Assembly (NCBI RefSeq): GCF_004345245.1
Contig: NZ_SLUQ01000006.1
Coordinates: 248,001 to 312,000, forward strand
From: Rhizobium sp. BK251
GTDB lineage: Bacteria; Pseudomonadota; Alphaproteobacteria; Rhizobiales; Rhizobiaceae
Length of the DNA stretch: 64,000 nucleotides
Direction: 5' to 3'
Shown here: in pieces, positions 1-64,000 of the stretch
Numbering within the stretch: position 1 is the first letter of the stretch
How the letters are laid out: each line of letters begins with the position of its first letter
Notes under the pieces: model-generated
Seen by the model: the letters and a program-made list of their open reading frames with translations, nothing else
The model's database searches: none
Told to the model about the DNA's origin: nothing
Translations under genes and position numbers: made by a program

Positions 1-111
1 CACACCGCCCGCGAGATCATCGACATGGGCGGAAAGATCGCGGATCTTTCCGTCAGCGTCGAGGATACCGGGCTTTTCAGCGCCCGGCTGGCCATATCGA
101 AGAAGTTTCAT
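1..111 (-). CDS. FAH-family hydrolase, N-terminal fragment
   Basis: The gene starts at the ATG complementary to 109-111 and runs off the left edge; 37 residues are visible. They begin MKLLRYGQPG and continue with EKPGILDADGKIRDLSAHV, which is the typical N-terminus of fumarylacetoacetate-hydrolase-family enzymes such as 2,4-diketo-3-deoxy-L-fuconate/rhamnonate hydrolase. A purine-rich ribosome site (GGGAGA) lies just upstream. It is the last visible gene of a minus-strand operon containing a dehydrogenase, a GntR regulator and an FAD oxidase. With the neighbouring SDR it fits the last two steps of a non-phosphorylated deoxy-sugar-acid pathway that gives pyruvate plus a 2-hydroxy acid. The catalytic metal-binding residues lie outside the window, so the substrate is inferred from context. 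Confidence 0.75.
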   Translation of the reverse strand, partial: MKLLRYGQPGAEKPGILDADGKIRDLSAHVDDLAGGV

Positions 112-144
112 GATGTCTCCCTGGTTCTTGCTTTGATCAAGCGG

Positions 145-888
145 TCAGGCGTTCGCCCAGCCGCCGTCGATGACGATGGCGTTTCCGGTCATGAAGGCGG
201 ATTCGTCGCTTGCGAGGTAGACGACGAGGTCGGCCACCTCCTCGGCGGTCCCGAGCCTGCCCATCGGCTGACGGGCGATGAAGGCGGCGCGTGCGGCATC
301 GTAGTCGCCGAGTGCGCGCATGCGGTCCTGCAGCGACGGGCTCTCCACTGTGCCGGGGCAGATGGCGTTCGCCCGGATGCCCTTGCCGATATAGTCGAGC
401 GCCACGGATTTCGTGAGCCCGATGACGGCCGCCTTGGTGGTGCCGTAGATGAACCGGTTCGGCGCTGCGATCACCGTCGAGGCGACCGAGGCCATGTTGA
501 CGATCGTCCCGCCGCCGCGGTCGATCATGCCGGGAAGCAGCGCCCGGATCATGCGGTACATCGCCCTGATGTTCAGGTTGACGGAGAAATCGAAGGCGTC
601 CTCGTCGCAGTCGAGGATAGCGCCGTTGTGGACGAAGCCGGCGCAGTTGAAGAGGATGTCCGGCGCCGTGATCGAGGCCGCGAATTCCTTGATCGCTTCC
701 GGATTGAGCACGTCGAGGCGGCGCGTCGTGACGCCTGCCACCTCGTTCAGCGTGGCGAGCTTCGCCTCGTCGATATCGGTTGCGATCACGTTCGCCCCTT
801 CTCGCACAAATGCGAGGACGGACGCCCGACCCATTCCCTGACCTGCAGCCGTGATGACCGCAGTCTTTCCCTTGAGCCTTCCTGTCAT
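145..888 (-). CDS. SDR-family NAD(P)-dependent dehydrogenase
   Basis: This is a 247-residue classical short-chain dehydrogenase. The N-terminal Rossmann motif TAAGQGMGRA is the TGxxxGxG variant that follows KGKTAVI. FNCAG is in the NNAG position, a serine lies in NMASVAS, and YGTTK is the catalytic YxxxK; GRLGTAEEVADLVVYLASDES is the usual C-terminal segment. Overall it resembles 2-keto-3-deoxy-L-fuconate 4-dehydrogenase and the BDH2-like group. It sits 33 bp upstream of the FAH-family gene, and a dehydrogenase of this kind would supply the diketo substrate of that hydrolase. The exact sugar acid cannot be read from sequence. The start ATG at 888 is the conserved MTGRLKGKTAV. Confidence 0.85.
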   Translation of the reverse strand: MTGRLKGKTAVITAAGQGMGRASVLAFVREGANVIATDIDEAKLATLNEVAGVTTRRLDVLNPEAIKEFAASITAPDILFNCAGFVHNGAILDCDEDAFDFSVNLNIRAMYRMIRALLPGMIDRGGGTIVNMASVASTVIAAPNRFIYGTTKAAVIGLTKSVALDYIGKGIRANAICPGTVESPSLQDRMRALGDYDAARAAFIARQPMGRLGTAEEVADLVVYLASDESAFMTGNAIVIDGGWANA

Positions 889-937
889 AACCGTCTTTTT
901 CCTTGGATTGTTGCCCGTATCTTATGGAAGTCGTCGC

Positions 938-1666
938 TCAGGGCAAGGCCCGACCACCGTCGTCCGGCAATCCGACGCGGTGCGCCGCTCCTGCCAGATG
1001 CTGCAGCATGGCGGCCCGCGCCGCCTCGGCATTTCCCGCCTCGACTGCGGCAAGGATCCGGTCGTGTTCACCGAGCGTGATGCTCGCCATGTCGTCCGAG
1101 CCCTGCCGGTTGCCTGCCGCCAATATGCTCTCGCGGACGCGCTCGGAGACGAAGAGGAGAAACTGCACCATGTAGATGTTGCGCGTGGCAGCGGCGATCG
1201 TGCGGTGGAATTCGACATCCGCCTTCAGCCAGTTGACACTGCCATACGGTGCCTCCCGCATGACCGCGAGCGCCGAGCGCATGGCCTCCAGATCCTCGAT
1301 GCTTCGCCGTTCGGCAGCTATGCCCGCTGCCTGCACCTCGAGGATGCCACGCAGTTCGAAGAGGCTCTGGAAGGCGTCTACCTGCAGGAGCGTGTCGTTA
1401 TCGATCGTCAGCACCGTCGAGTTGGGCACATCGGCCACGAAGGCGCCGCGACCCTGCTGCGACCAGATCCGCCCCTCGGAGCGCAAGCGCGCGATCGCCT
1501 CACGCACGACGTTGCGGCTTACCCCGAAGGTCTGGGCAAGCGCCTGCTCCGTTGGCAGCTGGTCACCGGGCTTCAGCCGGCCCTGTGCGATCTCGCGCGA
1601 GATGGAGCTCGCCACCAGGGTGGAAAGATGCGGGCCGCGATTGACCTTGTCGAGTTTCAGCGTCAT
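938..1666 (-). CDS. GntR-family (FadR/FCD) transcriptional regulator
   Basis: This is a 242-residue regulator with a winged-helix N-terminus (about residues 15-80: SISREIAQGRLKPGDQLPTE followed by LAQTFGVSRNVVREAIARLRSEG). A helical FCD-type ligand domain (about 90-225) includes ELRGILEVQAAGIAA and a metal-type histidine in DVEFHRTIAAAT. FCD regulators usually sense sugar acids or other small organic acids. The gene lies inside the operon it probably controls, 3 bp after the FAD oxidase stop and ahead of the SDR gene. Two candidate operators of the TNGTNNNACNA class lie near both local minus-strand operons (3171-3181 and 8605-8615). Confidence 0.88.
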   Translation of the reverse strand: MTLKLDKVNRGPHLSTLVASSISREIAQGRLKPGDQLPTEQALAQTFGVSRNVVREAIARLRSEGRIWSQQGRGAFVADVPNSTVLTIDNDTLLQVDAFQSLFELRGILEVQAAGIAAERRSIEDLEAMRSALAVMREAPYGSVNWLKADVEFHRTIAAATRNIYMVQFLLFVSERVRESILAAGNRQGSDDMASITLGEHDRILAAVEAGNAEAARAAMLQHLAGAAHRVGLPDDGGRALP

Positions 1667-1669
1667 TGC

Positions 1670-3115
1670 TCACCTATAGCCCGACCCGGGACGGGACGCC
1701 ATGATCCGCCCATCGCTCAGAATATGCGAAGGGTCAAGCGCATCCTTGATCCGCCCGAACAGATCCAGCGAAACTTCGTCAATCCGGTCCAGGAAAGCCT
1801 TCTGCTTGACGCGTCCGATGCCGTGCTCGGCGCTGATGGAGCCACCCGAACGGTCCAGCGCCTCGAAGATAACCTTCTCGGTCTCGTGAAACAGGGCCAC
1901 GACCGCCTCCGGCCCCATGCCTTCCGGCGGCACGATATTCAGATGCACGTTCCCGTCCCCGACATGGCCATAGGTGACGGCAAGCGCCTCCGGATGGCTC
2001 TTCTCCAGGGAGGAAAGCGCGTCGGTAACGAAATCGGCAAGCCCGGAGATCGGCACCGAGACGTCGGTGCGCAGGTATCGGCCTCCCCTTCCCTGCGCTT
2101 CCACCATCGTCTCGCGCAGGAGCCAGAGCTTTTCGGCCTGGGCGCGGCTTGCGGCAACGACACCGTCCATGACGAGGTCATCGGCACCCGCGAGGAAGTC
2201 CTGGAGGATCGACGCCAGATCGACGCGCCCGCCGGCCGAGGCCTCGATCAACACGTAGACCGGGTAGACATCGCCCAAGGGATCCTTGAGGTCGTCGCGG
2301 GCATGGAGCGCGATGTCAATGCCGACGCGCAGGATGAGTTCGAAGGCGGTCAGAAGATCGCTGCATTCGCGACGAGCGCGTGCATAGAGCGCCATTGCGT
2401 CCTCGACGGAGCGCAGGCCGACCAGAGCCGTCTCCACCTGCGTCGGTCGCGGAAAGAGCTTGAGCGCAGCCGCCGTGATAATGCCGAGCGTGCCTTCGCT
2501 GCCGATGAAAAGTTGTTTCAGGTCATAACCGCGATTGTCCTTGCGCAGCATCTTCAGCCCGTTCCAGATGCGGCCATCGGCAAGCACCACTTCCAGGCCG
2601 AGCACGAGATCCCGCGTCATGCCATAGCGCAACACGTTGAAGCCGCCAGCATTGGTCGCCACATTGCCGCCGATACGGCAGCTTCCCTGCGCGCCGAAGG
2701 TGATCGGCAGCAGACAATCCTCGGCTTCCGCCCGGTTCTTGGCATCCTCGAGAATGCAGCCGGCCTCCACCACCATTGCGAAATCGACGGCGCTGATCGA
2801 GCGCACCTTGTTCATGCGCTCCAGCGAGACGACCACCTCGCCGCCATGAATGGCGGCGACCGCTGCGCCCACCAGGCCGGTCAGCCCGCCCTGCGGCACG
2901 ACGGGTATGCCTTCGCGATAGCAGCAGCGCATGAGCGCCGAGACCTCGTCCGTGCTGCGCGGCCGGGCAACCGCGAGCGGCCTGCCGAAATGATCCCCGG
3001 ACCAGTCCCGGCTGTAGCGGGCGAGATCCTCGTCGGCGGTAAGCAGAACATCCTCCGGAAGTGCCGCGGCGAGCGCCGCTAGCCACTTTGCGTTAGGGGG
3101 AGGAACGGCATTCAT
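1670..3115 (-). CDS. FAD-linked oxidase, GlcD / D-2-hydroxyacid dehydrogenase type
   Basis: This 481-residue flavoprotein belongs to the VAO/PCMH family. The FAD-binding region (about residues 30-210) includes ARPRSTDEVSALMRCCYREG, VPQGGLTGLVGAAV and NVATNAGGFNVLRYGMTRD. The C-terminal FAD-oxidase domain has the conserved YGHVGDGNVHLNI and GSISAEHGIGRVK near its end. The family oxidises D-2-hydroxy acids such as D-lactate, glycolate or D-2-hydroxyglutarate, passing electrons to a carrier. A TTG one codon earlier is possible, but the ATG at 3115 has a GGAGAG ribosome site. It is the first gene of the operon with the GntR, SDR and FAH genes, so it may process the hydroxy acid released by the pathway. 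Confidence 0.85.
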   Translation of the reverse strand: MNAVPPPNAKWLAALAAALPEDVLLTADEDLARYSRDWSGDHFGRPLAVARPRSTDEVSALMRCCYREGIPVVPQGGLTGLVGAAVAAIHGGEVVVSLERMNKVRSISAVDFAMVVEAGCILEDAKNRAEAEDCLLPITFGAQGSCRIGGNVATNAGGFNVLRYGMTRDLVLGLEVVLADGRIWNGLKMLRKDNRGYDLKQLFIGSEGTLGIITAAALKLFPRPTQVETALVGLRSVEDAMALYARARRECSDLLTAFELILRVGIDIALHARDDLKDPLGDVYPVYVLIEASAGGRVDLASILQDFLAGADDLVMDGVVAASRAQAEKLWLLRETMVEAQGRGGRYLRTDVSVPISGLADFVTDALSSLEKSHPEALAVTYGHVGDGNVHLNIVPPEGMGPEAVVALFHETEKVIFEALDRSGGSISAEHGIGRVKQKAFLDRIDEVSLDLFGRIKDALDPSHILSDGRIMASRPGSGYR

Positions 3116-3170
3116 CAATTGGCTCTCCGACGGGATTCAAAACGACTGGACAACTAACCCCGTTGCATGG

Positions 3171-3181
3171 TTATCATACAA
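3171..3181. promoter_or_regulatory. Candidate GntR/FadR-type operator
   Basis: The plus strand reads TTATCATACAA, whose complement TTGTATGATAA differs at two positions from the perfect TTGTACGACAA at 8605. The site lies in the divergent region between the FAD-oxidase operon and the VOC gene at 3275. FadR-subfamily GntR proteins bind TNGTNNNACNA-like sequences, so autoregulation by the GntR protein at 938-1666 is a reasonable inference. Binding is not proven. Confidence 0.45.
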
Positions 3182-3274
3182 CAATGATTTTGAACATCAA
3201 GAGCGGCGGGCCTTTCCACAAACCGCCGATAGCGAAAAATCAGATTGAAAAACGATAACTTGGAGGAAGGTCGC

Positions 3275-3691
3275 ATGAGCGGCACTCAGGACAAATTCCG
3301 CATGATGCACACGATGATCCGGGTCTTTGACCTGGACAAGTCGATCAAGTTCTACACGGAACAGCTCGGCATGAAGCTCCTGCGCAAGGACGAGTACCCC
3401 GAAGGCAAGTTCACGCTCGCCTTTGTCGGCTACGGTCCGGAGGAAAACAACACGGTCGTCGAACTCACCTACAACTGGGACCAGGAAAAGCCCTATGAGA
3501 TCGGCAGCGGCTTCGGCCATCTGGCGCTCGGCGTCAACGACATCTATGCCGTGTGCAGCGCGCTGGAGAAGCAGGGTGCGCGCATTCCGCGCCCGCCGGG
3601 GCCGATGAAGCACGGCACCACGCATATCGCCTTCATCGAGGACCCTGATGGCTACAAGATCGAGTTGATCGGCCTCGACACCATGCGGTGA
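3275..3691 (+). CDS. gloA: VOC-family protein, lactoylglutathione lyase (glyoxalase I) type
   Basis: This 138-residue protein has the glyoxalase I pattern. MHTMIRVFDLDKSIKFY is the first beta-alpha unit with the metal histidine (about residue 11-12). ELTYNW supplies a glutamate, GFGHLALGVNDI a second histidine, and IEDPDGYKIELI the C-terminal glutamate. These are the His/Glu/His/Glu metal ligands of GloA. The reaction would be conversion of the methylglyoxal-glutathione hemithioacetal to S-lactoylglutathione. The start at 3275 has a strong ribosome site (TTGGAGGAAGG). It is divergent from the catabolic operon, whose sugar breakdown could generate methylglyoxal or lactaldehyde. Confidence 0.87.
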   Translation: MSGTQDKFRMMHTMIRVFDLDKSIKFYTEQLGMKLLRKDEYPEGKFTLAFVGYGPEENNTVVELTYNWDQEKPYEIGSGFGHLALGVNDIYAVCSALEKQGARIPRPPGPMKHGTTHIAFIEDPDGYKIELIGLDTMR

Positions 3692-3728
3692 CATTCGCCT
3701 CCCCCTTCCGCCTGACGGAAGGCGGGAG

Positions 3729-3776
3729 AAAAAAGACCGGCGCCGCATGGCAGGAGCTTTTCTGCTGTGCGGCGCC
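3729..3776 (-). terminator. Rho-independent terminator of the ribose-type ABC operon
   Basis: Read on the minus strand, a 9-bp stem (GGCGCCGCA / TGCGGCGCC, 3739-3747 with 3768-3776) is followed after GGTC by six T residues (3729-3734). It lies 26 bp beyond the stop of the permease gene at 3802, between two converging genes. A second long hairpin at about 3696-3726 on the same stretch has no T tract. Confidence 0.7.
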
Positions 3777-3801
3777 TTCAAGGTCCTGGGAGTAAACGCT
3801 G

Positions 3802-4770
3802 TCACTTTATGATCGCAATCTTGCTTCGATCGATGGTGATCGCGACGGCGATGATCAAAACAGCGCCGAAGACGACATTTTCCGCGAAAATATTGATGCC
3901 GACGAAGGTCATGCCGATGCGCACGATCGAGATGATCAGCGCGCCGACTGCCGTTCGTCCAACCCCGCCAAGGCCGCCGGTGATCGCCGTCCCGCCGACG
4001 ATGACGGCGGCGATGGCCGGCAGCAGCAGCTGGTTTGCAAGGCTCGGCGACCCGCTGGAGAGGCGTGCGGCGAGGATGACGCCCGCGATCGCCGCAAGCG
4101 TTCCCGAAATGATGAAGGCGATGATCTTGGTGCGATCGACATTGATGCCGGCCGCCAACGCCGCCGGCTCGCCGGCGCCGACCGCAAGGCAGTGGCGCCC
4201 GAAGCGCGTGTAACGCAGGATGAGGAAGCTCGCGAGGCCGACGACGGCGGCAATCAGTGCCACGACGGGCACGCCGGAAACGGTCCCGTTGATCCAGTTG
4301 GTCGCGAGCCGGCCACCCTCCTCGATGGTGATCGCGCGCCCCTGCGCCGTCCACAACGCCATGCCGGCAACGACGCCGCCGGTTGCCAGCGTTGCGACGA
4401 AGGACGGCACCTTGAGGCGCACATGCACATAGCCTGAGACGAGGCCGAAGACGACGCCGGCAGCGATCGCCACCGGAAAGGCGGCAAAACCCAGTGACGG
4501 CAGGAGCTGCGCCAGGATCACGCTTGCAAGCGAGGCGACAGCCTGGATCGAAAGATCGATACCGCCGACGAGGATGACGAAGGTCACGCCCGTCGCCAGA
4601 ATGAAGAGCACGGCCGTGTTGGCGAGCAGCAGCGCCAGCGTCTCGCCCGTCAGAAAACCCGGCGAGGCGATCTCGATGATGACGATCAGGACGACAAGCA
4701 GTGCCGGCGGAATGAAGCCGCGCGCCCAGCCGGCCGGCAGCTGCGATGCAAGGTTGGAAAGATAATTCAT
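3802..4770 (-). CDS. Sugar ABC transporter permease (RbsC/BPD_transp_2 type)
   Basis: This 322-residue integral membrane protein has about eight to ten hydrophobic segments, for example LLVVLIVIIEIASPGFLTGE and LFILATGVTFVILVGGIDLS. The phrase GGIDLSIQAVASLASV and the late segment AIAAVIVGGTAITGGLGG are hallmarks of ribose/xylose/AI-2 class permeases. It is the last gene of the four-gene importer and ends at a terminator. The operon has two different permeases, so the channel is probably a heterodimer. Substrate is unknown; the neighbours suggest a sugar or polyol. Confidence 0.9.
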   Translation of the reverse strand: MNYLSNLASQLPAGWARGFIPPALLVVLIVIIEIASPGFLTGETLALLLANTAVLFILATGVTFVILVGGIDLSIQAVASLASVILAQLLPSLGFAAFPVAIAAGVVFGLVSGYVHVRLKVPSFVATLATGGVVAGMALWTAQGRAITIEEGGRLATNWINGTVSGVPVVALIAAVVGLASFLILRYTRFGRHCLAVGAGEPAALAAGINVDRTKIIAFIISGTLAAIAGVILAARLSSGSPSLANQLLLPAIAAVIVGGTAITGGLGGVGRTAVGALIISIVRIGMTFVGINIFAENVVFGAVLIIAVAITIDRSKIAIIK

Positions 4771-4780
4771 CGCCGCCTCC

Positions 4781-6283
4781 TCAAACCATGGCCCGCAACA
4801 GGTCGACTTGGTCGGGCTTGGCGCCCGGCTCTGCGTCGAAGCGCGCGGTCACCTCGCCGTCGCGCATGACGAGCACGCGATGCGACAGGCCGATCGTCTC
4901 CTCCAGCGTGTCGGAGATCAGAAGGATCGCCACCCCCTGATCGGAAAGGTCGCGTACCAGCTCGTAGACCTCCTCCTTGGCGCCGACGTCGAGCCCGCGC
5001 GTCGGGTGGTCGAGGATGAGGATGCGAGAGCCCGCCGTCATCCAGCGGGCGAGCACCACCTTCTGCTGGTTGCCTCCGGAAAGCTTGCGGCAGGCGATGT
5101 CAGGTCCCGGCGCCTTGATCCTCAACCTCTTGATCCAGTCGGCAGCAAGCCGGCGCTCGCGCCCATAGTTGATCGCACCATGCCTCATGACGCAGGAAAG
5201 ATCGGCAAGCGTGATGTTCTCCGCGATCGACAGGAACATCACCAGTCCCTCGACGCGCCGCTCGCGCGGGATGTAGCCGATGCTGCGGCGGACCGCCTGT
5301 TCCGGCGCGGTGAAGCGCACCTGCTCGCCGCCAATCTTCAGCGTACCCTCGCCATGTGGCAGGAAGCCGCCGATCGCCCGCGTCACCTCCTCGCGGCCGG
5401 AACCGACAACGCCCGCGATGCCGACGATCTCACCGGCGCGGATTTTCAGGTCCACATGGCGGAAGGCGCCGGGAATGCCGAGATTGGAGGCCTCGAGCAC
5501 GACCTCGCTCCGGGGCGCCATCTGCCGTGCCTCCTTGTAGTATTCGGTGTGCAGTCCGCGACCGACCATGATCTCGTGCAGCTGCGGAGCGGTCACGTCA
5601 GCGGCGCGATGCTGGGCGACGACCTCGCCGTCCTTCATCGTATAGACACGGTCGGAAATCCTCAGCACCTCGTCCAGCCGGTGCGAGACGAAGACGAAGC
5701 TCGCCCGCGATTTCAGCGAGCGCACGCGCGCAAAGAGGATGTCGATATCCGAGGCACTGAGTACCGATGTCGGTTCGTCGAGCAGGATGACGAGCGGCCG
5801 CGACACACTCTCCTCCAGCGTCAGCGCCTTGGCGAGCTCCACCATCTGGCGCGCGGCGAAGGTAAGCTCCGACGTACGCGCGGTGACGTCGATATCGACG
5901 CCGATCTTGGCGAGCTGCCGGCGCGAGGCTTCGTGCATCGCCTTCCAGTTGACGAGCCCCATGCGGGCGAACTGCTGTTCCTGGCCGAGGTAAATGTTTT
6001 CGGCGACCGAGAGGTTGAGCAGCAGCGACTGCTCCTGGAACACCATGCCGATGCCATGGCTGGCAGCGTCGCGCGCGCTCCTGAGCTTCAGCGGTTCGCC
6101 GTCGAGCGTCAGTGTGCCGGAATCGGGCCGGTGCGTCCCGGCAAGGACGCGCATCAGCGTCGACTTTCCAGCGCCATTCTCGCCGATCAGGCCGACAACC
6201 TCGTTCGGCCGGATCTCGATGTCGACGTTCTTCAGCGCCTTGACGCCGACGAAGGATTTGGTGATGCCTCTGGCTGCAAGCAT
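4781..6283 (-). CDS. Sugar ABC transporter ATP-binding protein (RbsA/MglA type, two cassettes)
   Basis: This 500-residue protein has two fused ABC domains. The N-terminal cassette has Walker A GENGAGKST (about residues 35-43), a weak signature around ELTFAARQMVELAKAL, and Walker B VILLDEPTSVL. The C-terminal cassette has a degenerate Walker A (GVVGSGREEV), signature LSGGNQQKVVLARW and Walker B-like ILILDHPTRGLDVG. This asymmetry is normal for the carbohydrate uptake transporter-2 family. It energises the two permeases encoded on each side. The length matches the family (about 500 residues). Confidence 0.93.
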   Translation of the reverse strand: MLAARGITKSFVGVKALKNVDIEIRPNEVVGLIGENGAGKSTLMRVLAGTHRPDSGTLTLDGEPLKLRSARDAASHGIGMVFQEQSLLLNLSVAENIYLGQEQQFARMGLVNWKAMHEASRRQLAKIGVDIDVTARTSELTFAARQMVELAKALTLEESVSRPLVILLDEPTSVLSASDIDILFARVRSLKSRASFVFVSHRLDEVLRISDRVYTMKDGEVVAQHRAADVTAPQLHEIMVGRGLHTEYYKEARQMAPRSEVVLEASNLGIPGAFRHVDLKIRAGEIVGIAGVVGSGREEVTRAIGGFLPHGEGTLKIGGEQVRFTAPEQAVRRSIGYIPRERRVEGLVMFLSIAENITLADLSCVMRHGAINYGRERRLAADWIKRLRIKAPGPDIACRKLSGGNQQKVVLARWMTAGSRILILDHPTRGLDVGAKEEVYELVRDLSDQGVAILLISDTLEETIGLSHRVLVMRDGEVTARFDAEPGAKPDQVDLLRAMV

Positions 6284-6290
6284 GGCCGCC

Positions 6291-7331
6291 TCACTTGACG
6301 ATCTTGAGGTGGATGCGGTCGAGCGACAGCGCGACGGCGGCGATGATCAGCAGCCCCTGCACGGTCTGCTGTATGTAGGGCGAGATGCCGAGCAGGATCA
6401 TGCCGTTTGCAAGCACCGTCACGATGAGGACACCGACCAGCGTGTTGAGCACACCACCCTCGCCGCCCGTCAGTGCCGTTCCGCCGACGACGACCGCTGT
6501 CACTGCCGCAAACAGCCTGCCGTCCGCGATCACCGCGTTCGACTGGCCGAGCTGGGCCGCGGCGAGCACGCCGGCCACCCCGAAGAAGAAACCGGCGAGC
6601 CCGAAGGCGGCAATACGCACGCGCTTCGGATTGACGCCGGAGAGTTCCGCCACGTCCTCGCCGCCGCCGAGCGCGACGATGTGGCGACCGAGCCGCGTGT
6701 GATACTGGATGACCGCGGCCACGGCGAAGGCGGCAAGCGCCACCCAGACAGCGAGCGGGAAGCCGAGAAAACGGGAAAGCGCCAGTGCGCGGAGCTCCGG
6801 ATCCATCAGCCGCACGGCTGAACCGCCAAGCATGTAGACAGAAATGCCGAGACCTATGAACCACATGCCGAGCGTCGCCATGAACGACGGGATGCGCAAG
6901 GTCGTCTGCAGGATGCCGTTGGCGAGGCCCATCACCGTGGCGGCTGCGACCGATGCCAGCACCGCGAGCCAGCCATAATCATGCGCGTTGCTGTCGTTTG
7001 CGGCCAGCAGCACCAGCACCATGGCCGCGACCGAAAGCGTGCCCTCGACGGAAAGATCGATGCTGCCCATGAGGATGATGAAGGTCATGCCCATCGCAAG
7101 CGTCAGCGGAACGGCCGCAGAATTGGCGATGCGCACCAGGTTTCGCGGCTCGATGAAGTTCGGATTGGCGATGCTGATCAATATGCACAAGACGATGAGC
7201 ACGACGAGCGGCGCAAAGGCGCGCCAACGGCCGAGTGCTGCCCCGCGAAAACTCCGGGCCACAAATGCTTCCATTACACTGGTCCGCTGCATGTTCGAAA
7301 CGGGCTTCACCGGTTGGGAGACATCAGACAA
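6291..7331 (-). CDS. Sugar ABC transporter permease (RbsC type)
   Basis: This 346-residue permease of the ribose type has an N-terminal extension of about 35 residues before the first membrane segment (APLVVLIVLCILISIANPNF). Family phrases are MGMTFIILMGSIDLSVEGTLS and TAVVVGGTALTGGEGGVLNTLVG. It is 7 bp upstream of the ATPase gene and is clearly a paralogue of the second permease in the same operon. A strong GC hairpin separates it from the upstream binding-protein gene, a common device for making more binding protein than membrane components. Confidence 0.9.
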   Translation of the reverse strand: MSDVSQPVKPVSNMQRTSVMEAFVARSFRGAALGRWRAFAPLVVLIVLCILISIANPNFIEPRNLVRIANSAAVPLTLAMGMTFIILMGSIDLSVEGTLSVAAMVLVLLAANDSNAHDYGWLAVLASVAAATVMGLANGILQTTLRIPSFMATLGMWFIGLGISVYMLGGSAVRLMDPELRALALSRFLGFPLAVWVALAAFAVAAVIQYHTRLGRHIVALGGGEDVAELSGVNPKRVRIAAFGLAGFFFGVAGVLAAAQLGQSNAVIADGRLFAAVTAVVVGGTALTGGEGGVLNTLVGVLIVTVLANGMILLGISPYIQQTVQGLLIIAAVALSLDRIHLKIVK

Positions 7332-7362
7332 GAGAATACACCTCCGCGTCCTGACGGGAACC

Positions 7363-7390
7363 CGCCGGCGGCATGGGTTTGCCGCCGGCG
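7363..7390 (-). other. Intercistronic GC hairpin after the binding-protein gene
   Basis: A perfect 10-bp stem, CGCCGGCGGC (7363-7372) with GCCGCCGGCG (7381-7390), encloses an 8-base loop. It lies in the 102-bp gap between the solute-binding-protein stop (7434) and the permease start (7331). There is no T run on the minus strand, so it is more likely an mRNA-stabilising or attenuating hairpin than a full terminator. Confidence 0.55.
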
Positions 7391-7433
7391 TTCACGGTGG
7401 CATGGCACCGCCATGCCTCGGGGGAGGAGCCGA

Positions 7434-8516
7434 CTAGACGCGGATCGGGCCGACGACGCGGCCCCAGAGGTCGTTCCAGTCGAGCGTCGGCTGCGCTTCG
7501 ACATTGGTCTTGTAGTATTCCTCGACGTTGTCCTTGGAAATCAGGACGACCTCGCCATAGAACTCGCGATGGTCGGCGGGCTCTGTCGTCGGATCAAACT
7601 TCTTCATCAGCGCGTTGTAACCGATGGCAAGTCCCATGCCGCCCTGCCAGAAGGGATCGGAGGTGACGGTGCAGGCGAATTCGCCGTTGCGCACCGCATC
7701 GACCGCCGACTTGATGCCGTCGATGCCGACGATCGGCACCTTGCCCGCGAGATTTTCGGCGCGAAGCGCTTCCAGCGCGCCCGTGCCCATATCGTCGTTT
7801 GCCGCCCAGATGCCCTTGATATCGTCACCGAAGCGGGTCAGCAGGTTCGAGGTCAGGTCAAAGGCCTCGGTCGATTTCCAGTTGGCGACCTGGAAGTCGA
7901 GAAGCTTGATGTTCGGGTTCGCGGCCAGCGCCTGGTCGAGGCCCTTCTTGCGCTCGATTGCCGCCGTCGTCGAGATCATGCCGCCGAGAGCAATGATGCC
8001 GCCCGAACCGCCGATCGACTTGAACAGGATCTCGGCAATCTGCTTGCCGCTGGCTATACCGTCGAACTCGATATGCGAGACGTAGTTCGGATTGAAGTCC
8101 GTGGGATGCAGGTCTGCGGGCTTGTTCCACTGCGTCACGACATAGGCACCTGCCGCCTTGCAGGCCTCGACGATCGGCCGGGCGTCCGGCGTGTCGTTCG
8201 GGTCGGAATTCAACACCATGTTGCCGCCGGTCTTGGCCAGCATCGCCTTGATGTCGGCTATACCCTTTTCGCTGTTGCCTTCGGAAACAAGCGTCACGTG
8301 CTCGAGCCCGACCGACTTGGCATAGGCCTCGGCCCCGGTCTTCCAGACAGCATGATAAGGGTTGGAAAGCGAGCGGATCGACGTGACCAGCGTTGGCGGA
8401 TTCTGCGCGAAAAGCTTCCTAGGCATGGCCGCAACGGCAAGGCCGGTCGCCGCACCTGTCAGAAATGTCCGGCGGTCCACCCGCGCCGCATGCGATAAAT
8501 CAATTCTGCCGTTCAT
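7434..8516 (-). CDS. Sugar ABC transporter substrate-binding protein (periplasmic-binding-protein-like I)
   Basis: This 360-residue binding protein of the ribose/galactose type has a twin-arginine-like signal near the N-terminus (DRRTFLTGAATGLAVAAMP, then FAQ). The mature part shows SNPYHAVWKTGAEAYAKSVG, NSDPNDTPDARPIVEACKAAG, WAANDDMGTGALEALRAENL and VPIVGIDGIKSAVDAV, which are family landmarks. The ATG at 8516 was chosen because GGGAGGACTTGGG sits upstream; an upstream in-frame ATG at 8579 would add a non-signal-like leader. First gene of the importer operon, with a perfect GntR-like operator at 8605-8615 in front. The ligand is unknown. Confidence 0.9.
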   Translation of the reverse strand: MNGRIDLSHAARVDRRTFLTGAATGLAVAAMPRKLFAQNPPTLVTSIRSLSNPYHAVWKTGAEAYAKSVGLEHVTLVSEGNSEKGIADIKAMLAKTGGNMVLNSDPNDTPDARPIVEACKAAGAYVVTQWNKPADLHPTDFNPNYVSHIEFDGIASGKQIAEILFKSIGGSGGIIALGGMISTTAAIERKKGLDQALAANPNIKLLDFQVANWKSTEAFDLTSNLLTRFGDDIKGIWAANDDMGTGALEALRAENLAGKVPIVGIDGIKSAVDAVRNGEFACTVTSDPFWQGGMGLAIGYNALMKKFDPTTEPADHREFYGEVVLISKDNVEEYYKTNVEAQPTLDWNDLWGRVVGPIRV

Positions 8517-8604
8517 CCCAAGTCCTCCCGTTGGATTCACGTCTGCCGACAGCCACCCTCCACCGGTGCCCGTCGCCAATTCTCAAAGCCTATACCTTTC
8601 TCTG

Positions 8605-8615
8605 TTGTACGACAA
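8605..8615. promoter_or_regulatory. GntR/FadR-type operator in front of the sugar importer
   Basis: The sequence TTGTACGACAA is a perfect inverted repeat (TTGT-N3-ACAA) and matches the TNGTNNNACNA pattern known for FadR-subfamily GntR regulators. It lies 89 bp upstream of the binding-protein start and also between that operon and the divergent GMC oxidoreductase gene. A related 11-mer occurs at 3171-3181. Confidence 0.55.
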
Positions 8616-8734
8616 CCCCTAAACACGATAACCGTACTCTTTCTCTTGACGCTCCCCCGGAGAGTTGAGATTGTGCGGCCAGGATGCGCCGAAAGCGGCG
8701 TGGAGGAGCGTGGAAAACCGGCATGGGAGGAGAA

Positions 8735-10336
8735 ATGCCCGACTATATCATCGTCGGCGGCGGTTCGGCGGGATGCGTGCTCGCCGCACGGTTGAGCGAA
8801 GACCAGGATGTCACGGTTGCGTTGATCGAGGCGGGTCCGCCAGACAGAAACATGTTCATCCACATGCCGGCCGGCTTCTCCAGAATGACCGCGGGACCGC
8901 TGATCTGGGGCTACGAGACGGCGCCCGGCCGCGAGATCGGCGGGCGCCGGATGGTCTATCCGCAGGCTCGCGTACTCGGTGGCGGCAGTTCCATCAATGC
9001 GCAGGTCTTCACCCGCGGCTGCCCGGCGGATTACGACGGCTGGGAAGCCGAGGAAGGCTGCACCGGCTGGTCCTACGCCGATGTCCTTCCCTATTTCCGG
9101 CGTTCCGAAGGCAACGATACCTTCGGCGGCGAGCATCATGGCACCGAAGGCCCCCTCGGTGTCAGCTTCCAGACGCCGCATCCGCTAACACGCGCCTTCG
9201 TGCGTGCCGCGCAGGAGGCGGGGCTTCCCTACAATGCCGATTTCAACGCCGGCCGGCAGGAGGGCTGCGGCTACTACCAGACGACGACCCGCGAAGGCCG
9301 CCGCTCGAGCGCCGCCGTCGGCTATCTGAGGCCTGCGCTCGGCCGCGCCAATCTCAAGGTCACCACGGGCGTCCTCGTCAAGCGCATCGTCGTCAAGGGC
9401 GGCCGCGCCATCGGCGTCGAGATCGTCGAGAACGGCCGCACCACGCTCGTCCATGCCGACAGGGAAGTGATCGTCACGGCCGGCGCCATCGGCTCGCCGA
9501 AGCTCCTGATGCTTTCAGGCATTGGTCCTGCCGCCCATCTGAAGGAGACCGGCATCGAGGTCGCCCACGATGCCCCAGAAGTCGGCCGGAACCTGCAGGA
9601 CCATATGGACGTCGACGTGCTCGCCGAGCTCTCCGGCCCGCATGGCATCGACCGCTACAAGAAAAGGCGCTGGCAGCTCGCCGCCGGCCTCGAATACCTG
9701 CTCTTCGGCAAAGGACCGGCGGCTTCCAACCTCGTCGAGGCCGGCGGCTTCTGGTGGGGCGACCGCGCAGAGAAGACACCGGACATCCAGTTCCATTTCC
9801 TGCCGGGCGCCGGCGTCGAGGAAGGTATCGGCACGGTTCCGGGCGGCAATGGCTGTACGCTCAACTCCTACCATGTCCGGCCGCGGTCGCGCGGGAGCGT
9901 TACGCTGAAATCAGCCGACCCTCGCGACGCGCCGGTCATCGATCCGAACGCGTTTTCGGAACCCTATGATCTCGACCGCGCCGTCGACGGTATCATGATC
10001 AGCCGCGAGATTCTCGCCCAGCCTGCCTTCCGCTCCCTCATCCGCAGCGAGTATCTGCCCGGCGATCGCGTCAAGAACCGGGCCGACGCGCTGGATTTCG
10101 CCCGCCAGTACGGCCGCTCCGCCTACCATCCGGTCGGCACCTGCCGGATGGGCGGCAGCGCGCAAGCCGTCGTCGATCCGCAATTGCGGCTGAACGGCAT
10201 CGAGGCGCTACGCGTCTGCGACAGTTCCGTCATGCCGCGCCTCATCTCCTCAAATACCAATGCCGCGACGATCATGATTGCCGAAAAGGCAGCGGACCTT
10301 ATTCGCGAAGCGGGGAAGACAACGCCGCCATCCTGA
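8735..10336 (+). CDS. GMC-family FAD oxidoreductase (choline/alcohol dehydrogenase type)
   Basis: This 533-residue flavoprotein has an N-terminal dinucleotide-binding motif YIIVGGGSAGCVLAARLSED. GMC signature 1 is ARVLGGGSSINAQVFTRG (about residue 80), and signature 2 is GAIGSPKLLMLSGIGP (about residue 250). The C-terminal catalytic region has HPVGTCRMGG and SNTNAATIMIAEKAADLI, containing the active-site His and Asn. Start 8735 is preceded by GGGAGGAG; in-frame ATG 8684 has no comparable site. The family oxidises primary alcohols or polyols to aldehydes. It faces away from the sugar importer and is followed by a glycerate kinase gene, so it may act on an alcohol intermediate of the same pathway. 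Confidence 0.88.
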   Translation: MPDYIIVGGGSAGCVLAARLSEDQDVTVALIEAGPPDRNMFIHMPAGFSRMTAGPLIWGYETAPGREIGGRRMVYPQARVLGGGSSINAQVFTRGCPADYDGWEAEEGCTGWSYADVLPYFRRSEGNDTFGGEHHGTEGPLGVSFQTPHPLTRAFVRAAQEAGLPYNADFNAGRQEGCGYYQTTTREGRRSSAAVGYLRPALGRANLKVTTGVLVKRIVVKGGRAIGVEIVENGRTTLVHADREVIVTAGAIGSPKLLMLSGIGPAAHLKETGIEVAHDAPEVGRNLQDHMDVDVLAELSGPHGIDRYKKRRWQLAAGLEYLLFGKGPAASNLVEAGGFWWGDRAEKTPDIQFHFLPGAGVEEGIGTVPGGNGCTLNSYHVRPRSRGSVTLKSADPRDAPVIDPNAFSEPYDLDRAVDGIMISREILAQPAFRSLIRSEYLPGDRVKNRADALDFARQYGRSAYHPVGTCRMGGSAQAVVDPQLRLNGIEALRVCDSSVMPRLISSNTNAATIMIAEKAADLIREAGKTTPPS

Positions 10337-10388
10337 GCTATCGAATAGAGCAAGCCCGCCCGCCATCCTGTCGACGAGTGAACCTTTC

Positions 10389-11654
10389 ATGACCGTTTCC
10401 GATCCGCGTGCCTTCCTGAAGACCCTATTTTCCGCCGCCGTGACCGCCGCCGATCCGGTCCATGCCATGCGAAGGCTCCTGACGGAAAGGCCGAAGGGCC
10501 GCACCATCGTCATCGGCGCCGGCAAGGGCTCGGCACAGATGGCCGCGGCACTGGAAAGCTTCTGGGACGGCCCGCTCGAAGGGCTCATCGTCACCCGCTA
10601 CGGCTTCGGCATGCCCTGCAAGCATATCGAGATCATCGAGGCCTCTCATCCAGTGCCCGACGCCGCCGGGCTGGCGGCGGCCGAACGCCTGCTGAAACGG
10701 GTCGAGAGACTTTCTCCCGATGACCTGGTGATCGCGCTGATTTCCGGCGGCGGCTCGGCACTCCTGCCCTCCCCCCCGCCGGGTCTGACACTCGAGGACG
10801 AGATCGCGCTCAACAAGGCCTTGCTTGCCTCCGGCGCCCCGATCTCTGCGATGAACACCATCCGCAAGCACGTTTCGCGCATCAAGGGCGGCAGGCTTGC
10901 GGCCGCTGCGGCTCCCGCCCGTGTCATCAGCCTCATCGTATCGGACGTGCCCGGCGACAATCCGGCTTTCGTCGCCTCCGGCCCGACGGTTCCGGATGGA
11001 AGCTCTCCAGCCGATGCGCTTGCCGCCATCCGGCGCTACGGCATCCCGGTTGCTCCTCACCTGCTTGCCCATATCGAGAGCGAGGCATCGCGCGCGCCGA
11101 ATCCGGCCGATGCCGCCTTTTCGCGCAACAGTGTCCATATCGTCGCCTCCGCCGCGCTGTCCCTGGAGGCCGCTGCCTTTGCCGCAAGGGCGGCGGGTGT
11201 CGAGGCCGTGATACTCTCGGACGCGATCGAGGGCGAGGCGCGCGAGCAGGCCCACATGCATGCGGCGATCGCCAGGGAAGTGCTGATGCGTAATCGGCCG
11301 TTTACGAAGCCCGTCGTACTGCTTTCCGGCGGCGAGACCACCGTGACCGTGAAGGGCAAGGGCAAGGGTGGGCGCAATTCGGAATTCCAGCTCTCGCTCG
11401 CCATGGATCTCGACGGCTGGGAGGGTATCGACGCGCTCGCCGCCGATACGGACGGCGTCGATGGCAGCGAAGACAATGCGGGTGCATTCGTCGACGGCGG
11501 CACGATCGCCCGCATGCGTGCCGCGGGGCTTGTTCCGGCCGACTACCTCTCCAATAACGACGCCTGGTCGGCCTTCAACGTGGAGGGCGGCCTCTTCGTC
11601 ACTGGTCCGACCGGAACCAATGTCAACGATTTCCGCGCCATCCTGATCCGCTGA
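10389..11654 (+). CDS. Glycerate 2-kinase (GckA/TtuD, DUF4147-MOFRL family)
   Basis: This 421-residue protein matches the family length. The N-terminal DUF4147 part contains GRTIVIGAGKGSAQMAAAL, EASHPVPDAAGLAAAERLL and LISGGGSALLPSP. The MOFRL part contains VVLLSGGETTVTVKGKGKGG, NSEFQLSLA and ADTDGVDGSEDNAGAFVDG. Members were often annotated as hydroxypyruvate reductase but phosphorylate D-glycerate to 2-phosphoglycerate. Start ATG 10389 was chosen because the preceding in-frame stretch overlaps the GMC gene in another frame. It lies 52 bp after the GMC gene and is probably cotranscribed. It links the catabolic region to lower glycolysis. Confidence 0.87.
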   Translation: MTVSDPRAFLKTLFSAAVTAADPVHAMRRLLTERPKGRTIVIGAGKGSAQMAAALESFWDGPLEGLIVTRYGFGMPCKHIEIIEASHPVPDAAGLAAAERLLKRVERLSPDDLVIALISGGGSALLPSPPPGLTLEDEIALNKALLASGAPISAMNTIRKHVSRIKGGRLAAAAAPARVISLIVSDVPGDNPAFVASGPTVPDGSSPADALAAIRRYGIPVAPHLLAHIESEASRAPNPADAAFSRNSVHIVASAALSLEAAAFAARAAGVEAVILSDAIEGEAREQAHMHAAIAREVLMRNRPFTKPVVLLSGGETTVTVKGKGKGGRNSEFQLSLAMDLDGWEGIDALAADTDGVDGSEDNAGAFVDGGTIARMRAAGLVPADYLSNNDAWSAFNVEGGLFVTGPTGTNVNDFRAILIR

Positions 11655-11662
11655 TCCCGCAA

Positions 11663-12880
11663 TCACTTCGGCATCTGTTCCAGAGCGTTCAACATCGGGG
11701 CGAGCGAGAAGCGACCTTCCTCAGCCTTGCGTGTCAAATCCCTCAGATAGCCGCCCGGTGAGCGGATATCGGCTGCGCGCTGCAAGATGGCCGCGACCGT
11801 GACTGCGGCGCCGATATCCCCCATGGCAGCGCACGCCCTTTCCCAGGCATCCGGTGATATGCCGAGCATCGAGCGCACCAGTCCCGCCGTCTCAATCGCC
11901 TCCCGCCACGTTCGAATGCCACCGCGCGCATAGCCCGCCAGATCTGGGCAGAGCTTCAGGAACCGCTCCAGCGTCACACCCGCCGCCTTCAGCTCCGATG
12001 CTTTCTGCCGCGGCGAGGCCGGTGGCTCTGCCTTATTATGTTCTGTGCCGTTTATTTCAAAAGACTGGTCTGTGTTTGAATTCTGAATATGGCGCTCATT
12101 ATCAGAGTCATTGGCGCTCATTTCCTGCTCAGTCATTGAATTGAGGTAGGCATTCTCGGTCTCGGCGCGCAGACGCAGCAGGCCATCCCGGCGGACTTCC
12201 AGCGCCTCGACCGTCGCATTCCGCTTCACAGTCCCCGAGAGTTCCGCCAGGCGGAACGCAATGTCCGTCCAGTCGCCGGCACGGTGTTCGGCAAACGCCG
12301 CCTCTATAAGCTTGGAAATATCGCGTAGATGGAGCGTAATCTCGGCCCTCAGACGCGACACCGCCTTGGCTCTTGCGCGGGCCGCCTCAGCGTGAGCATG
12401 GATCGCGGCGCTCGCAAGCGCCAGCGGCGCGAGGTCGAAGCCGAAGGCATCCTCCACTGCGCCCTGCCCGTCACGGCGGCAGAAGCGCTTGCCGTTCGGG
12501 CTGTCGCGGCGAAAGATCAGTCCCGTCTCCACGAGAAGCGCGATGTGACGGCGCAGCGTCGCCGGAGACATGCCACGGGCCCTGATCGACAGTTCCACAT
12601 TGGAGGGAAAGACGACGATCGGCGCACGGCCGTCGAGCTCCCGGTCACTGTGGAAGCTCGCCAGTGCCTCCAGCACGGCGAGCGTGCGGTCGGAAAGGCC
12701 GTAGGCCTCGCGCGCTTCCGTGAGCGCCCTGAGCAGCTGCCACTTGTCGGCCGCCCCCTGGTCGTTGCCGCCCTTGCCCTCCTTGAGGGCCTGCTGTCGG
12801 CGGGCGACCTCCGTTTGGTGCATGAAAATGTCCGCACGCATCCGTGCGCCGCCGAAAGGCGTCGTTGCAAGCCGTTCCAT
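11663..12880 (-). CDS. repC: Plasmid replication initiator RepC
   Basis: This 405-residue protein has the standard RepC length and opening (MERLATTPFGG). The N-terminal part contains DKWQLLRALTEAREAYGLSD, a replication-initiator helix-turn-helix around ELSIRARGMSPATLRRHIALLVETGLI, and FRRDSPNGKRFCRRD. It ends with the conserved C-terminal block SPGGYLRDLTRKAEEGRFSLAPMLNALEQM. RepC is the initiator of repABC replicons and usually carries the origin within its own coding sequence. Start 12880 is favoured over 12931 because of the family N-terminus and a GGGGAC site. It is downstream of repA on the same strand, but there is no repB between them. A ctRNA-like element lies in the leader. Confidence 0.93.
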   Translation of the reverse strand: MERLATTPFGGARMRADIFMHQTEVARRQQALKEGKGGNDQGAADKWQLLRALTEAREAYGLSDRTLAVLEALASFHSDRELDGRAPIVVFPSNVELSIRARGMSPATLRRHIALLVETGLIFRRDSPNGKRFCRRDGQGAVEDAFGFDLAPLALASAAIHAHAEAARARAKAVSRLRAEITLHLRDISKLIEAAFAEHRAGDWTDIAFRLAELSGTVKRNATVEALEVRRDGLLRLRAETENAYLNSMTEQEMSANDSDNERHIQNSNTDQSFEINGTEHNKAEPPASPRQKASELKAAGVTLERFLKLCPDLAGYARGGIRTWREAIETAGLVRSMLGISPDAWERACAAMGDIGAAVTVAAILQRAADIRSPGGYLRDLTRKAEEGRFSLAPMLNALEQMPK

Positions 12881-13234
12881 TGCTGCCGTCCCCTGTAAAC
12901 AGAGGCAAGAAGCCCGCTCCACGGCCATCATTGGGCAAAGCTCATTCGTTCCCTGGCCACCAATTCAGGCGAAGCAAGGGTAGAATTTCATGACGATTTC
13001 AGCGGGCGGGACGTTTCCGACGCAACAAATCCACAGCCGGAAACGACATTGCGCCGCCGACGCTTGACTTTGACCTTCGGAAGTGATTCTCTCGAATTGC
13101 TACATAGAAGAGGGCTTCCGGAATGGTGACGTTTTGGGGGCCTTTTTTCTTGCTCTCGCGTTTCCTTTCCTGATCGCTATTCAGTCTGCACTTTTCCGTC
13201 CCGGCAAATTGCCTCGACGGCGGATGTCGTCGCT
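12881..13234. other. repA-repC intergenic region lacking repB
   Basis: The 354 bp between the repA stop and the repC start hold the ctRNA but no open frame resembling RepB/ParB. A repB gene needs about 1 kb here in ordinary repABC operons. No parS-like 16-mer (GTT-N4-GC-N4-AAC pattern) was noticed. The AT-rich part around 12970-13030 belongs to the repC leader. Confidence 0.7.
13098..13148 (+). ncRNA. Counter-transcribed RNA of the rep locus (antisense to the repC leader)
   Basis: The plus strand, opposite to repA/repC, carries a promoter-like TTGACT at 13064-13069. About 45 bp on there is a hairpin, GGCTTCC (13113-13119) with GGGGGCC (13136-13142, two G-U pairs), followed directly by six T residues (13143-13148). 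A transcript starting near 13098 would be about 50 nt, the size of the known repABC ctRNAs, which sit just upstream of repC and inhibit its expression. The start position is estimated; the hairpin-plus-T-run is directly visible. Confidence 0.7.
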
Positions 13235-14491
13235 CTATCGTCCCCAGGCCGAATGGATGAGGCTCGTGATCTCGCCATTGACGGCATTCAGGGATTCCAG
13301 CGCCCGGTCATAGGTGGCACGTGTGAAATTCTCCCGGCCGATCTCGTAAAGCGTCTGCTTGGTAAGGCCCGCATCGGAGATCGCCGTGGATTTCACCATG
13401 GCGGAGGTCAGTACCCGGTCGCCGAAGAGCGAGCGCATGAAGCCCACGATCTGCGCCTGTGGCCCATCGTTCGGTTCGAAGCGGGTGACAAGGTAGCGCA
13501 GGAAATCGAAATTGAGCTCGCCGCCTGCCTCACGCACCACGCCAAGGAGATCCGAGGTCATGAACAGGAACTGGTTCATCGAGGCGACATCCAGCATTTG
13601 CGGATGCACGGTGACGATGACGGAAGTCGAGGCGCAGAGTGCCGACAGCGTCAGGTAGCCAAGCTGCGGCGGGCAGTCGATGACGACAACGTCGTAGTCG
13701 TCGGCGACGCTTGCAAGCGCACGTTCGACGCGGGCAAAGAAAAGCGGGCCGGCGTCGCCGCCATTGTGTCGGTCGGCGAGCGCGCGCGGCGTGGTGTGCT
13801 CGAATTCCTGCAGTTCCAGATTGCCGGGAACGAGGTCGAGCCCATCGAAATAGGTCTTGCGGATGACCGAGCTCAGTGGCCGCACCTCGTTGTCGTAGCG
13901 GATTGCTCCATAGAGCGTGTCGTTCGCGGTGAGGTCGAGTTCCGGCTGATAGCCGAAGAGGGCGGAGAGCGAGGCCTGCGGATCGAGATCCACCGCGAGC
14001 ACCCGATGACCGGTGAGCGCCAGATACTGCGCCAGATGCACAGCCGAGGTGGTCTTGCCCGAACCACCTTTGAAGTTGGTGATGGCGATCACTTGCAGGT
14101 GTTCGCCCTTCGCCGGGTCCCGCCAGGCGCGATAGCTGCGGGCGCGGGCGGCATTGCCCTTCGCACGGGCCTGCTCGGCCAGATGGGCCCGCAGCGCGTT
14201 GATATCCGTCAGCGAATAGTGGCGTCGCCCGCCCGCTCCAACCTCGGGCTGCGGCCCCTCGCCCGCAATCGACAGCTGACGCAAGTAACCGTCGGAGACG
14301 CCGACGAGCTTCGCCGCCTCGCCCGAGGTGAAGCCGCGCAAAGTCTTGCGCGCCGCCGGCGGGAAAAGCCGCTCGCGCATCGATTTCAACTGCTCGGACA
14401 GAGCCTGCGCATCGGCCGCAATCGCCTCGTCGGCCGGCAGGCTTCTCGCACTGCCTTCCATCGCCGCTGCTGTCTCCGGCATCAACGCCAT
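13235..14491 (-). CDS. repA: Plasmid partition protein RepA (ParA-type ATPase)
   Basis: This 418-residue ParA-family protein has a DNA-binding N-terminus (about residues 45-110: GFTSGEAAKLVGVSDGYLRQ, then RRHYSLTDINALRAHL). The deviant Walker A is NFKGGSGKTTSAVHLAQYL (about residue 142), followed by VLAVDLDPQASLS and the Walker B-like VVIDCPPQLGYLTLSAL. It ends in ITSLIHSAWGR, the usual end of rhizobial RepA. The start has GAAGAGGGAATGAA in front. In repABC systems RepA segregates the replicon with RepB and represses the operon. Here no repB follows, so it may work without its partner, use a RepB encoded elsewhere, or serve only in regulation. Confidence 0.93.
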   Translation of the reverse strand: MALMPETAAAMEGSARSLPADEAIAADAQALSEQLKSMRERLFPPAARKTLRGFTSGEAAKLVGVSDGYLRQLSIAGEGPQPEVGAGGRRHYSLTDINALRAHLAEQARAKGNAARARSYRAWRDPAKGEHLQVIAITNFKGGSGKTTSAVHLAQYLALTGHRVLAVDLDPQASLSALFGYQPELDLTANDTLYGAIRYDNEVRPLSSVIRKTYFDGLDLVPGNLELQEFEHTTPRALADRHNGGDAGPLFFARVERALASVADDYDVVVIDCPPQLGYLTLSALCASTSVIVTVHPQMLDVASMNQFLFMTSDLLGVVREAGGELNFDFLRYLVTRFEPNDGPQAQIVGFMRSLFGDRVLTSAMVKSTAISDAGLTKQTLYEIGRENFTRATYDRALESLNAVNGEITSLIHSAWGR

Positions 14492-14560
14492 TTCATTCCC
14501 TCTTCAATCGTCCGTTTCCCCTCTGGATGGCCGCTTGCCCGGACCTCGAGCCTGACCAAA

Positions 14561-14598
14561 GAGAATCGCCAACTGGCGCGCAGTGTTTCGCGATTCTC
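14561..14598. promoter_or_regulatory. Inverted repeat in the repA leader (candidate RepA operator)
   Basis: A perfect 9-bp inverted repeat, GAGAATCGC (14561-14569) and GCGATTCTC (14590-14598), flanks 20 bp about 70 bp upstream of the repA start. In repABC replicons a large palindrome downstream of the operon promoter is the RepA/RepB repression site, and this is the natural candidate here. Confidence 0.5.
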
Positions 14599-14603
14599 GC
14601 TCC

Positions 14604-14615
14604 GCGTAAATACGC
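14604..14615. promoter_or_regulatory. 12-bp palindrome upstream of repA
   Basis: GCGTAAATACGC has perfect 5-bp arms about a 2-bp centre and lies just beside the larger inverted repeat at 14561-14598. It could be part of the rep operator or a centromere-like site. It does not match the classical parS consensus of repABC plasmids. Confidence 0.3.
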
Positions 14616-14619
14616 CGGC

Positions 14620-14927
14620 GCGGAACTCTTACAGTGCAGCCCGTCAGTTACGCCGATTGAGGCTATCTGCGACGACTAGCGTATTAGCTGAATAGTTGAC
14701 TGACAAACGGGACGCCGTGGGTGGCGACGTGATAGCCCTGCCAGGGAGGCAGCGTCAACGATCCCGGATCGAGGAGATCGTTCCTGCTCTCTGCATCCCC
14801 TCGATGCTGCTTCGGATAAGCAGACGCCTGCAGCTAAGTGGCTCACGGCGCGCAAGCGTCGTGAGAACTGTTGACGACAAATCATCGACGATTTATCGAT
14901 ATTTTATACAAACATCGGAGTGCGGCG
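14620..14927. other. Divergent promoter region between repA and the hydantoinase gene
   Basis: About 310 bp without a gene. It should hold the repA promoter (a weak TTGTCA with TACGCT, 17-bp spacing, reads toward repA near 14678-14706). It also holds a 7-bp inverted repeat, AACGATC / GATCGTT (14757-14782). A TTGACG at 14871-14876 followed by an AT-rich stretch to about 14912 is the likely hydantoinase promoter, with the ribosome site GGAG at 14917-14920. The regulator is unknown. Confidence 0.4.
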
Positions 14928-17900
14928 ATGCGAAACGACAATAGCGGACGTTGGGATTTCTGGATCGACCGAGGCGGCACCTTCACCGATATCGTGGCGC
15001 GTGATCCGCAAGGCCAGCTGCGTGCGAAGAAGGTGCTTTCCGAAAACGCGTCCGCCTATCGCGATGCAGCCGTTCACGGTATCCGCCTTCATCTCGGCCT
15101 TTCCTGGGACGAGCCCATCCCCGCCGGGCTGATCGGCGAGGTGCGCATGGGCACGACGGTTGCGACCAACGCGCTTCTCGAGCGCAAGGGGGAACCGCTG
15201 GCGCTCGTCACGACGCGAGGATTTCGCGACGCGCTGCGCATCGGTTATCAGGAACGCAAGAAGATCTTCGCGACCGAAATCGTCAAGCCCGAAGCGCTCT
15301 TTCGCGAGGTCGTGGAGATCGACGAGCGGATCCTGGCCGACGGCACGATCGAGCGCCCTCTCCGCGAGGCTGAAGCGCGCAATGCGCTCGAGGAATTGCG
15401 GGCGAAAGGCTATCGCGCCGTCGCGATCGCCTTCATGCATTCATACCGGTTTCCGGACCACGAGGCCGCGGTTGCCCGTATCGCCCGAGAGATGGGCTTC
15501 GAACAGGTTTCCGTAAGCCACGAGGTCTCGCCGCTGATCAAGCTCGTCGGGCGCGGCGATACCACCGTCGTCGACGCCTATCTCTCCCCGGTTCTCGGGC
15601 GCTATGTCGAACAGGTGTCGCGCGAGCTTGATGTTGCCCGCACTGGCGCTCGCGTCATGTTCATGATGTCCTCCGGCGGATTGACCGCGGCCGACATGTT
15701 CCAGGGCAAGGACGCGATCCTGTCGGGTCCCGCAGGCGGCGTCGTCGGGCTCGCGAAGACCGGAGAGCAGGCCGGCTTCGACCGTGTCATCGGCTTTGAC
15801 ATGGGCGGCACCTCGACGGACGTTGCCCATTTCGACGGTGAATACGAACGTGCCTTCGAGACCGAGGTGGCCGGCGTGCGCGTTCGTGCGCCGATGATGC
15901 TGATCCATACGGTCGCAGCCGGCGGCGGCTCGATCCTGCATTTTGACGGCGAGCGCTTCCGCGTCGGGCCGGACTCGGCCGGTGCCAATCCCGGCCCCGC
16001 CTGCTACCGCAACGGCGGGCCTCTGGCGGTGACGGATGCCAATGTGATGACCGGCAAGCTGCTGCCGGAATTCTTCCCCGCGATTTTCGGGCCGAACCAA
16101 GACCAGCCGCTGGACGTCGAAACCGTGCGCGAAAAATTCGCCGTGCTGGCCGCAGAGATCGGCGACGGCCGCAGCCCGGAGGAGGTGGCGGACGGCTTCA
16201 TCCGCATCGCTGTCGCCAACATGGTGGAGGCAATCAAGAAGATTTCCGTCCAGCGCGGTTACGACGTGACGCGTTACGCGCTGAACTGCTTCGGCGGCGC
16301 CGGCGGCCAACACGCCTGCCTCGTTGCCGATGCGCTCGGCATGAAGAATATCCTGATCCACCCGATGTCAGGACTCCTCTCCGCCTATGGCATGGGACTT
16401 GCCGATATCCGTGCCACGCGGCAGAAGGCGCTGGGCGTCACGCTCGACGAGGCGGCACCGGCGGCGATCGCAGATCTCGGCAAGGAACTGCAGGGCGATT
16501 GCCTTTCGGAGCTTCTGGCACAAGGGGTAGCGGCGGAGGCGATCCGCACCGTCGTGCGCGCCCATATCCGCTATGCGGGAACGGACACCGTGCTCGCCGT
16601 CGAGACCCTCTTCCCCAGCCTTGACGACGCATTGCGGCTGCGGAGCGACTTCGAGACCGTGCATAAACGGCGCTTCGGCTTCGTTGCCGAGGACAAGCCG
16701 CTGGTCGTGGAAGCCGTCGAGGTGGAGACGATCGGCGGCGCGGCCGCTGAGATCAACTTCGATATGGGAGCAACGGCCGAAGGCGAGGCGCCGGCGGCAC
16801 GGCGCGAGCGCTTCCACTCGCAAGGTGAGACACATGACGCTGCGGTAGTTCGACGCGAGGCAATTGCGCCAGGCCACAGGGTGACGGGACCGGCGATCAT
16901 CATCGAGCCGAACCAGACCATCGTCGTCGAGGATGGCTGGCAGGCAAGGCTGACGGGCAAGGATCATATCGTTCTGAGCCGTATCAGGGCGCTGCCCGAG
17001 CGCACGGCGATCGGCACCAAGGCCGATCCCGTGATGCTGGAGATCTTCAACAACCTCTTCATGTCGATTGCCGAGCAGATGGGCGTCACGCTGCAGAACA
17101 CGGCATATTCGGTCAACATCAAGGAGCGCCTCGACTTCTCCTGCGCCGTCTTCGATGCCGAGGGCAATCTCGTGGCCAACGCGCCGCATATGCCGGTGCA
17201 TCTCGGCTCCATGGACGCCTCTGTCGCGACGGCCATTCGGGAGAATCCGATCATTCATCCCGGCGATGTCTTCCTGATCAACGCCCCGTACAACGGCGGC
17301 ACCCACCTCCCGGACCTCACCGTCTGTACTCCAGTATTTGACGCGCATGGAAAGCGCATCCGCTTCTGGGTCGCAAGCCGTGGCCATCACGCCGATATCG
17401 GCGGCATCTCGCCAGGCTCGATGTCGCCACTTGCGACCCATATCGAGGAGGAAGGCGTCTATATCGATAATTTCAAGCTGCTCGACCGCGGTCGCTTTCG
17501 CGAGGCGGAACTGGCAGCGCTGCTCACCGGTGCGCGCTATCCCGTGCGCACGCTTGCCCAGAACGTCAACGACCTGAAGGCGCAGGTTGCCGCGAACGAG
17601 AAGGGCGTTGCAGAAGTCAAGAAGATGATCGCGCTCTTCGGCGAGGACGTCGTCGACGCCTATATGGGCCATGTGCAGGACAACGCCGCCGAAAGCGTGC
17701 GGCGCGTGCTCGACCGCTTGCCCGACGGCGAGTTCTCCTACGAGATGGACCAGGGCTGCCGGATCGTGGTGAAGATCACGATCGACAAGGAAAAGCGCGA
17801 GGCAACGGTCGATTTTACCGGTACCTCACCCCAGCGCGGCGACAATTTCAACGCGCCGCGCCCGGTCACGCGGGCTGCGGTGCTCTATGTCTTCCGCGTG

Positions 17901-18554
17901 CTGGTCGAGGCGGATATTCCGATGAATGCCGGATGCCTGCGGCCGATCCGCATCGTCATCCCGGAAGGCACGATGCTGACGCCGGAATATCCGGCCGCGG
18001 TCGTCGCCGGCAATGTCGAGGTGAGCCAGGCGGTGACCAACTGCCTCTTCGGTGCCGTCGGCGCCATGGCGGCTGCCCAGGGCACGATGAACAATCTCAC
18101 CTTTGGCAACGACAAATACCAGTATTACGAGACGATCTGCTCAGGCGCACCTGCGGGTCCCGGTTTCAACGGCGCGGATGCGGTGCATACCCACATGACC
18201 AACTCGCGGCTGACCGATCCGGAAATTCTGGAGACACGCTTTCCTGTCGTGCTGGAGGATTTCCGTATTCGTGCGAACTCCGGCGGGCGTGGCAATTGGA
18301 CGGCCGGCGATGGCACGCAGCGGACGATCCGCACGCGCGAGAAGCTCGAATTCGCGATCCTCTCCGGACACCGCCGGATCGCGCCCTTCGGGCTTGAGGG
18401 CGGCGAGCCCGGTCAGACCGGCCGCAACCTAGTCCGGCGCAACGACGGTCGCATCGAGGAATTTCCCGGCAGCGCCCATACGGTGCTCGAGGCCGGCGAG
18501 GCCTTCACGGTGGTGACGCCGACGGGCGGCGGCTACGGCAGGGCGGAGGGCTGA
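14928..18554 (+). CDS. Hydantoinase/oxoprolinase, HyuA-HyuB fusion (5-oxoprolinase type)
   Basis: This 1208-residue enzyme contains both halves of the family. The HyuA-like half (about 1-690) opens with [19 protein letters not shown] and has [31 protein letters not shown] and [18 protein letters not shown]. The HyuB-like half (about 690-1208) has [38 protein letters not shown] and [13 protein letters not shown] at the end. Fused proteins of this size are typically ATP-dependent 5-oxoprolinases, cleaving 5-oxoproline to glutamate; hydantoin-type substrates are an alternative. Start 14928 has GGAG seven bases upstream. A MarR-family gene follows after 2 bp and is probably cotranscribed. Confidence 0.88.
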
Positions 18555-18556
18555 GC

Positions 18557-19096
18557 ATGGGCGACGCGAAAATCCGGAAAGGGACCCGCGAAAAGCGCGA
18601 GCTGATCGTTTCTTCCGCCCATCTCGCCGTTGGAAGCTCGCCCGCGCTCTCGGAGCTCGAATATGGCCTCATCCTCTACTCCCACGCCTTCAACCGCTGG
18701 ATCGTGCGCTGCATGGCGGCCTCCGGCGTGCCAGGGCTTTCGCCGGTCGAGGTGATGATCATCCATTCGGTGCGCCATCGCGGCAAGCCGAAGACGCTCT
18801 CGGATCTCTGCCTCGTGCTCGACATCGAGGACACCCACATCGCCAACTATGCGGTGAAGAAGCTGCAAGCGGCCGGCCTCGTGAAGACCGGCAAGGCGGG
18901 CAAGGAGAAGATGATCCAGGCGACCGACAAGGGTCTGGAGGCCGTGAAGCGCTATTCAGAAATCCGCGAACGCCTTCTCGTGGAAGCAACCAAGGTGTCC
19001 GGTCTTTCGCAGGACGATCTCTCAGACATCGCTTCGCATCTGAGGGCCATGTCCGGATACTACGAACAGGCGGCAAGATCAGCGGCAACCCTCTGA
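18557..19096 (+). CDS. MarR-family winged-helix regulator
   Basis: This 179-residue protein has a winged-helix fold of MarR type. SELEYGLILYSHAFNRWIVR is the first helix, VEVMIIHSVRHRGKPKTLSDL leads into the helix-turn-helix, and VLDIEDTHIANYAVKKLQAAGLVK is the recognition helix and wing start. It ends in a long C-terminal dimerisation helix. It resembles the group annotated as MarR regulators beside hydantoinase or allantoin genes. It starts 2 bp after the oxoprolinase stop, with GGAGGG within the end of that gene as ribosome site, so the two are coupled. It probably controls this operon; the effector may be the amide substrate. Confidence 0.82.
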   Translation: MGDAKIRKGTREKRELIVSSAHLAVGSSPALSELEYGLILYSHAFNRWIVRCMAASGVPGLSPVEVMIIHSVRHRGKPKTLSDLCLVLDIEDTHIANYAVKKLQAAGLVKTGKAGKEKMIQATDKGLEAVKRYSEIRERLLVEATKVSGLSQDDLSDIASHLRAMSGYYEQAARSAATL

Positions 19097-19530
19097 GCCC
19101 GACGCCGCAGGAAGAGACCAACGGTCATTCTCCTCTCGCGCGCCCTCATGTCGGATTTCCGGTCAGAAACGGGCTTGTTCGAGGCCGGCGGTGACGTTTT
19201 CTCCGCGAGCCGCATAAGTCCAGCCAACAATGGCTTTCGGGCACCCCCATTCCGGCTATCCAAGTCCCTTTCGAATGCGCTGGAGGCTTGAAGCTAGCGA
19301 AAGGACCTGCGCTCGCCGCCCCTCGAGGCCTGCGTTTCGGCCGCCGAGTTGCGGCAATTCTGAAACCTCTCGCGCCGGTGAGGCAGGCGAAGAGGGATCT
19401 CTTGCGCAACGTAACTAAATAACATAACGGTGCTGTGAGTTTGCCGGAGCCGCGCTTAAGAGGACCATCACTTGGCCACACTTCCAGAAAGCTGGTTGCA
19501 GTCTTCGAGAGCCTGTGCGAAGGATCACGC
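19097..19530. other. Gene-free region upstream of the cobalamin riboswitch
   Basis: No convincing coding sequence is seen on either strand in these 434 bp. The only long open frame (minus strand, 19146-19658) is arginine- and proline-rich, runs through the riboswitch and looks like chance. A relatively AT-rich patch at about 19401-19435 is a plausible place for the promoter of the riboswitch transcript, but I cannot define the -35 and -10 boxes with confidence. Confidence 0.4.
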
Positions 19531-19718
19531 AGATGGTGCCGCTGCCGGAAAATCTGGCGGGCGGCTGAAAAGGGAACACGGTGCGGATGACCCAATAGGG
19601 GCCAAGACCGTGGCTGCCCCCGCAACTGTAAGCGGAGAGCGCGTTCGCGATATGCCACTGGCTTTCAAGCCGGGAAGGCGCGAACGGGCCGAGACCCGCG
19701 AGCCAGGAGACCTGCCAT
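19531..19718 (+). promoter_or_regulatory. Cobalamin (B12) riboswitch aptamer
   Basis: Consensus landmarks are clear: AAAAGGGAACACGGTGCGG near 19567-19585, GGCTGCCCCCGCAACTGTAA at 19611-19630 followed by GCGG, and GCCACTGG and GGGAAGGCGCG. The B12 box GAGACC...AGCCAGGAGACCTGCC ends at 19715. The closing P1 helix pairs GATGGT (19531-19536) with GCCATC (19713-19718). Such aptamers bind adenosylcobalamin and shut off corrinoid uptake or synthesis genes. The downstream genes encode an ABC importer, so a role in cobalamin-repressed uptake is expected. Confidence 0.95.
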
Positions 19719-19812
19719 CGACAACGTCAACCGCAACGGACGGGGTGTTCCGATGGAGAATGGCTGGTTTGAAGATTACGCGCTCACGCGCCCATGTCTT
19801 CCTGGGACTGTG

Positions 19813-19835
19813 CCTCCGGGAACTATTCCAGGAGG
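19813..19835 (+). promoter_or_regulatory. Ribosome-site-sequestering hairpin (riboswitch expression platform)
   Basis: CCTCC (19813-19817) pairs with GGAGG (19831-19835) and, after one mismatch, GGAA pairs with TTCC around the loop CTA. The GGAGG is the ribosome-binding site of the ATG at 19842. No T run follows, so control is probably translational. A competing stem, TCCTGG (19800-19805) with CCAGGA (19828-19833), covers the same site. Confidence 0.7.
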
Positions 19836-19841
19836 TTATTC

Positions 19842-19979
19842 ATGGACATTGACAGTTTTCGGACGCTTCGGGTCCGCACCAATATCTCTTGCAAATACGA
19901 GGACGCGCGTTCGCCGACCGGCGCCGGACCGCTAACGTCCGCGGTCCTTGCTCTGCGCCAAGAAGGCAGGGCGTCGTGA
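19842..19979 (+). CDS. Small ORF (45 aa) between B12 riboswitch and transporter
   Basis: The ATG at 19842 has an excellent ribosome site (GGAGG, 6 bp away) which is the one buried in the riboswitch hairpin. The 45-residue product starts MDIDSFRTLRVRTNISC and ends ALRQEGRAS; it has no signal peptide or recognisable domain. Its stop TGA overlaps the GTG start of the ATPase gene (GTGA at 19976-19979). The arrangement suggests a leader ORF whose translation carries the riboswitch signal to the transporter genes by coupling. Whether the peptide itself matters is unknown. Alternatively the ATPase could begin upstream in another frame, but that would lack this site. Confidence 0.55.
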   Translation: MDIDSFRTLRVRTNISCKYEDARSPTGAGPLTSAVLALRQEGRAS

Positions 19980-20761
19980 GCACGGTCAAGAGGTGCGCCC
20001 GACTGGAGGTCGCGGGGCTTTCCTGGGGACCCGTGAAATCGCGACCCATCATCAAAGACATCACCCTCTCCGTCGGCGCGGGGGAGCGGCTTGCGCTCAT
20101 CGGACCGAATGGAGCGGGCAAGTCCACCCTGCTTAGGTGCCTCTATCGCGGCGTCCGCCCGCTTTCTGGCTCCATCCGTCTCGATGGAACCGAGCTATGG
20201 CGCATGGGGCCTCGCGAGGTGGCGCAGCGGATCGCGGTCGTCCTGCAGGACACACCCGGCGACTTCCCATTCAGTGTCCGAGACGTGGTCATGATGGGCC
20301 GCATTCCCCACCGCAAGGGCACGGCGCGCTGGAGCGAGGAAGACCACGCGGTGACGGCGACGGCCCTTGCCCGGTTCGATCTCCAGCATCTGTCGGGTCG
20401 GCAGTTTGCATCGCTGTCAGGCGGCGAGAAGCAGCGAACGCTGATCGCCAGGGCACTCGCCCAGCAGCCGGAGCTGATCATCCTGGACGAGCCGACGAAC
20501 CACCTCGACATCCGCCACCAGCTCGAAATTCTCGAGCTCCTCCGGGAAGTCGGCCCCACCATCGTCACCACGCTGCATGAGATCAATCTCGCCGCTGGCT
20601 TCGCAACACAGGTCGCCGTCATCCGTGGCGGCCGCATTACGGGGTGCGGAGCACCAAGCGAAGTGCTGACCCCCGAACGCATATCCGCCGCTTTCGACGT
20701 TTCGGTCCGGCGCCATCAGGACACAGGTTCACATCATCGCTTTTCCTTTTCCCTCAGATAG
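19976..20761 (+). CDS. Cobalamin/corrinoid ABC transporter ATPase (BtuD/FecE family)
   Basis: This 261-residue ATPase has Walker A GPNGAGKSTLLR (about residue 42), a Q-loop in VVLQDTPGDFPFSV, signature LSGGEKQRTLIARALAQQ, Walker B LIILDEPTNHLDIRH and a switch histidine in TLHEINLAAGF. The start is the GTG at 19976, which overlaps the stop of the small ORF; this gives the usual family length. The family covers iron-siderophore, haem and B12 importers. The riboswitch in front is what points to corrinoids. Order in the operon is ATPase, binding protein, permease. Confidence 0.88.
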   Translation: MSTVKRCARLEVAGLSWGPVKSRPIIKDITLSVGAGERLALIGPNGAGKSTLLRCLYRGVRPLSGSIRLDGTELWRMGPREVAQRIAVVLQDTPGDFPFSVRDVVMMGRIPHRKGTARWSEEDHAVTATALARFDLQHLSGRQFASLSGGEKQRTLIARALAQQPELIILDEPTNHLDIRHQLEILELLREVGPTIVTTLHEINLAAGFATQVAVIRGGRITGCGAPSEVLTPERISAAFDVSVRRHQDTGSHHRFSFSLR

Positions 20762-20774
20762 TAGGAGTTTTGCC

Positions 20775-21734
20775 TTGCCCAATCGCATTTCGCTTCACGC
20801 CGCCTTGTTTCTCGGTGCCTTTCTAGTTGCGGGTACCGCTGCTGCCGCACCCGTGACTGTCAGGAGTTGCAACCGCGACGTCACCTTCGAGAAGCCGCCG
20901 CTGCGGGCCGTCTCCAACGACGTCAACCTCACGGAGATGATGCTGGCATTGAAGCTCCAGGATCACATGGTCGGCTACACGGGCGTCTCGGGATGGAAGA
21001 CACTCGACGAGAAACTGCGCGAGGGCGTGAAGGAACTGCCCGAGCTCTCACCGAAATATCCCACAAAGGAGGTGCTGCTCGGCAGCGATGCCGATTTCTA
21101 CTTTGCCGGATGGAACTACGGGATGAAAGTCGGCGGCGAGGTAACGCCGGAAACGCTCGCTCCGTTCGGGATCAAGGTCTACGAGCTAACGGAATCCTGC
21201 ATCCACATCATGGCGAAGAACAAGCCGACAATGGACGACATGTTCGTGGACCTCACGAACCTGGGCAAGATCTTTCATGTCGAGGACCGTGCGGAGGCGC
21301 TCGTCACCGGCTATCGCAAGCAGCTCGCCGAAATCGAAAACCGCATCGGCCGGATCGAGCGGCCGACGCGCGTCTTCGTCTACGACTCCGGCGAGGAGAA
21401 GCCCTTCACGTCCGGCCGATATGGCATACCGACCGCGATGATCGAGGCAGCCGGCGGCGTCAATATCATGGATGACGTCGACAAGAGCTGGATCGAGGTT
21501 TCCTGGGAGCCGGTAATCGAGAGGAACCCGGAGGTTATCGTGATCGTGGATTATGGCGAGGTTACCGCCCAGCAGAAGATAGACTTCCTCAAGAACAATC
21601 CAGCTTTCAGGAATGTCGACGCGATAAAGAACGATCGTTTCGTCGTTCTGCCCTATGTCGAGGCGACGCCCGGGCCGCGCAACATCGACGCGATCGCCAA
21701 GCTCGCCAGGGCCTTTCACCGAAACATGCTCTGA
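20775..21734 (+). CDS. Cobalamin/corrinoid ABC transporter substrate-binding protein (BtuF/FecB-like)
   Basis: This 319-residue periplasmic binding protein of the helical-backbone class has an N-terminal signal peptide (LFLGAFLVAGTAAAA, cleavage near residue 25). Family features are RAVSNDVNLTEMMLALKLQD, SPKYPTKEVLLGSDADFYFAGW, FTSGRYGIPTAMIEAAGGVN and PGPRNIDAIAKLARAFH. The start codon is TTG at 20775, supported by AGGAG seven bases upstream. It would deliver the ligand to the permease encoded next. Its ligand is inferred from the riboswitch; an iron chelate cannot be excluded by sequence alone. Confidence 0.87.
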   Translation: MPNRISLHAALFLGAFLVAGTAAAAPVTVRSCNRDVTFEKPPLRAVSNDVNLTEMMLALKLQDHMVGYTGVSGWKTLDEKLREGVKELPELSPKYPTKEVLLGSDADFYFAGWNYGMKVGGEVTPETLAPFGIKVYELTESCIHIMAKNKPTMDDMFVDLTNLGKIFHVEDRAEALVTGYRKQLAEIENRIGRIERPTRVFVYDSGEEKPFTSGRYGIPTAMIEAAGGVNIMDDVDKSWIEVSWEPVIERNPEVIVIVDYGEVTAQQKIDFLKNNPAFRNVDAIKNDRFVVLPYVEATPGPRNIDAIAKLARAFHRNML

Positions 21735-21784
21735 GCACCTGCAGCGCTCGGATCGGCTGGATCCGGGCGCAATATGGATTTTGA

Positions 21785-22798
21785 ATGACCTCCACATTTA
21801 AGCTCTTCATTCTCGTTATTCCCGCACTCCTACTCCTGTCGCTGACGGCTGCGGTGTCGCTTGGGGCGGCACCTATCCCCTTCACCACGGTCTGGTCGAT
21901 CGTCGCCAACAAGCTGCGTCCAGACAGTCTCCTCGTCACCTGGTCGATGGGGCAGGAGAGCATTGTCTGGGACGTACGGTTCCCGCGTGCAGCGCTCGCG
22001 GCTGTCGTCGGTGCAGGGCTTGCGGTCACCGGCGCCGTCCTGCAGGCATTGACGCGCAATCCGCTTGCCGATCCTCATCTGCTCGGCGTCTCGTCCGGGG
22101 CGGCTTTCGGTGCGATCCTGGCATTGCTGCATACCGGTCTCGTCCTCGGACTCCTCACGGTGCCGCTCTTTGCGTTCGGCGGCGCACTTCTGGCAACAGC
22201 GTCAGTCGCGCTGGTCGCCCACCTGACGGGCTCGCAATCGGCCGACCGATTGGTGCTTGCCGGCGTTGCCGTCGCCTTCGTCTTCACCGGCCTCGGCAAT
22301 CTTCTGATTTTCCTTGGTGATCCTCGTGCGGCGAGCACGGTCGTCTTCTGGATGCTCGGTGGCCTCGGGCTGGCCCAGTGGCAGAACCTCATCTATCCGG
22401 CCGCAATCCTGGCATTCTGCCTTCTCGTGCTCGTCTTGCGGGCACGCGAACTCAATGCGCTGGTAATGGGGGATGAGACCGCCCTCACGCTCGGCATACC
22501 GGTTGCCCGCTTCCGCGTCTTGCTCTTCGTCCTCACGGCTCTGCTGACTGGCGTCATGGTCGCCTTTGCGGGAGCGATCGGCTTCGTCGGTCTGATGGTG
22601 CCGCATTTCGTGAGACTTGTCGCGGGCGCCGACAACGTGCGCGTGGTACCTTTAAGCGCCGCCATCGGCGCGCTCGTGCTGATCTGGGCGGACATTGCCG
22701 CGCGCCTCGTCATGGCCCCCGAAGACATGCCGATCGGCATCGTTACGGGACTTGTCGGCGGCCTTGCGTTCGTCCTGATCCTGAGGCGAAGCCGGTGA
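21785..22798 (+). CDS. Cobalamin/corrinoid ABC transporter permease (BtuC/FecCD family)
   Basis: This 337-residue FecCD-family permease has about ten hydrophobic helices. Landmarks are VRFPRAALAAVVGAGLAVTGAVLQ, LTRNPLADPHLLGVSSGAAFGA, MLGGLGLAQW, and AGAIGFVGLMVPHFVRLVAG, the cytoplasmic coupling region. It completes the importer with the ATPase and binding protein upstream. The 50-bp gap to the previous gene holds no obvious terminator, so one transcript is likely. Confidence 0.9.
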   Translation: MTSTFKLFILVIPALLLLSLTAAVSLGAAPIPFTTVWSIVANKLRPDSLLVTWSMGQESIVWDVRFPRAALAAVVGAGLAVTGAVLQALTRNPLADPHLLGVSSGAAFGAILALLHTGLVLGLLTVPLFAFGGALLATASVALVAHLTGSQSADRLVLAGVAVAFVFTGLGNLLIFLGDPRAASTVVFWMLGGLGLAQWQNLIYPAAILAFCLLVLVLRARELNALVMGDETALTLGIPVARFRVLLFVLTALLTGVMVAFAGAIGFVGLMVPHFVRLVAGADNVRVVPLSAAIGALVLIWADIAARLVMAPEDMPIGIVTGLVGGLAFVLILRRSR

Positions 22799-22949
22799 CC
22801 TGATTTCCCCGGACATATGGGCGGACCGGCACACGTCACCGCATACTCCCGGGACAAGCAACCGCCCTGCCGAGATTGTCCATGCGGGTTTCCACCGCCG
22901 CAGATCTTGGTTATGGGAAACGCAACGATTTGTTGCAGGTGGAAGATCA

Positions 22950-23822
22950 ATGGAAGCAAGCGATCCGGGCGTCCCTGTGTTAAGGCAGCATTTTGATCGC
23001 CACAGGACGGAGCTCAGCCGCACGGAACTCGTGGTGGCCGAATATCTGCTGGGCCTGCCGGTCGACATACTGATCTTCCGAAGCGCCGAAGAGATAGCCT
23101 CCGAGACCGGAACCAGCGACGCGACCGTGATCCGAACTGCGAGACGGCTGGGCTTCAGCGGCTTGCCCGAACTGAAGCGATTCTGCAGCCGCCCGATGGC
23201 AAAGAGCGTGCCGACGACCGAGCGGCTTTCGCAGCGCCTGCGGGCGACCGGCGATGACCTCACGACCATCGCCAGCCAGATGTTCACCACCGCGCATGAG
23301 GTGCTGAACTCCACCCAGGAGACGCTGGAAACCGATTCGGTCAATCACGCCATATCTCTGCTGGAGCGTGCCGATACGGTCTGGTGTCTTGGGATGGGCC
23401 GGTCCGAGGTGGAAGCCAGGCACTGCTCCATCGCGCTCAGTCGCGTGGGTCTGCGAACCCGTCAATCCGGCGCTTCTGGCTTTGCACTCGCCAACGAACT
23501 GATCGACCTGCGCGCCGGCGATGTCGTCATCCTCTTTCACACTGCGCGCGATACCGCGGAACTGAAGCTGATCGTAAACCAGGTCACGCAGGTCGGATGC
23601 GACGTCGTTCTTGTCTGCGGGGTTCAGCTTCGCGACCGTTATCGCGACAAGGTTTCGGCCGTGCTCACCTGTGTCGGCGCCGCGACCGGCCTCGCGAGCT
23701 GGACGATCGGCGCCATCGTTGCCACCGATATTCTCGCCTATGGGCTGGCGACACGCCACAAGGAGAAGGCACTCGCGACCAGGGCGCGGCTTGCCAATCT
23801 GCGTGCTCAAATCCCCGAATAA
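22950..23822 (+). CDS. RpiR-family transcriptional regulator (HTH + SIS)
   Basis: This 290-residue protein has an N-terminal RpiR helix-turn-helix (about 20-95: LPVDILIFRSAEEIASETG, then TSDATVIRTARRLGFSGLPE). A SIS domain (about 130-265) contains VWCLGMGRSEVEARHCSIAL and AGDVVILFHTARDT. SIS domains usually bind phosphosugars, though in some RpiR regulators the site is reused. It lies between the B12 importer and an iron-uptake cluster, on the same strand as both, so its target is unclear. A palindrome 85 bp downstream (23908-23923) is a candidate site for it or for an iron regulator. Confidence 0.85.
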   Translation: MEASDPGVPVLRQHFDRHRTELSRTELVVAEYLLGLPVDILIFRSAEEIASETGTSDATVIRTARRLGFSGLPELKRFCSRPMAKSVPTTERLSQRLRATGDDLTTIASQMFTTAHEVLNSTQETLETDSVNHAISLLERADTVWCLGMGRSEVEARHCSIALSRVGLRTRQSGASGFALANELIDLRAGDVVILFHTARDTAELKLIVNQVTQVGCDVVLVCGVQLRDRYRDKVSAVLTCVGAATGLASWTIGAIVATDILAYGLATRHKEKALATRARLANLRAQIPE

Positions 23823-23845
23823 TCTGCCTCATTTGCGCGCCTGTG

Positions 23846-23900
23846 CCTCCCGAAATTCGGGAGGAGAAAAAATATGAGAAAAACTGTTATGTTTTGTTGA
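23846..23900 (+). other. Hairpin with buried ribosome site and an 8-codon mini-ORF
   Basis: CCTCCCG (23846-23852) pairs with CGGGAGG (23858-23864). The right arm and next bases form GGAGGAG, a strong ribosome site, followed by ATG 23874 and a frame of eight codons (MRKTVMFC) ending at 23900. It could be the end-of-gene hairpin of the RpiR gene or a leader peptide of the TonB-receptor transcript. The codon count is too small to judge coding potential. Confidence 0.25.
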
Positions 23901-23935
23901 AACGCTCACTACAATCTTGTAGTCAATGCGACAAC
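23896..23935. promoter_or_regulatory. Strong nested palindrome upstream of the TonB receptor gene
   Basis: ACTACAA-TC-TTGTAGT (23908-23923) is a perfect 7-bp-arm palindrome. Exactly symmetric around it, GTTG (23896-23899) is mirrored by CAAC (23932-23935). It lies about 260 bp before the receptor gene and 85 bp after the RpiR gene. It does not look like the common Irr or RirA boxes. A protein-binding operator is likely, the protein unknown. Confidence 0.5.
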
Positions 23936-24182
23936 GAGATGCGCCGCAGCGCGTGTCCGACGTTTGTCTAAAGGCTTACTCGCATGAACCGCATTGCTCG
24001 ATCCTCTTCGATTTTCATTCCTCATTGTCGTTAGCGGCTAGGCCGACCGGCCGCGGCTGATCCAAAGGCCCGGCGGCCACCGCCTCATTTCCGAATTCAT
24101 TGCGAACAGCAGCCGCAAGGCGGGCGAGCGCCTGTCTTGCGCATTGCAAACCCATGTCTTTTGACCTGTTAAGGGGACCCCG

Positions 24183-26348
24183 ATGCTCCAATATCGCCAT
24201 GCCTTCAAGGCCGCCCTGCTCGCGACTGTTGCTGTGATTCCCGTTCACGGCGCCGCGCAAGAAGCCACCAAGTCCGCCGCAGATACGGTCCTCGATCCGA
24301 TCGCGTTGACCGGCAACTGGCTCGAGGAGCCTGACAAGGAGAAGATCCTCAAGCACGCGGGCGCACGAACGATCGTCAACCGCGAGCAGTTCGAGGAGAG
24401 CGGGGCGACCAATATTCGCGACGCGCTGAAACTGGTTCCCGGCGTGCAGGTGCAGGACAGCAACGGTACCGGCGGCAGTGATGTCTCGCTGAACATCGGC
24501 GTGCGCGGCCTGACATCGCGCCTCTCCCCGCGCTCCACCGTGTTGATGGACGGTATTCCGCTGGCCTACGCGCCCTATGGCCAGCCGCAGCTGTCGCTCT
24601 TCCCGCTGACGCTCGGCAATGTCGAGACGATCGATGTCGTGCGTGGCGCCGGCTCGGTGCGCTACGGGCCGCAGAATGTCGGCGGCATCATCAACTTCGT
24701 CACCCGGCCGATCCCGGAAGACTTTACCGCGCGCTTCGCTTCGAACGCCGAGTTCGCCGGCACGAATGGCAATGCGAAGGTCTTTCCGAACCTGCTCATC
24801 GGCGGCACCAACCCGGATGGGCTCGGCGCTGCGGTTCTCTATTCCGGCATTCACGGCGAAGGCTATCGCGACAGCAATGACCGTACCGACATCGACGACC
24901 TGATCCTCAAGGGCGCCTACGAATTTTCCGATACCGACAAGCTCGGCATACAATTCCATCACTATGAAGGGGAAGGCCGCATGCCGGGCGGCCTGACGAC
25001 GAAGGAGTTCGCGGAAGACCCCTATCAGTCGACGCGGCGCTATGACGACTTCAGCGGCAGGCGCAACGACATTTCGCTGCGCTATCAGCACGACGACGGT
25101 GAGAACAACTTCGAGCTGCTGACCTACTACGTCGACTCCTTCCGCGGCAGCCACGTCGAGCAGCAGGGCACCGGTTCAAGCGCCAACCTCTATCGCCTCA
25201 CCTCGGCACCGCGCAGCTATTCCTATTTTGGCATCGAGCCGCGATATTCGCGCCTGTTCGAACTCGGTGGCGTCACGCAGGAGGTGACCGTGGGCTACCG
25301 GTACCTGTGGGAAGAAAGCTCCGAGGTTGCCGCCCGCACCGGCTTCTACAACCGCGCCTCCGGCATCAATCCCAACAGCCGCCCGATGAACGTCTACCAG
25401 ACGAGCGACGGCGGCACGACGGCGCATGCCTTCTACATCGACGACAAGATCGAGCTCGGCAACTGGACCATCACCCCGGGCGTGCGCTACGAAATGATCA
25501 GCACGCACAACGACGTCGTCAACCTCAGCAACGGCAATATCACCAGTGCGCTCTATCCGGAGATCGACGCGCACGAAGCGTTGCCGACGCTCTCGGCCGA
25601 GTACATGATCAACGACGTCTGGAGCGTCTTTGCCAATGCGGGCGTCTCCTTCGGTCCGCAGCAATACAGCCAGCTGGCATCGACGACGGACGGCCTGCAT
25701 CCCGAAGAGGCGACGACCTACGAAATCGGCACACACTATGAAGGCGACTATCTGACCGCCGAACTGACCGCCTTCAACATCGACTTCGACAAGGAACTCT
25801 ATCTTGGCCGTACGATCGTCGGTGAAGGTATCTGGACCGATCTCGGGGCGACGCAGCATCGCGGGATCGAGGCGGCTGCGAGCTACGATCTCAGCGAAGT
25901 CGCGCCCTTCTTCGACGGGCTCTCGCTTTCGGCGACCTACACCTATACCGAGGCAACCTACCAGGCCGGCGCCTTCAAGGGCCGCGACCTACCCTTCTAT
26001 TCACGCCATGTCGGCTCTTTCGGCGCGCGCTACCAATACGAGGACTGGGTCTTCAATACCGATGTCTTCGCGCAGTCTAAGCAGCATTCGCCGGGCAACG
26101 CCGCAGAGGGCGCAACCTATGTGACCGACGAGGATCCGACCGGTCGTCTTGGCGACATCCCCGGTTACGCGACGGTGAACCTGCGCGTCGCCTACGAGCC
26201 GCAGGACAAGAAGAATGCCCCGAAACTGGCCTTCGGCGTGAAGAACCTCTTCGACAAGGAGTATTTCACCCGCTCGACCGACAACAACGGTGGCAAGTTC
26301 GTCGGCCAGCCGCGCACCTTCTTCGTCACCGCCTCCGTCGCCTTCTGA
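24183..26348 (+). CDS. TonB-dependent outer-membrane receptor (ferric citrate/siderophore type)
   Basis: This 721-residue protein has a signal peptide (cleavage near residue 25, VHGAAQ). The plug domain (about 55-170) has DALKLVPGVQVQDSNG, LNIGVRGLTSRLSPRSTVLMDGIPLA and VVRGAGSVRYGPQNVGGIINF. The 22-strand barrel ends in the terminal phenylalanine (TASVAF). NLFDKEYFTRSTDNNG is the usual TonB-receptor C-terminal box. AAGGGGA in front supports the start. The immediate neighbour downstream is a FecBCDE-like ferric-citrate importer, so the receptor probably brings a ferric carboxylate or siderophore across the outer membrane. No N-terminal signalling extension of the FecA type is present. Confidence 0.9.
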   Translation: MLQYRHAFKAALLATVAVIPVHGAAQEATKSAADTVLDPIALTGNWLEEPDKEKILKHAGARTIVNREQFEESGATNIRDALKLVPGVQVQDSNGTGGSDVSLNIGVRGLTSRLSPRSTVLMDGIPLAYAPYGQPQLSLFPLTLGNVETIDVVRGAGSVRYGPQNVGGIINFVTRPIPEDFTARFASNAEFAGTNGNAKVFPNLLIGGTNPDGLGAAVLYSGIHGEGYRDSNDRTDIDDLILKGAYEFSDTDKLGIQFHHYEGEGRMPGGLTTKEFAEDPYQSTRRYDDFSGRRNDISLRYQHDDGENNFELLTYYVDSFRGSHVEQQGTGSSANLYRLTSAPRSYSYFGIEPRYSRLFELGGVTQEVTVGYRYLWEESSEVAARTGFYNRASGINPNSRPMNVYQTSDGGTTAHAFYIDDKIELGNWTITPGVRYEMISTHNDVVNLSNGNITSALYPEIDAHEALPTLSAEYMINDVWSVFANAGVSFGPQQYSQLASTTDGLHPEEATTYEIGTHYEGDYLTAELTAFNIDFDKELYLGRTIVGEGIWTDLGATQHRGIEAAASYDLSEVAPFFDGLSLSATYTYTEATYQAGAFKGRDLPFYSRHVGSFGARYQYEDWVFNTDVFAQSKQHSPGNAAEGATYVTDEDPTGRLGDIPGYATVNLRVAYEPQDKKNAPKLAFGVKNLFDKEYFTRSTDNNGGKFVGQPRTFFVTASVAF

Positions 26349-26359
26349 GACGCATCCCC

Positions 26360-26394
26360 AATAGGAAGGTGCCGCAGGCCGGCGCCTTCCTATT
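26360..26394 (+). other. Long intercistronic hairpin after the receptor gene
   Basis: AATAGGAAGGTGCC (26360-26373) pairs over 14 positions (one G-U) with GGCGCCTTCCTATT (26381-26394). It lies 12 bp after the receptor stop. The following bases are CCTAAC, not a T run. It may be a weak terminator or an mRNA-stabilising element that keeps receptor expression higher than the importer. Confidence 0.6.
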
Positions 26395-26472
26395 CCTAAC
26401 ATGACAAAAAGCAGAAAGTTTTCTTGCCGGACCCGACAGGCTCCGCTATCGAATGGAAACCACCCGCCTTTG

Positions 26473-27438
26473 ATGAATGACTTTGTATCCAAGATGTTTG
26501 CCAACGCCATTTCCCGCCGCGGCCTCTGCACGAGCCTGGGCCTCCTGATCGCCGGTTCGGCGCTTCCTGCCAGCGCCCTGGAGGCAATGGCGGATGAGAA
26601 CGCCGGCCAAAGATCGATCGCGCATGAGCTGGGCACGACCGAAATTTCCGGCAAGCCCGGCCGCATCGTGGCCCTCGAGTTTTCCTTCGTCCAAGCACTC
26701 GATGCATTGGGCGTGGCGCCTGTCGGCATCACCGACGACAACCAGCCGCAGCGTATCGACCAGCTGCTTGGCAAGCATATCGACTACAGTTCTGTCGGCA
26801 CGCGGCTGGAGCCCAACCTGGAACTCGTCAGTGCGCTGACCCCCGATCTGATCGTCGCCGACCTGACCCGCCATTCGGCGATCTATCCGCAGCTCAGCGC
26901 GATCGCACCCACGATCGTCCTGAACAGCTGGGAAGGCAGCTATCAGGTTATCAAGGATTCGGTCGTCGTCATCGCCGATGCACTTGGCGAGAAGGGGAAG
27001 GGCGCGCAGGCGATTGCCGACCACGAAGCGGCCATCGCTGCTCTCATCGCCGCCATTCCCGCCGGCGAGAAACGCCGCTTCCTGCTCGCGGTCGCGTCGT
27101 CGGATTCGATGAGCCTCCATACCTCGTCGTCCTTCACAGGCTCGGTCTTCAAGGCCATGGGCCTGATGCCGGCAATCGACTCCTCCGATCCGGTGGAAAG
27201 CGGTGCGGGTCTCGAGCGGCTGATCGCCGTCAATCCTGACGTGCTTCTGGTCGCGACCGATGCCGGCGGCACCGTGCTCGATCAATGGAAGGGCAACAGC
27301 GCCTTCACCAACATCTCGGCCGTCAAGGCGGGCACAATCTTCGAGGTCGACCGCAACCAGTTTTCCCGCTTTCGCGGCCTGAAGACGGCAGAGATGATCG
27401 GCCGCGAGATCCTCGCTAAGGTCTACAATGCCGGATAG
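26473..27438 (+). CDS. Iron(III)-citrate-type ABC transporter substrate-binding protein (FecB/YfmC-like)
   Basis: This is a 321-residue helical-backbone binding protein. A twin-arginine-like signal (AISRRGLCTSLGLLIAGSALPASA) is followed by GRIVALEFSFVQALDALGVAPVG, ITDDNQPQRIDQLLG and SVGTRLEPNLELVSALTPDLIVAD. These phrases closely follow the ferric-citrate binders FecB and YfmC. The start is uncertain: 26473 (used here), 26401 and 26494 are all in frame and none has a strong ribosome site. The gene follows the TonB receptor and precedes two permeases and an ATPase, giving a complete outer-membrane-to-cytoplasm iron route. Confidence 0.87.
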   Translation: MNDFVSKMFANAISRRGLCTSLGLLIAGSALPASALEAMADENAGQRSIAHELGTTEISGKPGRIVALEFSFVQALDALGVAPVGITDDNQPQRIDQLLGKHIDYSSVGTRLEPNLELVSALTPDLIVADLTRHSAIYPQLSAIAPTIVLNSWEGSYQVIKDSVVVIADALGEKGKGAQAIADHEAAIAALIAAIPAGEKRRFLLAVASSDSMSLHTSSSFTGSVFKAMGLMPAIDSSDPVESGAGLERLIAVNPDVLLVATDAGGTVLDQWKGNSAFTNISAVKAGTIFEVDRNQFSRFRGLKTAEMIGREILAKVYNAG

Positions 27439-27444
27439 GCGACC

Positions 27445-28458
27445 ATGAAGGGTAAGGGCGCCGCTGCAAATGGACGGGGGACGAGCAGCCCGGCGCTGCT
27501 CGGTCTTGTTCTCTGCCTCGCCCTTGCCGTGGTCATGCTTGCCGGCATTTCCTTCGGTGTATCCGACTTGCCCGTTGCCGACGCCCTGCGGCTCCTCTTC
27601 GCGCCGGACGGCTCGCCGCAGAGCGCTCTCGTCTGGGACGTGCGCCTGCCGCGGACGGTACTGGCGCTGCTCATCGGCGCCAACCTCGCCATTGCCGGCG
27701 TTCTCATCCAGACACTGACGCGCAATCCGCTCGCTTCGCCGCAGACCTTCGGCATCAACGCCGGCGCGTCCCTGATGATCGTCCTGTGCCTGATCGCGCT
27801 GCCCGGCCTGCGCGGCGCAGGAACCGTCGGGCCGGCCTTTGCGGGTGCCGCCGCTGTCGGCTTCGCCATGTGGGCGCTCTCGGTCTCCGGCGCGATGAAC
27901 GACATGAAGCTCGCACTTGCCGGCATCTCCATCCAGCTCGTGCTCGCGGCTCTCGTTCAGGCGATCCTGATCGCCAACAATGCGGCACAGGACATTGTCT
28001 ATTGGCTCGCCGGCTCGATCAATGGCGCGCAATGGGGCAAGGTCGCGATCATACTTCCCTTCACGCTTGTCGGCGGCGGCATCGCGCTGCTTGCCGGCCG
28101 TCACTTCGGTGTGCTCGCGCTCGATGAGACGACCGGCCTTTCACTCGGCCAGAATGCCCGGCGTGCCGGCGGGCTCGCAGCGGTTCTCATCGTCGTGCTT
28201 GCCGGCTCAGCCGTCGCGGTCGGCGGCCCGATCGGCTTCATCGGCCTGCTCGTGCCGCATATCGTGCGTCGCCTGGCTGGCAGCGATCAGCTGACGCTCA
28301 TCGTCCTCAGCGCCATTGCCGGCCCCCTGCTCTTGAATGCCGCCGATCTTCTCGGTCGTGTCGCCGCCTTCCCGGCGGAGGTGCCGGTCGGCATTGTAAC
28401 CGCATTGGTCGGCGCACCCGCCTTCCTCGCCATCCTCTGGCAGCAGAGGGCGCGATGA
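27445..28458 (+). CDS. Iron chelate ABC transporter permease (FecC type)
   Basis: This 337-residue FecCD-family permease has ten or so hydrophobic helices. Landmarks are VWDVRLPRTVLALLIGANLAIAG, QTLTRNPLASPQTFGINAGA, WLAGSINGAQW, and VGGPIGFIGLLVPHIVRRLAG at the coupling helix. The start is 6 bp after the binding-protein stop. The 4-bp overlap (ATGA) with the next permease shows tight translational coupling. The two permeases probably form a heterodimeric channel. Confidence 0.92.
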   Translation: MKGKGAAANGRGTSSPALLGLVLCLALAVVMLAGISFGVSDLPVADALRLLFAPDGSPQSALVWDVRLPRTVLALLIGANLAIAGVLIQTLTRNPLASPQTFGINAGASLMIVLCLIALPGLRGAGTVGPAFAGAAAVGFAMWALSVSGAMNDMKLALAGISIQLVLAALVQAILIANNAAQDIVYWLAGSINGAQWGKVAIILPFTLVGGGIALLAGRHFGVLALDETTGLSLGQNARRAGGLAAVLIVVLAGSAVAVGGPIGFIGLLVPHIVRRLAGSDQLTLIVLSAIAGPLLLNAADLLGRVAAFPAEVPVGIVTALVGAPAFLAILWQQRAR

Positions 28459-29462
28459 ACATGAATACCGCCAGCGCGCCATCGCTCCGCACCACGACGG
28501 TCTGCATGGGCGTCGCGGCACTCATTGTTCTGGTGGCCCTGCTTGGGATGACGATCGGCGCCGTCACGCTGACGATCGGCCAGGTGCTGGATGGTATCGC
28601 CGGGGGGGAAAGCGCCTTCATCGTCATGCAGTATCGCGCGCCGCGCGTCATCGTCTCGATCCTCGCAGGCGCCTCCCTTGGCGTGGCAGGTACCTTCCTG
28701 CAAGGCGCGCTACGCAATCCGCTCGCCTCACCCGATGTCGTCGGCATCACCAAATGTGCCGGGCTGGGCGCCTTCCTTGCCGGCCTCTTCACGCCGCCCG
28801 CCTGGGCGATCTGGTCGATCCCGGCCGGCGTCGTCGCTGGGACGCTTGTCGGCGCATTCGCCCTGCTTGCGATCGGGCGCAGCTTCGGCGGCGGCATTGC
28901 GGCACTGGCCCTTGTCGGCGTGGCGCTCGGCATGCTCGCGCAGGCGCTGATGCAATATGTGATGGTGCTCTTCCCGACGCGCGCCGACCAGTCCATGGTC
29001 TGGCTCGCCGGCAGCGTCTATGGCAGCACGATGGCCGACGTGCTCGCCCTGACGCTCTGGCTTGTCGTCTGCCTGCCTTTCGTGCTGATCGCGACGATCC
29101 GGCTCGATGCCGGTGGCTTCGGAGATGACACGCTGACCAGCCTCGGCATGTCGCCCGGCCGCCTGCGCGGCGGCCTCATCCTCGTTTCCGTTGCCCTCTG
29201 CGCCAGCAGCGTCGCCGCGGTCGGCAGCATGGGTTTTCTCGGCCTGCTTGCGCCACATGCCGCCCGCATGCTCGTCGGACGGCGCGCCCGCCACCTGGTT
29301 CCTGTCAGCGCCCTCATCGGCGCGCTGACGCTTTCCGCCGCCGACCTCATCGGCCGCCTCGCCGCTCTGCCGAACGAGATTCCGGCCGGTATTGTCGCGG
29401 CCGTCATCGGCGGTCCCTATCTCATCTTCCTGCTGATCAAGGAGGTCGGCCGTCATGACTGA
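28455..29462 (+). CDS. Iron chelate ABC transporter permease (FecD type)
   Basis: This 335-residue FecCD-family permease is paralogous to the previous gene. Landmarks are MQYRAPRVIVSILAGASLGVAG, LQGALRNPLASPDVVGITKCAG, WLAGSVYGSTMADV and VGSMGFLGLLAPHAARMLVG. It overlaps the gene before it by 4 bp and the ATPase gene after it by 8 bp. Confidence 0.92.
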   Translation: MNMNTASAPSLRTTTVCMGVAALIVLVALLGMTIGAVTLTIGQVLDGIAGGESAFIVMQYRAPRVIVSILAGASLGVAGTFLQGALRNPLASPDVVGITKCAGLGAFLAGLFTPPAWAIWSIPAGVVAGTLVGAFALLAIGRSFGGGIAALALVGVALGMLAQALMQYVMVLFPTRADQSMVWLAGSVYGSTMADVLALTLWLVVCLPFVLIATIRLDAGGFGDDTLTSLGMSPGRLRGGLILVSVALCASSVAAVGSMGFLGLLAPHAARMLVGRRARHLVPVSALIGALTLSAADLIGRLAALPNEIPAGIVAAVIGGPYLIFLLIKEVGRHD

Positions 29463-30252
29463 TGCCGTCTATTCCCGCCTGGCCGCACGGGACCTGACGC
29501 TCGGCTATGCCACGATCAAGGTTCTCGACGGCGTGGATGTCGCCATTCCGGATGGCAAGATCACGGCCCTGATCGGCGCCAATGGCAGCGGCAAGTCAAC
29601 GCTCCTGCGTGCGCTCGGACGGATAATCCAGCCGCTCGGCGGTATTGTTACCCTCGACGGCAAAGCGATCGCGACGATGCCGGGCAAGGCGATCGCGCAG
29701 ACGCTCGCGCTTCTGCCCCAAAGCCCTGTCTCCCCCGATGGCCTCACCGTTCGCCAGCTCTGCCGCTTCGGTCGGCATCCGCACAAGGGTATGCTTTCGC
29801 GCACGACGATTAGGGACGAGGAGATCGTCGGGGCCTCGCTTGCCGCGACCGGCCTTGCCGATCTTGCCGAACGGCCGCTCGACCGGCTCTCCGGCGGCCA
29901 GCGCCAGCGCGCCTGGATCGCCATGGCGCTCGCGCAGGAAACGCCGATCCTGCTGCTCGACGAGCCAACGACCTATCTCGACATCGCCCATCAGCTCGAA
30001 GTCCTGGAGCTTTTGAAGGAATTGAACGGGAAACGCGGACGCACCATCGTCATGGTGGTCCACGACCTCAATCACGCAGCCCAATATGCCGATCACATCA
30101 TCGCGGTCGCCGGTGGCGGCATCCATGCATCGGGCAGCCCCGCCGATCTCCTGAAGCCGGATCTGATCCGGACTGTCTTCGGTATCGACGCGATGGTGAT
30201 CCCGCATCCGGCCGACGGCACGCCGCTCTGCCTGCCAATCGCCTCCCGCTGA
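29455..30252 (+). CDS. Iron chelate ABC transporter ATPase (FecE type)
   Basis: This 265-residue ATPase has Walker A GANGSGKSTLLRAL (about residue 42), Q-loop ALLPQSPVSPDG, signature [18 protein letters not shown], Walker B LLLDEPTTYLDIAHQ and switch histidine VVHDLNHAAQY. This is the standard FecE/FepC/FhuC pattern. It is the last gene of the iron operon and converges on dctD, whose stop lies 23 bp away. No clear terminator could be placed in that short gap. Confidence 0.92.
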   Translation: MTDAVYSRLAARDLTLGYATIKVLDGVDVAIPDGKITALIGANGSGKSTLLRALGRIIQPLGGIVTLDGKAIATMPGKAIAQTLALLPQSPVSPDGLTVRQLCRFGRHPHKGMLSRTTIRDEEIVGASLAATGLADLAERPLDRLSGGQRQRAWIAMALAQETPILLLDEPTTYLDIAHQLEVLELLKELNGKRGRTIVMVVHDLNHAAQYADHIIAVAGGGIHASGSPADLLKPDLIRTVFGIDAMVIPHPADGTPLCLPIASR

Positions 30253-30274
30253 GACCCGATTTCCATCGGCCGGG

Positions 30275-31621
30275 TCAGCGCTTTCCGGCGTAATCGCTCC
30301 TGACGATGCCGTGGCGCTGCAGCTTGTCATAGAAGGTCTTGCGGGGGATGCCGAGCGCGGCAATCGACTGCTGGACGTCGCCGTCGAACGAGGTCAGCGT
30401 CTCGCGGATGATATCGGCCTCGTACCGCTCCAGCCTTTCCGGCAGCGACGGCGGCGTATCTGACGTGGAAGTCACCGTCGTTGCCGCGGGCTCCATGCCG
30501 AGAACCACGCGCTCTGCAAAATGCGACAGCTCGCGGACATTGCCCGGCCAATCATGTTCACGGAGATATTTGCCGACAGCAGGAGTGATCGCAGGCGCGT
30601 CCCGGCCGAAGCGGCGGGCGGCGCGTTCGGCGAAATAGGCGAACAGCAGGGGTATGTCATCCCGCCTTTCCCTCAGTGGCGGGATGGCAAGCGTCACCAC
30701 GTTCAGCCGATAGTAAAGGTCCTCGCGAAAGCTCTTGCGCTGATCGGGATCGCCGAGATCCACCTTTGCCGCCGCAACGACGCGCAGATCGACAGGGCGC
30801 ACTTCGTTGGTGCCGAGCGGTGTCACTTCACGCATCTCGAGAACGCGCAGCATCTGGACCTGAGTGGAAACCGGCATGCTCTCTATCTCGTCGAGGAAAA
30901 GCGTGCCTCCGCTCGAATGCTCGATGCGCCCCACTCGCTTCTTCTGCGCACCCGTAAAGGCGCCCGGCTCGTGCCCGAAAAGCTCGCTCTCGATGATATG
31001 CTCTGGCAATGCACCGCAATTGAGCGCGACGAAATTGCCCTTCGACCGGCGGCTCCAGTCGTGCAGGAGGCTCGCGACGACCTCCTTGCCACTTCCCGTT
31101 TCTCCGGTCACCAGCACGTCGACATCGGTATCGGCAATCTGGCGCAGCATGTGGCGCAGGCGTCCCATGACGGGCGTCTGACCTATCAGGGGCAGGCCCT
31201 GTTCCGCCTGGACCGCAGCATCCCGCAGCCGGCGGTTCTCCATCACCAGTCTGCGCTTTTCCGCGGCACGACGCACGCACTGGACCAGCCGCTCGGTCGC
31301 GAAAGGCTTGGCGATGAAATCATATACGCCGTCCTGGATCGCCTTGACGGCCATGGGGATGTCGCCGTGTCCGGTCATCAGGATCACCGGCAGTTCGCTG
31401 TCGAGCTGCCTGACCCGATCGAAGAGTTGCAGGCCGTCCAGTCCCGGCATGCGAATATCCGATACGACCACCCCCTCGAAGCCCGCGTCGAGCTTTGCAA
31501 GGGCGTTCGTAGCGGAGGTGAACAGCGTTACTTCGAAACCGGCGAGTTCTAGGGTCTGGCCCGTCGCCCGCAATAGATCCTTGTCGTCATCGACGAGAAA
31601 AGCCGGCACCCCTTTGTTCAT
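30275..31621 (-). CDS. dctD: C4-dicarboxylate response regulator DctD (sigma-54 activator)
   Basis: This 448-residue NtrC-type activator has a receiver domain (1-120) with acidic residues at 11-13, phospho-acceptor Asp55 and Lys105. The AAA+ domain (about 145-385) has Walker A GETGSGKE (173-180) and the sigma-54 contact loop GAFTGA (220-225). The C-terminal Fis-type helix-turn-helix is around [20 protein letters not shown]. Phosphorylated by DctB, it binds upstream of dctA and drives its sigma-54 promoter. The start overlaps the dctB stop by 4 bp. Length and order match dctBD of Sinorhizobium/Rhizobium. Confidence 0.93.
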
Positions 31622-33471
31622 TCCGAAGCCTTCTTTAGATGCACCATGAAGCGTGTTCCGTTTGCGCCGCTCTCGACCTCGATGCGGCCGGCATAGTCAG
31701 TGACGATGTCCTTCGAGATCACCAGACCAAGGCCGAGGCCCTTCTCCTTGGACGAATTGAAAGGCTCGAAGAGTGCCTCCAGTATGTCGGGTGCTATCCC
31801 CGGGCCATTGTCGGCGACCGTGATGATCACGTCTGCGGCCAGCACCGTTGTTGAGACGGAGACCCGGGCATCGTCAATATCCTCGACAGCCTCGAGCGCG
31901 TTCTGGAAGAGATTGATGAATACCTGCTCCAGTCTCACCCTGTTTCCGAGAACCTTCAAGCCGCTCGGCATCGGCTCGATCCCCAGGATGTCCAGGCGAC
32001 CGGTGAAGCGGCTGCGCAGCAGCAGCAGCGCGCCGTCTATCACCTCCCGCACGTCCACCGGCTCGGGCGCCGTGCGCCCTCGTCTCGCCAGCGCCTTCAG
32101 GTCATCGGTGATGGCTCCGATCCGCTCCGTGAGAGCGGCTATCAGACCGAGGTTTTCCGCCACGGGCTTCGTCTGCCGTCTTTCGAGGAAGACCTTGGAA
32201 TTGTCCGCATAGGCCCGGATCGTGGCAAGAGGCTGATTGATTTCATGCGCGACTCCTGCCGCAACCTGCCCGAGGATCGCCAGCCTGTTGGCCTGGACGA
32301 GATCCTGCTGCACCGCCTGCAGCCGCGCCTCGGTGGCGCGATGATTGGTGATTTCCTCCTGCAGGCTGTCGCGCGCCAGGCTGAGGTCCCGCGTTCGTTC
32401 GACGACGCGGGCTTCGAGCTGCTCCCGAGCCGCTTGCTCCCTGATGATCAACATCGTGGCGGCCTGGCGCCGGCGCAGCCAGATCGCCGCGGCGGCGATG
32501 ACCAGGAGGAGAGCGAAAGCCGAAATCAGGCGCACCTCCCTCACCGCGGCCGCTATCGGCGTCTCGATCGGCAACAGGTACTGAAGGCTCCAGTCGGTCG
32601 ATGCAACGGGGACAATGATCCGCAGATAGCTCTCCATTCCGCTGCCCGGAAGAAGGGCGCGGATGATCGCCGCTTCCGGCTCAAGTTGCTCGACGACTGA
32701 GATCGGCAGCGGCAGGAGAGGTGCGTCGCCGAACTGCAAGCTTTCCCGAATGGCCGTGACGTTCCGTGGTGCAAGCACTTCGGTCGTCATGAAGCGCCAG
32801 GACGGGATGCTGGTGATCAGCACGACACGATTGCTGTCGACAACGAAGGCGGGGCGCTGCGTATCGCGCCAGTCGCTTTCGAGCTGGTCGAATTCCATCT
32901 TGACAACGACGACGCCGAGCGGCGCCGAAGCCGACCCGACCCGATGCGAAATATAGAGACCCGGTCGCTTGCTGACGGTGCCGAGCGCGAAATGCTCGGC
33001 CGTTCCATCCCGCATTGCTCCTGAGAAATAGGTACGGAACGCGTAGTCGCTTCCCACGAAGCTCGTCGCGTCGCGCCAGTTGCTGGCCGATATGGTGATG
33101 CCATCGGTGTTGATCACGTAGAGAACGGAGGCGTTCGTGCCGGCGATGAGATCCTCGAGCTTGCGGCTCAGCGCGTTCCTCATTTCCGGATCAGAACTGG
33201 AAAGCGCCTCCTCGACGTCCCGGTCGCGGGACAGCAGGAATGGCAGTGCCCGCGGTCGTTCGAGCACGGCGCGCAGCAGCGCCACCTTCAGATTGGCATC
33301 AGTGCGTCCCTGCACTTCCAGCGCCGACAATGCCGACGCCCTGCCGTACTGCCCGACCAAATAGAGAACGACGAACGACAGCGCCAATGCGACGAGGCCG
33401 AACAAAAGCCATGCTCGGCGCGCACGCTGGCGCGTAAGCATCTCCTCGCTCGATGGAACGACATCATCCAT
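31618..33471 (-). CDS. dctB: C4-dicarboxylate sensor histidine kinase DctB
   Basis: This 617-residue kinase has membrane helices at about 21-42 and 313-332 flanking a periplasmic double-PAS (dCache-like) sensor of some 270 residues. The DHp domain follows, with the phospho-acceptor His409 in [10 protein letters not shown]. The ATPase domain has [16 protein letters not shown] and [13 protein letters not shown]. It senses external succinate/malate/fumarate together with DctA. Start 33471 gives the known DctB length; an upstream in-frame start at 33531 would run through a DctD-binding repeat and is less likely. Divergent from dctA, cotranscribed with dctD. Confidence 0.92.
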
Positions 33472-33481
33472 CCGGCAAGAA

Positions 33482-33533
33482 TGAGCATAAATCCGCACAC
33501 GCATCAAGTGACATTGTGCGTAAATGCGCACAA
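33482..33533. promoter_or_regulatory. Tandem DctD upstream activator sites for dctA
   Basis: A perfect inverted repeat, TTGTGCG-TAAATG-CGCACAA, lies at 33514-33533. A weaker copy (TGAGCA-TAAATC-CGCACA) lies at about 33482-33499. The two are 32 bp apart, three helical turns, and stand about 80-130 bp before the sigma-54 promoter. This is the known arrangement of tandem DctD sites in rhizobial dctA promoters. Confidence 0.75.
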
Positions 33534-33608
33534 ATTACAATTACAGCATGACTTAAGAACAAAGATAAAGCGATATAAAACATCTATTTAAATAGCGGAT
33601 TGCCGATC

Positions 33609-33624
33609 TGGCACGCAGCTTGCT
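33609..33624 (+). promoter_or_regulatory. Sigma-54 (-24/-12) promoter of dctA
   Basis: TGGCACG (33609-33615), four bases, then TTGCT (33620-33624) matches the RpoN consensus TGGCACG-N4-TTGCW exactly. It lies 75 bp before the dctA start, in the right orientation and below the DctD sites. Confidence 0.92.
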
Positions 33625-33698
33625 GACCTCCTCAACAACGACAGCAATTCGCCTCGGGAAGAGCCAAATTCCTTGGTTGGGGCGAGATGGAGGACCAC

Positions 33699-35030
33699 AT
33701 GAACGCACTACCAACAGACATCCAGAAGCGTGAACCCGTTCCCTTTTACCGGCATCTCTACGTGCAGGTCATCGCCGCGATCATCGCCGGCATCTTGATC
33801 GGCCATTACTATCCCGAGCTCGGAACCTCGTTGAAGCCGCTCGGCGATGCCTTCATCAAGCTCGTCAAGATGATCATCGCACCGGTCATCTTCCTGACGG
33901 TCGCGACCGGCATCGCCGGCATGGCAGACCTCAAGAAGGTGGGCCGCGTCGCGGGCAAGGCGATGATCTATTTCCTTGTCTTCTCCACGCTGGCGCTCGC
34001 CGTCGGCCTGGTCATCGCCAATGTCGTGCAGCCCGGTGCCGGCATGCATATCTCGCCGGCCTCGCTCGATGCCAATGCGGTGGCAAGCTACGCCAGCAAG
34101 GCGCATGAGGCCTCGATCACCGGCTTCCTGATGAACATCATTCCGGATACGATCGTCGGCGCCTTCGCGCAGGGCGACATCCTGCAGGTTCTGTTCTTCT
34201 CGGTCCTCTTCGGTATCGCGCTTGGCATGGTCGGCGATCGCGGCAAGCCCGTCCTCGATTTCCTCAATGCCCTGACCGCTCCGATCTTCCGCCTCGTCGC
34301 GATCCTGATGAAGGCTGCCCCGATCGGCGCGTTCGGCGCCATGGCCTTTACGATCGGCAAATACGGCATCGGCTCGATCGCCAACCTCGCCTTCCTGATT
34401 GCCACCTTCTACGCCACCTCGCTGTTCTTCGTGCTCGTCGTCCTCGGCGCTGTCGCAAGATACAATCGCTTCTCGATCCTTGCGCTGATCCGCTACATCA
34501 AGGAAGAGCTGCTGCTGGTGCTCGGCACCTCCTCCTCGGAAGCGGCTCTGCCCGGTCTCATGCAGAAGATGGAACGCGCCGGCTGCAAGCGCTCGGTCGT
34601 GGGCTTGGTGATCCCGACCGGCTATTCGTTCAACCTCGACGGCACCAACATCTACATGACACTTGCCGCGCTCTTCATCGCGCAGGCAACCGACACGCCG
34701 CTCTCCCTCGGCGACCAGATCCTGCTGCTTCTCGTGGCGATGCTGAGCTCGAAGGGGGCAGCAGGCATCACCGGCGCAGGCTTCATCACGCTGGCTGCGA
34801 CACTCTCGGTCGTTCCCACGGTCCCGGTCGCCGGCATGGCGCTTATCCTCGGCATCGATCGGTTCATGTCCGAATGCCGTGCGCTGACGAACTTCGTCGG
34901 CAACGCGGTCGCAACGATCGTGGTTGCCCGGTGGGAGAACGAACTCGACGAGACCATGCTCGCCAGTGCCCTGTCAGGTCATGGCGCGGATGAACCGGTC
35001 ACCCCACGCTCTCTCCAGGCGGCGGAATAA
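33699..35030 (+). CDS. dctA: C4-dicarboxylate transporter DctA
   Basis: This 443-residue sodium/proton:dicarboxylate symporter belongs to the glutamate transporter family. Landmarks are [22 protein letters not shown] near the N-terminus, the serine-rich hairpin [37 protein letters not shown], and [23 protein letters not shown] near the end. Length agrees with rhizobial DctA (about 441). It imports succinate, fumarate and malate, the carbon supply of nitrogen-fixing bacteroids. Start 33699 has GGAGG upstream; the frame opens 12 bp earlier. It is driven by the sigma-54 promoter and DctD sites and ends at a strong terminator. Confidence 0.96.
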
Positions 35031-35063
35031 TTCCTCCCAGGGAAAGAGGCCGCCGGTCTCTGG

Positions 35064-35092
35064 AAGGGCCCGCCGTTCGCGGCGGGCCTTTT
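35064..35092 (+). terminator. Rho-independent terminator of dctA
   Basis: GGCCCGCCG (35067-35075), a TTCG tetraloop and CGGCGGGCC (35080-35088) form a 9-bp stem followed by TTTT. It starts 34 bp after the dctA stop. Confidence 0.92.
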
Positions 35093-35177
35093 CCGTTATA
35101 CCGCTGCTGCAGCTCGCTGGGCCGTCGCTGTATCCGGTCATGCACTCGTGGCGAAGTCTCGAACCTCCGGTCAACCC

Positions 35178-35954
35178 CTATTTGTCCTTGGCGAAGATCG
35201 ACCAGCGTTCCGCCACCTTGAAGCCATTGGCCTCGTAGAGGCGAAGTCCTGCCTCGCTGCTCTGCAGCACGGCGTGGTGCGCGCCCGCCTCGTAGGCATC
35301 CCTCAGGATTCTCCGCAGGAGGCTTGTCGCCAGTCCTCTTCTGCGAAAATCGGGAATGGTCGCGACGTTGTAGATGGTGGCCCAACCGCATACCAGCATG
35401 ACCAGTCCCGTCGCCACTACGCGCGAGGAGTTTTCAACCACATAGACGGTCGCGCCGCGCAAGTTGAAGACCGATCCGAATATTGCCATGACCTCCGGTG
35501 GCGCCGAAAATCCTGAGCAGAGCGCGGCAAGATAGGCATCGCGATCGTCGGAATTGGCGACACGCAAGCGGAGGTCTCTGACCTGCTCGAGCGGCCACGC
35601 CGGCTGGTCGACAGGTGCGATCATCAAGGGACGCTTTGTGCGCCTCGAAAGACCGTGGGCTGCCGCAAGGTCGATCAGTTGCGGGGATGGCGAGTTCTCG
35701 CGCACCTGGATGCTCCAGGGAAAGCCGAAATCGACCTGGGATTGCGCTGCTGCGGCCACGAGGTCATAGTTCGAGCGTGGGCCCTTGACGAACACGCCGT
35801 TCAGGTCGGCGATGAGCGCGCGCGAGACGACCTGGAAATGATCATTGCCGATGGTGCGGAAGATGCCGCCCTGCCCTCTCGCGAACTCAGCAATCGCGAC
35901 ATACCAGGCGGCCAGGGCTCCATCGAGGACGACAGGATTCGTCAAGGTCAACAC
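35178..35954 (-). CDS. GNAT-family N-acetyltransferase
   Basis: This 258-residue protein has its acetyltransferase domain in the C-terminal half (about 130-255). VYVVENSSRVVATGLVMLVCG is a core strand pair. The acetyl-CoA loop is IPDFRRRGLATSLLRRILRD, and the end YEANGFKVAERWSIF is typical. The N-terminal half (EFARGQGGIFRTIGNDHFQ onward) is an extra, poorly conserved domain seen in many larger GNAT proteins. Substrate is unknown. The gene stands alone, convergent with dctA. Confidence 0.82.
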   Translation of the reverse strand: MLTLTNPVVLDGALAAWYVAIAEFARGQGGIFRTIGNDHFQVVSRALIADLNGVFVKGPRSNYDLVAAAAQSQVDFGFPWSIQVRENSPSPQLIDLAAAHGLSRRTKRPLMIAPVDQPAWPLEQVRDLRLRVANSDDRDAYLAALCSGFSAPPEVMAIFGSVFNLRGATVYVVENSSRVVATGLVMLVCGWATIYNVATIPDFRRRGLATSLLRRILRDAYEAGAHHAVLQSSEAGLRLYEANGFKVAERWSIFAKDK

Positions 35955-36340
35955 TTTCTAATTGAGGAAATTCACGATCTAAATCCTTTTAGGATGCGTC
36001 TGTTTCAATCCTGTTCTTGCTTTCGGAAGTTGCACTACGGTTGTAGTTTCGCGGCGCGCAAACAGCTTTTGCGCGCTTATTTTTCATATTTCTCGACTTC
36101 GCTTTGCCAGCCTGATGATCTCCGTCATGGCGCCTCACAACCGCCACTTGCTGCCCTGCCGCCGCCATCCAGCTCGATCATGGATTGAGGCATTGCTGCT
36201 ATGTCGAACTCGTCCGATTTGGGCGGCGACTTCCTCGCGTGATATGTTTGCCCCGCTGTCTGGTGAGGGGACGCGAGTGGTTGAGGCTGGCGCACAAGGC
36301 GCGTCACGAAATCCGCGAGCGCAGCGACGGGGGACCGCGG
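35955..36340. other. Gene-free region before the HExxH protein gene
   Basis: This region of 386 bp is AT-rich at 35955-36110, holding the presumed GNAT promoter and the orphan terminator at 36054-36084. From 36110 to 36340 base composition returns to coding-like GC, but the frame open there gives a Cys/Arg-rich sequence and lacks a ribosome site. I read it as the leader of the gene starting at 36341. Confidence 0.4.
36054..36084 (+). terminator. Orphan rho-independent terminator (possible end of a small RNA)
   Basis: GCGCGCAAA (36054-36062) pairs with TTTGCGCGC (36068-36076), followed by TTATTTTT. It points rightward in a region with no plus-strand gene upstream: the GNAT gene to the left reads the other way. 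A short transcript starting somewhere in 35960-36010 and ending here is possible. Upstream it would include small stems ATCCT/AGGAT and ACTAC/GTAGT (36034-36047). No clear promoter was found. Confidence 0.5.
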
Positions 36341-37804
36341 ATGTTGGCGTTGATGCAGTGGCTATCCGGCCTTGTGAATCGGTTTCGCCGGCCCCCACGG
36401 GCCGAGGCGACCGACGCGGTGCTGCGCTCCGGGCTTGCGCATTATCGGTGGGGCTCGGGGGTGATCAGGTTCACCGATATCTCCGCCGTCGGCCGGATGG
36501 CACCGGCCGAGATCGTGACCGAGATCATGCAGCAGCACTCAATCTGGGATGGCGATGCTGGCTTCCGGCGCACGGTCACCTATCTGCACGAGCTGGTGCA
36601 CTATCTGCAGGATCTGACGACCGGCATAGGCCACTGGGACTTCGTGCAGCGCCAGGCGGCCTATGACGAACTCATGCCCGCGATCGTCTCGCAATTCGAT
36701 GCGGGGCCATCGACCGCTCCGCCGGATGCACGCCGCTTCAAGGCGATGATCTCGGATTCCTTCTTCAACGGCTGGCCGCATGCCGATCGCAGCTGGGAGA
36801 AGCAATGCCTCGCCGACACGGCAAGGGGCAACGGCTGGCATTTGGAGGGCTGGGATATCACCGAGCTCTTCTCAATGGAGTCGATCCTGGAGACGGAGGC
36901 CGTGTTGCAAACCGTCGTGACCATCATGCGGACGAAGAGAACGCAGAATGCCCAGGCGATCCTGGATGACAACGTCTCCATCTTCAATCCGCTGAGGATG
37001 CCGGAGAAATACTCGGCGCTGTGCCGATTCATCCTGCAGCACACGATGCAGTCGTTCGGCTCTAAGGATGCGGAAACCTTCATCCAGGAACTGGGTGGCA
37101 CCGACGTCGATCTCGCCAAACTCTACCATAGCTATATTTTCCTGATCGATCTTGCCTGCGCGCATCCGCCTTCCCGCTTCTTCAAGGAAACCGACCTGCG
37201 CCGCGAGGACTTTCTGCCAGGCGTCCGCTTGATGCGATATATGTACGCTTTCCAGAACGGCCTGCCCGATGACGCGGACAATACCATCAGGACCGAATTG
37301 CGTTTGAACCAAGCTTGCGGCGTCGCCTATCCGACCGCCAGCGAGGTCTATCGGATGTGGGCGGAGGATTTTGTCGCTGCGCCGCAGACGCCCATGGTGA
37401 AAGTCCGCGCGGTCAGCGCCACCGGGCGACTCTCCTCCACCGATGCCTTTGCAAAGGCTGCAAACGGCGTCGCGGTCAATCAGATCCCGGTCGTTTATGC
37501 CATCGCAGGACTGAGCGGGACCCACAGCCTGCGTATAAACGAGCATAAATGGGACGAGGGCTACCGACACCTTGACGACTCCGCCGGATGGGACGCTGTG
37601 TTTCTGGAGTCTCTCAAAGCATTCTACACGCCTCGCCCATTTCGGTGTAGCGTGCCGCCGAGTTGTCCGGTCTGCCGCAAGGCGTGCCTCGAAGGATTTG
37701 GGTTCCCGTACGAAGTACCCTCTGACGAAGACTGTGTCGTGCATGCCTATTTGGTGGAGGAAAGCGCCCGGCGGGCGCGGGGCAAAGGTGGAGGTGACGA
37801 ATGA
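36341..37804 (+). CDS. Unrecognised protein with HExxH zinc-metallopeptidase motif
   Basis: This 487-residue protein is of unknown family. The clearest motif is HELVH at 83-87 (context TVTYLHELVHYLQDL), the HExxH zinc site. About 100 residues on, SMESILETEAVLQ offers glutamates of the kind that supply the third ligand in gluzincins. Near the C-terminus is a cysteine cluster, CSVPPSCPVCRKACLEG, with a CxxC that could bind another metal. No signal peptide or membrane segment is apparent. ATG 36341 was chosen because GGGGGA lies in front; the frame is open back to 36185 but that part looks non-coding. Its stop overlaps the next gene (ATGA). Function unknown; a peptidase or a peptidase-derived effector is an inference. 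Confidence 0.75.
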   Translation: MLALMQWLSGLVNRFRRPPRAEATDAVLRSGLAHYRWGSGVIRFTDISAVGRMAPAEIVTEIMQQHSIWDGDAGFRRTVTYLHELVHYLQDLTTGIGHWDFVQRQAAYDELMPAIVSQFDAGPSTAPPDARRFKAMISDSFFNGWPHADRSWEKQCLADTARGNGWHLEGWDITELFSMESILETEAVLQTVVTIMRTKRTQNAQAILDDNVSIFNPLRMPEKYSALCRFILQHTMQSFGSKDAETFIQELGGTDVDLAKLYHSYIFLIDLACAHPPSRFFKETDLRREDFLPGVRLMRYMYAFQNGLPDDADNTIRTELRLNQACGVAYPTASEVYRMWAEDFVAAPQTPMVKVRAVSATGRLSSTDAFAKAANGVAVNQIPVVYAIAGLSGTHSLRINEHKWDEGYRHLDDSAGWDAVFLESLKAFYTPRPFRCSVPPSCPVCRKACLEGFGFPYEVPSDEDCVVHAYLVEESARRARGKGGGDE

Positions 37805-38199
37805 GCAGGCCACTGAACGAGACCGATGTGAGCGCCTTCGAGGAAGGCGCAACCGATCTTTTTGTCGATCCGGCGGCAAACCGGGACGGCGAGGCGCTCC
37901 AGATCACGGGGCTGGAAATACTGGCGTTCATCGCCGCCAAGGTCGCATTGCCGGCTCTCGTCGCCTTCTCCTCGCGGGCGCTCTATGACAAATGGCGGAA
38001 GCCTTTGACGCGTGCCGATCTCGAGGCACTCCGCAAGGAGCTGATCGGCAAGAACCTGTCGCGAGAACCGGCGGTGCCGAGGGCAGAACTGATTTCCGAT
38101 GCCATTGCCAAACTCGTCGCCGAGGGGCTGGACGAGGAAAAGGCAAGAAGGATCGCCGGCGAGATTGTCGACAAGGCAACCGCCAAGGCGGCAGGGTGA
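37801..38199 (+). CDS. Small protein with one hydrophobic segment, coupled to the HExxH gene
   Basis: This 132-residue protein of unknown family overlaps the previous stop by 4 bp (ATGA), so it is translationally coupled. Residues about 35-60 (ALQITGLEILAFIAAKVALPALVAF) are hydrophobic enough for a membrane helix. The C-terminal half is a charged helical region (ADLEALRKELIGKNL, EGLDEEKARRIAGEIVDKAT). The pairing of a soluble metallopeptidase-like protein with a small helix-rich membrane protein is the main clue. It might be a partner, an anchor or an immunity factor; none of these can be shown from sequence. Confidence 0.72.
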   Translation: MSRPLNETDVSAFEEGATDLFVDPAANRDGEALQITGLEILAFIAAKVALPALVAFSSRALYDKWRKPLTRADLEALRKELIGKNLSREPAVPRAELISDAIAKLVAEGLDEEKARRIAGEIVDKATAKAAG

Positions 38200-38418
38200 G
38201 GCTTTAGCCCGAATCCAACCCGCATCGCAGCGATGTCGCGGGCCGGAACGCGCTTCATTCGATTCAGCCACGACCGACGCAGCAGCGTTTTCGCGGGCGG
38301 CTCCACCGTGATTGCGAGTGGAGACAGCCTGCGCTATGCTGCAATGCAGCACATTTCAGGCGCAGCATTCAGTCGGGCTTGCAAGCCACCCCGCGTGGCG
38401 AAACGGAGGGAACTGGAC

Positions 38419-38757
38419 ATGCCGATGTTCAAGATGCCGCTTTCCGGCGATGTCGTTCAGTCCATAAATCCCTGGACGGCTTTCTTCAGTCCGATCGGCA
38501 GCCAGTTCGGCGTGGTCAACATCAATTTCGGGCAATCGAGCGCACCGCAGGTCGAGCAGGAGGTACTCACCGACGTCGGCAGCTATGGACGACAGCTCGG
38601 CCGGATGGGTGATGCGCTCGTCGTGCTCCTCGCCCATTTCAAACCGGACAAGCCGCTGAGCGCGGAAGAAACCGCGGCGATCGACGCACTGAAGGCGATG
38701 CTGGAGCAGATCGCCGAAATCAAGGAGCGTCACGCGCGCCCCGCGCTTCGCCCGTAG
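38419..38757 (+). CDS. Conserved-looking small protein of unknown function
   Basis: This 112-residue protein has its start at 38419 chosen by a strong ribosome site (GGAGGG) and a natural N-terminus, MPMFKMPLSGDVVQSINPW. A glycine- and aromatic-rich first half (FFSPIGSQFGVVNINFGQ) is followed by a helical C-terminal half, LSAEETAAIDALKAMLEQIAEI. No signal peptide or catalytic motif was seen. It lies 219 bp after the previous gene on the same strand. It may belong to the same cluster or be independent. Confidence 0.7.
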   Translation: MPMFKMPLSGDVVQSINPWTAFFSPIGSQFGVVNINFGQSSAPQVEQEVLTDVGSYGRQLGRMGDALVVLLAHFKPDKPLSAEETAAIDALKAMLEQIAEIKERHARPALRP

Positions 38758-38901
38758 CAGAGCGGAGATGCGCCCTGTCTTGCCTTTGTTGCAGGGTATC
38801 CCGCTACCGCTCCGCCAATCATCAGCAACATGAATCGATGCAGCTTGATCGATTCCGATTAGTCGTTGGACGTGCCGCGCGCTCAGTGGGACTCTCTTCC
38901 C

Positions 38902-39138
38902 ATGACAACCGGCTCCAACGACTTGCTCCTCACGCGCATCGATCCCGCATGCAACATGGCGCGTTTCTATTACCTTTCGGTCGAACCGTCCTTGTTCGGC
39001 GGCTGCTCGCTCGTGCGCTCATGGGGAAGGATCGGCACGCGCGGCCGCATCCGCGTGGAGCTCTATCAACGGCTTGCGGAGGCGAAACACCGGTTCGGCG
39101 AGCTCGCCGCGGCAAAGCGGCGGCGAGGCTACTGCTAG
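38902..39138 (+). CDS. Small WGR-domain protein
   Basis: This 78-residue protein consists almost only of a WGR domain. ACNMARFYYLSVEPSLFGGCSLVRSWGRIGTRG contains the WGR triplet that names the fold, followed by a helix, LAEAKHRFGELAAAKRRRGY. WGR domains occur in PARPs and in bacterial MolR-like proteins and are thought to bind nucleic acid. Free-standing copies of this size are frequent on rhizobial plasmids, with no assigned role. An alternative start at 38866 is in frame but has no better ribosome site. Confidence 0.78.
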   Translation: MTTGSNDLLLTRIDPACNMARFYYLSVEPSLFGGCSLVRSWGRIGTRGRIRVELYQRLAEAKHRFGELAAAKRRRGYC

Positions 39139-39193
39139 GATTTGATCGCCGGCTCAAACATTTCGAGACGGCGATCTGTCCTTTGCGGGAGGT

Positions 39194-39454
39194 CTAAGCG
39201 GCGCGCGTGGCCGAGCTCAGGGGGATCTCGACATCGATCTCGAGCGTCGAGACATGTTCGCCACGATCCATTCTCACCTGCACCCGGTCGCCGTCCACCT
39301 GGACGTGCTTCGCAATGACGGCCAGGATTTCGTCCCGAAGGAGCGAGGCGAGGTCCGCCCCGAACGTGGACCTTTCATGGGCGAGCAGCACCTGGAGACG
39401 CTCGCGCGCCATGGGTGCCGATTTTTTCTTGTTGAAGAAACGGAACACGTTCAT
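39194..39454 (-). CDS. minE: Cell-division topological specificity factor MinE
   Basis: This 86-residue protein matches MinE length. The N-terminal MinD-activating part has the pattern of MinE ([21 protein letters not shown], then VLLAHERS). The C-terminal dimerisation domain is [20 protein letters not shown] and continues to [12 protein letters not shown]. It overlaps the minD stop by 4 bp. MinE stimulates MinD ATPase and confines the division inhibitor away from mid-cell. Confidence 0.95.
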
Positions 39455-40266
39455 GCAGCCCTCCGCCCGAAGATCTTGCCGAACAATCCACGCTTCTCGC
39501 CCGGAATGGTAACCGGCAGCGTCTCGCCGGCGAGCCGGCGGGCAGCGTCGAAATAAGCCATCGCAGGCGCGCTGCGGCTATCGGCAAGCGTTACCGGCGC
39601 CCCGATATTGGAAGCGCGAAGCACATCCATGCTTTCCGGGATGATGCCCAGGAGCGGAATGGACAGGATCTCCAGCACGTCGTCCACCTTGAGCATGTCG
39701 CCACGCTCGGCGCGGGTCGCATCGTAGCGGGTCAGGAGCAGGTGCTTCTCGATGCGCTCGCCGCGTTCGGCCTTTTCCGTTTTCGAGTCGAGGAGGCCGA
39801 TGATGCGATCGGAGTCGCGCACGGACGAGACTTCGGGGTTTGTGACGACGACGGCCATATCGGCGTGGCGCATGGCAAGAGTGGCGCCGCGTTCGATTCC
39901 CGCCGGGCTGTCGCAGATGATCCAGTCGAAATGCCTTCTCAGGTCGTTGACGACCCGCTCGACACCCTCTGTCGTCAATGCATCCTTATCGCGTGTCTGC
40001 GATGCGGGAAGGAGAAACAGCGTCTCCAATCGCTTGTCGCGGATCAATGCCTGGGGAAGCTTGGCATCGCCCTGGACGACGTTGATCAGGTCGTAGACGA
40101 CTCTGCGCTCCGCGCCCATGACAAGATCGAGGTTCCGCAGCCCGACGTCGAAATCGACGACGACAGTCTTTTCATTCCGCTGCGCCAGGGCCGCCCCGAG
40201 CGCAGCCGTCGAGGTCGTTTTGCCGACGCCACCCTTCCCCGAAGTTACGACAATTACCTTGCCCAT
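39451..40266 (-). CDS. minD: Septum-site-determining ATPase MinD
   Basis: This 271-residue ParA/MinD ATPase has the deviant Walker [11 protein letters not shown], with Lys11 and Lys16, then [19 protein letters not shown] and [20 protein letters not shown]. It ends in the amphipathic membrane-targeting tail [14 protein letters not shown]. Start 40266 is preceded by AGGAGAGGGAA. It recruits MinC to the membrane and oscillates under MinE control in other bacteria. It is not to be confused with the RepA ATPase at 13235. Confidence 0.96.
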
Positions 40267-40300
40267 TCTTTCCCTCTCCTGTGTGATGCCGGCGTTCGGC

Positions 40301-41029
40301 TCAGATAATTTTCTCTGCCATGATCGCGTCGTCCTCGAGCCAAAGCTGCACCGCCTGCCCACGCAGGTCGGTCGCGAGGTCATCCGCGGTCTTGTAAATT
40401 CCGTCTATGGCCAGAAGCTCGGCCTCGAGCTTGCGGCAGAAGATTCGTGCGGACGCATTGCCCACGGAGCCAGCGAGAACCCGCCCGCGCAGCGATCCGT
40501 AAACATGGACGGATCCGCCCGCTATGATCTCGGCGCCCGAGGCGACCGATCCGATGACGGTCACGTCGCCATCGGGAAAGATGACGGATTGGCCGGAGCG
40601 GACGGGCTCGCGGATGACGATCGAGGCAGACGACGGACGTTGCACCTGAATCTGCACCTCGGGACTAGCCTTCGGCGTCTCCGCCGGCGCGTCAGCGTTC
40701 ACGTCGAAATCGGAGACGGGGCGCCCGCCTTTCATCGCGGGCGGCATGCCTGCCTCCAGCTGCGAAGGGCGCGCGCCCTCGATGCCCATGATTCGGACAT
40801 TCCGGCTCGAAAGGTCCGCAATCAACTGCCGAAGCTGCGATCTGTCGATCGAAAGATCCGATATGTCCAGAACGACCGGGCGGCCGAGGAAGAACCCTGC
40901 GGAGCGTGCCGCAAGATCGTCCAGCCGGGTCAGCCAGTCGTCGAAGGGAAGGTCCGGGGAAAGGACGACCGCCAGGAATGAACGGCCTTTGATACGAATC
41001 GAGCGGGCGGCTGTTAACACTTTGGTCAT
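40301..41029 (-). CDS. minC: Septum-site-determining protein MinC
   Basis: This 242-residue protein has the MinC N-terminal domain (about 8-105, SIRIKGRSFLAVVLSPDLPFDDWL), a proline/acidic linker, and the C-terminal beta-helix domain (about 145-240). The latter has SGQSVIFPDGDVTVIGSVASGAEI, GGSVHVYGSLRGRVLAG and ARIFCRKLEAELLAI. It inhibits FtsZ assembly at the poles. First gene of the minCDE operon, 34 bp before minD. A CtrA-type box lies just upstream. Confidence 0.95.
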   Translation of the reverse strand: MTKVLTAARSIRIKGRSFLAVVLSPDLPFDDWLTRLDDLAARSAGFFLGRPVVLDISDLSIDRSQLRQLIADLSSRNVRIMGIEGARPSQLEAGMPPAMKGGRPVSDFDVNADAPAETPKASPEVQIQVQRPSSASIVIREPVRSGQSVIFPDGDVTVIGSVASGAEIIAGGSVHVYGSLRGRVLAGSVGNASARIFCRKLEAELLAIDGIYKTADDLATDLRGQAVQLWLEDDAIMAEKII

Positions 41030-41070
41030 CTACGTTAATTTTCCGTTGCGACGGTCTATTCCGTGCATGG

Positions 41071-41086
41071 TTAACGAATAGTTAAC
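41071..41086. promoter_or_regulatory. CtrA-type box upstream of minC
   Basis: TTAA (41071-41074), seven bases, TTAAC (41082-41086) is an exact match to the CtrA consensus TTAA-N7-TTAAC. It is 42 bp before the minC start codon. CtrA is the master cell-cycle regulator of alphaproteobacteria and has been reported to influence min genes in Sinorhizobium. Confidence 0.65.
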
Positions 41087-41253
41087 GTCGGACCCTGCCC
41101 GAAGCTTGCCTGGAGCTAGTGTCCGGGAAGCCACATAGGCGGCGGGCAGCTTCGCCCGCCGGTCTCGGCATAGGTTTTTGCCGCTTGAGCGGCGCTACAG
41201 TGGGGGCAAATGATGAGAGGCTGCGGTGGGCAAGCCCATCGCAGCGCCTGCCG

Positions 41254-42219
41254 TCAGTTGGATGCGGGTCGGGTGGCCGGGCGCACCAAACGCCGTTCGA
41301 TGCGTCCCGCGACGGAGAAGATGAGGAACTCGCTGTCCTTGCCGATCTTCTCGCCATCCATGAGCCTGACCACGTCATCGATTCCGGAAACCGACTGACC
41401 GTCGATGGCGAGCAGATAGTCGCCCTCCTCCAGGCCGGCCTGCTTTGCAGGACCGTCCGGCTCGACTCGGCGGAGACGCACGGCCGTCGATTGGGAAACG
41501 CCCGCCTCAAGCGCGATGCGGCGCTGCAGATCGACCGTGTCGGCAGCAATGCCGATATAGGCGCGGCGAACCTGTCCGAAACGGAGCAGTTCGGAAACCA
41601 CATGCTTTGCCGTATTGGAGGCGACCGAGAAGGCAATGCTTTGAGCACCCTGGATGACAGCGGTGTTGACGCCGATGATCTCGCCGGCGGACGACACGAG
41701 CGGGCCACCGGAGTTGCCGGGGTTGAGCGCAGCGTCAGTCTGGATGATGTCGTCCATCAGACGCCCGCTCGCCGCGCGCATGGAGCGCCCGAGCGCCGAT
41801 ACGATGCCGGCCGTCACGGTCCATTCGAAGCCAAGAGGATTGCCGATGGCAATGGCGATATGGCCACGCTTCAGGGTTTTCGAATCGCCAAGCTTTGCCC
41901 AGGCGCCCGACCAATCGTTGGCGCGGATGAGCGCAAGGTCCGTGTCCGGATCCCGGCCGAGAACCCTGCCCTCGACGACCGTTCCTTCGGGGGTCGTGAT
42001 CCTGACGTTCCTGGCGTCGTCCACCACGTGGTTGTTCGTAACGACAAGGCCGTCGGGCGAGATTGCAAAGCCGGAACCATGGCCCGCGCGGCCACCGATC
42101 CTTTCGATCCGGCTGACTGCGGGGCCGACGAGATCGACCGCCGCGGATACAGAATGAGAATAGGCATCGAGCAGCCCGGCATCGGAAGACGGCTGGATGT
42201 CACGATCAATGAAGCCCAT
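41254..42219 (-). CDS. Trypsin-like serine protease, HtrA/DegP family with one PDZ domain
   Basis: This 321-residue protein has its protease domain at about 20-215 with the triad His64 (TNNHVV), Asp94 (DTDLALI) and Ser170 (NPGNSGGPL). One PDZ domain follows (about 220-310: RAYIGIAADTVDLQ, GPAKQAGLEEGDYLLAIDGQSV). Unlike DegP/DegQ, the N-terminus (MGFIDRDIQPSSDAG) has no signal peptide or membrane anchor, so it may act in the cytoplasm or on an unusual target. It stands alone, divergent from the luciferase-like gene. Confidence 0.88.
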   Translation of the reverse strand: MGFIDRDIQPSSDAGLLDAYSHSVSAAVDLVGPAVSRIERIGGRAGHGSGFAISPDGLVVTNNHVVDDARNVRITTPEGTVVEGRVLGRDPDTDLALIRANDWSGAWAKLGDSKTLKRGHIAIAIGNPLGFEWTVTAGIVSALGRSMRAASGRLMDDIIQTDAALNPGNSGGPLVSSAGEIIGVNTAVIQGAQSIAFSVASNTAKHVVSELLRFGQVRRAYIGIAADTVDLQRRIALEAGVSQSTAVRLRRVEPDGPAKQAGLEEGDYLLAIDGQSVSGIDDVVRLMDGEKIGKDSEFLIFSVAGRIERRLVRPATRPASN

Positions 42220-42285
42220 TGAAAACTCCTCGGACGCTTGTGGCGTCGCAGTGAGGAACGGCAGCGGCTGCGGAAAAGCGAGAAG

Positions 42286-42312
42286 CTGTCAGTTCGACAG
42301 GTTAAAGTTAAC
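42286..42312. promoter_or_regulatory. Two adjacent palindromes in the htrA-like/monooxygenase divergent region
   Basis: CTGTC-AGTTC-GACAG (42286-42300) is directly followed by GTTAA-AG-TTAAC (42301-42312). They lie 67-93 bp upstream of the protease gene and about 235 bp before the monooxygenase gene. They are probably operator sites, but the binding protein is unknown. The rest of the 327-bp intergenic stretch (42220-42546) showed nothing else. Confidence 0.4.
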
Positions 42313-42546
42313 ACTGAGGTGATGTGGCCGAGGCCAATATTCAAGACTCGCGCCGGCGGCGCTCGTTGCGAGGCGAGCCGGCGGCGGACGCCAATCGATC
42401 TCCCGGCAAGATCTTGCACGACTCTCGCCCGCGCCTCGTCCATGCTGCGCATCGCGATTCCGACGGTCAGCACATTGCCGGCTATATCCAGAGCCCGAAC
42501 TGTGCCATGAACGGGAATTGTTTCGGCCCTCCTGTTGACGTAGGTG

Positions 42547-43572
42547 ATGATGAAAAAGATCGGTTTTCTCTCGTTCGGACACTGGACGCCCTCGCCCCAA
42601 TCGCAAACGCGCTCGGCGTCGGACACGCTGCTGCAGTCCATCGACCTTGCCGTCGCGGCCGAGGAACTGGGCGCGGACGGAGCCTATTTCCGGGTGCATC
42701 ACTTCGCCCGCCAACTTGCTTCGCCGTTTCCGTTGCTCGCGGCCGTCGGCGCCAGGACGAGCCGCATCGAGATCGGCACCGCCGTCATCGACATGCGCTA
42801 CGAGAACCCGCTTTACATGGCCGAGGATGCCAGCGCCGCGGACCTTATCGCCGGCGGGCGCCTGCAGCTTGGCATAAGCCGCGGTTCGCCCGAGCAGGTG
42901 ATCGATGGCTGGCGTTATTTCGGCTATGCTCCGGAGGAGGGCCAGACCGACGCAGACATGGGCCGCCGCCACGCGGAGGTGTTCCTCGATGTGCTCAAGG
43001 GCGAGGGTTTCGCCCAGCCGAATCCGCGGCCGATGTTCCCCAATCCACCCGGCCTGCTGCGCCTCGAACCCCATTCCGAGGGGCTTCGCGAGCGAATCTG
43101 GTGGGGTGCCGGCTCCAATGCCACCGCGGTCTGGGCAGCCAAGTTAGGCATGTACCTGCAGAGCTCCACCTTGAAGGATGACGAGACTGGCGAGGCCTTC
43201 CACATCCAGCAAGCCAAGCAGATCCGTGCCTATCGAGAGGCCTGGAAGGAAGCGGGCCATGCCCGCGAACCGCGTGTCTCGGTCAGCCGCAGCGTCTTCG
43301 CCCTGGTGAACGATCGCGACCGGGCCTATTTCGGCCATGGCAACAAGGAACAGGATTCGATCGGCTTCATTGACGAGAACACCCGGGCGATCTTCGGCCG
43401 TTCCTATGCCGCCGAGCCGGATGCACTCATCGAGGAACTGCGAAAGGACGAGGCGATCGCGGAGGCCGATACCCTGCTTCTGACCGTCCCTAACCAGCTC
43501 GGCGTCGAATACAACGCGCATGTCATCGAGGCGATTCTCAAGCATGTGGCCCCGGCCCTCGGCTGGCGCTGA
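42547..43572 (+). CDS. LLM-class (luciferase-like) flavin-dependent monooxygenase
   Basis: This is a 341-residue TIM-barrel flavoprotein of the bacterial luciferase family. Landmarks are KKIGFLSFGHWTPS at the start, AVAAEELGADGAYFRVHHFAR, EIGTAVIDMRYENPLYMAEDA, and AGGRLQLGISRGSPEQVIDGW, the flavin phosphate region. Overlapping starts GTG 42544, ATG 42547 and ATG 42550 cannot be separated. Such enzymes oxidise diverse small molecules using FMNH2; the substrate is unknown. No flavin reductase gene is adjacent. Confidence 0.85.
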   Translation: MMKKIGFLSFGHWTPSPQSQTRSASDTLLQSIDLAVAAEELGADGAYFRVHHFARQLASPFPLLAAVGARTSRIEIGTAVIDMRYENPLYMAEDASAADLIAGGRLQLGISRGSPEQVIDGWRYFGYAPEEGQTDADMGRRHAEVFLDVLKGEGFAQPNPRPMFPNPPGLLRLEPHSEGLRERIWWGAGSNATAVWAAKLGMYLQSSTLKDDETGEAFHIQQAKQIRAYREAWKEAGHAREPRVSVSRSVFALVNDRDRAYFGHGNKEQDSIGFIDENTRAIFGRSYAAEPDALIEELRKDEAIAEADTLLLTVPNQLGVEYNAHVIEAILKHVAPALGWR

Positions 43573-43632
43573 GGCACAACCTCAAAGCCGCACCGCAGAG
43601 CCGCTGCCCGCGGCTCTACCCCGGGCGCGACA

Positions 43633-44526
43633 TCAACGGACTTTCTTGGCCGCGTTCGCTCCGCTCCACAGCGAACCCGGGTTGGCGCGATTCGGATGAA
43701 GTTCGAGCATGGCGTCGTAGAGTTCGCGCGGTGTTTTCGTTGTTTCATCAAGACGGTTGAAATCTCGAAGATATTGCCGCGTTTCGGCAATGTTGCGCGG
43801 GTCGTCGTCATTCTCAGGTATCTTGTGGCCGGCCACCACCGCCTTGGGCTCGAGTGCTTCGAGTTTGTCCAGCGCGGCAATCCACTCCAGCCGGCTTTGC
43901 TTGGTGGTCTCTGCGAGATAGGGATGAATTCCGTTGTAGACGACGTCACCGGCGACGATCAGCCCGATCGAGGGGACATGCAGGCTCGTGGAAAAGGCCG
44001 TGTCGGTCTGGCCGGTATCGACGACGACGAGCTTGTGCCCTTCCAGTTCCAGCATGTTGCCGTCGAGCGGCTCTGCGGCCCGCAGCCGTTCGGGTATCTG
44101 GCCCGGCACGCGCTTGCGCCAGAAGCCGTCGATCGTTTCCGGCGTCAGTTGCGCCTTCATTGCCTCAACAATCACCGGCGCCGCAACAGCCCTCGCGTGC
44201 GGAAAGCGCTCGAGGAGCGTGGCAATACCGAAGAAGTGGTCGCCATGGGCATGGGTTATGTAGATGGCCGTGAGGTTCTTGCCGCTTGCAGCCACCCAGT
44301 CTGCCAGCCTTTGTGACTGATCGGTCGTCAGAAACGTGTCGACCAGGACCGCATCACGCTCACCGTGGATGAGGGTCGACGAATTAGCGACCCAGGCCCA
44401 TTCTTCCTGGCCGGGCGGCACGTCAGGCGTCAGCCCAGGACGTCGTATTGTAAACACTTGCCAGCCAAGAGCGGTGTCGCTTGCTGAATACACTGCCATC
44501 TCCGTGGTTATCGATTGGACGTTCAA
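43633..44526 (-). CDS. Metallo-beta-lactamase-fold hydrolase
   Basis: This 297-residue protein has the metal motif THAHGDHFFG (His92, His94, Asp96, His97). Further ligands are consistent with VVDTGQTDTAFST, IVAGDVVYNGIHPYLAE (Asp) and VVAGHKIPENDDDP (His). Opening strands DAVLVDTFLTTDQSQRLADW are typical. These are binuclear zinc hydrolases of broad role (thioesters, lactones, phosphodiesters). An in-frame ATG at 44499 is an alternative start. It converges on the monooxygenase gene. Function not assignable. Confidence 0.85.
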   Translation of the reverse strand: MNVQSITTEMAVYSASDTALGWQVFTIRRPGLTPDVPPGQEEWAWVANSSTLIHGERDAVLVDTFLTTDQSQRLADWVAASGKNLTAIYITHAHGDHFFGIATLLERFPHARAVAAPVIVEAMKAQLTPETIDGFWRKRVPGQIPERLRAAEPLDGNMLELEGHKLVVVDTGQTDTAFSTSLHVPSIGLIVAGDVVYNGIHPYLAETTKQSRLEWIAALDKLEALEPKAVVAGHKIPENDDDPRNIAETRQYLRDFNRLDETTKTPRELYDAMLELHPNRANPGSLWSGANAAKKVR

Positions 44527-44663
44527 GGTCGAACCATGTGGATCCGCAGGTCTTCGCGCGAGTTTAAATGTGCGAAGAATTGATAATGCGAAGACGGCGC
44601 CTCGGTTCCTTTGGCTTGGGATCGACAGATATGGACCGGCTTGCGCGAGTGAGCATCCCGCAC

Positions 44664-44818
44664 AAAAAGACCCCCAGTCACGAAGGCTGGGGGCATCGCA
44701 GGCAATAGCTTAGGGGGACCGTCGGCCTGCAAAGCCCAAACCACCTTGTCGGGGGACCCGTGGCTTGGGATCTATAAATTCTCCAATACCTTGCGGCGCT
44801 GGTTGCTGTACTGTCCTC
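44664..44818 (-). ncRNA. Candidate trans-acting small RNA with three stem-loops
   Basis: Read on the minus strand, three clean hairpins follow each other. SL1 has a 10-bp stem (44760-44769 with 44735-44744). SL2 has a 6-bp stem (44725-44730 with 44698-44703). SL3 is a terminator with a 7-bp CCCCCAG/CTGGGGG stem (44687-44693 with 44671-44677) and a T run at 44664-44668. The loops of SL1 and SL2 both expose GGTCCCCC (SL1 reads GGGTCCCCCG). A TATTGT box at 44825-44830 could set the start near 44818, giving about 155 nt. No gene reads leftward into the terminator. The architecture is that of rhizobial trans-acting sRNAs, but I cannot name the family. Confidence 0.62.
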
Positions 44819-44941
44819 ACCAATACAATAGCACCGAAGGTGTTCACGAACTCGTCACACCTAAGCGAGCGACATGTGAGCGTCCGGCAGTCCCTTGACT
44901 CCCGAAAAAATTAGAACATAATAGGAACACTGCCGTCCACC

Positions 44942-45241
44942 GTGCGGCCATCAACAGAAATCGTCAAAACTGGAGGCCGCGCATCCGCGCGGAGTTGTCG
45001 CGTGCGCAAGCTGGTGTGGCAGGAAAGACATGACGAGGATCTGAAGTGGGAGGTGGAAGCCGTACTCGCCTGGCACGACGAAGACGCGCGGGCAGCGATC
45101 GCCACGCTACTGCTCGACTGCCAGCATCTGCGTTTGCAACTCGCCTTGGCGGAGGACACAAACCGACAGCAACACACGGCTGATGGCGTTGGACCAAGGC
45201 CGTTTGAATTTCCGCGGAGCCGGCATAGATTGGAGCCATGA
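44942..45241 (+). CDS. Small hypothetical protein coupled to the AraC gene
   Basis: An open frame of 99 codons from GTG 44942 ends in an ATGA overlap with the AraC-type gene. The middle part (WEVEAVLAWHDEDARAAIATLLLDCQHLRLQLALAE) resembles a common small rhizobial protein of unknown function with the core AVLALHD...RAAI..LL.D...LR.QLALA. The expected C-terminus of that family seems to be replaced by NRQQHTADGVGPRPF, so it may be a decayed or frameshifted copy. The true start could be a GTG at 45002 or 45014. Confidence 0.45.
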   Translation: MRPSTEIVKTGGRASARSCRVRKLVWQERHDEDLKWEVEAVLAWHDEDARAAIATLLLDCQHLRLQLALAEDTNRQQHTADGVGPRPFEFPRSRHRLEP

Positions 45242-46035
45242 GCGGATTGGGCGCGCGATCAGCGCGGAACCGAATATTGGCTGACAGTCTGGACGTGCCT
45301 GCCGGCGGCGGTGCGTTTTCATTGCCTCGCGTTGCAATCGGTATTTTCCTGGTGGACCAGGCCCGGCACCGCATAGCGCTCGGATCGGACAGGAAGAGGC
45401 AGATACCGCTCTCGGCAGGTGAAGGCTGGATCCTGCCGGCTCACGCCTCTGGCACGTGCGAATACGACGAGGCTCTCTCCTATCTCAAGCTGGAATTGCC
45501 CGACACGCTGCTCGATGAGGTCGGTTTCGAGAATGCGCGCGGCTTTGAACCGCTTGTGGGTCGGCTCGACCCCCTTCTTGCGCAGTTCGCCCATCAGATG
45601 GTGATGAATGAGCAGGCGCCACGATCGCTCTATCGAGAGACAATGGAACTCGCCATCGCGGCCCATCTGGCGCATCTGCTGGCGCCCTCCTACCCGATCC
45701 CCGCTCGCGCGGGAGACCGGCGCCTGCGGCGGGCAATCGCCTACATCCACGACAACATCTCGGCCGATCTGTCGCTCGACGAGATGGCCGCGGAGGCGGC
45801 AATCAGCAGGTTTCATTTCATCCGCGCCTTCACCAAGGCGTTCGGAAAGTCACCGTTGCAATACGTCATCCATGAGCGAATGAAACTCGCCCGCGTCTTG
45901 CTCACGACGACGGACGCGCCAGTTGCGGTGGTGGCAGCCAGAGTCGGCTACGAGGACCCTTCGCGTTTCGGCCGGCATTTCAGGCGGCACACCGGCCTGA
46001 CGCCCGCGGCGTTCCGGCAGAGCCAGCGCAGCTGA
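45238..46035 (+). CDS. AraC-family transcriptional regulator
   Basis: This 265-residue protein has a divergent N-terminal cupin-like domain (IALGSDRKRQIPLSAGEGWILPAHASG). The C-terminal double helix-turn-helix (about 165-260) contains LRRAIAYIHDNISADLSLDEMAA, ISRFHFIRAFTKAFGKSPLQYV and VAARVGYEDPSRFGRHFRRHTGLTPAAFR. This matches the AraC/XylS pattern closely. It is followed by an alpha/beta hydrolase and two NTF2-like proteins on the same strand, which it may control. Confidence 0.9.
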   Translation: MSGLGARSARNRILADSLDVPAGGGAFSLPRVAIGIFLVDQARHRIALGSDRKRQIPLSAGEGWILPAHASGTCEYDEALSYLKLELPDTLLDEVGFENARGFEPLVGRLDPLLAQFAHQMVMNEQAPRSLYRETMELAIAAHLAHLLAPSYPIPARAGDRRLRRAIAYIHDNISADLSLDEMAAEAAISRFHFIRAFTKAFGKSPLQYVIHERMKLARVLLTTTDAPVAVVAARVGYEDPSRFGRHFRRHTGLTPAAFRQSQRS

Positions 46036-46159
46036 AGACGGTATCACAACAGCAATAAACGCCTCGCGATCGGCACGAAACGCTCCTGCGCGTTCCCGCC
46101 GGTCCTGCGATGCTCCTCCCATGATCGCCCGGTGGGCGTGGTGACGGGAGATGCCTTCA

Positions 46160-47122
46160 ATGAGACTAGTGGCGCTATCTGCAATCGGTGCGGCGATGAT
46201 GAATGCTGGCGCCTTCGCAGCCGATATCCAAACCCGGGAGGTCTCGTTTCGGAATGAAGGAGCGACGCTGGCTGGCACGCTCTATCTTCCGCCTGACTAC
46301 AAGCCAGGCGAAAGACTGCCCGGCGTCGTGGTCACAGGCGCCTGGACCTCGGTCAAGGAGCAGATGGCCGGCCTCTATGCCCGGGAGATGGCGGAGCGCG
46401 GTTTTGCAGCACTTGCCTTCGATTTCCGCGGCTGGGGCCAATCGGGTGGCGAGATCCGCTACAAGGAGGACCCGGCGGCCAAGACAGCCGATATCATCGC
46501 TGCCGCCGACTACATGGCGACGCGGCCGGAAATCGATCGAGCGAGCATCACCGGGCTCGGAATCTGCGCATCGGCCGGGTACATGGCTGCCGCGGCCGCA
46601 GATAACGACACGTTCAAGGCCGTGTCGCTGGTCGCGCCTTGGCTGCATAACACCGAGATCGTCGAGCAGGTCTATGGCGGCGGTGATGGCGTCGCCAAAC
46701 TCATTGCCACGTCGAGGAGCGCGGAGGAAGCCGAGCGCGGCGGCCAACCGCAGATCATCACGGCCGCCAGCATGACGGACCGGGCATCGCTGATGCATCA
46801 GATCCCCTATTACACGGAGAGCGGCCGCGGCCTAATTCCGGAATACGACAACAAGTTCAATCTTGCCTCGTGGGAGCCTTGGCTGACCTACGATTCCGTG
46901 TCGATCGGCAGCCGCCTCGACAAGCCCATCCTCATCGTCCACTCAGAGGCGGCGGCCGTCCCGCAGGGAGCCCATGCCTTCTTCTCGCGCCTTCGCGGCA
47001 ATGCAACTGAAGTCTGGCTCGATGATGTCACCCAGTTCGACTTCTACGACAGGCCGGAGGACGTAACGCGCGCTGCCGATGCCACTGCGGACCATTTTAC
47101 GCGAATCCTCAAAGGCCACTGA
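46160..47122 (+). CDS. Exported alpha/beta hydrolase
   Basis: This 320-residue protein has an N-terminal signal peptide (VALSAIGAAMMNAGAFAAD, cleavage near residue 20). The alpha/beta-hydrolase core includes LPGVVVTGAWTSVKEQMAGLYA, FAALAFDFRGWGQSGG and the nucleophile elbow ICASAG, where serine sits with Cys in the usual first-glycine place. A late acid/His region includes PILIVHSEAAAVPQGAHAFF. Such proteins resemble YcjY/dienelactone-hydrolase-like enzymes. Start 46160 has GGGAG at a good distance, better than ATG 46151. The GxSxG variant may be worth testing for activity. The substrate is unknown. Confidence 0.8.
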   Translation: MRLVALSAIGAAMMNAGAFAADIQTREVSFRNEGATLAGTLYLPPDYKPGERLPGVVVTGAWTSVKEQMAGLYAREMAERGFAALAFDFRGWGQSGGEIRYKEDPAAKTADIIAAADYMATRPEIDRASITGLGICASAGYMAAAAADNDTFKAVSLVAPWLHNTEIVEQVYGGGDGVAKLIATSRSAEEAERGGQPQIITAASMTDRASLMHQIPYYTESGRGLIPEYDNKFNLASWEPWLTYDSVSIGSRLDKPILIVHSEAAAVPQGAHAFFSRLRGNATEVWLDDVTQFDFYDRPEDVTRAADATADHFTRILKGH

Positions 47123-47150
47123 GCTACGCTATCTCTCGGAGGAAATTATC

Positions 47151-47678
47151 ATGAATGGCCTTGCCCTCATGAGCGCAATTGGCGCGCTGTCCGCCTGCCC
47201 CGCGTTGGCGTACGCTGAGAAGATCAGCCTTCACGACCGGATGGCAATCATCGACACCATCACCGACATCGCTGCCGGCGCCGATCGCCATCAGTGGGAG
47301 CGCGTGCGCGGTGCCTTCGCCGACAAGGTGACGCTCGACTACACCAGCCTCTGGGGCGGCGAGCCGGTCACACAGCCGGCCGAAGAGGTCGTCACGCAGT
47401 GGTCGGGCTTCCTGCCGGGGTTCGACGAAACCCTGCATCTGCTCTCCAATTGCACGATCGTGGATAGCGGTGACGGGGCCGCCGTGGCGGAAGCCGATTT
47501 CCAGGCCTTGCATCGCATCGACCAGGACAGGTGGAGCCTGATGGGTCACTACCGCTACGAGCTCACAAGGATCGACGGGGCATGGAAGGTAACCCATCTC
47601 GTCATGCGCCACAGCTTCGAGAGCGGTGACCGTGGGCTGGTGGGCCGTGCCGCGGCGCGGGCCGGTCGGATCCGGTGA
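47151..47678 (+). CDS. Exported NTF2-like (SnoaL-type) protein
   Basis: This 175-residue protein has a short signal peptide (MNGLALMSAIGALSACPALAYA). An NTF2/SnoaL-like fold follows: DRMAIIDTITDIAAGADRHQWE, AFADKVTLDYTSLWGGEPV and ADFQALHRIDQDRWSLMGHYRYELTRIDGAWKV. The start has GGAGGAAA upstream. SnoaL-like proteins include polyketide cyclases, isomerases and dehydratases. It lies 28 bp after the hydrolase gene, so they are probably cotranscribed. Confidence 0.78.
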   Translation: MNGLALMSAIGALSACPALAYAEKISLHDRMAIIDTITDIAAGADRHQWERVRGAFADKVTLDYTSLWGGEPVTQPAEEVVTQWSGFLPGFDETLHLLSNCTIVDSGDGAAVAEADFQALHRIDQDRWSLMGHYRYELTRIDGAWKVTHLVMRHSFESGDRGLVGRAAARAGRIR

Positions 47679-47719
47679 CCTGAGACAGTTGCCCTATAAC
47701 ACCAACCATGGAGATCAAC

Positions 47720-48220
47720 ATGCGCACTGCCCGTGCTGTTCAAACCCTGCTCATTTCCGCCGCAGTCACCTTGGGAGAAAATGCCGTGGCCGCCAGCCCC
47801 GAGGAAAACCGACAGGTGATCGCCGACTACTACGCGACCTATGCCACCGGCGACATGGAACGGGTTGCGAACTTCTTTGCAGACGACATCGAATGGCATA
47901 TTCCCGGACATCATCCGCTGGCCGGGACGAAACGCGGCAAGGCGGAAGTAGCCGCGTTCTTCAGGGAGCTCGGGAAGGCCGGCTTCAAGGCCGAGCTCAT
48001 GGCCCTCATGGCCGACGAGAACTGGGTGATCGACATGCATCGTGGATGGTCGAACCGCGAGGGAGCTTCCAACGTTGATACGACCTGGGTGCTCGCCTTC
48101 CGGATAGAGGACGGCAAGATCCGCGAGGCACGCAACTTCGCCTACGATCAGGCCGCCGCCGACAGCTTCTTCTGGCATGCCTATCCGCTGAAGCCGCTTC
48201 CGAGCCGGCTGTTAGACTGA
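47720..48220 (+). CDS. Exported NTF2-like (SnoaL-type) protein, second copy
   Basis: This 166-residue protein has a signal peptide-like start (MRTARAVQTLLISAAVTLG) and cleavage near NAVAAS. The domain reads PEENRQVIADYYATYATGDMERV, NFFADDIEWHIPGHHPLAG and KRGKAEVAAFFRELGKAG, a standard SnoaL/ketosteroid-isomerase-like pattern. Start 47720 has GGAG six bases upstream. It follows the other NTF2-like gene by 41 bp. The two share fold but little sequence, so they may act on different substrates. Confidence 0.82.
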   Translation: MRTARAVQTLLISAAVTLGENAVAASPEENRQVIADYYATYATGDMERVANFFADDIEWHIPGHHPLAGTKRGKAEVAAFFRELGKAGFKAELMALMADENWVIDMHRGWSNREGASNVDTTWVLAFRIEDGKIREARNFAYDQAAADSFFWHAYPLKPLPSRLLD

Positions 48221-48424
48221 ACGCGCCGCGACATGTGCCCTTCGTCGACGCGCAATGAAGCCTTGTTCGAGCCTTCTGTCATGTCTCCGCAGGCGACCGA
48301 CCCTCACGCGTCCCATGCGGCGGCGCTGTCGTATCATGTCTCAGAGAGGCTCTCGCATAGAGGCCGTCACGCAAGAGCATTCCGGTCCACATGATGAGCT
48401 TCCTGATGGACCGGAGCATCTGTC

Positions 48425-50233
48425 TCACCTTCCAGAGAGAGTTTTGATGTAGGCGCGCCATCCGCCGAGTTCGGTGATCTCCTGTGCACCGGCGACGGCA
48501 TGCGCTTCGCACAGGAAACCGGAAACCTGGGAACCATCCGCCAGGGTGACCTTGCCGATGCCGAGAGGCGCCGGGATTTTCTGCACGAACTGGCCGAAGA
48601 CCGCCGGGCTCACCTTCCAGACCTCGACCTCCACTCCCCTACCATCGAAGCCTGGATCACGAACGAGGCCCGGCTTGGGCGGCATCGTATCCGGCAGTAC
48701 GAAGAGGCGATAGTCGCCGGCCGTCCGGCAGGTTCTTGCGAGCTTGCCATCGTTTGCGCTGAGCTCGTGGTTGAGCGGCATGCCCGTCAGGTGCGCGCCA
48801 ACGACCATGACCGTGACCAGCCCATCATCCAGCTCGGCAACGCGGCTTGCCTCGGGGAGCAGGGCCGTGCGGTCCTTGCCCATGCCGACGCCAAGCGCGC
48901 GATGCAATGCATCGGCGAAGGGCGCCAGCGCGTCGTCGCTGAAGGCGGGGCCGAACAGGGTGACGCCTCCGGGCAGGTGGCCATCGGCGTCGAAACCGGC
49001 GGGGATGGCGATCGCCGCATAGCCGAAGAGGTTGGCGAAGTTCGTGTACCGGCCGAAGTGGCCGTTCTTCACGATGGGATCGGCAAGCATCGCCTCGACC
49101 GTGTAGGTCGTCGGCGAGGTCGGCAGCATCAGCACATCGACCTTTTCCCATTCGACCAGCGTCTTCTGGCGCAGGGCCTCCAGCCTGTAGCGGCCCTCGA
49201 AGGCGGCAACGGCGTCATAGCCGCTCGCCCCCTCGATGATCGTCCGCACGGTCGGATCGAAGTCGGCGGCATTGGTGGCGATGAAGTCCTTCACTGCCGC
49301 CAGTCGCTCGGCGACCCATGGGCCGTTATAGAGCAACTCGGCCGCCTGGCGGAACGGCGTGTAGTCGAAGGACACGATCGTCGCGCCGAGCGCTTTCGCC
49401 CGCTCGATCGCGGCATCATACAGAGCTTCATAGGCCTTGTTGCCGAAGAACTCTCGCTCCTTGTCGCCGAGAATACCGACCCTGAGGCCTGATGCCGGCA
49501 GGCTTGCGGGTTCTGCCGGCCGTGAGAAGGGATCGGCGGCATCATAGCCGTCCACCACCTGCCGGATTGCAACGCCATCGCCGACCGTCGCGGCAAAGAC
49601 GGTGACCACATCGACGCTGCGGCAGGCCGGCACCACGCCGACATTCGGAACAAGCCCCGGAGTCGGCTTGATGCCGACGAGATTATTGAAGGCTGCCGGC
49701 ACGCGGCCGGACCCTGCCGTATCCGTGCCCAGCGAGAAGCTGGCGAGGCCGGAGGCGACCGCGACCGCCGAACCCGAGCTTGACCCCCCGGAGACATAGG
49801 CCTTGTCGAACACCGAACGCGGCGCGCCATGCGGCGAGCGCGTGCCGTTGAGGCCCGTGGCAAACTGGTCGAGATTGGTCTTGCCGATGACGAGTGCGCC
49901 TGCTGCCTTCAGCCGAGCGATGACCGTAGCGTCTTTCTCCGGGTGATAGGCGTAGGCTGGGCAGGCCGCGGTCGTCGGCAATTCGGCGACATCGATATTG
50001 TCCTTCACGGCAAACGGGATACCCCACAGCGGTAGGCTGTTCGGTTTCGGCGCGCGCGCAATCAGGTCCCTCGCCGCCGCCCGAAGGTCGTTCTCCGGCG
50101 TTTCCGTGATGAAGATCGCGGGATCGTCGGAGGCCTTGCGGCGGGCGATAACCTCTTCCACGAGGTCGAGCGGCGAAAGTCCGTTTGCGTAAGCGGCCTT
50201 GACCGAAGCGAGATCGAGAATGGCAGGGAGCAT
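48425..50233 (-). CDS. atzF: Allophanate hydrolase (amidase signature family)
   Basis: This 602-residue protein has a domain (about 1-440) of the amidase signature family. The catalytic Lys77 is in FAVKDNID. The Gly/Ser-rich motif GGSSSGSA (149-156) carries the cis-serine, and nucleophile Ser175 lies in GTDTAGSGR. The C-terminal domain (about 470-602, VMVVGAHLTGMPLNHEL onward) is the additional allophanate hydrolase domain. It hydrolyses allophanate to 2 CO2 and 2 NH3. The ATG at 50233 overlaps the carboxylase stop by one base (TGATG). Last gene of the guanidine operon. An upstream in-frame start at 50452 would lie inside the carboxylase and is rejected. Confidence 0.92.
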   Translation of the reverse strand: MLPAILDLASVKAAYANGLSPLDLVEEVIARRKASDDPAIFITETPENDLRAAARDLIARAPKPNSLPLWGIPFAVKDNIDVAELPTTAACPAYAYHPEKDATVIARLKAAGALVIGKTNLDQFATGLNGTRSPHGAPRSVFDKAYVSGGSSSGSAVAVASGLASFSLGTDTAGSGRVPAAFNNLVGIKPTPGLVPNVGVVPACRSVDVVTVFAATVGDGVAIRQVVDGYDAADPFSRPAEPASLPASGLRVGILGDKEREFFGNKAYEALYDAAIERAKALGATIVSFDYTPFRQAAELLYNGPWVAERLAAVKDFIATNAADFDPTVRTIIEGASGYDAVAAFEGRYRLEALRQKTLVEWEKVDVLMLPTSPTTYTVEAMLADPIVKNGHFGRYTNFANLFGYAAIAIPAGFDADGHLPGGVTLFGPAFSDDALAPFADALHRALGVGMGKDRTALLPEASRVAELDDGLVTVMVVGAHLTGMPLNHELSANDGKLARTCRTAGDYRLFVLPDTMPPKPGLVRDPGFDGRGVEVEVWKVSPAVFGQFVQKIPAPLGIGKVTLADGSQVSGFLCEAHAVAGAQEITELGGWRAYIKTLSGR

Positions 50234-53200
50234 CAGATTTCCTCTAGCACGACCAGCACATCGCCGGCCTTGATATTGCGGCCCGGACCGACGCGGAGAT
50301 CGCGAACGGTTCCTGCGGCATGGGCGGTGACATTGATTTCCATCTTCATGGATTCGATGATAGCGAGCGTGTCGCCTGCGGAAACAGGCTGGCCTTCCTC
50401 TACCAGAACTTTCCAGACATTTCCGGGCACGGCGCTCTCCACCCCAAAGCAACCCTGGGGAATGTCGCCGTCGAGACCGTTGCCGGTTCCTTCGTCTGTG
50501 ACGAAGCTGTCGAGGCCTTGCTCCTTCCAGCGCCGGCGTTCTGCCTCGAACGCAGCCTGCTGCATCGATTTGAAAGCGGAGATGCCGGGCGCGCCGGCGG
50601 CGAGTTCCGCCTCGTAGGCCGCGTATGAAAATTCGCCTTCCTCGATGCGTACGGGATAGCCGCCGTGCGGAAAAGCAGCGCGCGCCTCCGTCAGTTCCTC
50701 ATGGCTGACGGGGAAGAACCGGATCTGGTCGAAGAAGTCGAGAAGCCACGGCTTGCCCTTGGTAAAAAGCGGCGTCTGACGCCAGCTATTCCAGACCTGG
50801 ATCGTCCGACCGAACAGTTGGTAGCCGCCGGGGCCTTCCATTCCATAGATGCACATATAGGCGCCGCCGATGCCGACGGCGTTTTCGGGCGTCCAAGTAC
50901 GCGCCGGGTTGTACTTGGTCGTGACCAGACGGTGGCGCGGATCGAGCGGCGTTGCGACCGGAGCACCCAGATAGACGTCGCCCAGCCCCATCACCATATA
51001 GCTTGCCCCGAGGATCGTATCCTTGACCGCCTGCTCATCCTTCAACCCGTTGATGCGGCGAATGAATTCGATGTTGGAAGGGCACCAGGGCGCATTCGGT
51101 CGCACGAGCTCCTGGTATTTCCGCATGGCGAGCTGCGCGTCAGGATCATTCCAGGAGAGCGGCAGGTGGATCGTGCGGCTCGGGACCTTGACGTCCTGCA
51201 CCGCCGGCAGGCTTGCCTCTATCTCGCCCAGCAGCCCGAGCAGCCGCCTGCGTGTCAGTGCCGTCCCGTCATAGTGGACCTGCAGCGAACGGATGCCCGG
51301 CGTCAGGTCGATGAGGCCGTCGAGCCTGGCTTCCCCAACCGCCTGCATCAGAAGATGCGTCCGAAGCCTGAGCGCGATGTCGAGCTGCATTGGGCCGTAT
51401 TCGACGAGCAGGTTGTCGTCCCCCTGCCGGCGATAGACCACCGGCACCGGTCCGTCCTCGCTCTTGCCGATGATGGCGGAGCCGGCCTCTTCGCCGATGC
51501 GCCTTACCGCGGGACCGGCGATGGGGTCGTCGGGTCGCGTGACGGCGTGGAACCGGATCGTGTCGCCCGGCTTGAACTGCCCCATCTTCCATTGCTCGTC
51601 GCGGGCGACCACCGCCGGGCAGACGAAGCCGCCAAGGCTCGGGCCGTCAGGGCCGAGAATGATCGGCATGTCGCCGGTGAAATCGATGGCGCCGACCGCA
51701 TAGGCATTGTCGTGCAGGTTGGAGGGGTGAAGTCCCGCCTCGCCGCCGTCGGCACGCGCCCATTTCGGAGCGGGGCCGATGAGGCGCACGCCGGTGCGCG
51801 CGCTGTTGAAGTGCACCTCGTACTCGGTAGCGAAAAGTGTCCCGATATCCTCCTCGAGAAAGAAATCCGGCGCACCGTGCGGCCCATAGACCACGCCAAC
51901 CGACCATTCCCGCGTCAGCTGGGCGGGATCGTCGGCGCGTTTTGGTGCCGCCTGTTCGGCGCGTGCAAGCCTCAGCACATGGCCCGCACGCAGGGTGCCC
52001 GTGGCATTGCCGCCGAACTGGCCGAGCCCGAATGTGGCGCGCGATCCAAGCACGACGGGAGCCGCAAACCCGCCCGCCACGGCGAGATAGGCCCGCTGGC
52101 CAGGACCCTGGATCGTTCCGACCGAGAGCGTCTGGCCGGCATTTACCGGAACTGCGACGTCATGCGAAATCGGCAAGCCATCGAGCGTCATCGGCATATG
52201 CGCTCCCGCCAGCGCGATCACCGCATCCGAGAAGAAGCGCAGGACGGGACCCGAGACCGTCAGCTCAAGCGCCGCCGTCTCATCGCTATTGCCAACCAGG
52301 CGATTGGCGTGACGGAAGGAGCGTTCGTCCATCGGACCGCTCGGCGGCACGCCGACATGCCAGAGGCCGAGGCGTCCCGGCAGCTCCTGCAGGCTCGAAT
52401 GCGCGCCGGGTGCGATCACCTCGACGACATCGGGAACGAAGGCGAAGTCCTTCAACGCCGTCGTCGCGACATCCCCGCTTACGAAAAGGTCGGAAGCGGC
52501 GATAGCTCGCAGATAGTCCAGATTGGTCTCGATGCCGGAGAGCGCTGTCTTTTCAAGCGCGTCCGACAGCGCCGCAATGGCTGATGGCCTGTCGCACGCC
52601 GAAACGATCACTTTGGCAAGCATCGGATCGTAGAATGCAGTCACCTCCGTACCGGTCTCGACCCAGCCGTCGACGCGGACGCCATCCGGGAAGACGACCT
52701 CGGTCAGCAGGCCCGCGCTCGGACGAAAGCCGGCATGGGGCATTTCTGCATAGACACGCGCCTCGATGGCCGCACCTCTCGCCACGAGCGCCTCCCTGCC
52801 AGTCAGCACATCCTCGCCGGCTGCCTGGCGGATCATCCACTCGACCAGATCGATGTCGAAGACTGCCTCCGTTACCGGATGCTCGACCTGCAGCCGGGTA
52901 TTGACCTCTAGGAAGTAGAATTCCTCCCGTGCCGGATCATAGATGAACTCGACCGTGCCGGCGGACTCGTAGTTGACTGATTTGCCCAGAGCGACCGCCG
53001 CAGCATGCAGGCTGGCGCGCACAGCATCCGGAAGGTTGGGTGCCGGTGTCTCCTCGATAACCTTCTGGTTGCGGCGTTGCAGCGAGCAGTCGCGCTCGCC
53101 CAGCGCAATCACGCGACCCTTGCCGTCGCCGAAGATCTGGACCTCGACATGGCGGGCCCTGGCTACGAAGCATTCGAGATAGACGCGTGCATCGCCGAAG

Positions 53201-53769
53201 CTCGCTCGCGCCGTGCGCTGCACGGTCGCGAAGACCGCCTCGAGTGCTTCCGGGCCGTCGCACAGCTGCATGCCGATGCCGCCGCCGCCGGCCGTCGACT
53301 TCAGCATTACCGGATAGCCGATCTGCCGGGCCGCAGCCAGGGCGGCCTCGGCCGTGTCGAGCAGGCCGCTGCCGGGGAGAAGTGGTACGCCGCTTTCGTG
53401 CGCCAATTCGCGTGCGGTATGCTTCAATCCGAAGGCCAGGATATTGTCCGGCCGAGGCCCGATGAAGGCGATCCCTTCATCCTTCAACCGCTCGGCGAAA
53501 CCGATGTTTTCCGACAGGAAACCGTAGCCGGGATGCACGGCCTCGGCACCTGTGGCCCTGCAGGCGGCAATCACTGCATCGACGTCGAGGTAGCTTTCGG
53601 ACGCGGGCGAAGGGCCGATACGCACGGCCTCGTCGGCCATCAGGACGGCCTTGGAAAACCGGTCTGCGTCGGAATAGACGGCGACGGATGCAATGCCGAG
53701 CGTCCTCAAGGTTCTGATGATCCGGACGGCTATCTCGCCCCGGTTGGCGATGAGTACCTTTGTGAACAT
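50233..53769 (-). CDS. Biotin-dependent guanidine/urea carboxylase
   Basis: This 1178-residue multidomain enzyme has biotin carboxylase at about 1-450 ([24 protein letters not shown]-grasp with [31 protein letters not shown]). The carboxyltransferase region is made of KipA/KipI-like parts ([38 protein letters not shown] and onward). The C-terminal biotinyl domain has the biotinylated Lys1142 in [11 protein letters not shown]. Enzymes in operons with UAAP proteins and a guanidine-I riboswitch carboxylate guanidine better than urea. The urea/guanidine choice depends on one substrate residue that I cannot place reliably by eye. It starts 3 bp after the UAAP2 gene. Confidence 0.9.
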
Positions 53770-53772
53770 GGC

Positions 53773-54423
53773 TCAGGCCTCAGCATCCCAGACGAGCACG
53801 CGGATCGGCGTCGGATCGAAGCCGTTGCATGGATTGTTGATCTGCGGGCAATTGGAGATCACCAGCAGCACATCCATGTCCGCCGTAAGCTCGACATAGT
53901 CGCCGGGCGAGGAAATGCCGTCGACGATCGTCATTTCGCCGGTCGGCGCGATCGGCACGTTCATGAAGAAATTGATGTTCGGCACGACGTCGCGCTTGCC
54001 CATCCCGTATTTCGAGACCTCGAGCACGAAATTGTCGCGGCAGGCATGAAGGTATTTCGTGGCGTGACCGAAGCGCACCGTGTTGCTCTCGCACGAGCAG
54101 GCACCGGCCGATGTATCGTGACGGCCGCAGCTATCGGCCGTCATCGTCATCATCACCCGGCCTTCGTTGGAGATGATCTTCGTGCCCGTCGAGACATAGG
54201 CGGCACCCTGCTCGCGCATCGTGTCCTGGTTGGAATAGCGCTCCGAGTAGTCCTCGGCATTGTAGAACAACGTGTCGATCGCCTGCTGACCGTAGGAGTC
54301 CTCGATGCGGACGGTCTGTCCCTTCTTTACGAGGGTCGAAAAAGGCGCTTCGGCGGGGATATAGTGGTCCTGCACGGTGTTCTCGAGCGAGCGAGCGGCG
54401 GAGGTTGCGGCAAACTTTGTCAT
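53773..54423 (-). CDS. Urea-carboxylase-associated protein 2 (carboxyguanidine deiminase subunit)
   Basis: This 216-residue protein is of the DUF1989 type, resembling urea amidolyase associated protein UAAP2. Features are DHYIPAEAPFSTLVKKGQTVRI, EDSYGQQAIDTLFYNAEDYSERY and MTADSCGRHDTSAGACSCES, with clustered cysteines and a histidine likely to bind metal. Start 54423 has GAGGGAACAG upstream. With UAAP1 it forms the enzyme now known in guanidine pathways to remove ammonia from carboxyguanidine, giving allophanate. 10 bp after UAAP1. Confidence 0.87.
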   Translation of the reverse strand: MTKFAATSAARSLENTVQDHYIPAEAPFSTLVKKGQTVRIEDSYGQQAIDTLFYNAEDYSERYSNQDTMREQGAAYVSTGTKIISNEGRVMMTMTADSCGRHDTSAGACSCESNTVRFGHATKYLHACRDNFVLEVSKYGMGKRDVVPNINFFMNVPIAPTGEMTIVDGISSPGDYVELTADMDVLLVISNCPQINNPCNGFDPTPIRVLVWDAEA

Positions 54424-54433
54424 CTCTGTTCCC

Positions 54434-55261
54434 TCACGCTTCGGCGAACGCATTGTTCTCGAAGCCTCGCACGGCCTCTGCGGTTGCGGTACGGCAAAGG
54501 TCGTCGGCCGTGGGCTCGCTCGCGGCGATGCGAGTGACTGTCACGGGATTGGGTGCGTAGACGGGACTGGGGTCGAGGGGATGCGGGCAATTCGAGAAAC
54601 CGACGATCATGTCCATCTCGGCGCGCAGTTCGACATAGTCGCCGGCTTGAACCAGTTCCGGCTTCCAGAGGAACTTGCCCTCGGCATCGACCCGAACGGG
54701 CGCAAAGAGAGCCAGCACTGCCGGAATGTCACGTCGATCGAAGCCGAGCTTGGCGGCCATCTTGACCAGGTTGTCGCGCGTGTTGCGGATGTTCGCGCCA
54801 TTGGCGCCCAGATATTTCGCGGCGTTGGAGGCAGCCGTTGAGCCACCCATCAGGCAGTCGTGCGCCCCACATGAATCCTCGACGATGGAGAACATGACCC
54901 TGCCCATATCGGAGAAGATCACACGGCCCTTGCCGAGACCCGTCGTCCACTGCACCTTGATCGTATCGGGCAAGTTCAACCGCTCCGATTTCTCCCGGGC
55001 GTTCCAGGCGACAAGAGTGACCGTGGAAAATCCCTCGTCCAGGCTGATGCGCAGGATCTCGTTCTTCTTGACGGATGTGGCCCAGTACCAGCCGCCCGGG
55101 ATCACCTCGCGGTGGACGATGCCGCCGGCGGTGACTTCCGGCGCGGGCTTGGCGCTCTTGGCCGGCGGCGCCTTCGGGGCAAATTCGAGACCCCTCTTCT
55201 GATGTTCTTCATAACGCGCGCGGTTGGCGGCGATTTCCTCGGGTGAACGCCTGATGTGCAC
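54434..55261 (-). CDS. Urea-carboxylase-associated protein 1 (carboxyguanidine deiminase subunit)
   Basis: This 275-residue DUF1989-type protein is paralogous to the neighbour. It contains GGIVHREVIPGGWYWATSVKKNEIL, NLPDTIKVQWTTGLGKGRVIF and SCGAHDCLMGGSTAASNAAKY, with the same Cys/His cluster as the partner. An N-terminal helix (SPEEIAANRARYEEHQKRGLEF) is usual for UAAP1. It acts with UAAP2 between carboxylase and allophanate hydrolase steps. It lies 38 bp after the transporter ATPase gene, so import and degradation share an operon. Confidence 0.87.
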   Translation of the reverse strand: MHIRRSPEEIAANRARYEEHQKRGLEFAPKAPPAKSAKPAPEVTAGGIVHREVIPGGWYWATSVKKNEILRISLDEGFSTVTLVAWNAREKSERLNLPDTIKVQWTTGLGKGRVIFSDMGRVMFSIVEDSCGAHDCLMGGSTAASNAAKYLGANGANIRNTRDNLVKMAAKLGFDRRDIPAVLALFAPVRVDAEGKFLWKPELVQAGDYVELRAEMDMIVGFSNCPHPLDPSPVYAPNPVTVTRIAASEPTADDLCRTATAEAVRGFENNAFAEA

Positions 55262-55299
55262 GGTTCGTCTCCTTGCAATTACTGGCCGGGTCGTCCCGG

Positions 55300-56085
55300 C
55301 TATCGACCGTTGAGTGCCGGGCCGTCCCGGTCCGGTCGGATAAGAGAAGACTGGCCGGCGCGGCGCGGCGGCCAGATCGGAATGTCACGGGTGATCGTCG
55401 CACCGTAGCGCAGCCTCTCCTCCGGCCGGTCTCGGCGACGCTCGAAGGCGACGACACGGGTGGCGAGCGCGAAGGCCTCGCGCATGTCGTGGGTAACCAT
55501 CACCACGGTCATCGGGTTTTCATGCCAGAGCCGCTTCATCAACGAATGGATCTCGGCGCGGGTGCCGGGATCGAGTGCGCCGAAGGGCTCGTCGAGCAGG
55601 AGCACGCGCGGCTTCATGACGAGCGCCTGTGCAAGCGCCAGTCGCTGCTGCATGCCGCCGGAGAGCTGTGCGGGATACTTGTCCTCCGCTTGCGAGAGAC
55701 CGACCTCGTTCAGCATCGCGCGAGCCTCGGCAATCGCCGCTTTCCGCGCATAGCCGAACAGCCGCCCGCAATAGCGCGAGGCGACAAGCTCCTTGCCGAG
55801 AAGGACATTGCCGAGCACCGTCAGATGCTGGAAGACGGAATAGCGCTGAAAGACGACGCCCCGGTCCGGCCCCGGCTCCGACGGTAACGCAACTCCATCG
55901 ATGAGGATCTGGCCACGTGTCGGCCGTTCCTCGCCAAGCAGCATGCGCAGGAACGTGGTCTTGCCGCAGCCGGACGGACCGACCAGAGCGACGAAAGCGC
56001 GGGATTCGATGTCGATCGAGATCTTCTCCAGCACGATCTGGTCGCCATATTCCTTCCAGACGGCATCGACTGTGAGCGCGCTCAT
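55300..56085 (-). CDS. NitT/TauT-type ABC transporter ATPase (probable guanidine importer)
   Basis: This 261-residue ATPase has Walker A GPSGCGKTTFLRMLLG (about residue 38), signature LSGGMQQRLALAQALVMK, Walker B VLLLDEPFGALDPGTR and switch His in MVTHDMREAFAL. This is the nitrate/taurine/sulphonate class. Start ATG 56085 overlaps the permease stop by 4 bp. The longer open frame to 56367 is overlap with the permease. Encoded within the guanidine operon; related importers occur under guanidine riboswitches in other proteobacteria. Confidence 0.9.
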   Translation of the reverse strand: MSALTVDAVWKEYGDQIVLEKISIDIESRAFVALVGPSGCGKTTFLRMLLGEERPTRGQILIDGVALPSEPGPDRGVVFQRYSVFQHLTVLGNVLLGKELVASRYCGRLFGYARKAAIAEARAMLNEVGLSQAEDKYPAQLSGGMQQRLALAQALVMKPRVLLLDEPFGALDPGTRAEIHSLMKRLWHENPMTVVMVTHDMREAFALATRVVAFERRRDRPEERLRYGATITRDIPIWPPRRAGQSSLIRPDRDGPALNGR

Positions 56086-56900
56086 GCCTGCTTCTCCAGG
56101 TCGGACCACGGGAAAAGCGAAACGCGCAGCCGATCGAGCAGCCAGTCCATGGCGACGGCAAGCAGCGTGATCCACGCCACATAGGGAAAGATGACGTCCA
56201 TCGCGAGATAGCGGCGTACGAGGAAGATGCGGTAGCCGAGGCCGGAGTCCGACGAAATCGCTTCGGCCGCAATCAGGAACAGCCAGGCCGGGCCGAGCTG
56301 TAGCCTCAGGCAGGTGATCAGGCGCGGCAGAATCTGTGGCAGGACGACCCGCAGGCCGATCTGCCACGAACTGCCGCCGAGCGTTTCGGCCTTGATGATC
56401 TGTTCGCGCGGCATCTCGATTGCCTTCAGCGCGAGGTCACGGATCATGATCGGGGTGACGCCGATGACGATCAGGGCGATCTTGGATGTTTCCCCGAGGC
56501 CTGCGACGATAAACAGGATCGGAAGGAGCGCCAGCGGCGGCACCATGGAAACCGCGGCGACAAACGGCGAAAGCAGTGCCCGGACATAGGGCAGCATGCC
56601 AATGAGCATGCCAAGCACGAGCGCAACCAGTGTCGCTATGCCGAGGCCGGAGAAGAGGCGCACGAGGCTTGCCAGCGTATCCGCCCAGAGCATGTATTCG
56701 CCGGTGCGCGCATCCGCCATGAAGGCCAGGCGATTGATCGCGCCGGCAAGGCCCGAAAGTCCCGGCAGCAGCTTGTCATTTGCGTTGTCCGCCAGCCGCG
56801 CCGCCGAACCCATCGCATAGGCGACGAGCACGAGCAGAAACGGCGTCAGCATCAGGGCAAGTCTCGCGCCATTGCTCGGACGCGTATTGATCCAGCGCAT
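56082..56900 (-). CDS. NitT/TauT-type ABC transporter permease (probable guanidine importer)
   Basis: This 272-residue permease has about six hydrophobic helices. The binding-protein-dependent transport motif is around FGLGETSKIALIVIGVTPIM followed by RDLALKAIEMPREQIIKAETLGGS, the EAA loop. LQLGPAWLFLIAAEAISSDSGLGYRIF is the usual NitT/TauT segment. Overlaps the ATPase gene by 4 bp and follows the binding-protein gene by 70 bp. Confidence 0.9.
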   Translation of the reverse strand: MRWINTRPSNGARLALMLTPFLLVLVAYAMGSAARLADNANDKLLPGLSGLAGAINRLAFMADARTGEYMLWADTLASLVRLFSGLGIATLVALVLGMLIGMLPYVRALLSPFVAAVSMVPPLALLPILFIVAGLGETSKIALIVIGVTPIMIRDLALKAIEMPREQIIKAETLGGSSWQIGLRVVLPQILPRLITCLRLQLGPAWLFLIAAEAISSDSGLGYRIFLVRRYLAMDVIFPYVAWITLLAVAMDWLLDRLRVSLFPWSDLEKQA

Positions 56901-56970
56901 GGGAAGGCTCCGCTAAGAGAGGTTCGTGGCGTGGCCGGGCGGCTTGGCACCCGGCCACGCCCATCGTTTC

Positions 56971-58044
56971 CTAGAGGGTTCCCTTTACGGCCGCGTCCAT
57001 ATAGGCCGTGGTGAAACGGAGCTTCACGTTGGCCTTGTCGCCGAGGACGGTGCCATCAGGCATTTCGATGCCGATTACGTCTGCGGAAGGCGCGCCGTTG
57101 CCTAGCAATCCCTTGGAGAAGAGGAAGTTGCGCACGAGATCCATCGTCTTCGGCAGATCCTGTGACGCGGCAAAGGAAACCGCATCCGCCGGCTTGTCGA
57201 AGAGCTTCGTCGCGGCCATTTGCGCCTCGAAGCCGGCAAGGTCCGTACCCGATGCCTTGCCCATGGCCTCGCGTGCCGACTTGCCTTCGGCGGAATCCGC
57301 GGTCATCAGCTTCATCGTGTCATACCAGATGCCGACAAGCGCCTTGCCGAAATCCGGATTGTCCTTGAGTACGGCGCTGTTGGCGACCATGAGGTCGATG
57401 ATCTCGCCGGGGATCTGCGAGCTGTCGAAGACCTTCTTAGCAGAGGGTTCCTCCAGAATGGTCGAGACGAGCGGATTCCAGGTGACGACGGCGTCGACGT
57501 CGGCCGAGTTGTAGGCGGCGACCATGTCTGCGTCGGACGTGTTGACGACCTTCACGTCGCGTTCGCTCGAACCGATGCCTTCCAGCGCCCGGGCAAGCAG
57601 ATAGTGCGAGACGGAAAACTCGACGAGATTGACGTTCTGGCCCTTGATATCCTCGAGCTTGGCCTTGTCCTTCAGGATGACGGCGTCGTTGCCGTTGGAA
57701 AAGTCGCCGACGATGACGGCGGTCGTGTCAACGCCGCCCGCTGCGGGAATGGAGAGGCCATCCATGTTGGTCAGCGTCACGGCATCGAAGGCGCCCGCGG
57801 TATACTGGTTCATCGACTCGACGTAGTCGTTGAACTGGGTGACGTCGATCTTGATGCCGTATTTGTCGGCCCATTTCTGCACGATGCCATGATCGGCGGC
57901 ATAGCCCCACGGCATCCAGCCGACATAGATCGACCAGGCGACCTTGAACTCCTTCTTTGCCTCGGCATGAGCGCTGCCGAACGCGGCAAGGGCAACGGAG
58001 GCTGAAAGGGCAGCGATGGAGAGGATTTTCTTGAAAGTCTGCAT
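56971..58044 (-). CDS. NitT/TauT-type ABC transporter substrate-binding protein (probable guanidine importer)
   Basis: This 357-residue protein has a clear signal peptide (TFKKILSIAALSASVALAAFGSAHA). The mature part follows SsuA/TauA-like binders: FKVAWSIYVGWMPWGYAADHG, YVESMNQYTAGAFDAVTLTNMD, VEFSVSHYLLARALEGIG and VDAVVTWNPLVSTILEEPS. Start 58044 has GGGGAA upstream. It is the first gene after the guanidine-I riboswitch; its ribosome site is inside a small hairpin (58053-58075). The ligand is inferred to be guanidine or a close relative from operon context. Confidence 0.9.
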   Translation of the reverse strand: MQTFKKILSIAALSASVALAAFGSAHAEAKKEFKVAWSIYVGWMPWGYAADHGIVQKWADKYGIKIDVTQFNDYVESMNQYTAGAFDAVTLTNMDGLSIPAAGGVDTTAVIVGDFSNGNDAVILKDKAKLEDIKGQNVNLVEFSVSHYLLARALEGIGSSERDVKVVNTSDADMVAAYNSADVDAVVTWNPLVSTILEEPSAKKVFDSSQIPGEIIDLMVANSAVLKDNPDFGKALVGIWYDTMKLMTADSAEGKSAREAMGKASGTDLAGFEAQMAATKLFDKPADAVSFAASQDLPKTMDLVRNFLFSKGLLGNGAPSADVIGIEMPDGTVLGDKANVKLRFTTAYMDAAVKGTL

Positions 58045-58049
58045 TGGTA

Positions 58050-58075
58050 TTCCCCTTTTGTATCCTTCAAAAGGG
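58050..58075 (-). promoter_or_regulatory. Ribosome-site hairpin of the guanidine riboswitch
   Basis: On the minus strand CCCTTTT (58069-58075) pairs with AAAAGGG (58053-58059). The right arm overlaps the GGGGAA ribosome site of the binding-protein gene (58050-58055). It could form when the aptamer is unoccupied and be opened by guanidine, giving translational control. Confidence 0.5.
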
Positions 58076-58107
58076 ACCGGCAAAGACCAACGCCGCCAAT
58101 CCCTTGG

Positions 58108-58220
58108 CTAACGAGGTCTCCCGGGCTTTTATCCCGCCGTGCACCCGACGGGATTTCTCCCCGTCGGTGACCGCTCTCGGACCAGTCACGTCAAATGACG
58201 CCGGAACCCTAGCGACCAAC
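58108..58220 (-). promoter_or_regulatory. Guanidine-I (ykkC) riboswitch aptamer
   Basis: Consensus blocks in order on the minus strand are CTAGGGTTCCGG (58212-58201), CTGGTCCGAGAGC (58185-58173), and GGCGGGATAAAAGCCCGGGAGA ending about 58117, which I quote only in part: GGGATAAAAGCCCGGGAGA. These are the diagnostic conserved segments of ykkC subtype 1. It precedes a transporter and carboxylase/UAAP/allophanate hydrolase operon, the classical proteobacterial context. Guanidine binding is expected to turn the operon on. Confidence 0.94.
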
Positions 58221-58503
58221 TCATGAACTTCTAATGCAAGGCACGTGCCATATGCACAATCGCGCGGATTTCCGGCCCTTTCACCGGGCATCCCGTGCGA
58301 CGATTAAAAAAGCTGCACTTTCTTTGGTCGCCGGCGCTCAAAACTGAGGCGCAGGCACGGAACCTTGAATCGAAGGTATTCCGACATTCCAGGCAGGATA
58401 TGGCCGAAATGGCTGTGCGCGTCGCGATCCAATTGGTCATTTCTTCGCCATACCGTACCGGACTGGCCGAAAGTGACCTCGCGCACCTGCGTATAATCTG
58501 ATG

Positions 58504-58574
58504 TAACGGTCCTGCTTTCCACCTCTCGGAAAGTATTTCCCGGACTTCCCCGCCGATTACGGCGGGTTTTTTTT
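58504..58574 (+). ncRNA. Candidate small RNA with anti-Shine-Dalgarno-like loop
   Basis: A perfect TATAAT at 58492-58497 is followed about 7 bp later by a short region with two hairpins. CTTTCC/GGAAAG (58515-58520 with 58528-58533) has loop ACCTCTC. The terminator stem CCCGCCG/CGGCGGG (58549-58555 with 5860-66, i.e. 58560-58566) has a TTTTTTTT run (58567-58574). There is no ORF. The loop could pair with GGAGAGG-like ribosome sites, like known rhizobial sRNAs. No good -35 box was found. It is convergent with the SorC gene and divergent from the guanidine riboswitch. Confidence 0.58.
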
Positions 58575-58651
58575 ATCCTGCTTCCAGATATACGTTGGCA
58601 CACGACGCCAAACCGGTTGCCATTGCGCACCTGGCTCTTCGTCGCGCTTGC

Positions 58652-59617
58652 CTATCCGCCCACCTTGAGCAGCATGCGCGCGCTCTCGGCATCGGTGACC
58701 AGCCCTGTTGCCAGCCCGGCCCGCATGGTTGCCAGGAGAATGGCATGCTTGTGAGGGCCACCGGAGGCGATGATACGGTCAGGAATACCGCGATAGGCCT
58801 CGATGTCCGGCGAGATGACCTGCCGGTTCAGCGGATGGTCGACCGGCTGGCCCGAGGCGTCGAGATAACGCCCGAGCAAATCCCCCACGGCGCCCGCAGC
58901 CACCAGCCTCCCGATGTCGACTTGCGGCGGCAAGCCATAGCGAATCTGCAAGGAACGACCCGTGACATCGCCGACGCTTAAAAAGGACAGCTCGACGTTC
59001 GAGCCTTCGCGCAGGAACTCCTGGAAGACGGGTTGGCTCATGATCAGGTCGTGGGCCTCTTCGCTGCCGGCATAGATCGGTGCCGCAAAATAGTGGCACT
59101 TCGCGTTCAGCACCTTGGCGAAGCTTCTGACAATCTCGAAAGTGTTGATCTCCGACCCGCGGGTCAATCCGCCCATCAGGGAGCGGATGCGCATTTCCGG
59201 CTCGTTCGCACCCGTCATCTGCAGCACGGTCTCATGAAGCGTTGCGCCCCAGCCAACGCCAATGGAGCGCGGTTTGCGGGCCTGAATGAAGCGATCGAGG
59301 AAGGCCGCAGCAGCGCGGCCCATAACGGCATGCATCTGATCCAGATCGGCCGGCGTCGGCGCGACGACGGCATCCTTCAAGCCGAAACGCCTGCACAGTC
59401 GTGCCTCCAACTCGGCATTTTCGGCAAGCGGCGAGTTGAAACTGACGCGTACGACGCCCTTTTCGAGTGCCGCGGCAAGCAGCTCGTTGATCCGGCGACG
59501 TGTCAGGTTCATCCGCTCGCCAATCTGCGCCTGGGTCAACCCTTCGACATGGTAGAGCCATGACGCACGCACCATCAGTTCCTGACTATCCAAGTTCCAC
59601 TCCCGAGCAAATGTCAC
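58652..59617 (-). CDS. SorC/DeoR-family sugar-binding transcriptional regulator
   Basis: This 321-residue protein has a helix-turn-helix at about 20-60 (ASWLYHVEGLTQAQIGERMN, LTRRRINELLAAALEKGVV). A large sugar-phosphate-binding domain (about 65-320) has SIGVGWGATLHETVLQMTG and GRYLDASGQPVDHPLNRQVI near the C-terminal part. This is the SorC family. The start is a GTG at 59617; ATG 59575 is another option. It sits opposite the HAD/ABC operon, with three direct repeats at its start as probable operator. Confidence 0.88.
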   Translation of the reverse strand: MTFAREWNLDSQELMVRASWLYHVEGLTQAQIGERMNLTRRRINELLAAALEKGVVRVSFNSPLAENAELEARLCRRFGLKDAVVAPTPADLDQMHAVMGRAAAAFLDRFIQARKPRSIGVGWGATLHETVLQMTGANEPEMRIRSLMGGLTRGSEINTFEIVRSFAKVLNAKCHYFAAPIYAGSEEAHDLIMSQPVFQEFLREGSNVELSFLSVGDVTGRSLQIRYGLPPQVDIGRLVAAGAVGDLLGRYLDASGQPVDHPLNRQVISPDIEAYRGIPDRIIASGGPHKHAILLATMRAGLATGLVTDAESARMLLKVGG

Positions 59618-59639
59618 ATCGGCGTAACATATGTAACAT
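59613..59639. promoter_or_regulatory. Three heptamer direct repeats, candidate SorC operator
   Basis: GTCACAT (59613-59619), GTAACAT (59624-59630) and GTAACAT (59633-59639) are spaced 11 and 9 bp. They cover the SorC start codon and lie 147 bp before the HAD gene start, where autoregulation and control of the divergent operon would be expected. Confidence 0.45.
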
Positions 59640-59785
59640 AGAGACTCGATTTAGACGACCACGAGCCCGAAGCCAATTGTTTCGGAAAGCCTTTTGGTCA
59701 GCAACTGCGTTGTCGATGGATGGCAGGCCAAAGTTTGAAGGTCACCACTCCTGAGACGACGGCCAAGCACACAGGCAGCAGAATT

Positions 59786-60505
59786 GTGACCATCGAACTC
59801 GTTATCTTTGATTGCGACGGCGTGCTGATCGACAGCGAACCAGTCTCGAGCCGCGTGCTGTGGCAGTCCTTGCAGCGCGCCGGCGTGGAGATATCGCATG
59901 CCGAGGTTCACAGGCGTTTCACCGGTCATTCGGAGAGTGACGCAAGGCAGATCTGCGTCGAGGAACTGGGCCTGACGGAGACCACCAGGGTCTTCGCCGA
60001 GTCTCGAGCCAATCTCTATGAGGAGTTCGCCCGCTCGCTCACTCCCATGCCCGGCATCGAGGCGCTGGTGCGCGCGCTTCCACATAAGAAGTGCGTTGCT
60101 TCGAACAGCAGCATGGAGCGGCTAACGAGAAGCCTCGGCCTCCTCAGCCTCTGGAATGAATTCGCCCCGAATGTCTTCAGCGCCGAGATGGTAGAACGCC
60201 CGAAACCCGCGCCCGATCTTTTTCTGATGTGCGCGACGAGACTTGGCGTCGAGCCAGATCGCTGCGTAGTCATCGACGACAGTCCCCACGGGATTGCCGG
60301 TGCGGCCGCTGCCGGGATGAAGTCGATAGGCTTCGTCGATCCGGCGGACCCGCGGGAGGGGCAGCGCTCCTTGCTTGCCGATGCCGGGGCCACGCTGGTT
60401 GTCAGAGGCATCGCCGAACTCGGGCAGGCCCTCGACACTCTGCTTTCCTCCGAGCCCAGCCCGTGCTCCGGCCGGGAGACCTCGTTCGTTACCACACCCG
60501 CTTGA
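59786..60505 (+). CDS. HAD-superfamily phosphatase (beta-phosphoglucomutase-like)
   Basis: This 239-residue hydrolase has motif I FDCDGVLID (nucleophile and acid Asp), motif II CVASNSS, motif III lysine in VERPKPAPDLFL and motif IV VVIDDSPHGIAGA. A helical cap lies between motif I and II (SRVLWQSLQRAGVEISHAEV). It starts at the GTG giving TIELVIFDCDG; an in-frame ATG at 59720 is an alternative. The family dephosphorylates sugar phosphates. It precedes a peptide/oligosaccharide ABC importer and is divergent from the SorC gene. Confidence 0.87.
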   Translation: MTIELVIFDCDGVLIDSEPVSSRVLWQSLQRAGVEISHAEVHRRFTGHSESDARQICVEELGLTETTRVFAESRANLYEEFARSLTPMPGIEALVRALPHKKCVASNSSMERLTRSLGLLSLWNEFAPNVFSAEMVERPKPAPDLFLMCATRLGVEPDRCVVIDDSPHGIAGAAAAGMKSIGFVDPADPREGQRSLLADAGATLVVRGIAELGQALDTLLSSEPSPCSGRETSFVTTPA

Positions 60506-60641
60506 TCGCCGTGCGTCGCGGCCACCGCGGCGACCCATGTCATCCAAAATTCACAGGGCCATTAACAAACCGACACCGACAACGCGCAAAGACACTGCAC
60601 CCGCGTTTCGAGCTGTTCCCTTTTTGACAAGGAGTATTTCA

Positions 60642-62276
60642 ATGCTTCCCATCACCCGTCGTGGCACCCTTGGCCTTATGGCCGCAACCGCCGGCAGCCT
60701 GATCCTGCCTCGCACGGTGTTCAGCCAGGGCAAGCGCCCCTCGGTCACGATCGCCGTGCAGAAGATCACCAACAACAACACGCTCGACATCTGGAACGAG
60801 CAGTCGAACGTTGGCGAGCGCGTCTTCTTCCCGAACCTCTGGGAAGGCCTGATCCTGCGCGACTGGATGGGCAATCAGGGACCGGTTCCGGGCCTTGCCA
60901 CCGAATGGAAGCGCATCGACGACCGCACGCTCGAACTGAAGCTGCGCCAGGGCGTCAAATTCCACAATGGCGACGAGCTGACCGCCGATGACGTCGTATT
61001 CAGTTTTTCCGCTCAGCGCGTATTCGGCAACACGCAGCCGGCTGGCGGCAAGACGATTTTCGACGACGAGCATAAGCCCGCGACCGCCAAGGAACTGCCG
61101 GCCATCATTCCGGGCGTCGGCCGCCGCCTCTGGCCGGCCCTCGCCGGTGTCGAGGCCGTCGACAAGTATACGGTGCGCTTCCACAACGCCACGCCGGACG
61201 TGACGCTCGAAGGCCGCCTCTATTCGTTCGGCAGCCAGATCGCCAATCGTCGCGCATGGGACGAGGCTGCTTCCTATACCGATTGGGCTCGCAAGCCGAT
61301 CACGACCGGCCCTTATATGGTTGGTGAATACAAGCCGGACGTATCGCTGACGCTCGTCGCCTTCGACGAGTATTGGGGCGGTCGCGCGCCGCTCGAGGAA
61401 ATCCGCTTCGTCGAGGTGCCGGAGGTTTCCTCCCGCGTCAACGGCCTGCTCTCCGGCGAATACGACTTCGCCTGCGACCTGCCGCCGGACCAGATCGCCA
61501 CCGTCTCCGCCGCTCCCGGCCTCGAAGTTCAGAGCTCGACCATCTGGAACCACCGCATTTCGGTCTTCAACGTCCAGAATCCCATTCTCGCCAACCCGCT
61601 CGTCCGCCGCGCCATGACCCATTCGATCGACCGCCAGGCGATCGTTGAGGCGCTCTGGGGCGGTCAGACCGTCGTCCCGGCCGGTCTGCAGTTCGAGTCG
61701 TTCAAGTCGTCCGATATGTTCATCGATGGCTGGACACCGCCGGAATTCAACCCGGAACTGGCAAAGGACCTGCTGAAACAGGCCGGCTACAAGGGCGATG
61801 CGATCCCCTACCGCCTGCTCAACAACTACTACACCAACCAGACCGCCAATGCGCAGATCATGGTCGAGATGTGGAAGCAGGTCGGCCTCAACGTCGAGAT
61901 CGAGATGAAGGAGAACTGGGCACAGATCCACGATCCCCAGGGTATCAAGGGCGTACGCGACTGGTCGGCCTCGAACTCCGTCAACGACCCGATCACTCCG
62001 CTCGTCGTGCAGTTCGGCCCGAACGGCGAAGTCCAGCAGAAGAAGGACTGGTCGAACGCGGAGGTCAACCAGCTCTCCGTCATCATGGAAACCTCGACCG
62101 ACATGGCGCAGCGCAAGAAGGCCTTCGCCCGCATGCTCGAGATCTGCGAGCGCGAAGACCCGGCCTATCAGGTCCTGCACCAGAACGCCGTCTTCACCGG
62201 CATGAAGTCCTCGCTGAAGTGGAAGGCCGCACCCGCTTTCGCAATGGATTTCCGCAGCAACAACTGGACCATGTAA
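60642..62276 (+). CDS. Dipeptide/oligopeptide-family ABC transporter substrate-binding protein
   Basis: This is a 544-residue family 5 solute-binding protein. The twin-arginine signal is ITRRGTLGLMAATAGSLILP. Then come IWNEQSNVGERVFFPNLWEGL, GLATEWKRIDDRTLELKLRQGV, KFHNGDELTADDVVFSF, TTGPYMVGEYKPDVSLTLVAF and NPLVRRAMTHSIDRQAIVEAL, which are the family markers. AAGGAG precedes the ATG. Ligands of this family include peptides, nickel, heme and oligosaccharides; the SorC and HAD neighbours favour a sugar-related ligand. The permease genes presumably lie beyond the window. Confidence 0.92.
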   Translation: MLPITRRGTLGLMAATAGSLILPRTVFSQGKRPSVTIAVQKITNNNTLDIWNEQSNVGERVFFPNLWEGLILRDWMGNQGPVPGLATEWKRIDDRTLELKLRQGVKFHNGDELTADDVVFSFSAQRVFGNTQPAGGKTIFDDEHKPATAKELPAIIPGVGRRLWPALAGVEAVDKYTVRFHNATPDVTLEGRLYSFGSQIANRRAWDEAASYTDWARKPITTGPYMVGEYKPDVSLTLVAFDEYWGGRAPLEEIRFVEVPEVSSRVNGLLSGEYDFACDLPPDQIATVSAAPGLEVQSSTIWNHRISVFNVQNPILANPLVRRAMTHSIDRQAIVEALWGGQTVVPAGLQFESFKSSDMFIDGWTPPEFNPELAKDLLKQAGYKGDAIPYRLLNNYYTNQTANAQIMVEMWKQVGLNVEIEMKENWAQIHDPQGIKGVRDWSASNSVNDPITPLVVQFGPNGEVQQKKDWSNAEVNQLSVIMETSTDMAQRKKAFARMLEICEREDPAYQVLHQNAVFTGMKSSLKWKAAPAFAMDFRSNNWTM

Positions 62277-62385
62277 TTGTTGCCGGGCCCGGCAGCTCTC
62301 CCCATTGCCGGGCCTATCCCTTCCCGCAACCGCATCGGCGGGCCTAAGGGCCGGCCGCATCCAGGCATTGAAGAAGGTGGCCGCA

Positions 62386-63384
62386 ATGAGCTCCAATCTC
62401 GTGGAACTGCGAAACCTGAAAGTCGCCTTCGACGGCGTTGAGGTGCTGCATGGCATCGATCTCGAAGTGAAACCGGGAGAAGCGCTGGGCCTGGTCGGCG
62501 AATCCGGCTGCGGCAAGTCGGTCACCTGGCTCGCGGCGCTCGGCCTGCTGCCGGCAAAGGCGACGATCAGCGGTTCAGTCCGCCTGGATGATCGCGAGAT
62601 CCGCGGCGGCTCGCGCAGCGTTCTGGAAAATGTCCGTGGCGGACGCATTGCCATGATCTTCCAGGATCCCTCCAGCTCGCTCAATCCCGTACTGAAGGTC
62701 GGCCGGCAGATCAGCGAAGCCGTTGCTCTCCACCGCGGCATGGCTGCTGGCGCGGCGAAGTCGGAAGCGCTGAGGCTGATGGATCTGGTCGGCATTCCCG
62801 ACGCACGCCGTCGGTTCGACCTCTATCCTCATGAATTTTCAGGCGGCCAGTGTCAGCGGCTGATGATCGCCATGGCGCTCGCCGGCCAACCCGACCTGCT
62901 GATCGCCGACGAGCCAACCACGGCGCTCGATGCCACCATCCAGGCGCAGATCCTCGAGCTGCTCATCCGGCTGCGTGCCGAAACCGGCATGGCGACCGTC
63001 TTCATCAGCCACGACCTGGGTGCGGTATCGCAGATCTGCGAACGGGTCTGCGTCATGTATGCCGGCCGCATTGTCGAGCAAGGCAGCATCGAGCAATTGT
63101 TCTCCGAGCCGCGCCACCCCTATGCGCGTGGGCTGTTTGACGCGATTCCGCGGATCGACGGTCCGCGCAATCGGCTGATCCCTATTCCCGGTACCGTACC
63201 GAACCCGAAGCACCTGCCTGCGGGCTGTTCTTTTGCGCCGCGTTGCATGCGCGCCGAAGAAGGCTGCAGCCACGAGCGGCCGGCCCTGGAGGCGATCGCC
63301 GACGGCCGCGCGCTCGCCTGCTTCAACCCGGTACCGGCCAGCCAGGCCATGCCCGTCAAGGCAAAGATTTTGGAAGGCGTGTAG
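62386..63384 (+). CDS. Oligopeptide/dipeptide-type ABC transporter ATPase (DppD/OppD)
   Basis: This 332-residue ATPase has Walker [16 protein letters not shown] (about residue 40), Q-loop [15 protein letters not shown], signature [18 protein letters not shown], Walker [17 protein letters not shown], switch [12 protein letters not shown]. The C-terminal oligopeptide-transporter extension is [16 protein letters not shown], then [19 protein letters not shown]. Note CQR in place of the common RQR in the signature. Start 62386 has GAAGAAGG upstream. The stop overlaps the next GTG start by one base. Confidence 0.94.
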
Positions 63385-64000
63385 TGATTGCTCCCCTCAT
63401 CAAGGCCGAAGGGCTTGAGCGCGTCTACAAGCTGCGCCGAGGCCCATTTGGCAAGGCCGTTCCGGTCCGCGCTGTGGACGGCGTTTCCCTCGCCGTCATG
63501 CCCGGCGAAACGCTCGGCATCGTCGGCGAATCCGGCTCCGGCAAGTCGACCTTGGGACGCATGCTGCTCGGCATCGACCCGGCTCAATCCGGGGCGGTGA
63601 CCTTCGAGGGCAGCCGCATGCCCGCCCTTGGTACCGCGGAGTGGCGAGCGCTGCGGGCCAGGATGCAACTCGTCTACCAGGATCCGCTGGCCGCCCTCGA
63701 CCGCAGGCTCACGATCGCCGCCCAGATTCGCGAGCCCCTTGATATCCATGGCCTGTTGCCCAGGGACGCGCGTTCGGCTCGTGTCCAGGATTTGATGATT
63801 GGCGTCGGATTGCGCCGGGACCAGGCGGGCAGCTATCCGCATGAGCTCTCCGGCGGCCAGCGCCAGCGTGCGGTGATCGCAAGAGCGCTGGCAACAAGCC
63901 CGAAGCTTCTCGTCTGCGACGAACCGGTTTCGGCGCTCGACGTCTCGATCCAGGCGCAGGTGGTCAACATGCTGCGCGACCTGCAGGAAAAGAACCATAT
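63384..64000 (+). CDS. Oligopeptide/dipeptide-type ABC transporter ATPase (DppF/OppF), partial
   Basis: This is the partner ATPase, cut by the window end; 205 codons are visible. It starts at GTG 63384 (TAGTG overlap). The reading frame gives [20 protein letters not shown], Walker [18 protein letters not shown]-loop [13 protein letters not shown], signature [17 protein letters not shown] and Walker [17 protein letters not shown]. It pairs with the previous ATPase. The C-terminal region and permeases are outside. Confidence 0.92.

Follow-up and report, generated by a model that had tools for sequence, protein, structure and literature searches.

Replicons of the repABC type, such as p42d, pTi and pSymB, carry their replication and partition genes in one jointly controlled operon (PMC9040568, PMC2783167), and oriV has been located inside repC (PMC3155836). 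Incomplete operons are known as well. A 2009 survey reported six "faulty operons", five of them repAB and one repAC (PMC2783167); the section that describes the repAC case names no replicon and links it to no repAB partner. The pSymB-type repA1B1 of Sinorhizobium has no repC, and pSymB of S. meliloti 1021 bears a complete repABC besides it. In the repC-only family (pRmeGR4a type) repA is missing together with repB, and its plasmids also bear a repABC according to PMC10194956. Composite plasmids contain two rep loci per replicon, probably due to plasmid fusion: Martelella pMM259 is described with two functional repABC modules, and pTiAB2/73 with one complete and one decayed module (PMC8554961). 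No description of a repAC paired with a separate repAB was found in the mostly open-access literature searched. In PMC3123555 and PMC9025767 the term repAC serves to name a primer and to label a table, and does not denote the arrangement.

The window analysed here is a 64-kb stretch of the draft genome of Rhizobium sp. BK251. It contains on the minus strand the gene for a ParA-type ATPase, repA (RepA1, 13235-14491, 418 aa), which has an intact Walker A motif (KGGSGKT), and the gene for the replication initiator, repC (11663-12880, 405 aa). RepA1 scores 644 bits against the TIGR03453 partition_RepA profile (cut-off 348) and RepC 416 bits against NF040974 RepABC_RepC (cut-off 150); the Pfam domains RP-C and RP-C_C are both above cut-off for this RepC. 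An earlier note on this DNA had described a repA-ctRNA-repC module without repB and had regarded both genes as intact, and the reading frames and profile scores agree with this. The note took the intact genes as an argument for a function still retained. The mechanical open reading frame of repC begins at 12931 and encodes 422 aa; the alignment of homologues makes the ATG at 12880 the preferred start. The best matches listed for this RepC outside its own genome, among 60 genomes of the genus, are 48-49% identical, and no plasmid record contains the greater part of the DNA between 8 and 20 kb of the window.

With repABC replicons the locus shares the RepA and RepC families and an A+T-rich stretch in repC, and it has a ctRNA-like element before repC; however, repB is missing, so that the order repA-repB-repC is not found. 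It resembles the repAC "faulty operon" in having repA and repC without repB. Like the repC-only family it has a RepC without repB, but here repA is present. The pSymB-type repA1B1 is its mirror image, having a RepA 88% identical to RepA1.

The two genes are separated by 354 bp (12881-13234, minus strand). The sequence that ordinarily separates repB from repC is conserved in this gap, repB itself being absent. As the earlier note had stated, the gap includes a ctRNA element: a ctRNA-like antisense RNA matching RF00489 lies at 13109-13153 on the plus strand, opposite to repC. The match (38.7 bits, E-value 3.7e-07) has the position and strand expected of a repABC ctRNA and is below the Rfam gathering score of 50, as is that of the ordinary repABC of Neorhizobium petrolearium (47.6 bits). 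Inside repC, a 120-bp A+T-rich stretch (12035-12154, minus strand) is a candidate for oriV. Its GC content is 40%, compared to 64% for the repC gene and 63% for the window, and such a stretch is found at the same relative place in the five repC genes examined (four repAC, one repABC).

Neither profile search nor tblastn with RepB queries found a match within the 64-kb window, which bears out the claim that it holds no ParB/RepB-like frame. A very permissive tblastn for a repB relic in the gap returned chance-level scraps only. When the whole genome was searched with TIGR03454 (E ≤ 0.1), the only RepB on the contig of the window (C6, 521 kb) was located about 215 kb to the left of the window start, at C6:32106-33074, with a score above cut-off. 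This RepB2 belongs to a repA2-repB2 locus without repC which, together with parS-like sites, occupies C6:32088-34554 and is about 225 kb away from the repAC of the window. Permissive tblastn for a repC relic downstream of repA2-repB2 likewise gave chance-level scraps only. The window thus holds the sole RepC of the contig and the distant locus its sole RepB, which makes them two reciprocal half-operons. A centromere-binding partner encoded elsewhere had been one of three options considered previously, and the contig of the window does contain a repB, within a repAB operon that has no repC. In pMM259 and pTiAB2/73 at least one module is complete, whereas on this contig each locus supplies the gene that the other lacks. 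The assembly is a draft in 31 contigs, and complete repABC operons are present on three others (C9, C12 and C16).

The 6.69-Mb genome contains exactly two copies of a 16-bp parS-like palindrome, GTTGGGAGCTCCCAAC, and both lie at repA2-repB2. A repAB locus of this kind in Metarhizobium album has kept the palindrome as well, despite a RepB identity of only 56-57%. The parS palindrome GTTNNNNGCNNNNAAC has two matches at the distant repAB and none in the 64-kb window; its absence from repAC is weak evidence since several complete repABC loci also have no consensus palindrome. Palindromes of 12 bp or more shared among repAB loci of type X (BG8, Mycoplana, AFS054471) or of type Z (M. album second locus, two MAGs) were not found.

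The arrangement is not restricted to this strain. Of 87 RepC loci examined, six others belong to an intact repAC, and every genome or record with such a locus (seven, that of the window included) also has a repAB without repC. In five of the seven, both halves are on the same contig, 22-227 kb apart, which offers a natural test of whether coupling of replication and partition is required. The closed 1.14-Mb plasmid pEMPC1 of Sinorhizobium sp. BG8 encodes a single RepB and a single RepC, at a distance of 47 kb from each other. The remaining two are MAGs in which repAB lies off the repAC contig (one contig of 15 kb, the other of 164 kb without RepB). A repAB without repC is in general not rare: as a control, 17 near-closed genomes of relatives that have no intact repAC were inspected, and six orphan repAB loci were found in five of them. 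Nine of ten orphan repC genes in these control genomes had no repA nearby. The same split on several related plasmids looks like a natural working arrangement and not like a broken relic, and the earlier suggestion of a natural repAC system is largely supported. A single repAC was known before (PMC2783167); the paired reciprocal split and its recurrence go beyond what the earlier note contained.

RepC clades and repAB partner types broadly match. A single repAC clade was rejected in a RepC subset tree of 35 of 79 rows picked by hand (AU p 0.023), and was not rejected in a RepA subset tree of 36 of 87 rows (p 0.105). According to the RepC trees, the repAC arrangement more probably arose at least twice, while the RepA tree would also allow a single origin.

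For repA1, dN/dS is 0.004-0.086 inside repAC clades and 0.125 between the window and M. album, and the Walker A motif is intact in all seven RepAs encoded in repAC loci. The dN/dS values show that repA remains under strong purifying selection where repB is absent. One position sets these proteins apart. Residue 256 is Gln in 72 of 72 RepA1-family proteins that have a RepB, seven of them from pSymB-type repAB loci without repC, whereas each of the seven repAC RepAs has a different residue there (E, H, G or S), which is Glu in RepA1 of the window. A column altered in every row was also obtained in 3 of 300 clade-structured draws, a null that was set up after the column had been inspected. Residue 256 is a specific candidate for a contact between RepA and RepB, and a RepA that evolves without a RepB partner separates the repressor role from the partition role.

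From the observed half-operons with their reciprocal gene content, their recurrence, the purifying selection and the changed residue 256 we infer, with a probability of roughly two in three, a split repABC system, in which repAC would be the working replicator, the distant repAB-parS would be the active partition locus and RepA1 would have been retained as a regulator. RepC from the window locus would initiate replication, with oriV inside repC, and be restrained by the ctRNA; RepA2, RepB2 and their putative parS sites would segregate the replicon. RepA1, which has no cognate RepB left, is most likely kept as the repressor of its own repAC operon. In p42d, repC by itself is reported to suffice for replication (PMC3155836), which counts in favour of this reading; RepA alone is reported to repress weakly in p42d and the RtTA1 plasmids (PMC4492784), which counts against it. 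A wider scenario is tentative, and we lean slightly against it: repABC replicons might have split at least twice into repAC and a distant repAB on one replicon, with RepA1 each time being released from RepB and turning into a dedicated replication regulator, and residue 256 being a site of RepA-RepB coupling.

The two halves could instead form one regulatory circuit, RepB2 serving RepA1 in trans (partition ATPase or repAC co-repressor). The strong purifying selection on a repA1 without its own RepB and the intact Walker A motifs would fit such cross-talk, as would the report that repABC operons usually require RepB to be fully repressed (PMC4492784). RepB2, however, already has a neighbour, RepA2, which is conserved too, and RepA1 and RepA2 are 66% identical and belong to different RepA families. 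In addition, the residue that is invariant alongside a cognate RepB is altered in every repAC RepA, and RtTA1 RepA proteins are described as having no cross reactivity on operators of other plasmids (PMC4492784). We regard cross-talk as unlikely.

The locus could also be the decaying remnant of an absorbed plasmid, while the replicon depends for its replication on some other locus, such as a complete repABC on a contig of the same molecule. The draft state of the assembly leaves room for this, since C6 could be joined to C9, C12 or C16 in one larger molecule, and there are known cointegrates whose second operon has decayed, pTiAB2/73 being an example (PMC8554961). That relics of the repAC type can occur is indicated by a repAC-like locus (L214 in genome G038), which has a truncated RepA in a genome without orphan repAB. 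In the window, however, repA and repC are intact and score far above cut-off, the ctRNA region and the A+T-rich stretch are conserved, the contig has no other RepC, and repA is under purifying selection in repAC lineages; pEMPC1, which is closed, likewise has no RepC beyond that of its repAC. A relic, also proposed in the earlier note, is therefore disfavoured and appears quite improbable. Loss or displacement of repB by misassembly or sequencing error is conceivable in a genome of 31 contigs, but the gap holds no repB remnant and the order repA-ctRNA-repC is found again in six independent assemblies, one of them a closed plasmid, which makes an artefact very improbable.

GC skew and the strand bias of GGG(C/N)AGGG placed no origin on pEMPC1 or C6 (512,000 of 520,690 bases). 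The presumed promoter and operator region of repA is located upstream of the gene (14492-14700, minus strand). No clear operator palindrome was found there, only short CGTAA-type motifs common to relatives. The edge of the module given previously, 14615, lies within this region, and 124 bp separate it from the start of repA.

Both genes of the window rep locus, repA1 (13235-14491, minus strand, 418 aa) and repC1 (11663-12880, minus strand, 405 aa), are intact and score far over the curated family cut-offs. The 354 bp between them (12881-13234) hold the conserved stretch sited between repB and repC in ordinary operons, including a ctRNA-like element at 13109-13153 on the strand opposite repA1 and repC1 (RF00489, 38.7 bits, gathering score of 50 not reached). 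No repB lies between repA1 and repC1, and a search of the gap for a recognisable relic found none. This confirms the earlier note, which had described two genes that look intact, 354 bp apart, with a ctRNA element in between and repB missing. An A+T-rich stretch within repC1 (12035-12154, 40% GC versus 63% for the window) has the same relative position in all five repC genes examined (four from repAC loci, one from a repABC operon); the A+T-rich region inside p42d repC is described as part of the origin (PMC3155836). Elsewhere in the window, 39697-40338 (minus strand) shows weak ParA-like similarity, approximately 24-25% identity to RepA across some 220-240 residues.

The window spans C6:248001-312000. 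In the 31 contigs of the genome (6.69 Mb), RepC was found at four places: contigs C9, C12 and C16, and C6, there in the window only. RepB exceeded the cut-off at four places as well, on C9, C12, C16 and at C6:32106-33074. C9, C12 and C16 each carry repA, repB and repC together. On C6, repA2 (C6:33313-34554) precedes repB2, and no repC is located near them. The only repC and the only repB detected on C6 thus belong to two incomplete operons, separated by approximately 225 kb. RepA1 shares 66% identity with RepA2. The palindrome GTTGGGAGCTCCCAAC conforms to the parS consensus published in PMC9040568; it is present at C6:33021 and C6:33276 and at no other site in the genome, and the 64-kb window contains no match to the consensus.

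Together with seven plasmid loci, the best 80 of 147 relatives from a RepC-alignment scan of genome contigs made up a set of 87 loci for examination. Eight lack repB, two of them (L111, L134) also repA; the other six are repAC loci with intact genes, from Sinorhizobium sp. BG8 pEMPC1 (L030), Metarhizobium album (L060), Mycoplana dimorpha (L061), Rhizobiales AFS054471 (L075) and two MAGs (L059, L110). All six genomes or records also contain a repAB locus without repC. The closed BG8 record (1,138,596 bp) has one RepB and one RepC; M. dimorpha and AFS054471 have two of each with one pair joined, M. album has nine RepB and eight RepC (seven joined), and the MAGs have eight and seven (six joined) and ten and nine (eight joined). 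Counting BK251, five of the seven cases have repAC and repAB on one contig, approximately 22 kb apart in M. dimorpha, 24 in AFS054471, 31 in M. album, 47 in BG8 and 227 in BK251. In both MAGs they are on separate contigs, the repAC contigs being 15 and 164 kb long. Three rep loci on M. album contig C45 (348 kb; L204, L207) are incomplete: a repAC and two unlike repAB. In Rhizobium sp. CC-CFT758 (L029, NZ_CP104990.1), repB and repC are each split over two frames, as if by frameshift or sequencing error, and repA is the sole annotated rep gene there.

As controls, 17 near-closed congeneric genomes contained 88 RepB and 92 RepC. Six RepB in five genomes have no RepC nearby, each adjoined by repA. 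Ten RepC in six genomes have no RepB nearby, and nine of these also lack repA; the tenth (L214, genome G038) is repAC-like with a truncated RepA, and no orphan repAB was found in that genome. Thus, orphan repAB loci are fairly common, intact repAC loci are not, and decayed repAC exists. L214 (G038:C2:32000-37500) is adjoined by transposase-like ORFs, and the other repABC loci of G038 are complete.

The RepC tree places the proteins of the seven repAC loci in two well-supported clades, one with the window, M. album and the two MAGs, the other with BG8, M. dimorpha and AFS054471; a single repAC clade was rejected (AU p 0.023, 35-row subset). The RepA tree requires three changes, yet one clade stands unrejected (p 0.105). 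Three kinds of repAB partner can be distinguished, each a supported group: one in BG8, M. dimorpha and AFS054471, one in BK251 and M. album, and one comprising the second M. album locus and both MAGs. BK251 and M. album share an identical parS-like palindrome, although their RepBs are merely 56-57% identical. No palindrome was identified at the repAB loci of the other two kinds. A similar GTT...AAC palindrome was found at none of the seven repAC loci (64 kb searched for the window, 10.6-13.2 kb for the others), and several complete repABC loci also lack it.

The RepCs nearest to window RepC come from Neorhizobium, Shinella and Rhizobium, where their repABC operons are complete. In the plasmid collection, the RepA closest to RepA1 (88% identity) is encoded by pSymB-type replicons at their second rep locus, a repA1B1 without repC beside urt genes and the mirror image of the window locus; S. 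meliloti 1021 pSymB has a complete repABC in addition. This second locus is repAB without repC in seven of seven cases (S. meliloti 1021 pSymB 1611-1614 kb, L017; L307-L312).

Pairwise dN/dS of repA1 is 0.004-0.086 within the repAC clades and 0.125 for window versus M. album; values are 0.10-0.23 for repC1, 0.05-0.11 for repA2 and 0.17-0.32 for repB2, all computed for genes of split loci. Across 66 RepB-bearing relatives, 240 RepA columns are at least 95% conserved; one of them, at window residue 256, is altered in all seven repAC RepAs (E, H, H, H, G, G, S), the runner-up in three. With six further pSymB-type loci added, residue 256 is Gln in 72 of 72 RepB-bearing proteins of this family; RepAs of other families, which were not counted, carry G, S, A or K at this position. 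The pSymB-type loci have lost repC, kept repB and retain Gln; the change thus tracks the absence of RepB. Three of 300 clade-structured random draws gave a column altered in every row, in a test devised after the column was seen. By alignment, the residue probably sits in a helix ahead of the Walker B strand. Each repAC RepA departs from the conserved residue in 3-6 columns, against a median of 1 (range 0-10) for repABC RepAs.

We think that C6 is replicated by repAC, which would be its replicator, and partitioned by repA2B2-parS. RepC alone is reported to be enough for p42d replication (PMC3155836), which means that a repC locus can function in the absence of repB. GC skew gave no position for the C6 origin. 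The likeliest reason for retention of repA1 would be autorepression: RepA with ADP is reported to bind its own operator, and in the plasmids described in the same source repression by RepA alone is weak and is strengthened by RepB (PMC4492784). The latter argues against RepA1 as a regulator wholly independent of RepB, unless RepA1 itself is altered, and leaves room for RepA1 working with RepB2 supplied in trans. Six "faulty operons" one gene short, five repAB and one repAC, are listed in PMC2783167, and orphan repAB loci, repC-only loci and composite plasmids with two modules are also known. Searches of the open literature turned up no account of a replicon on which repAC is paired with repAB.

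The window also contains a strong cobalamin riboswitch (19517-19733, plus strand, 127.8 bits). Guanidine-II (55286-55333, 35.4 bits) and Guanidine-I (58116-58223, 88.8 bits) riboswitches, both over gathering, lie approximately 3 kb apart on the minus strand around ORFs that read as ABC-transporter-like, upstream of a large ORF (50233-53769) that reads as biotin-carboxylase/urea-carboxylase-like.
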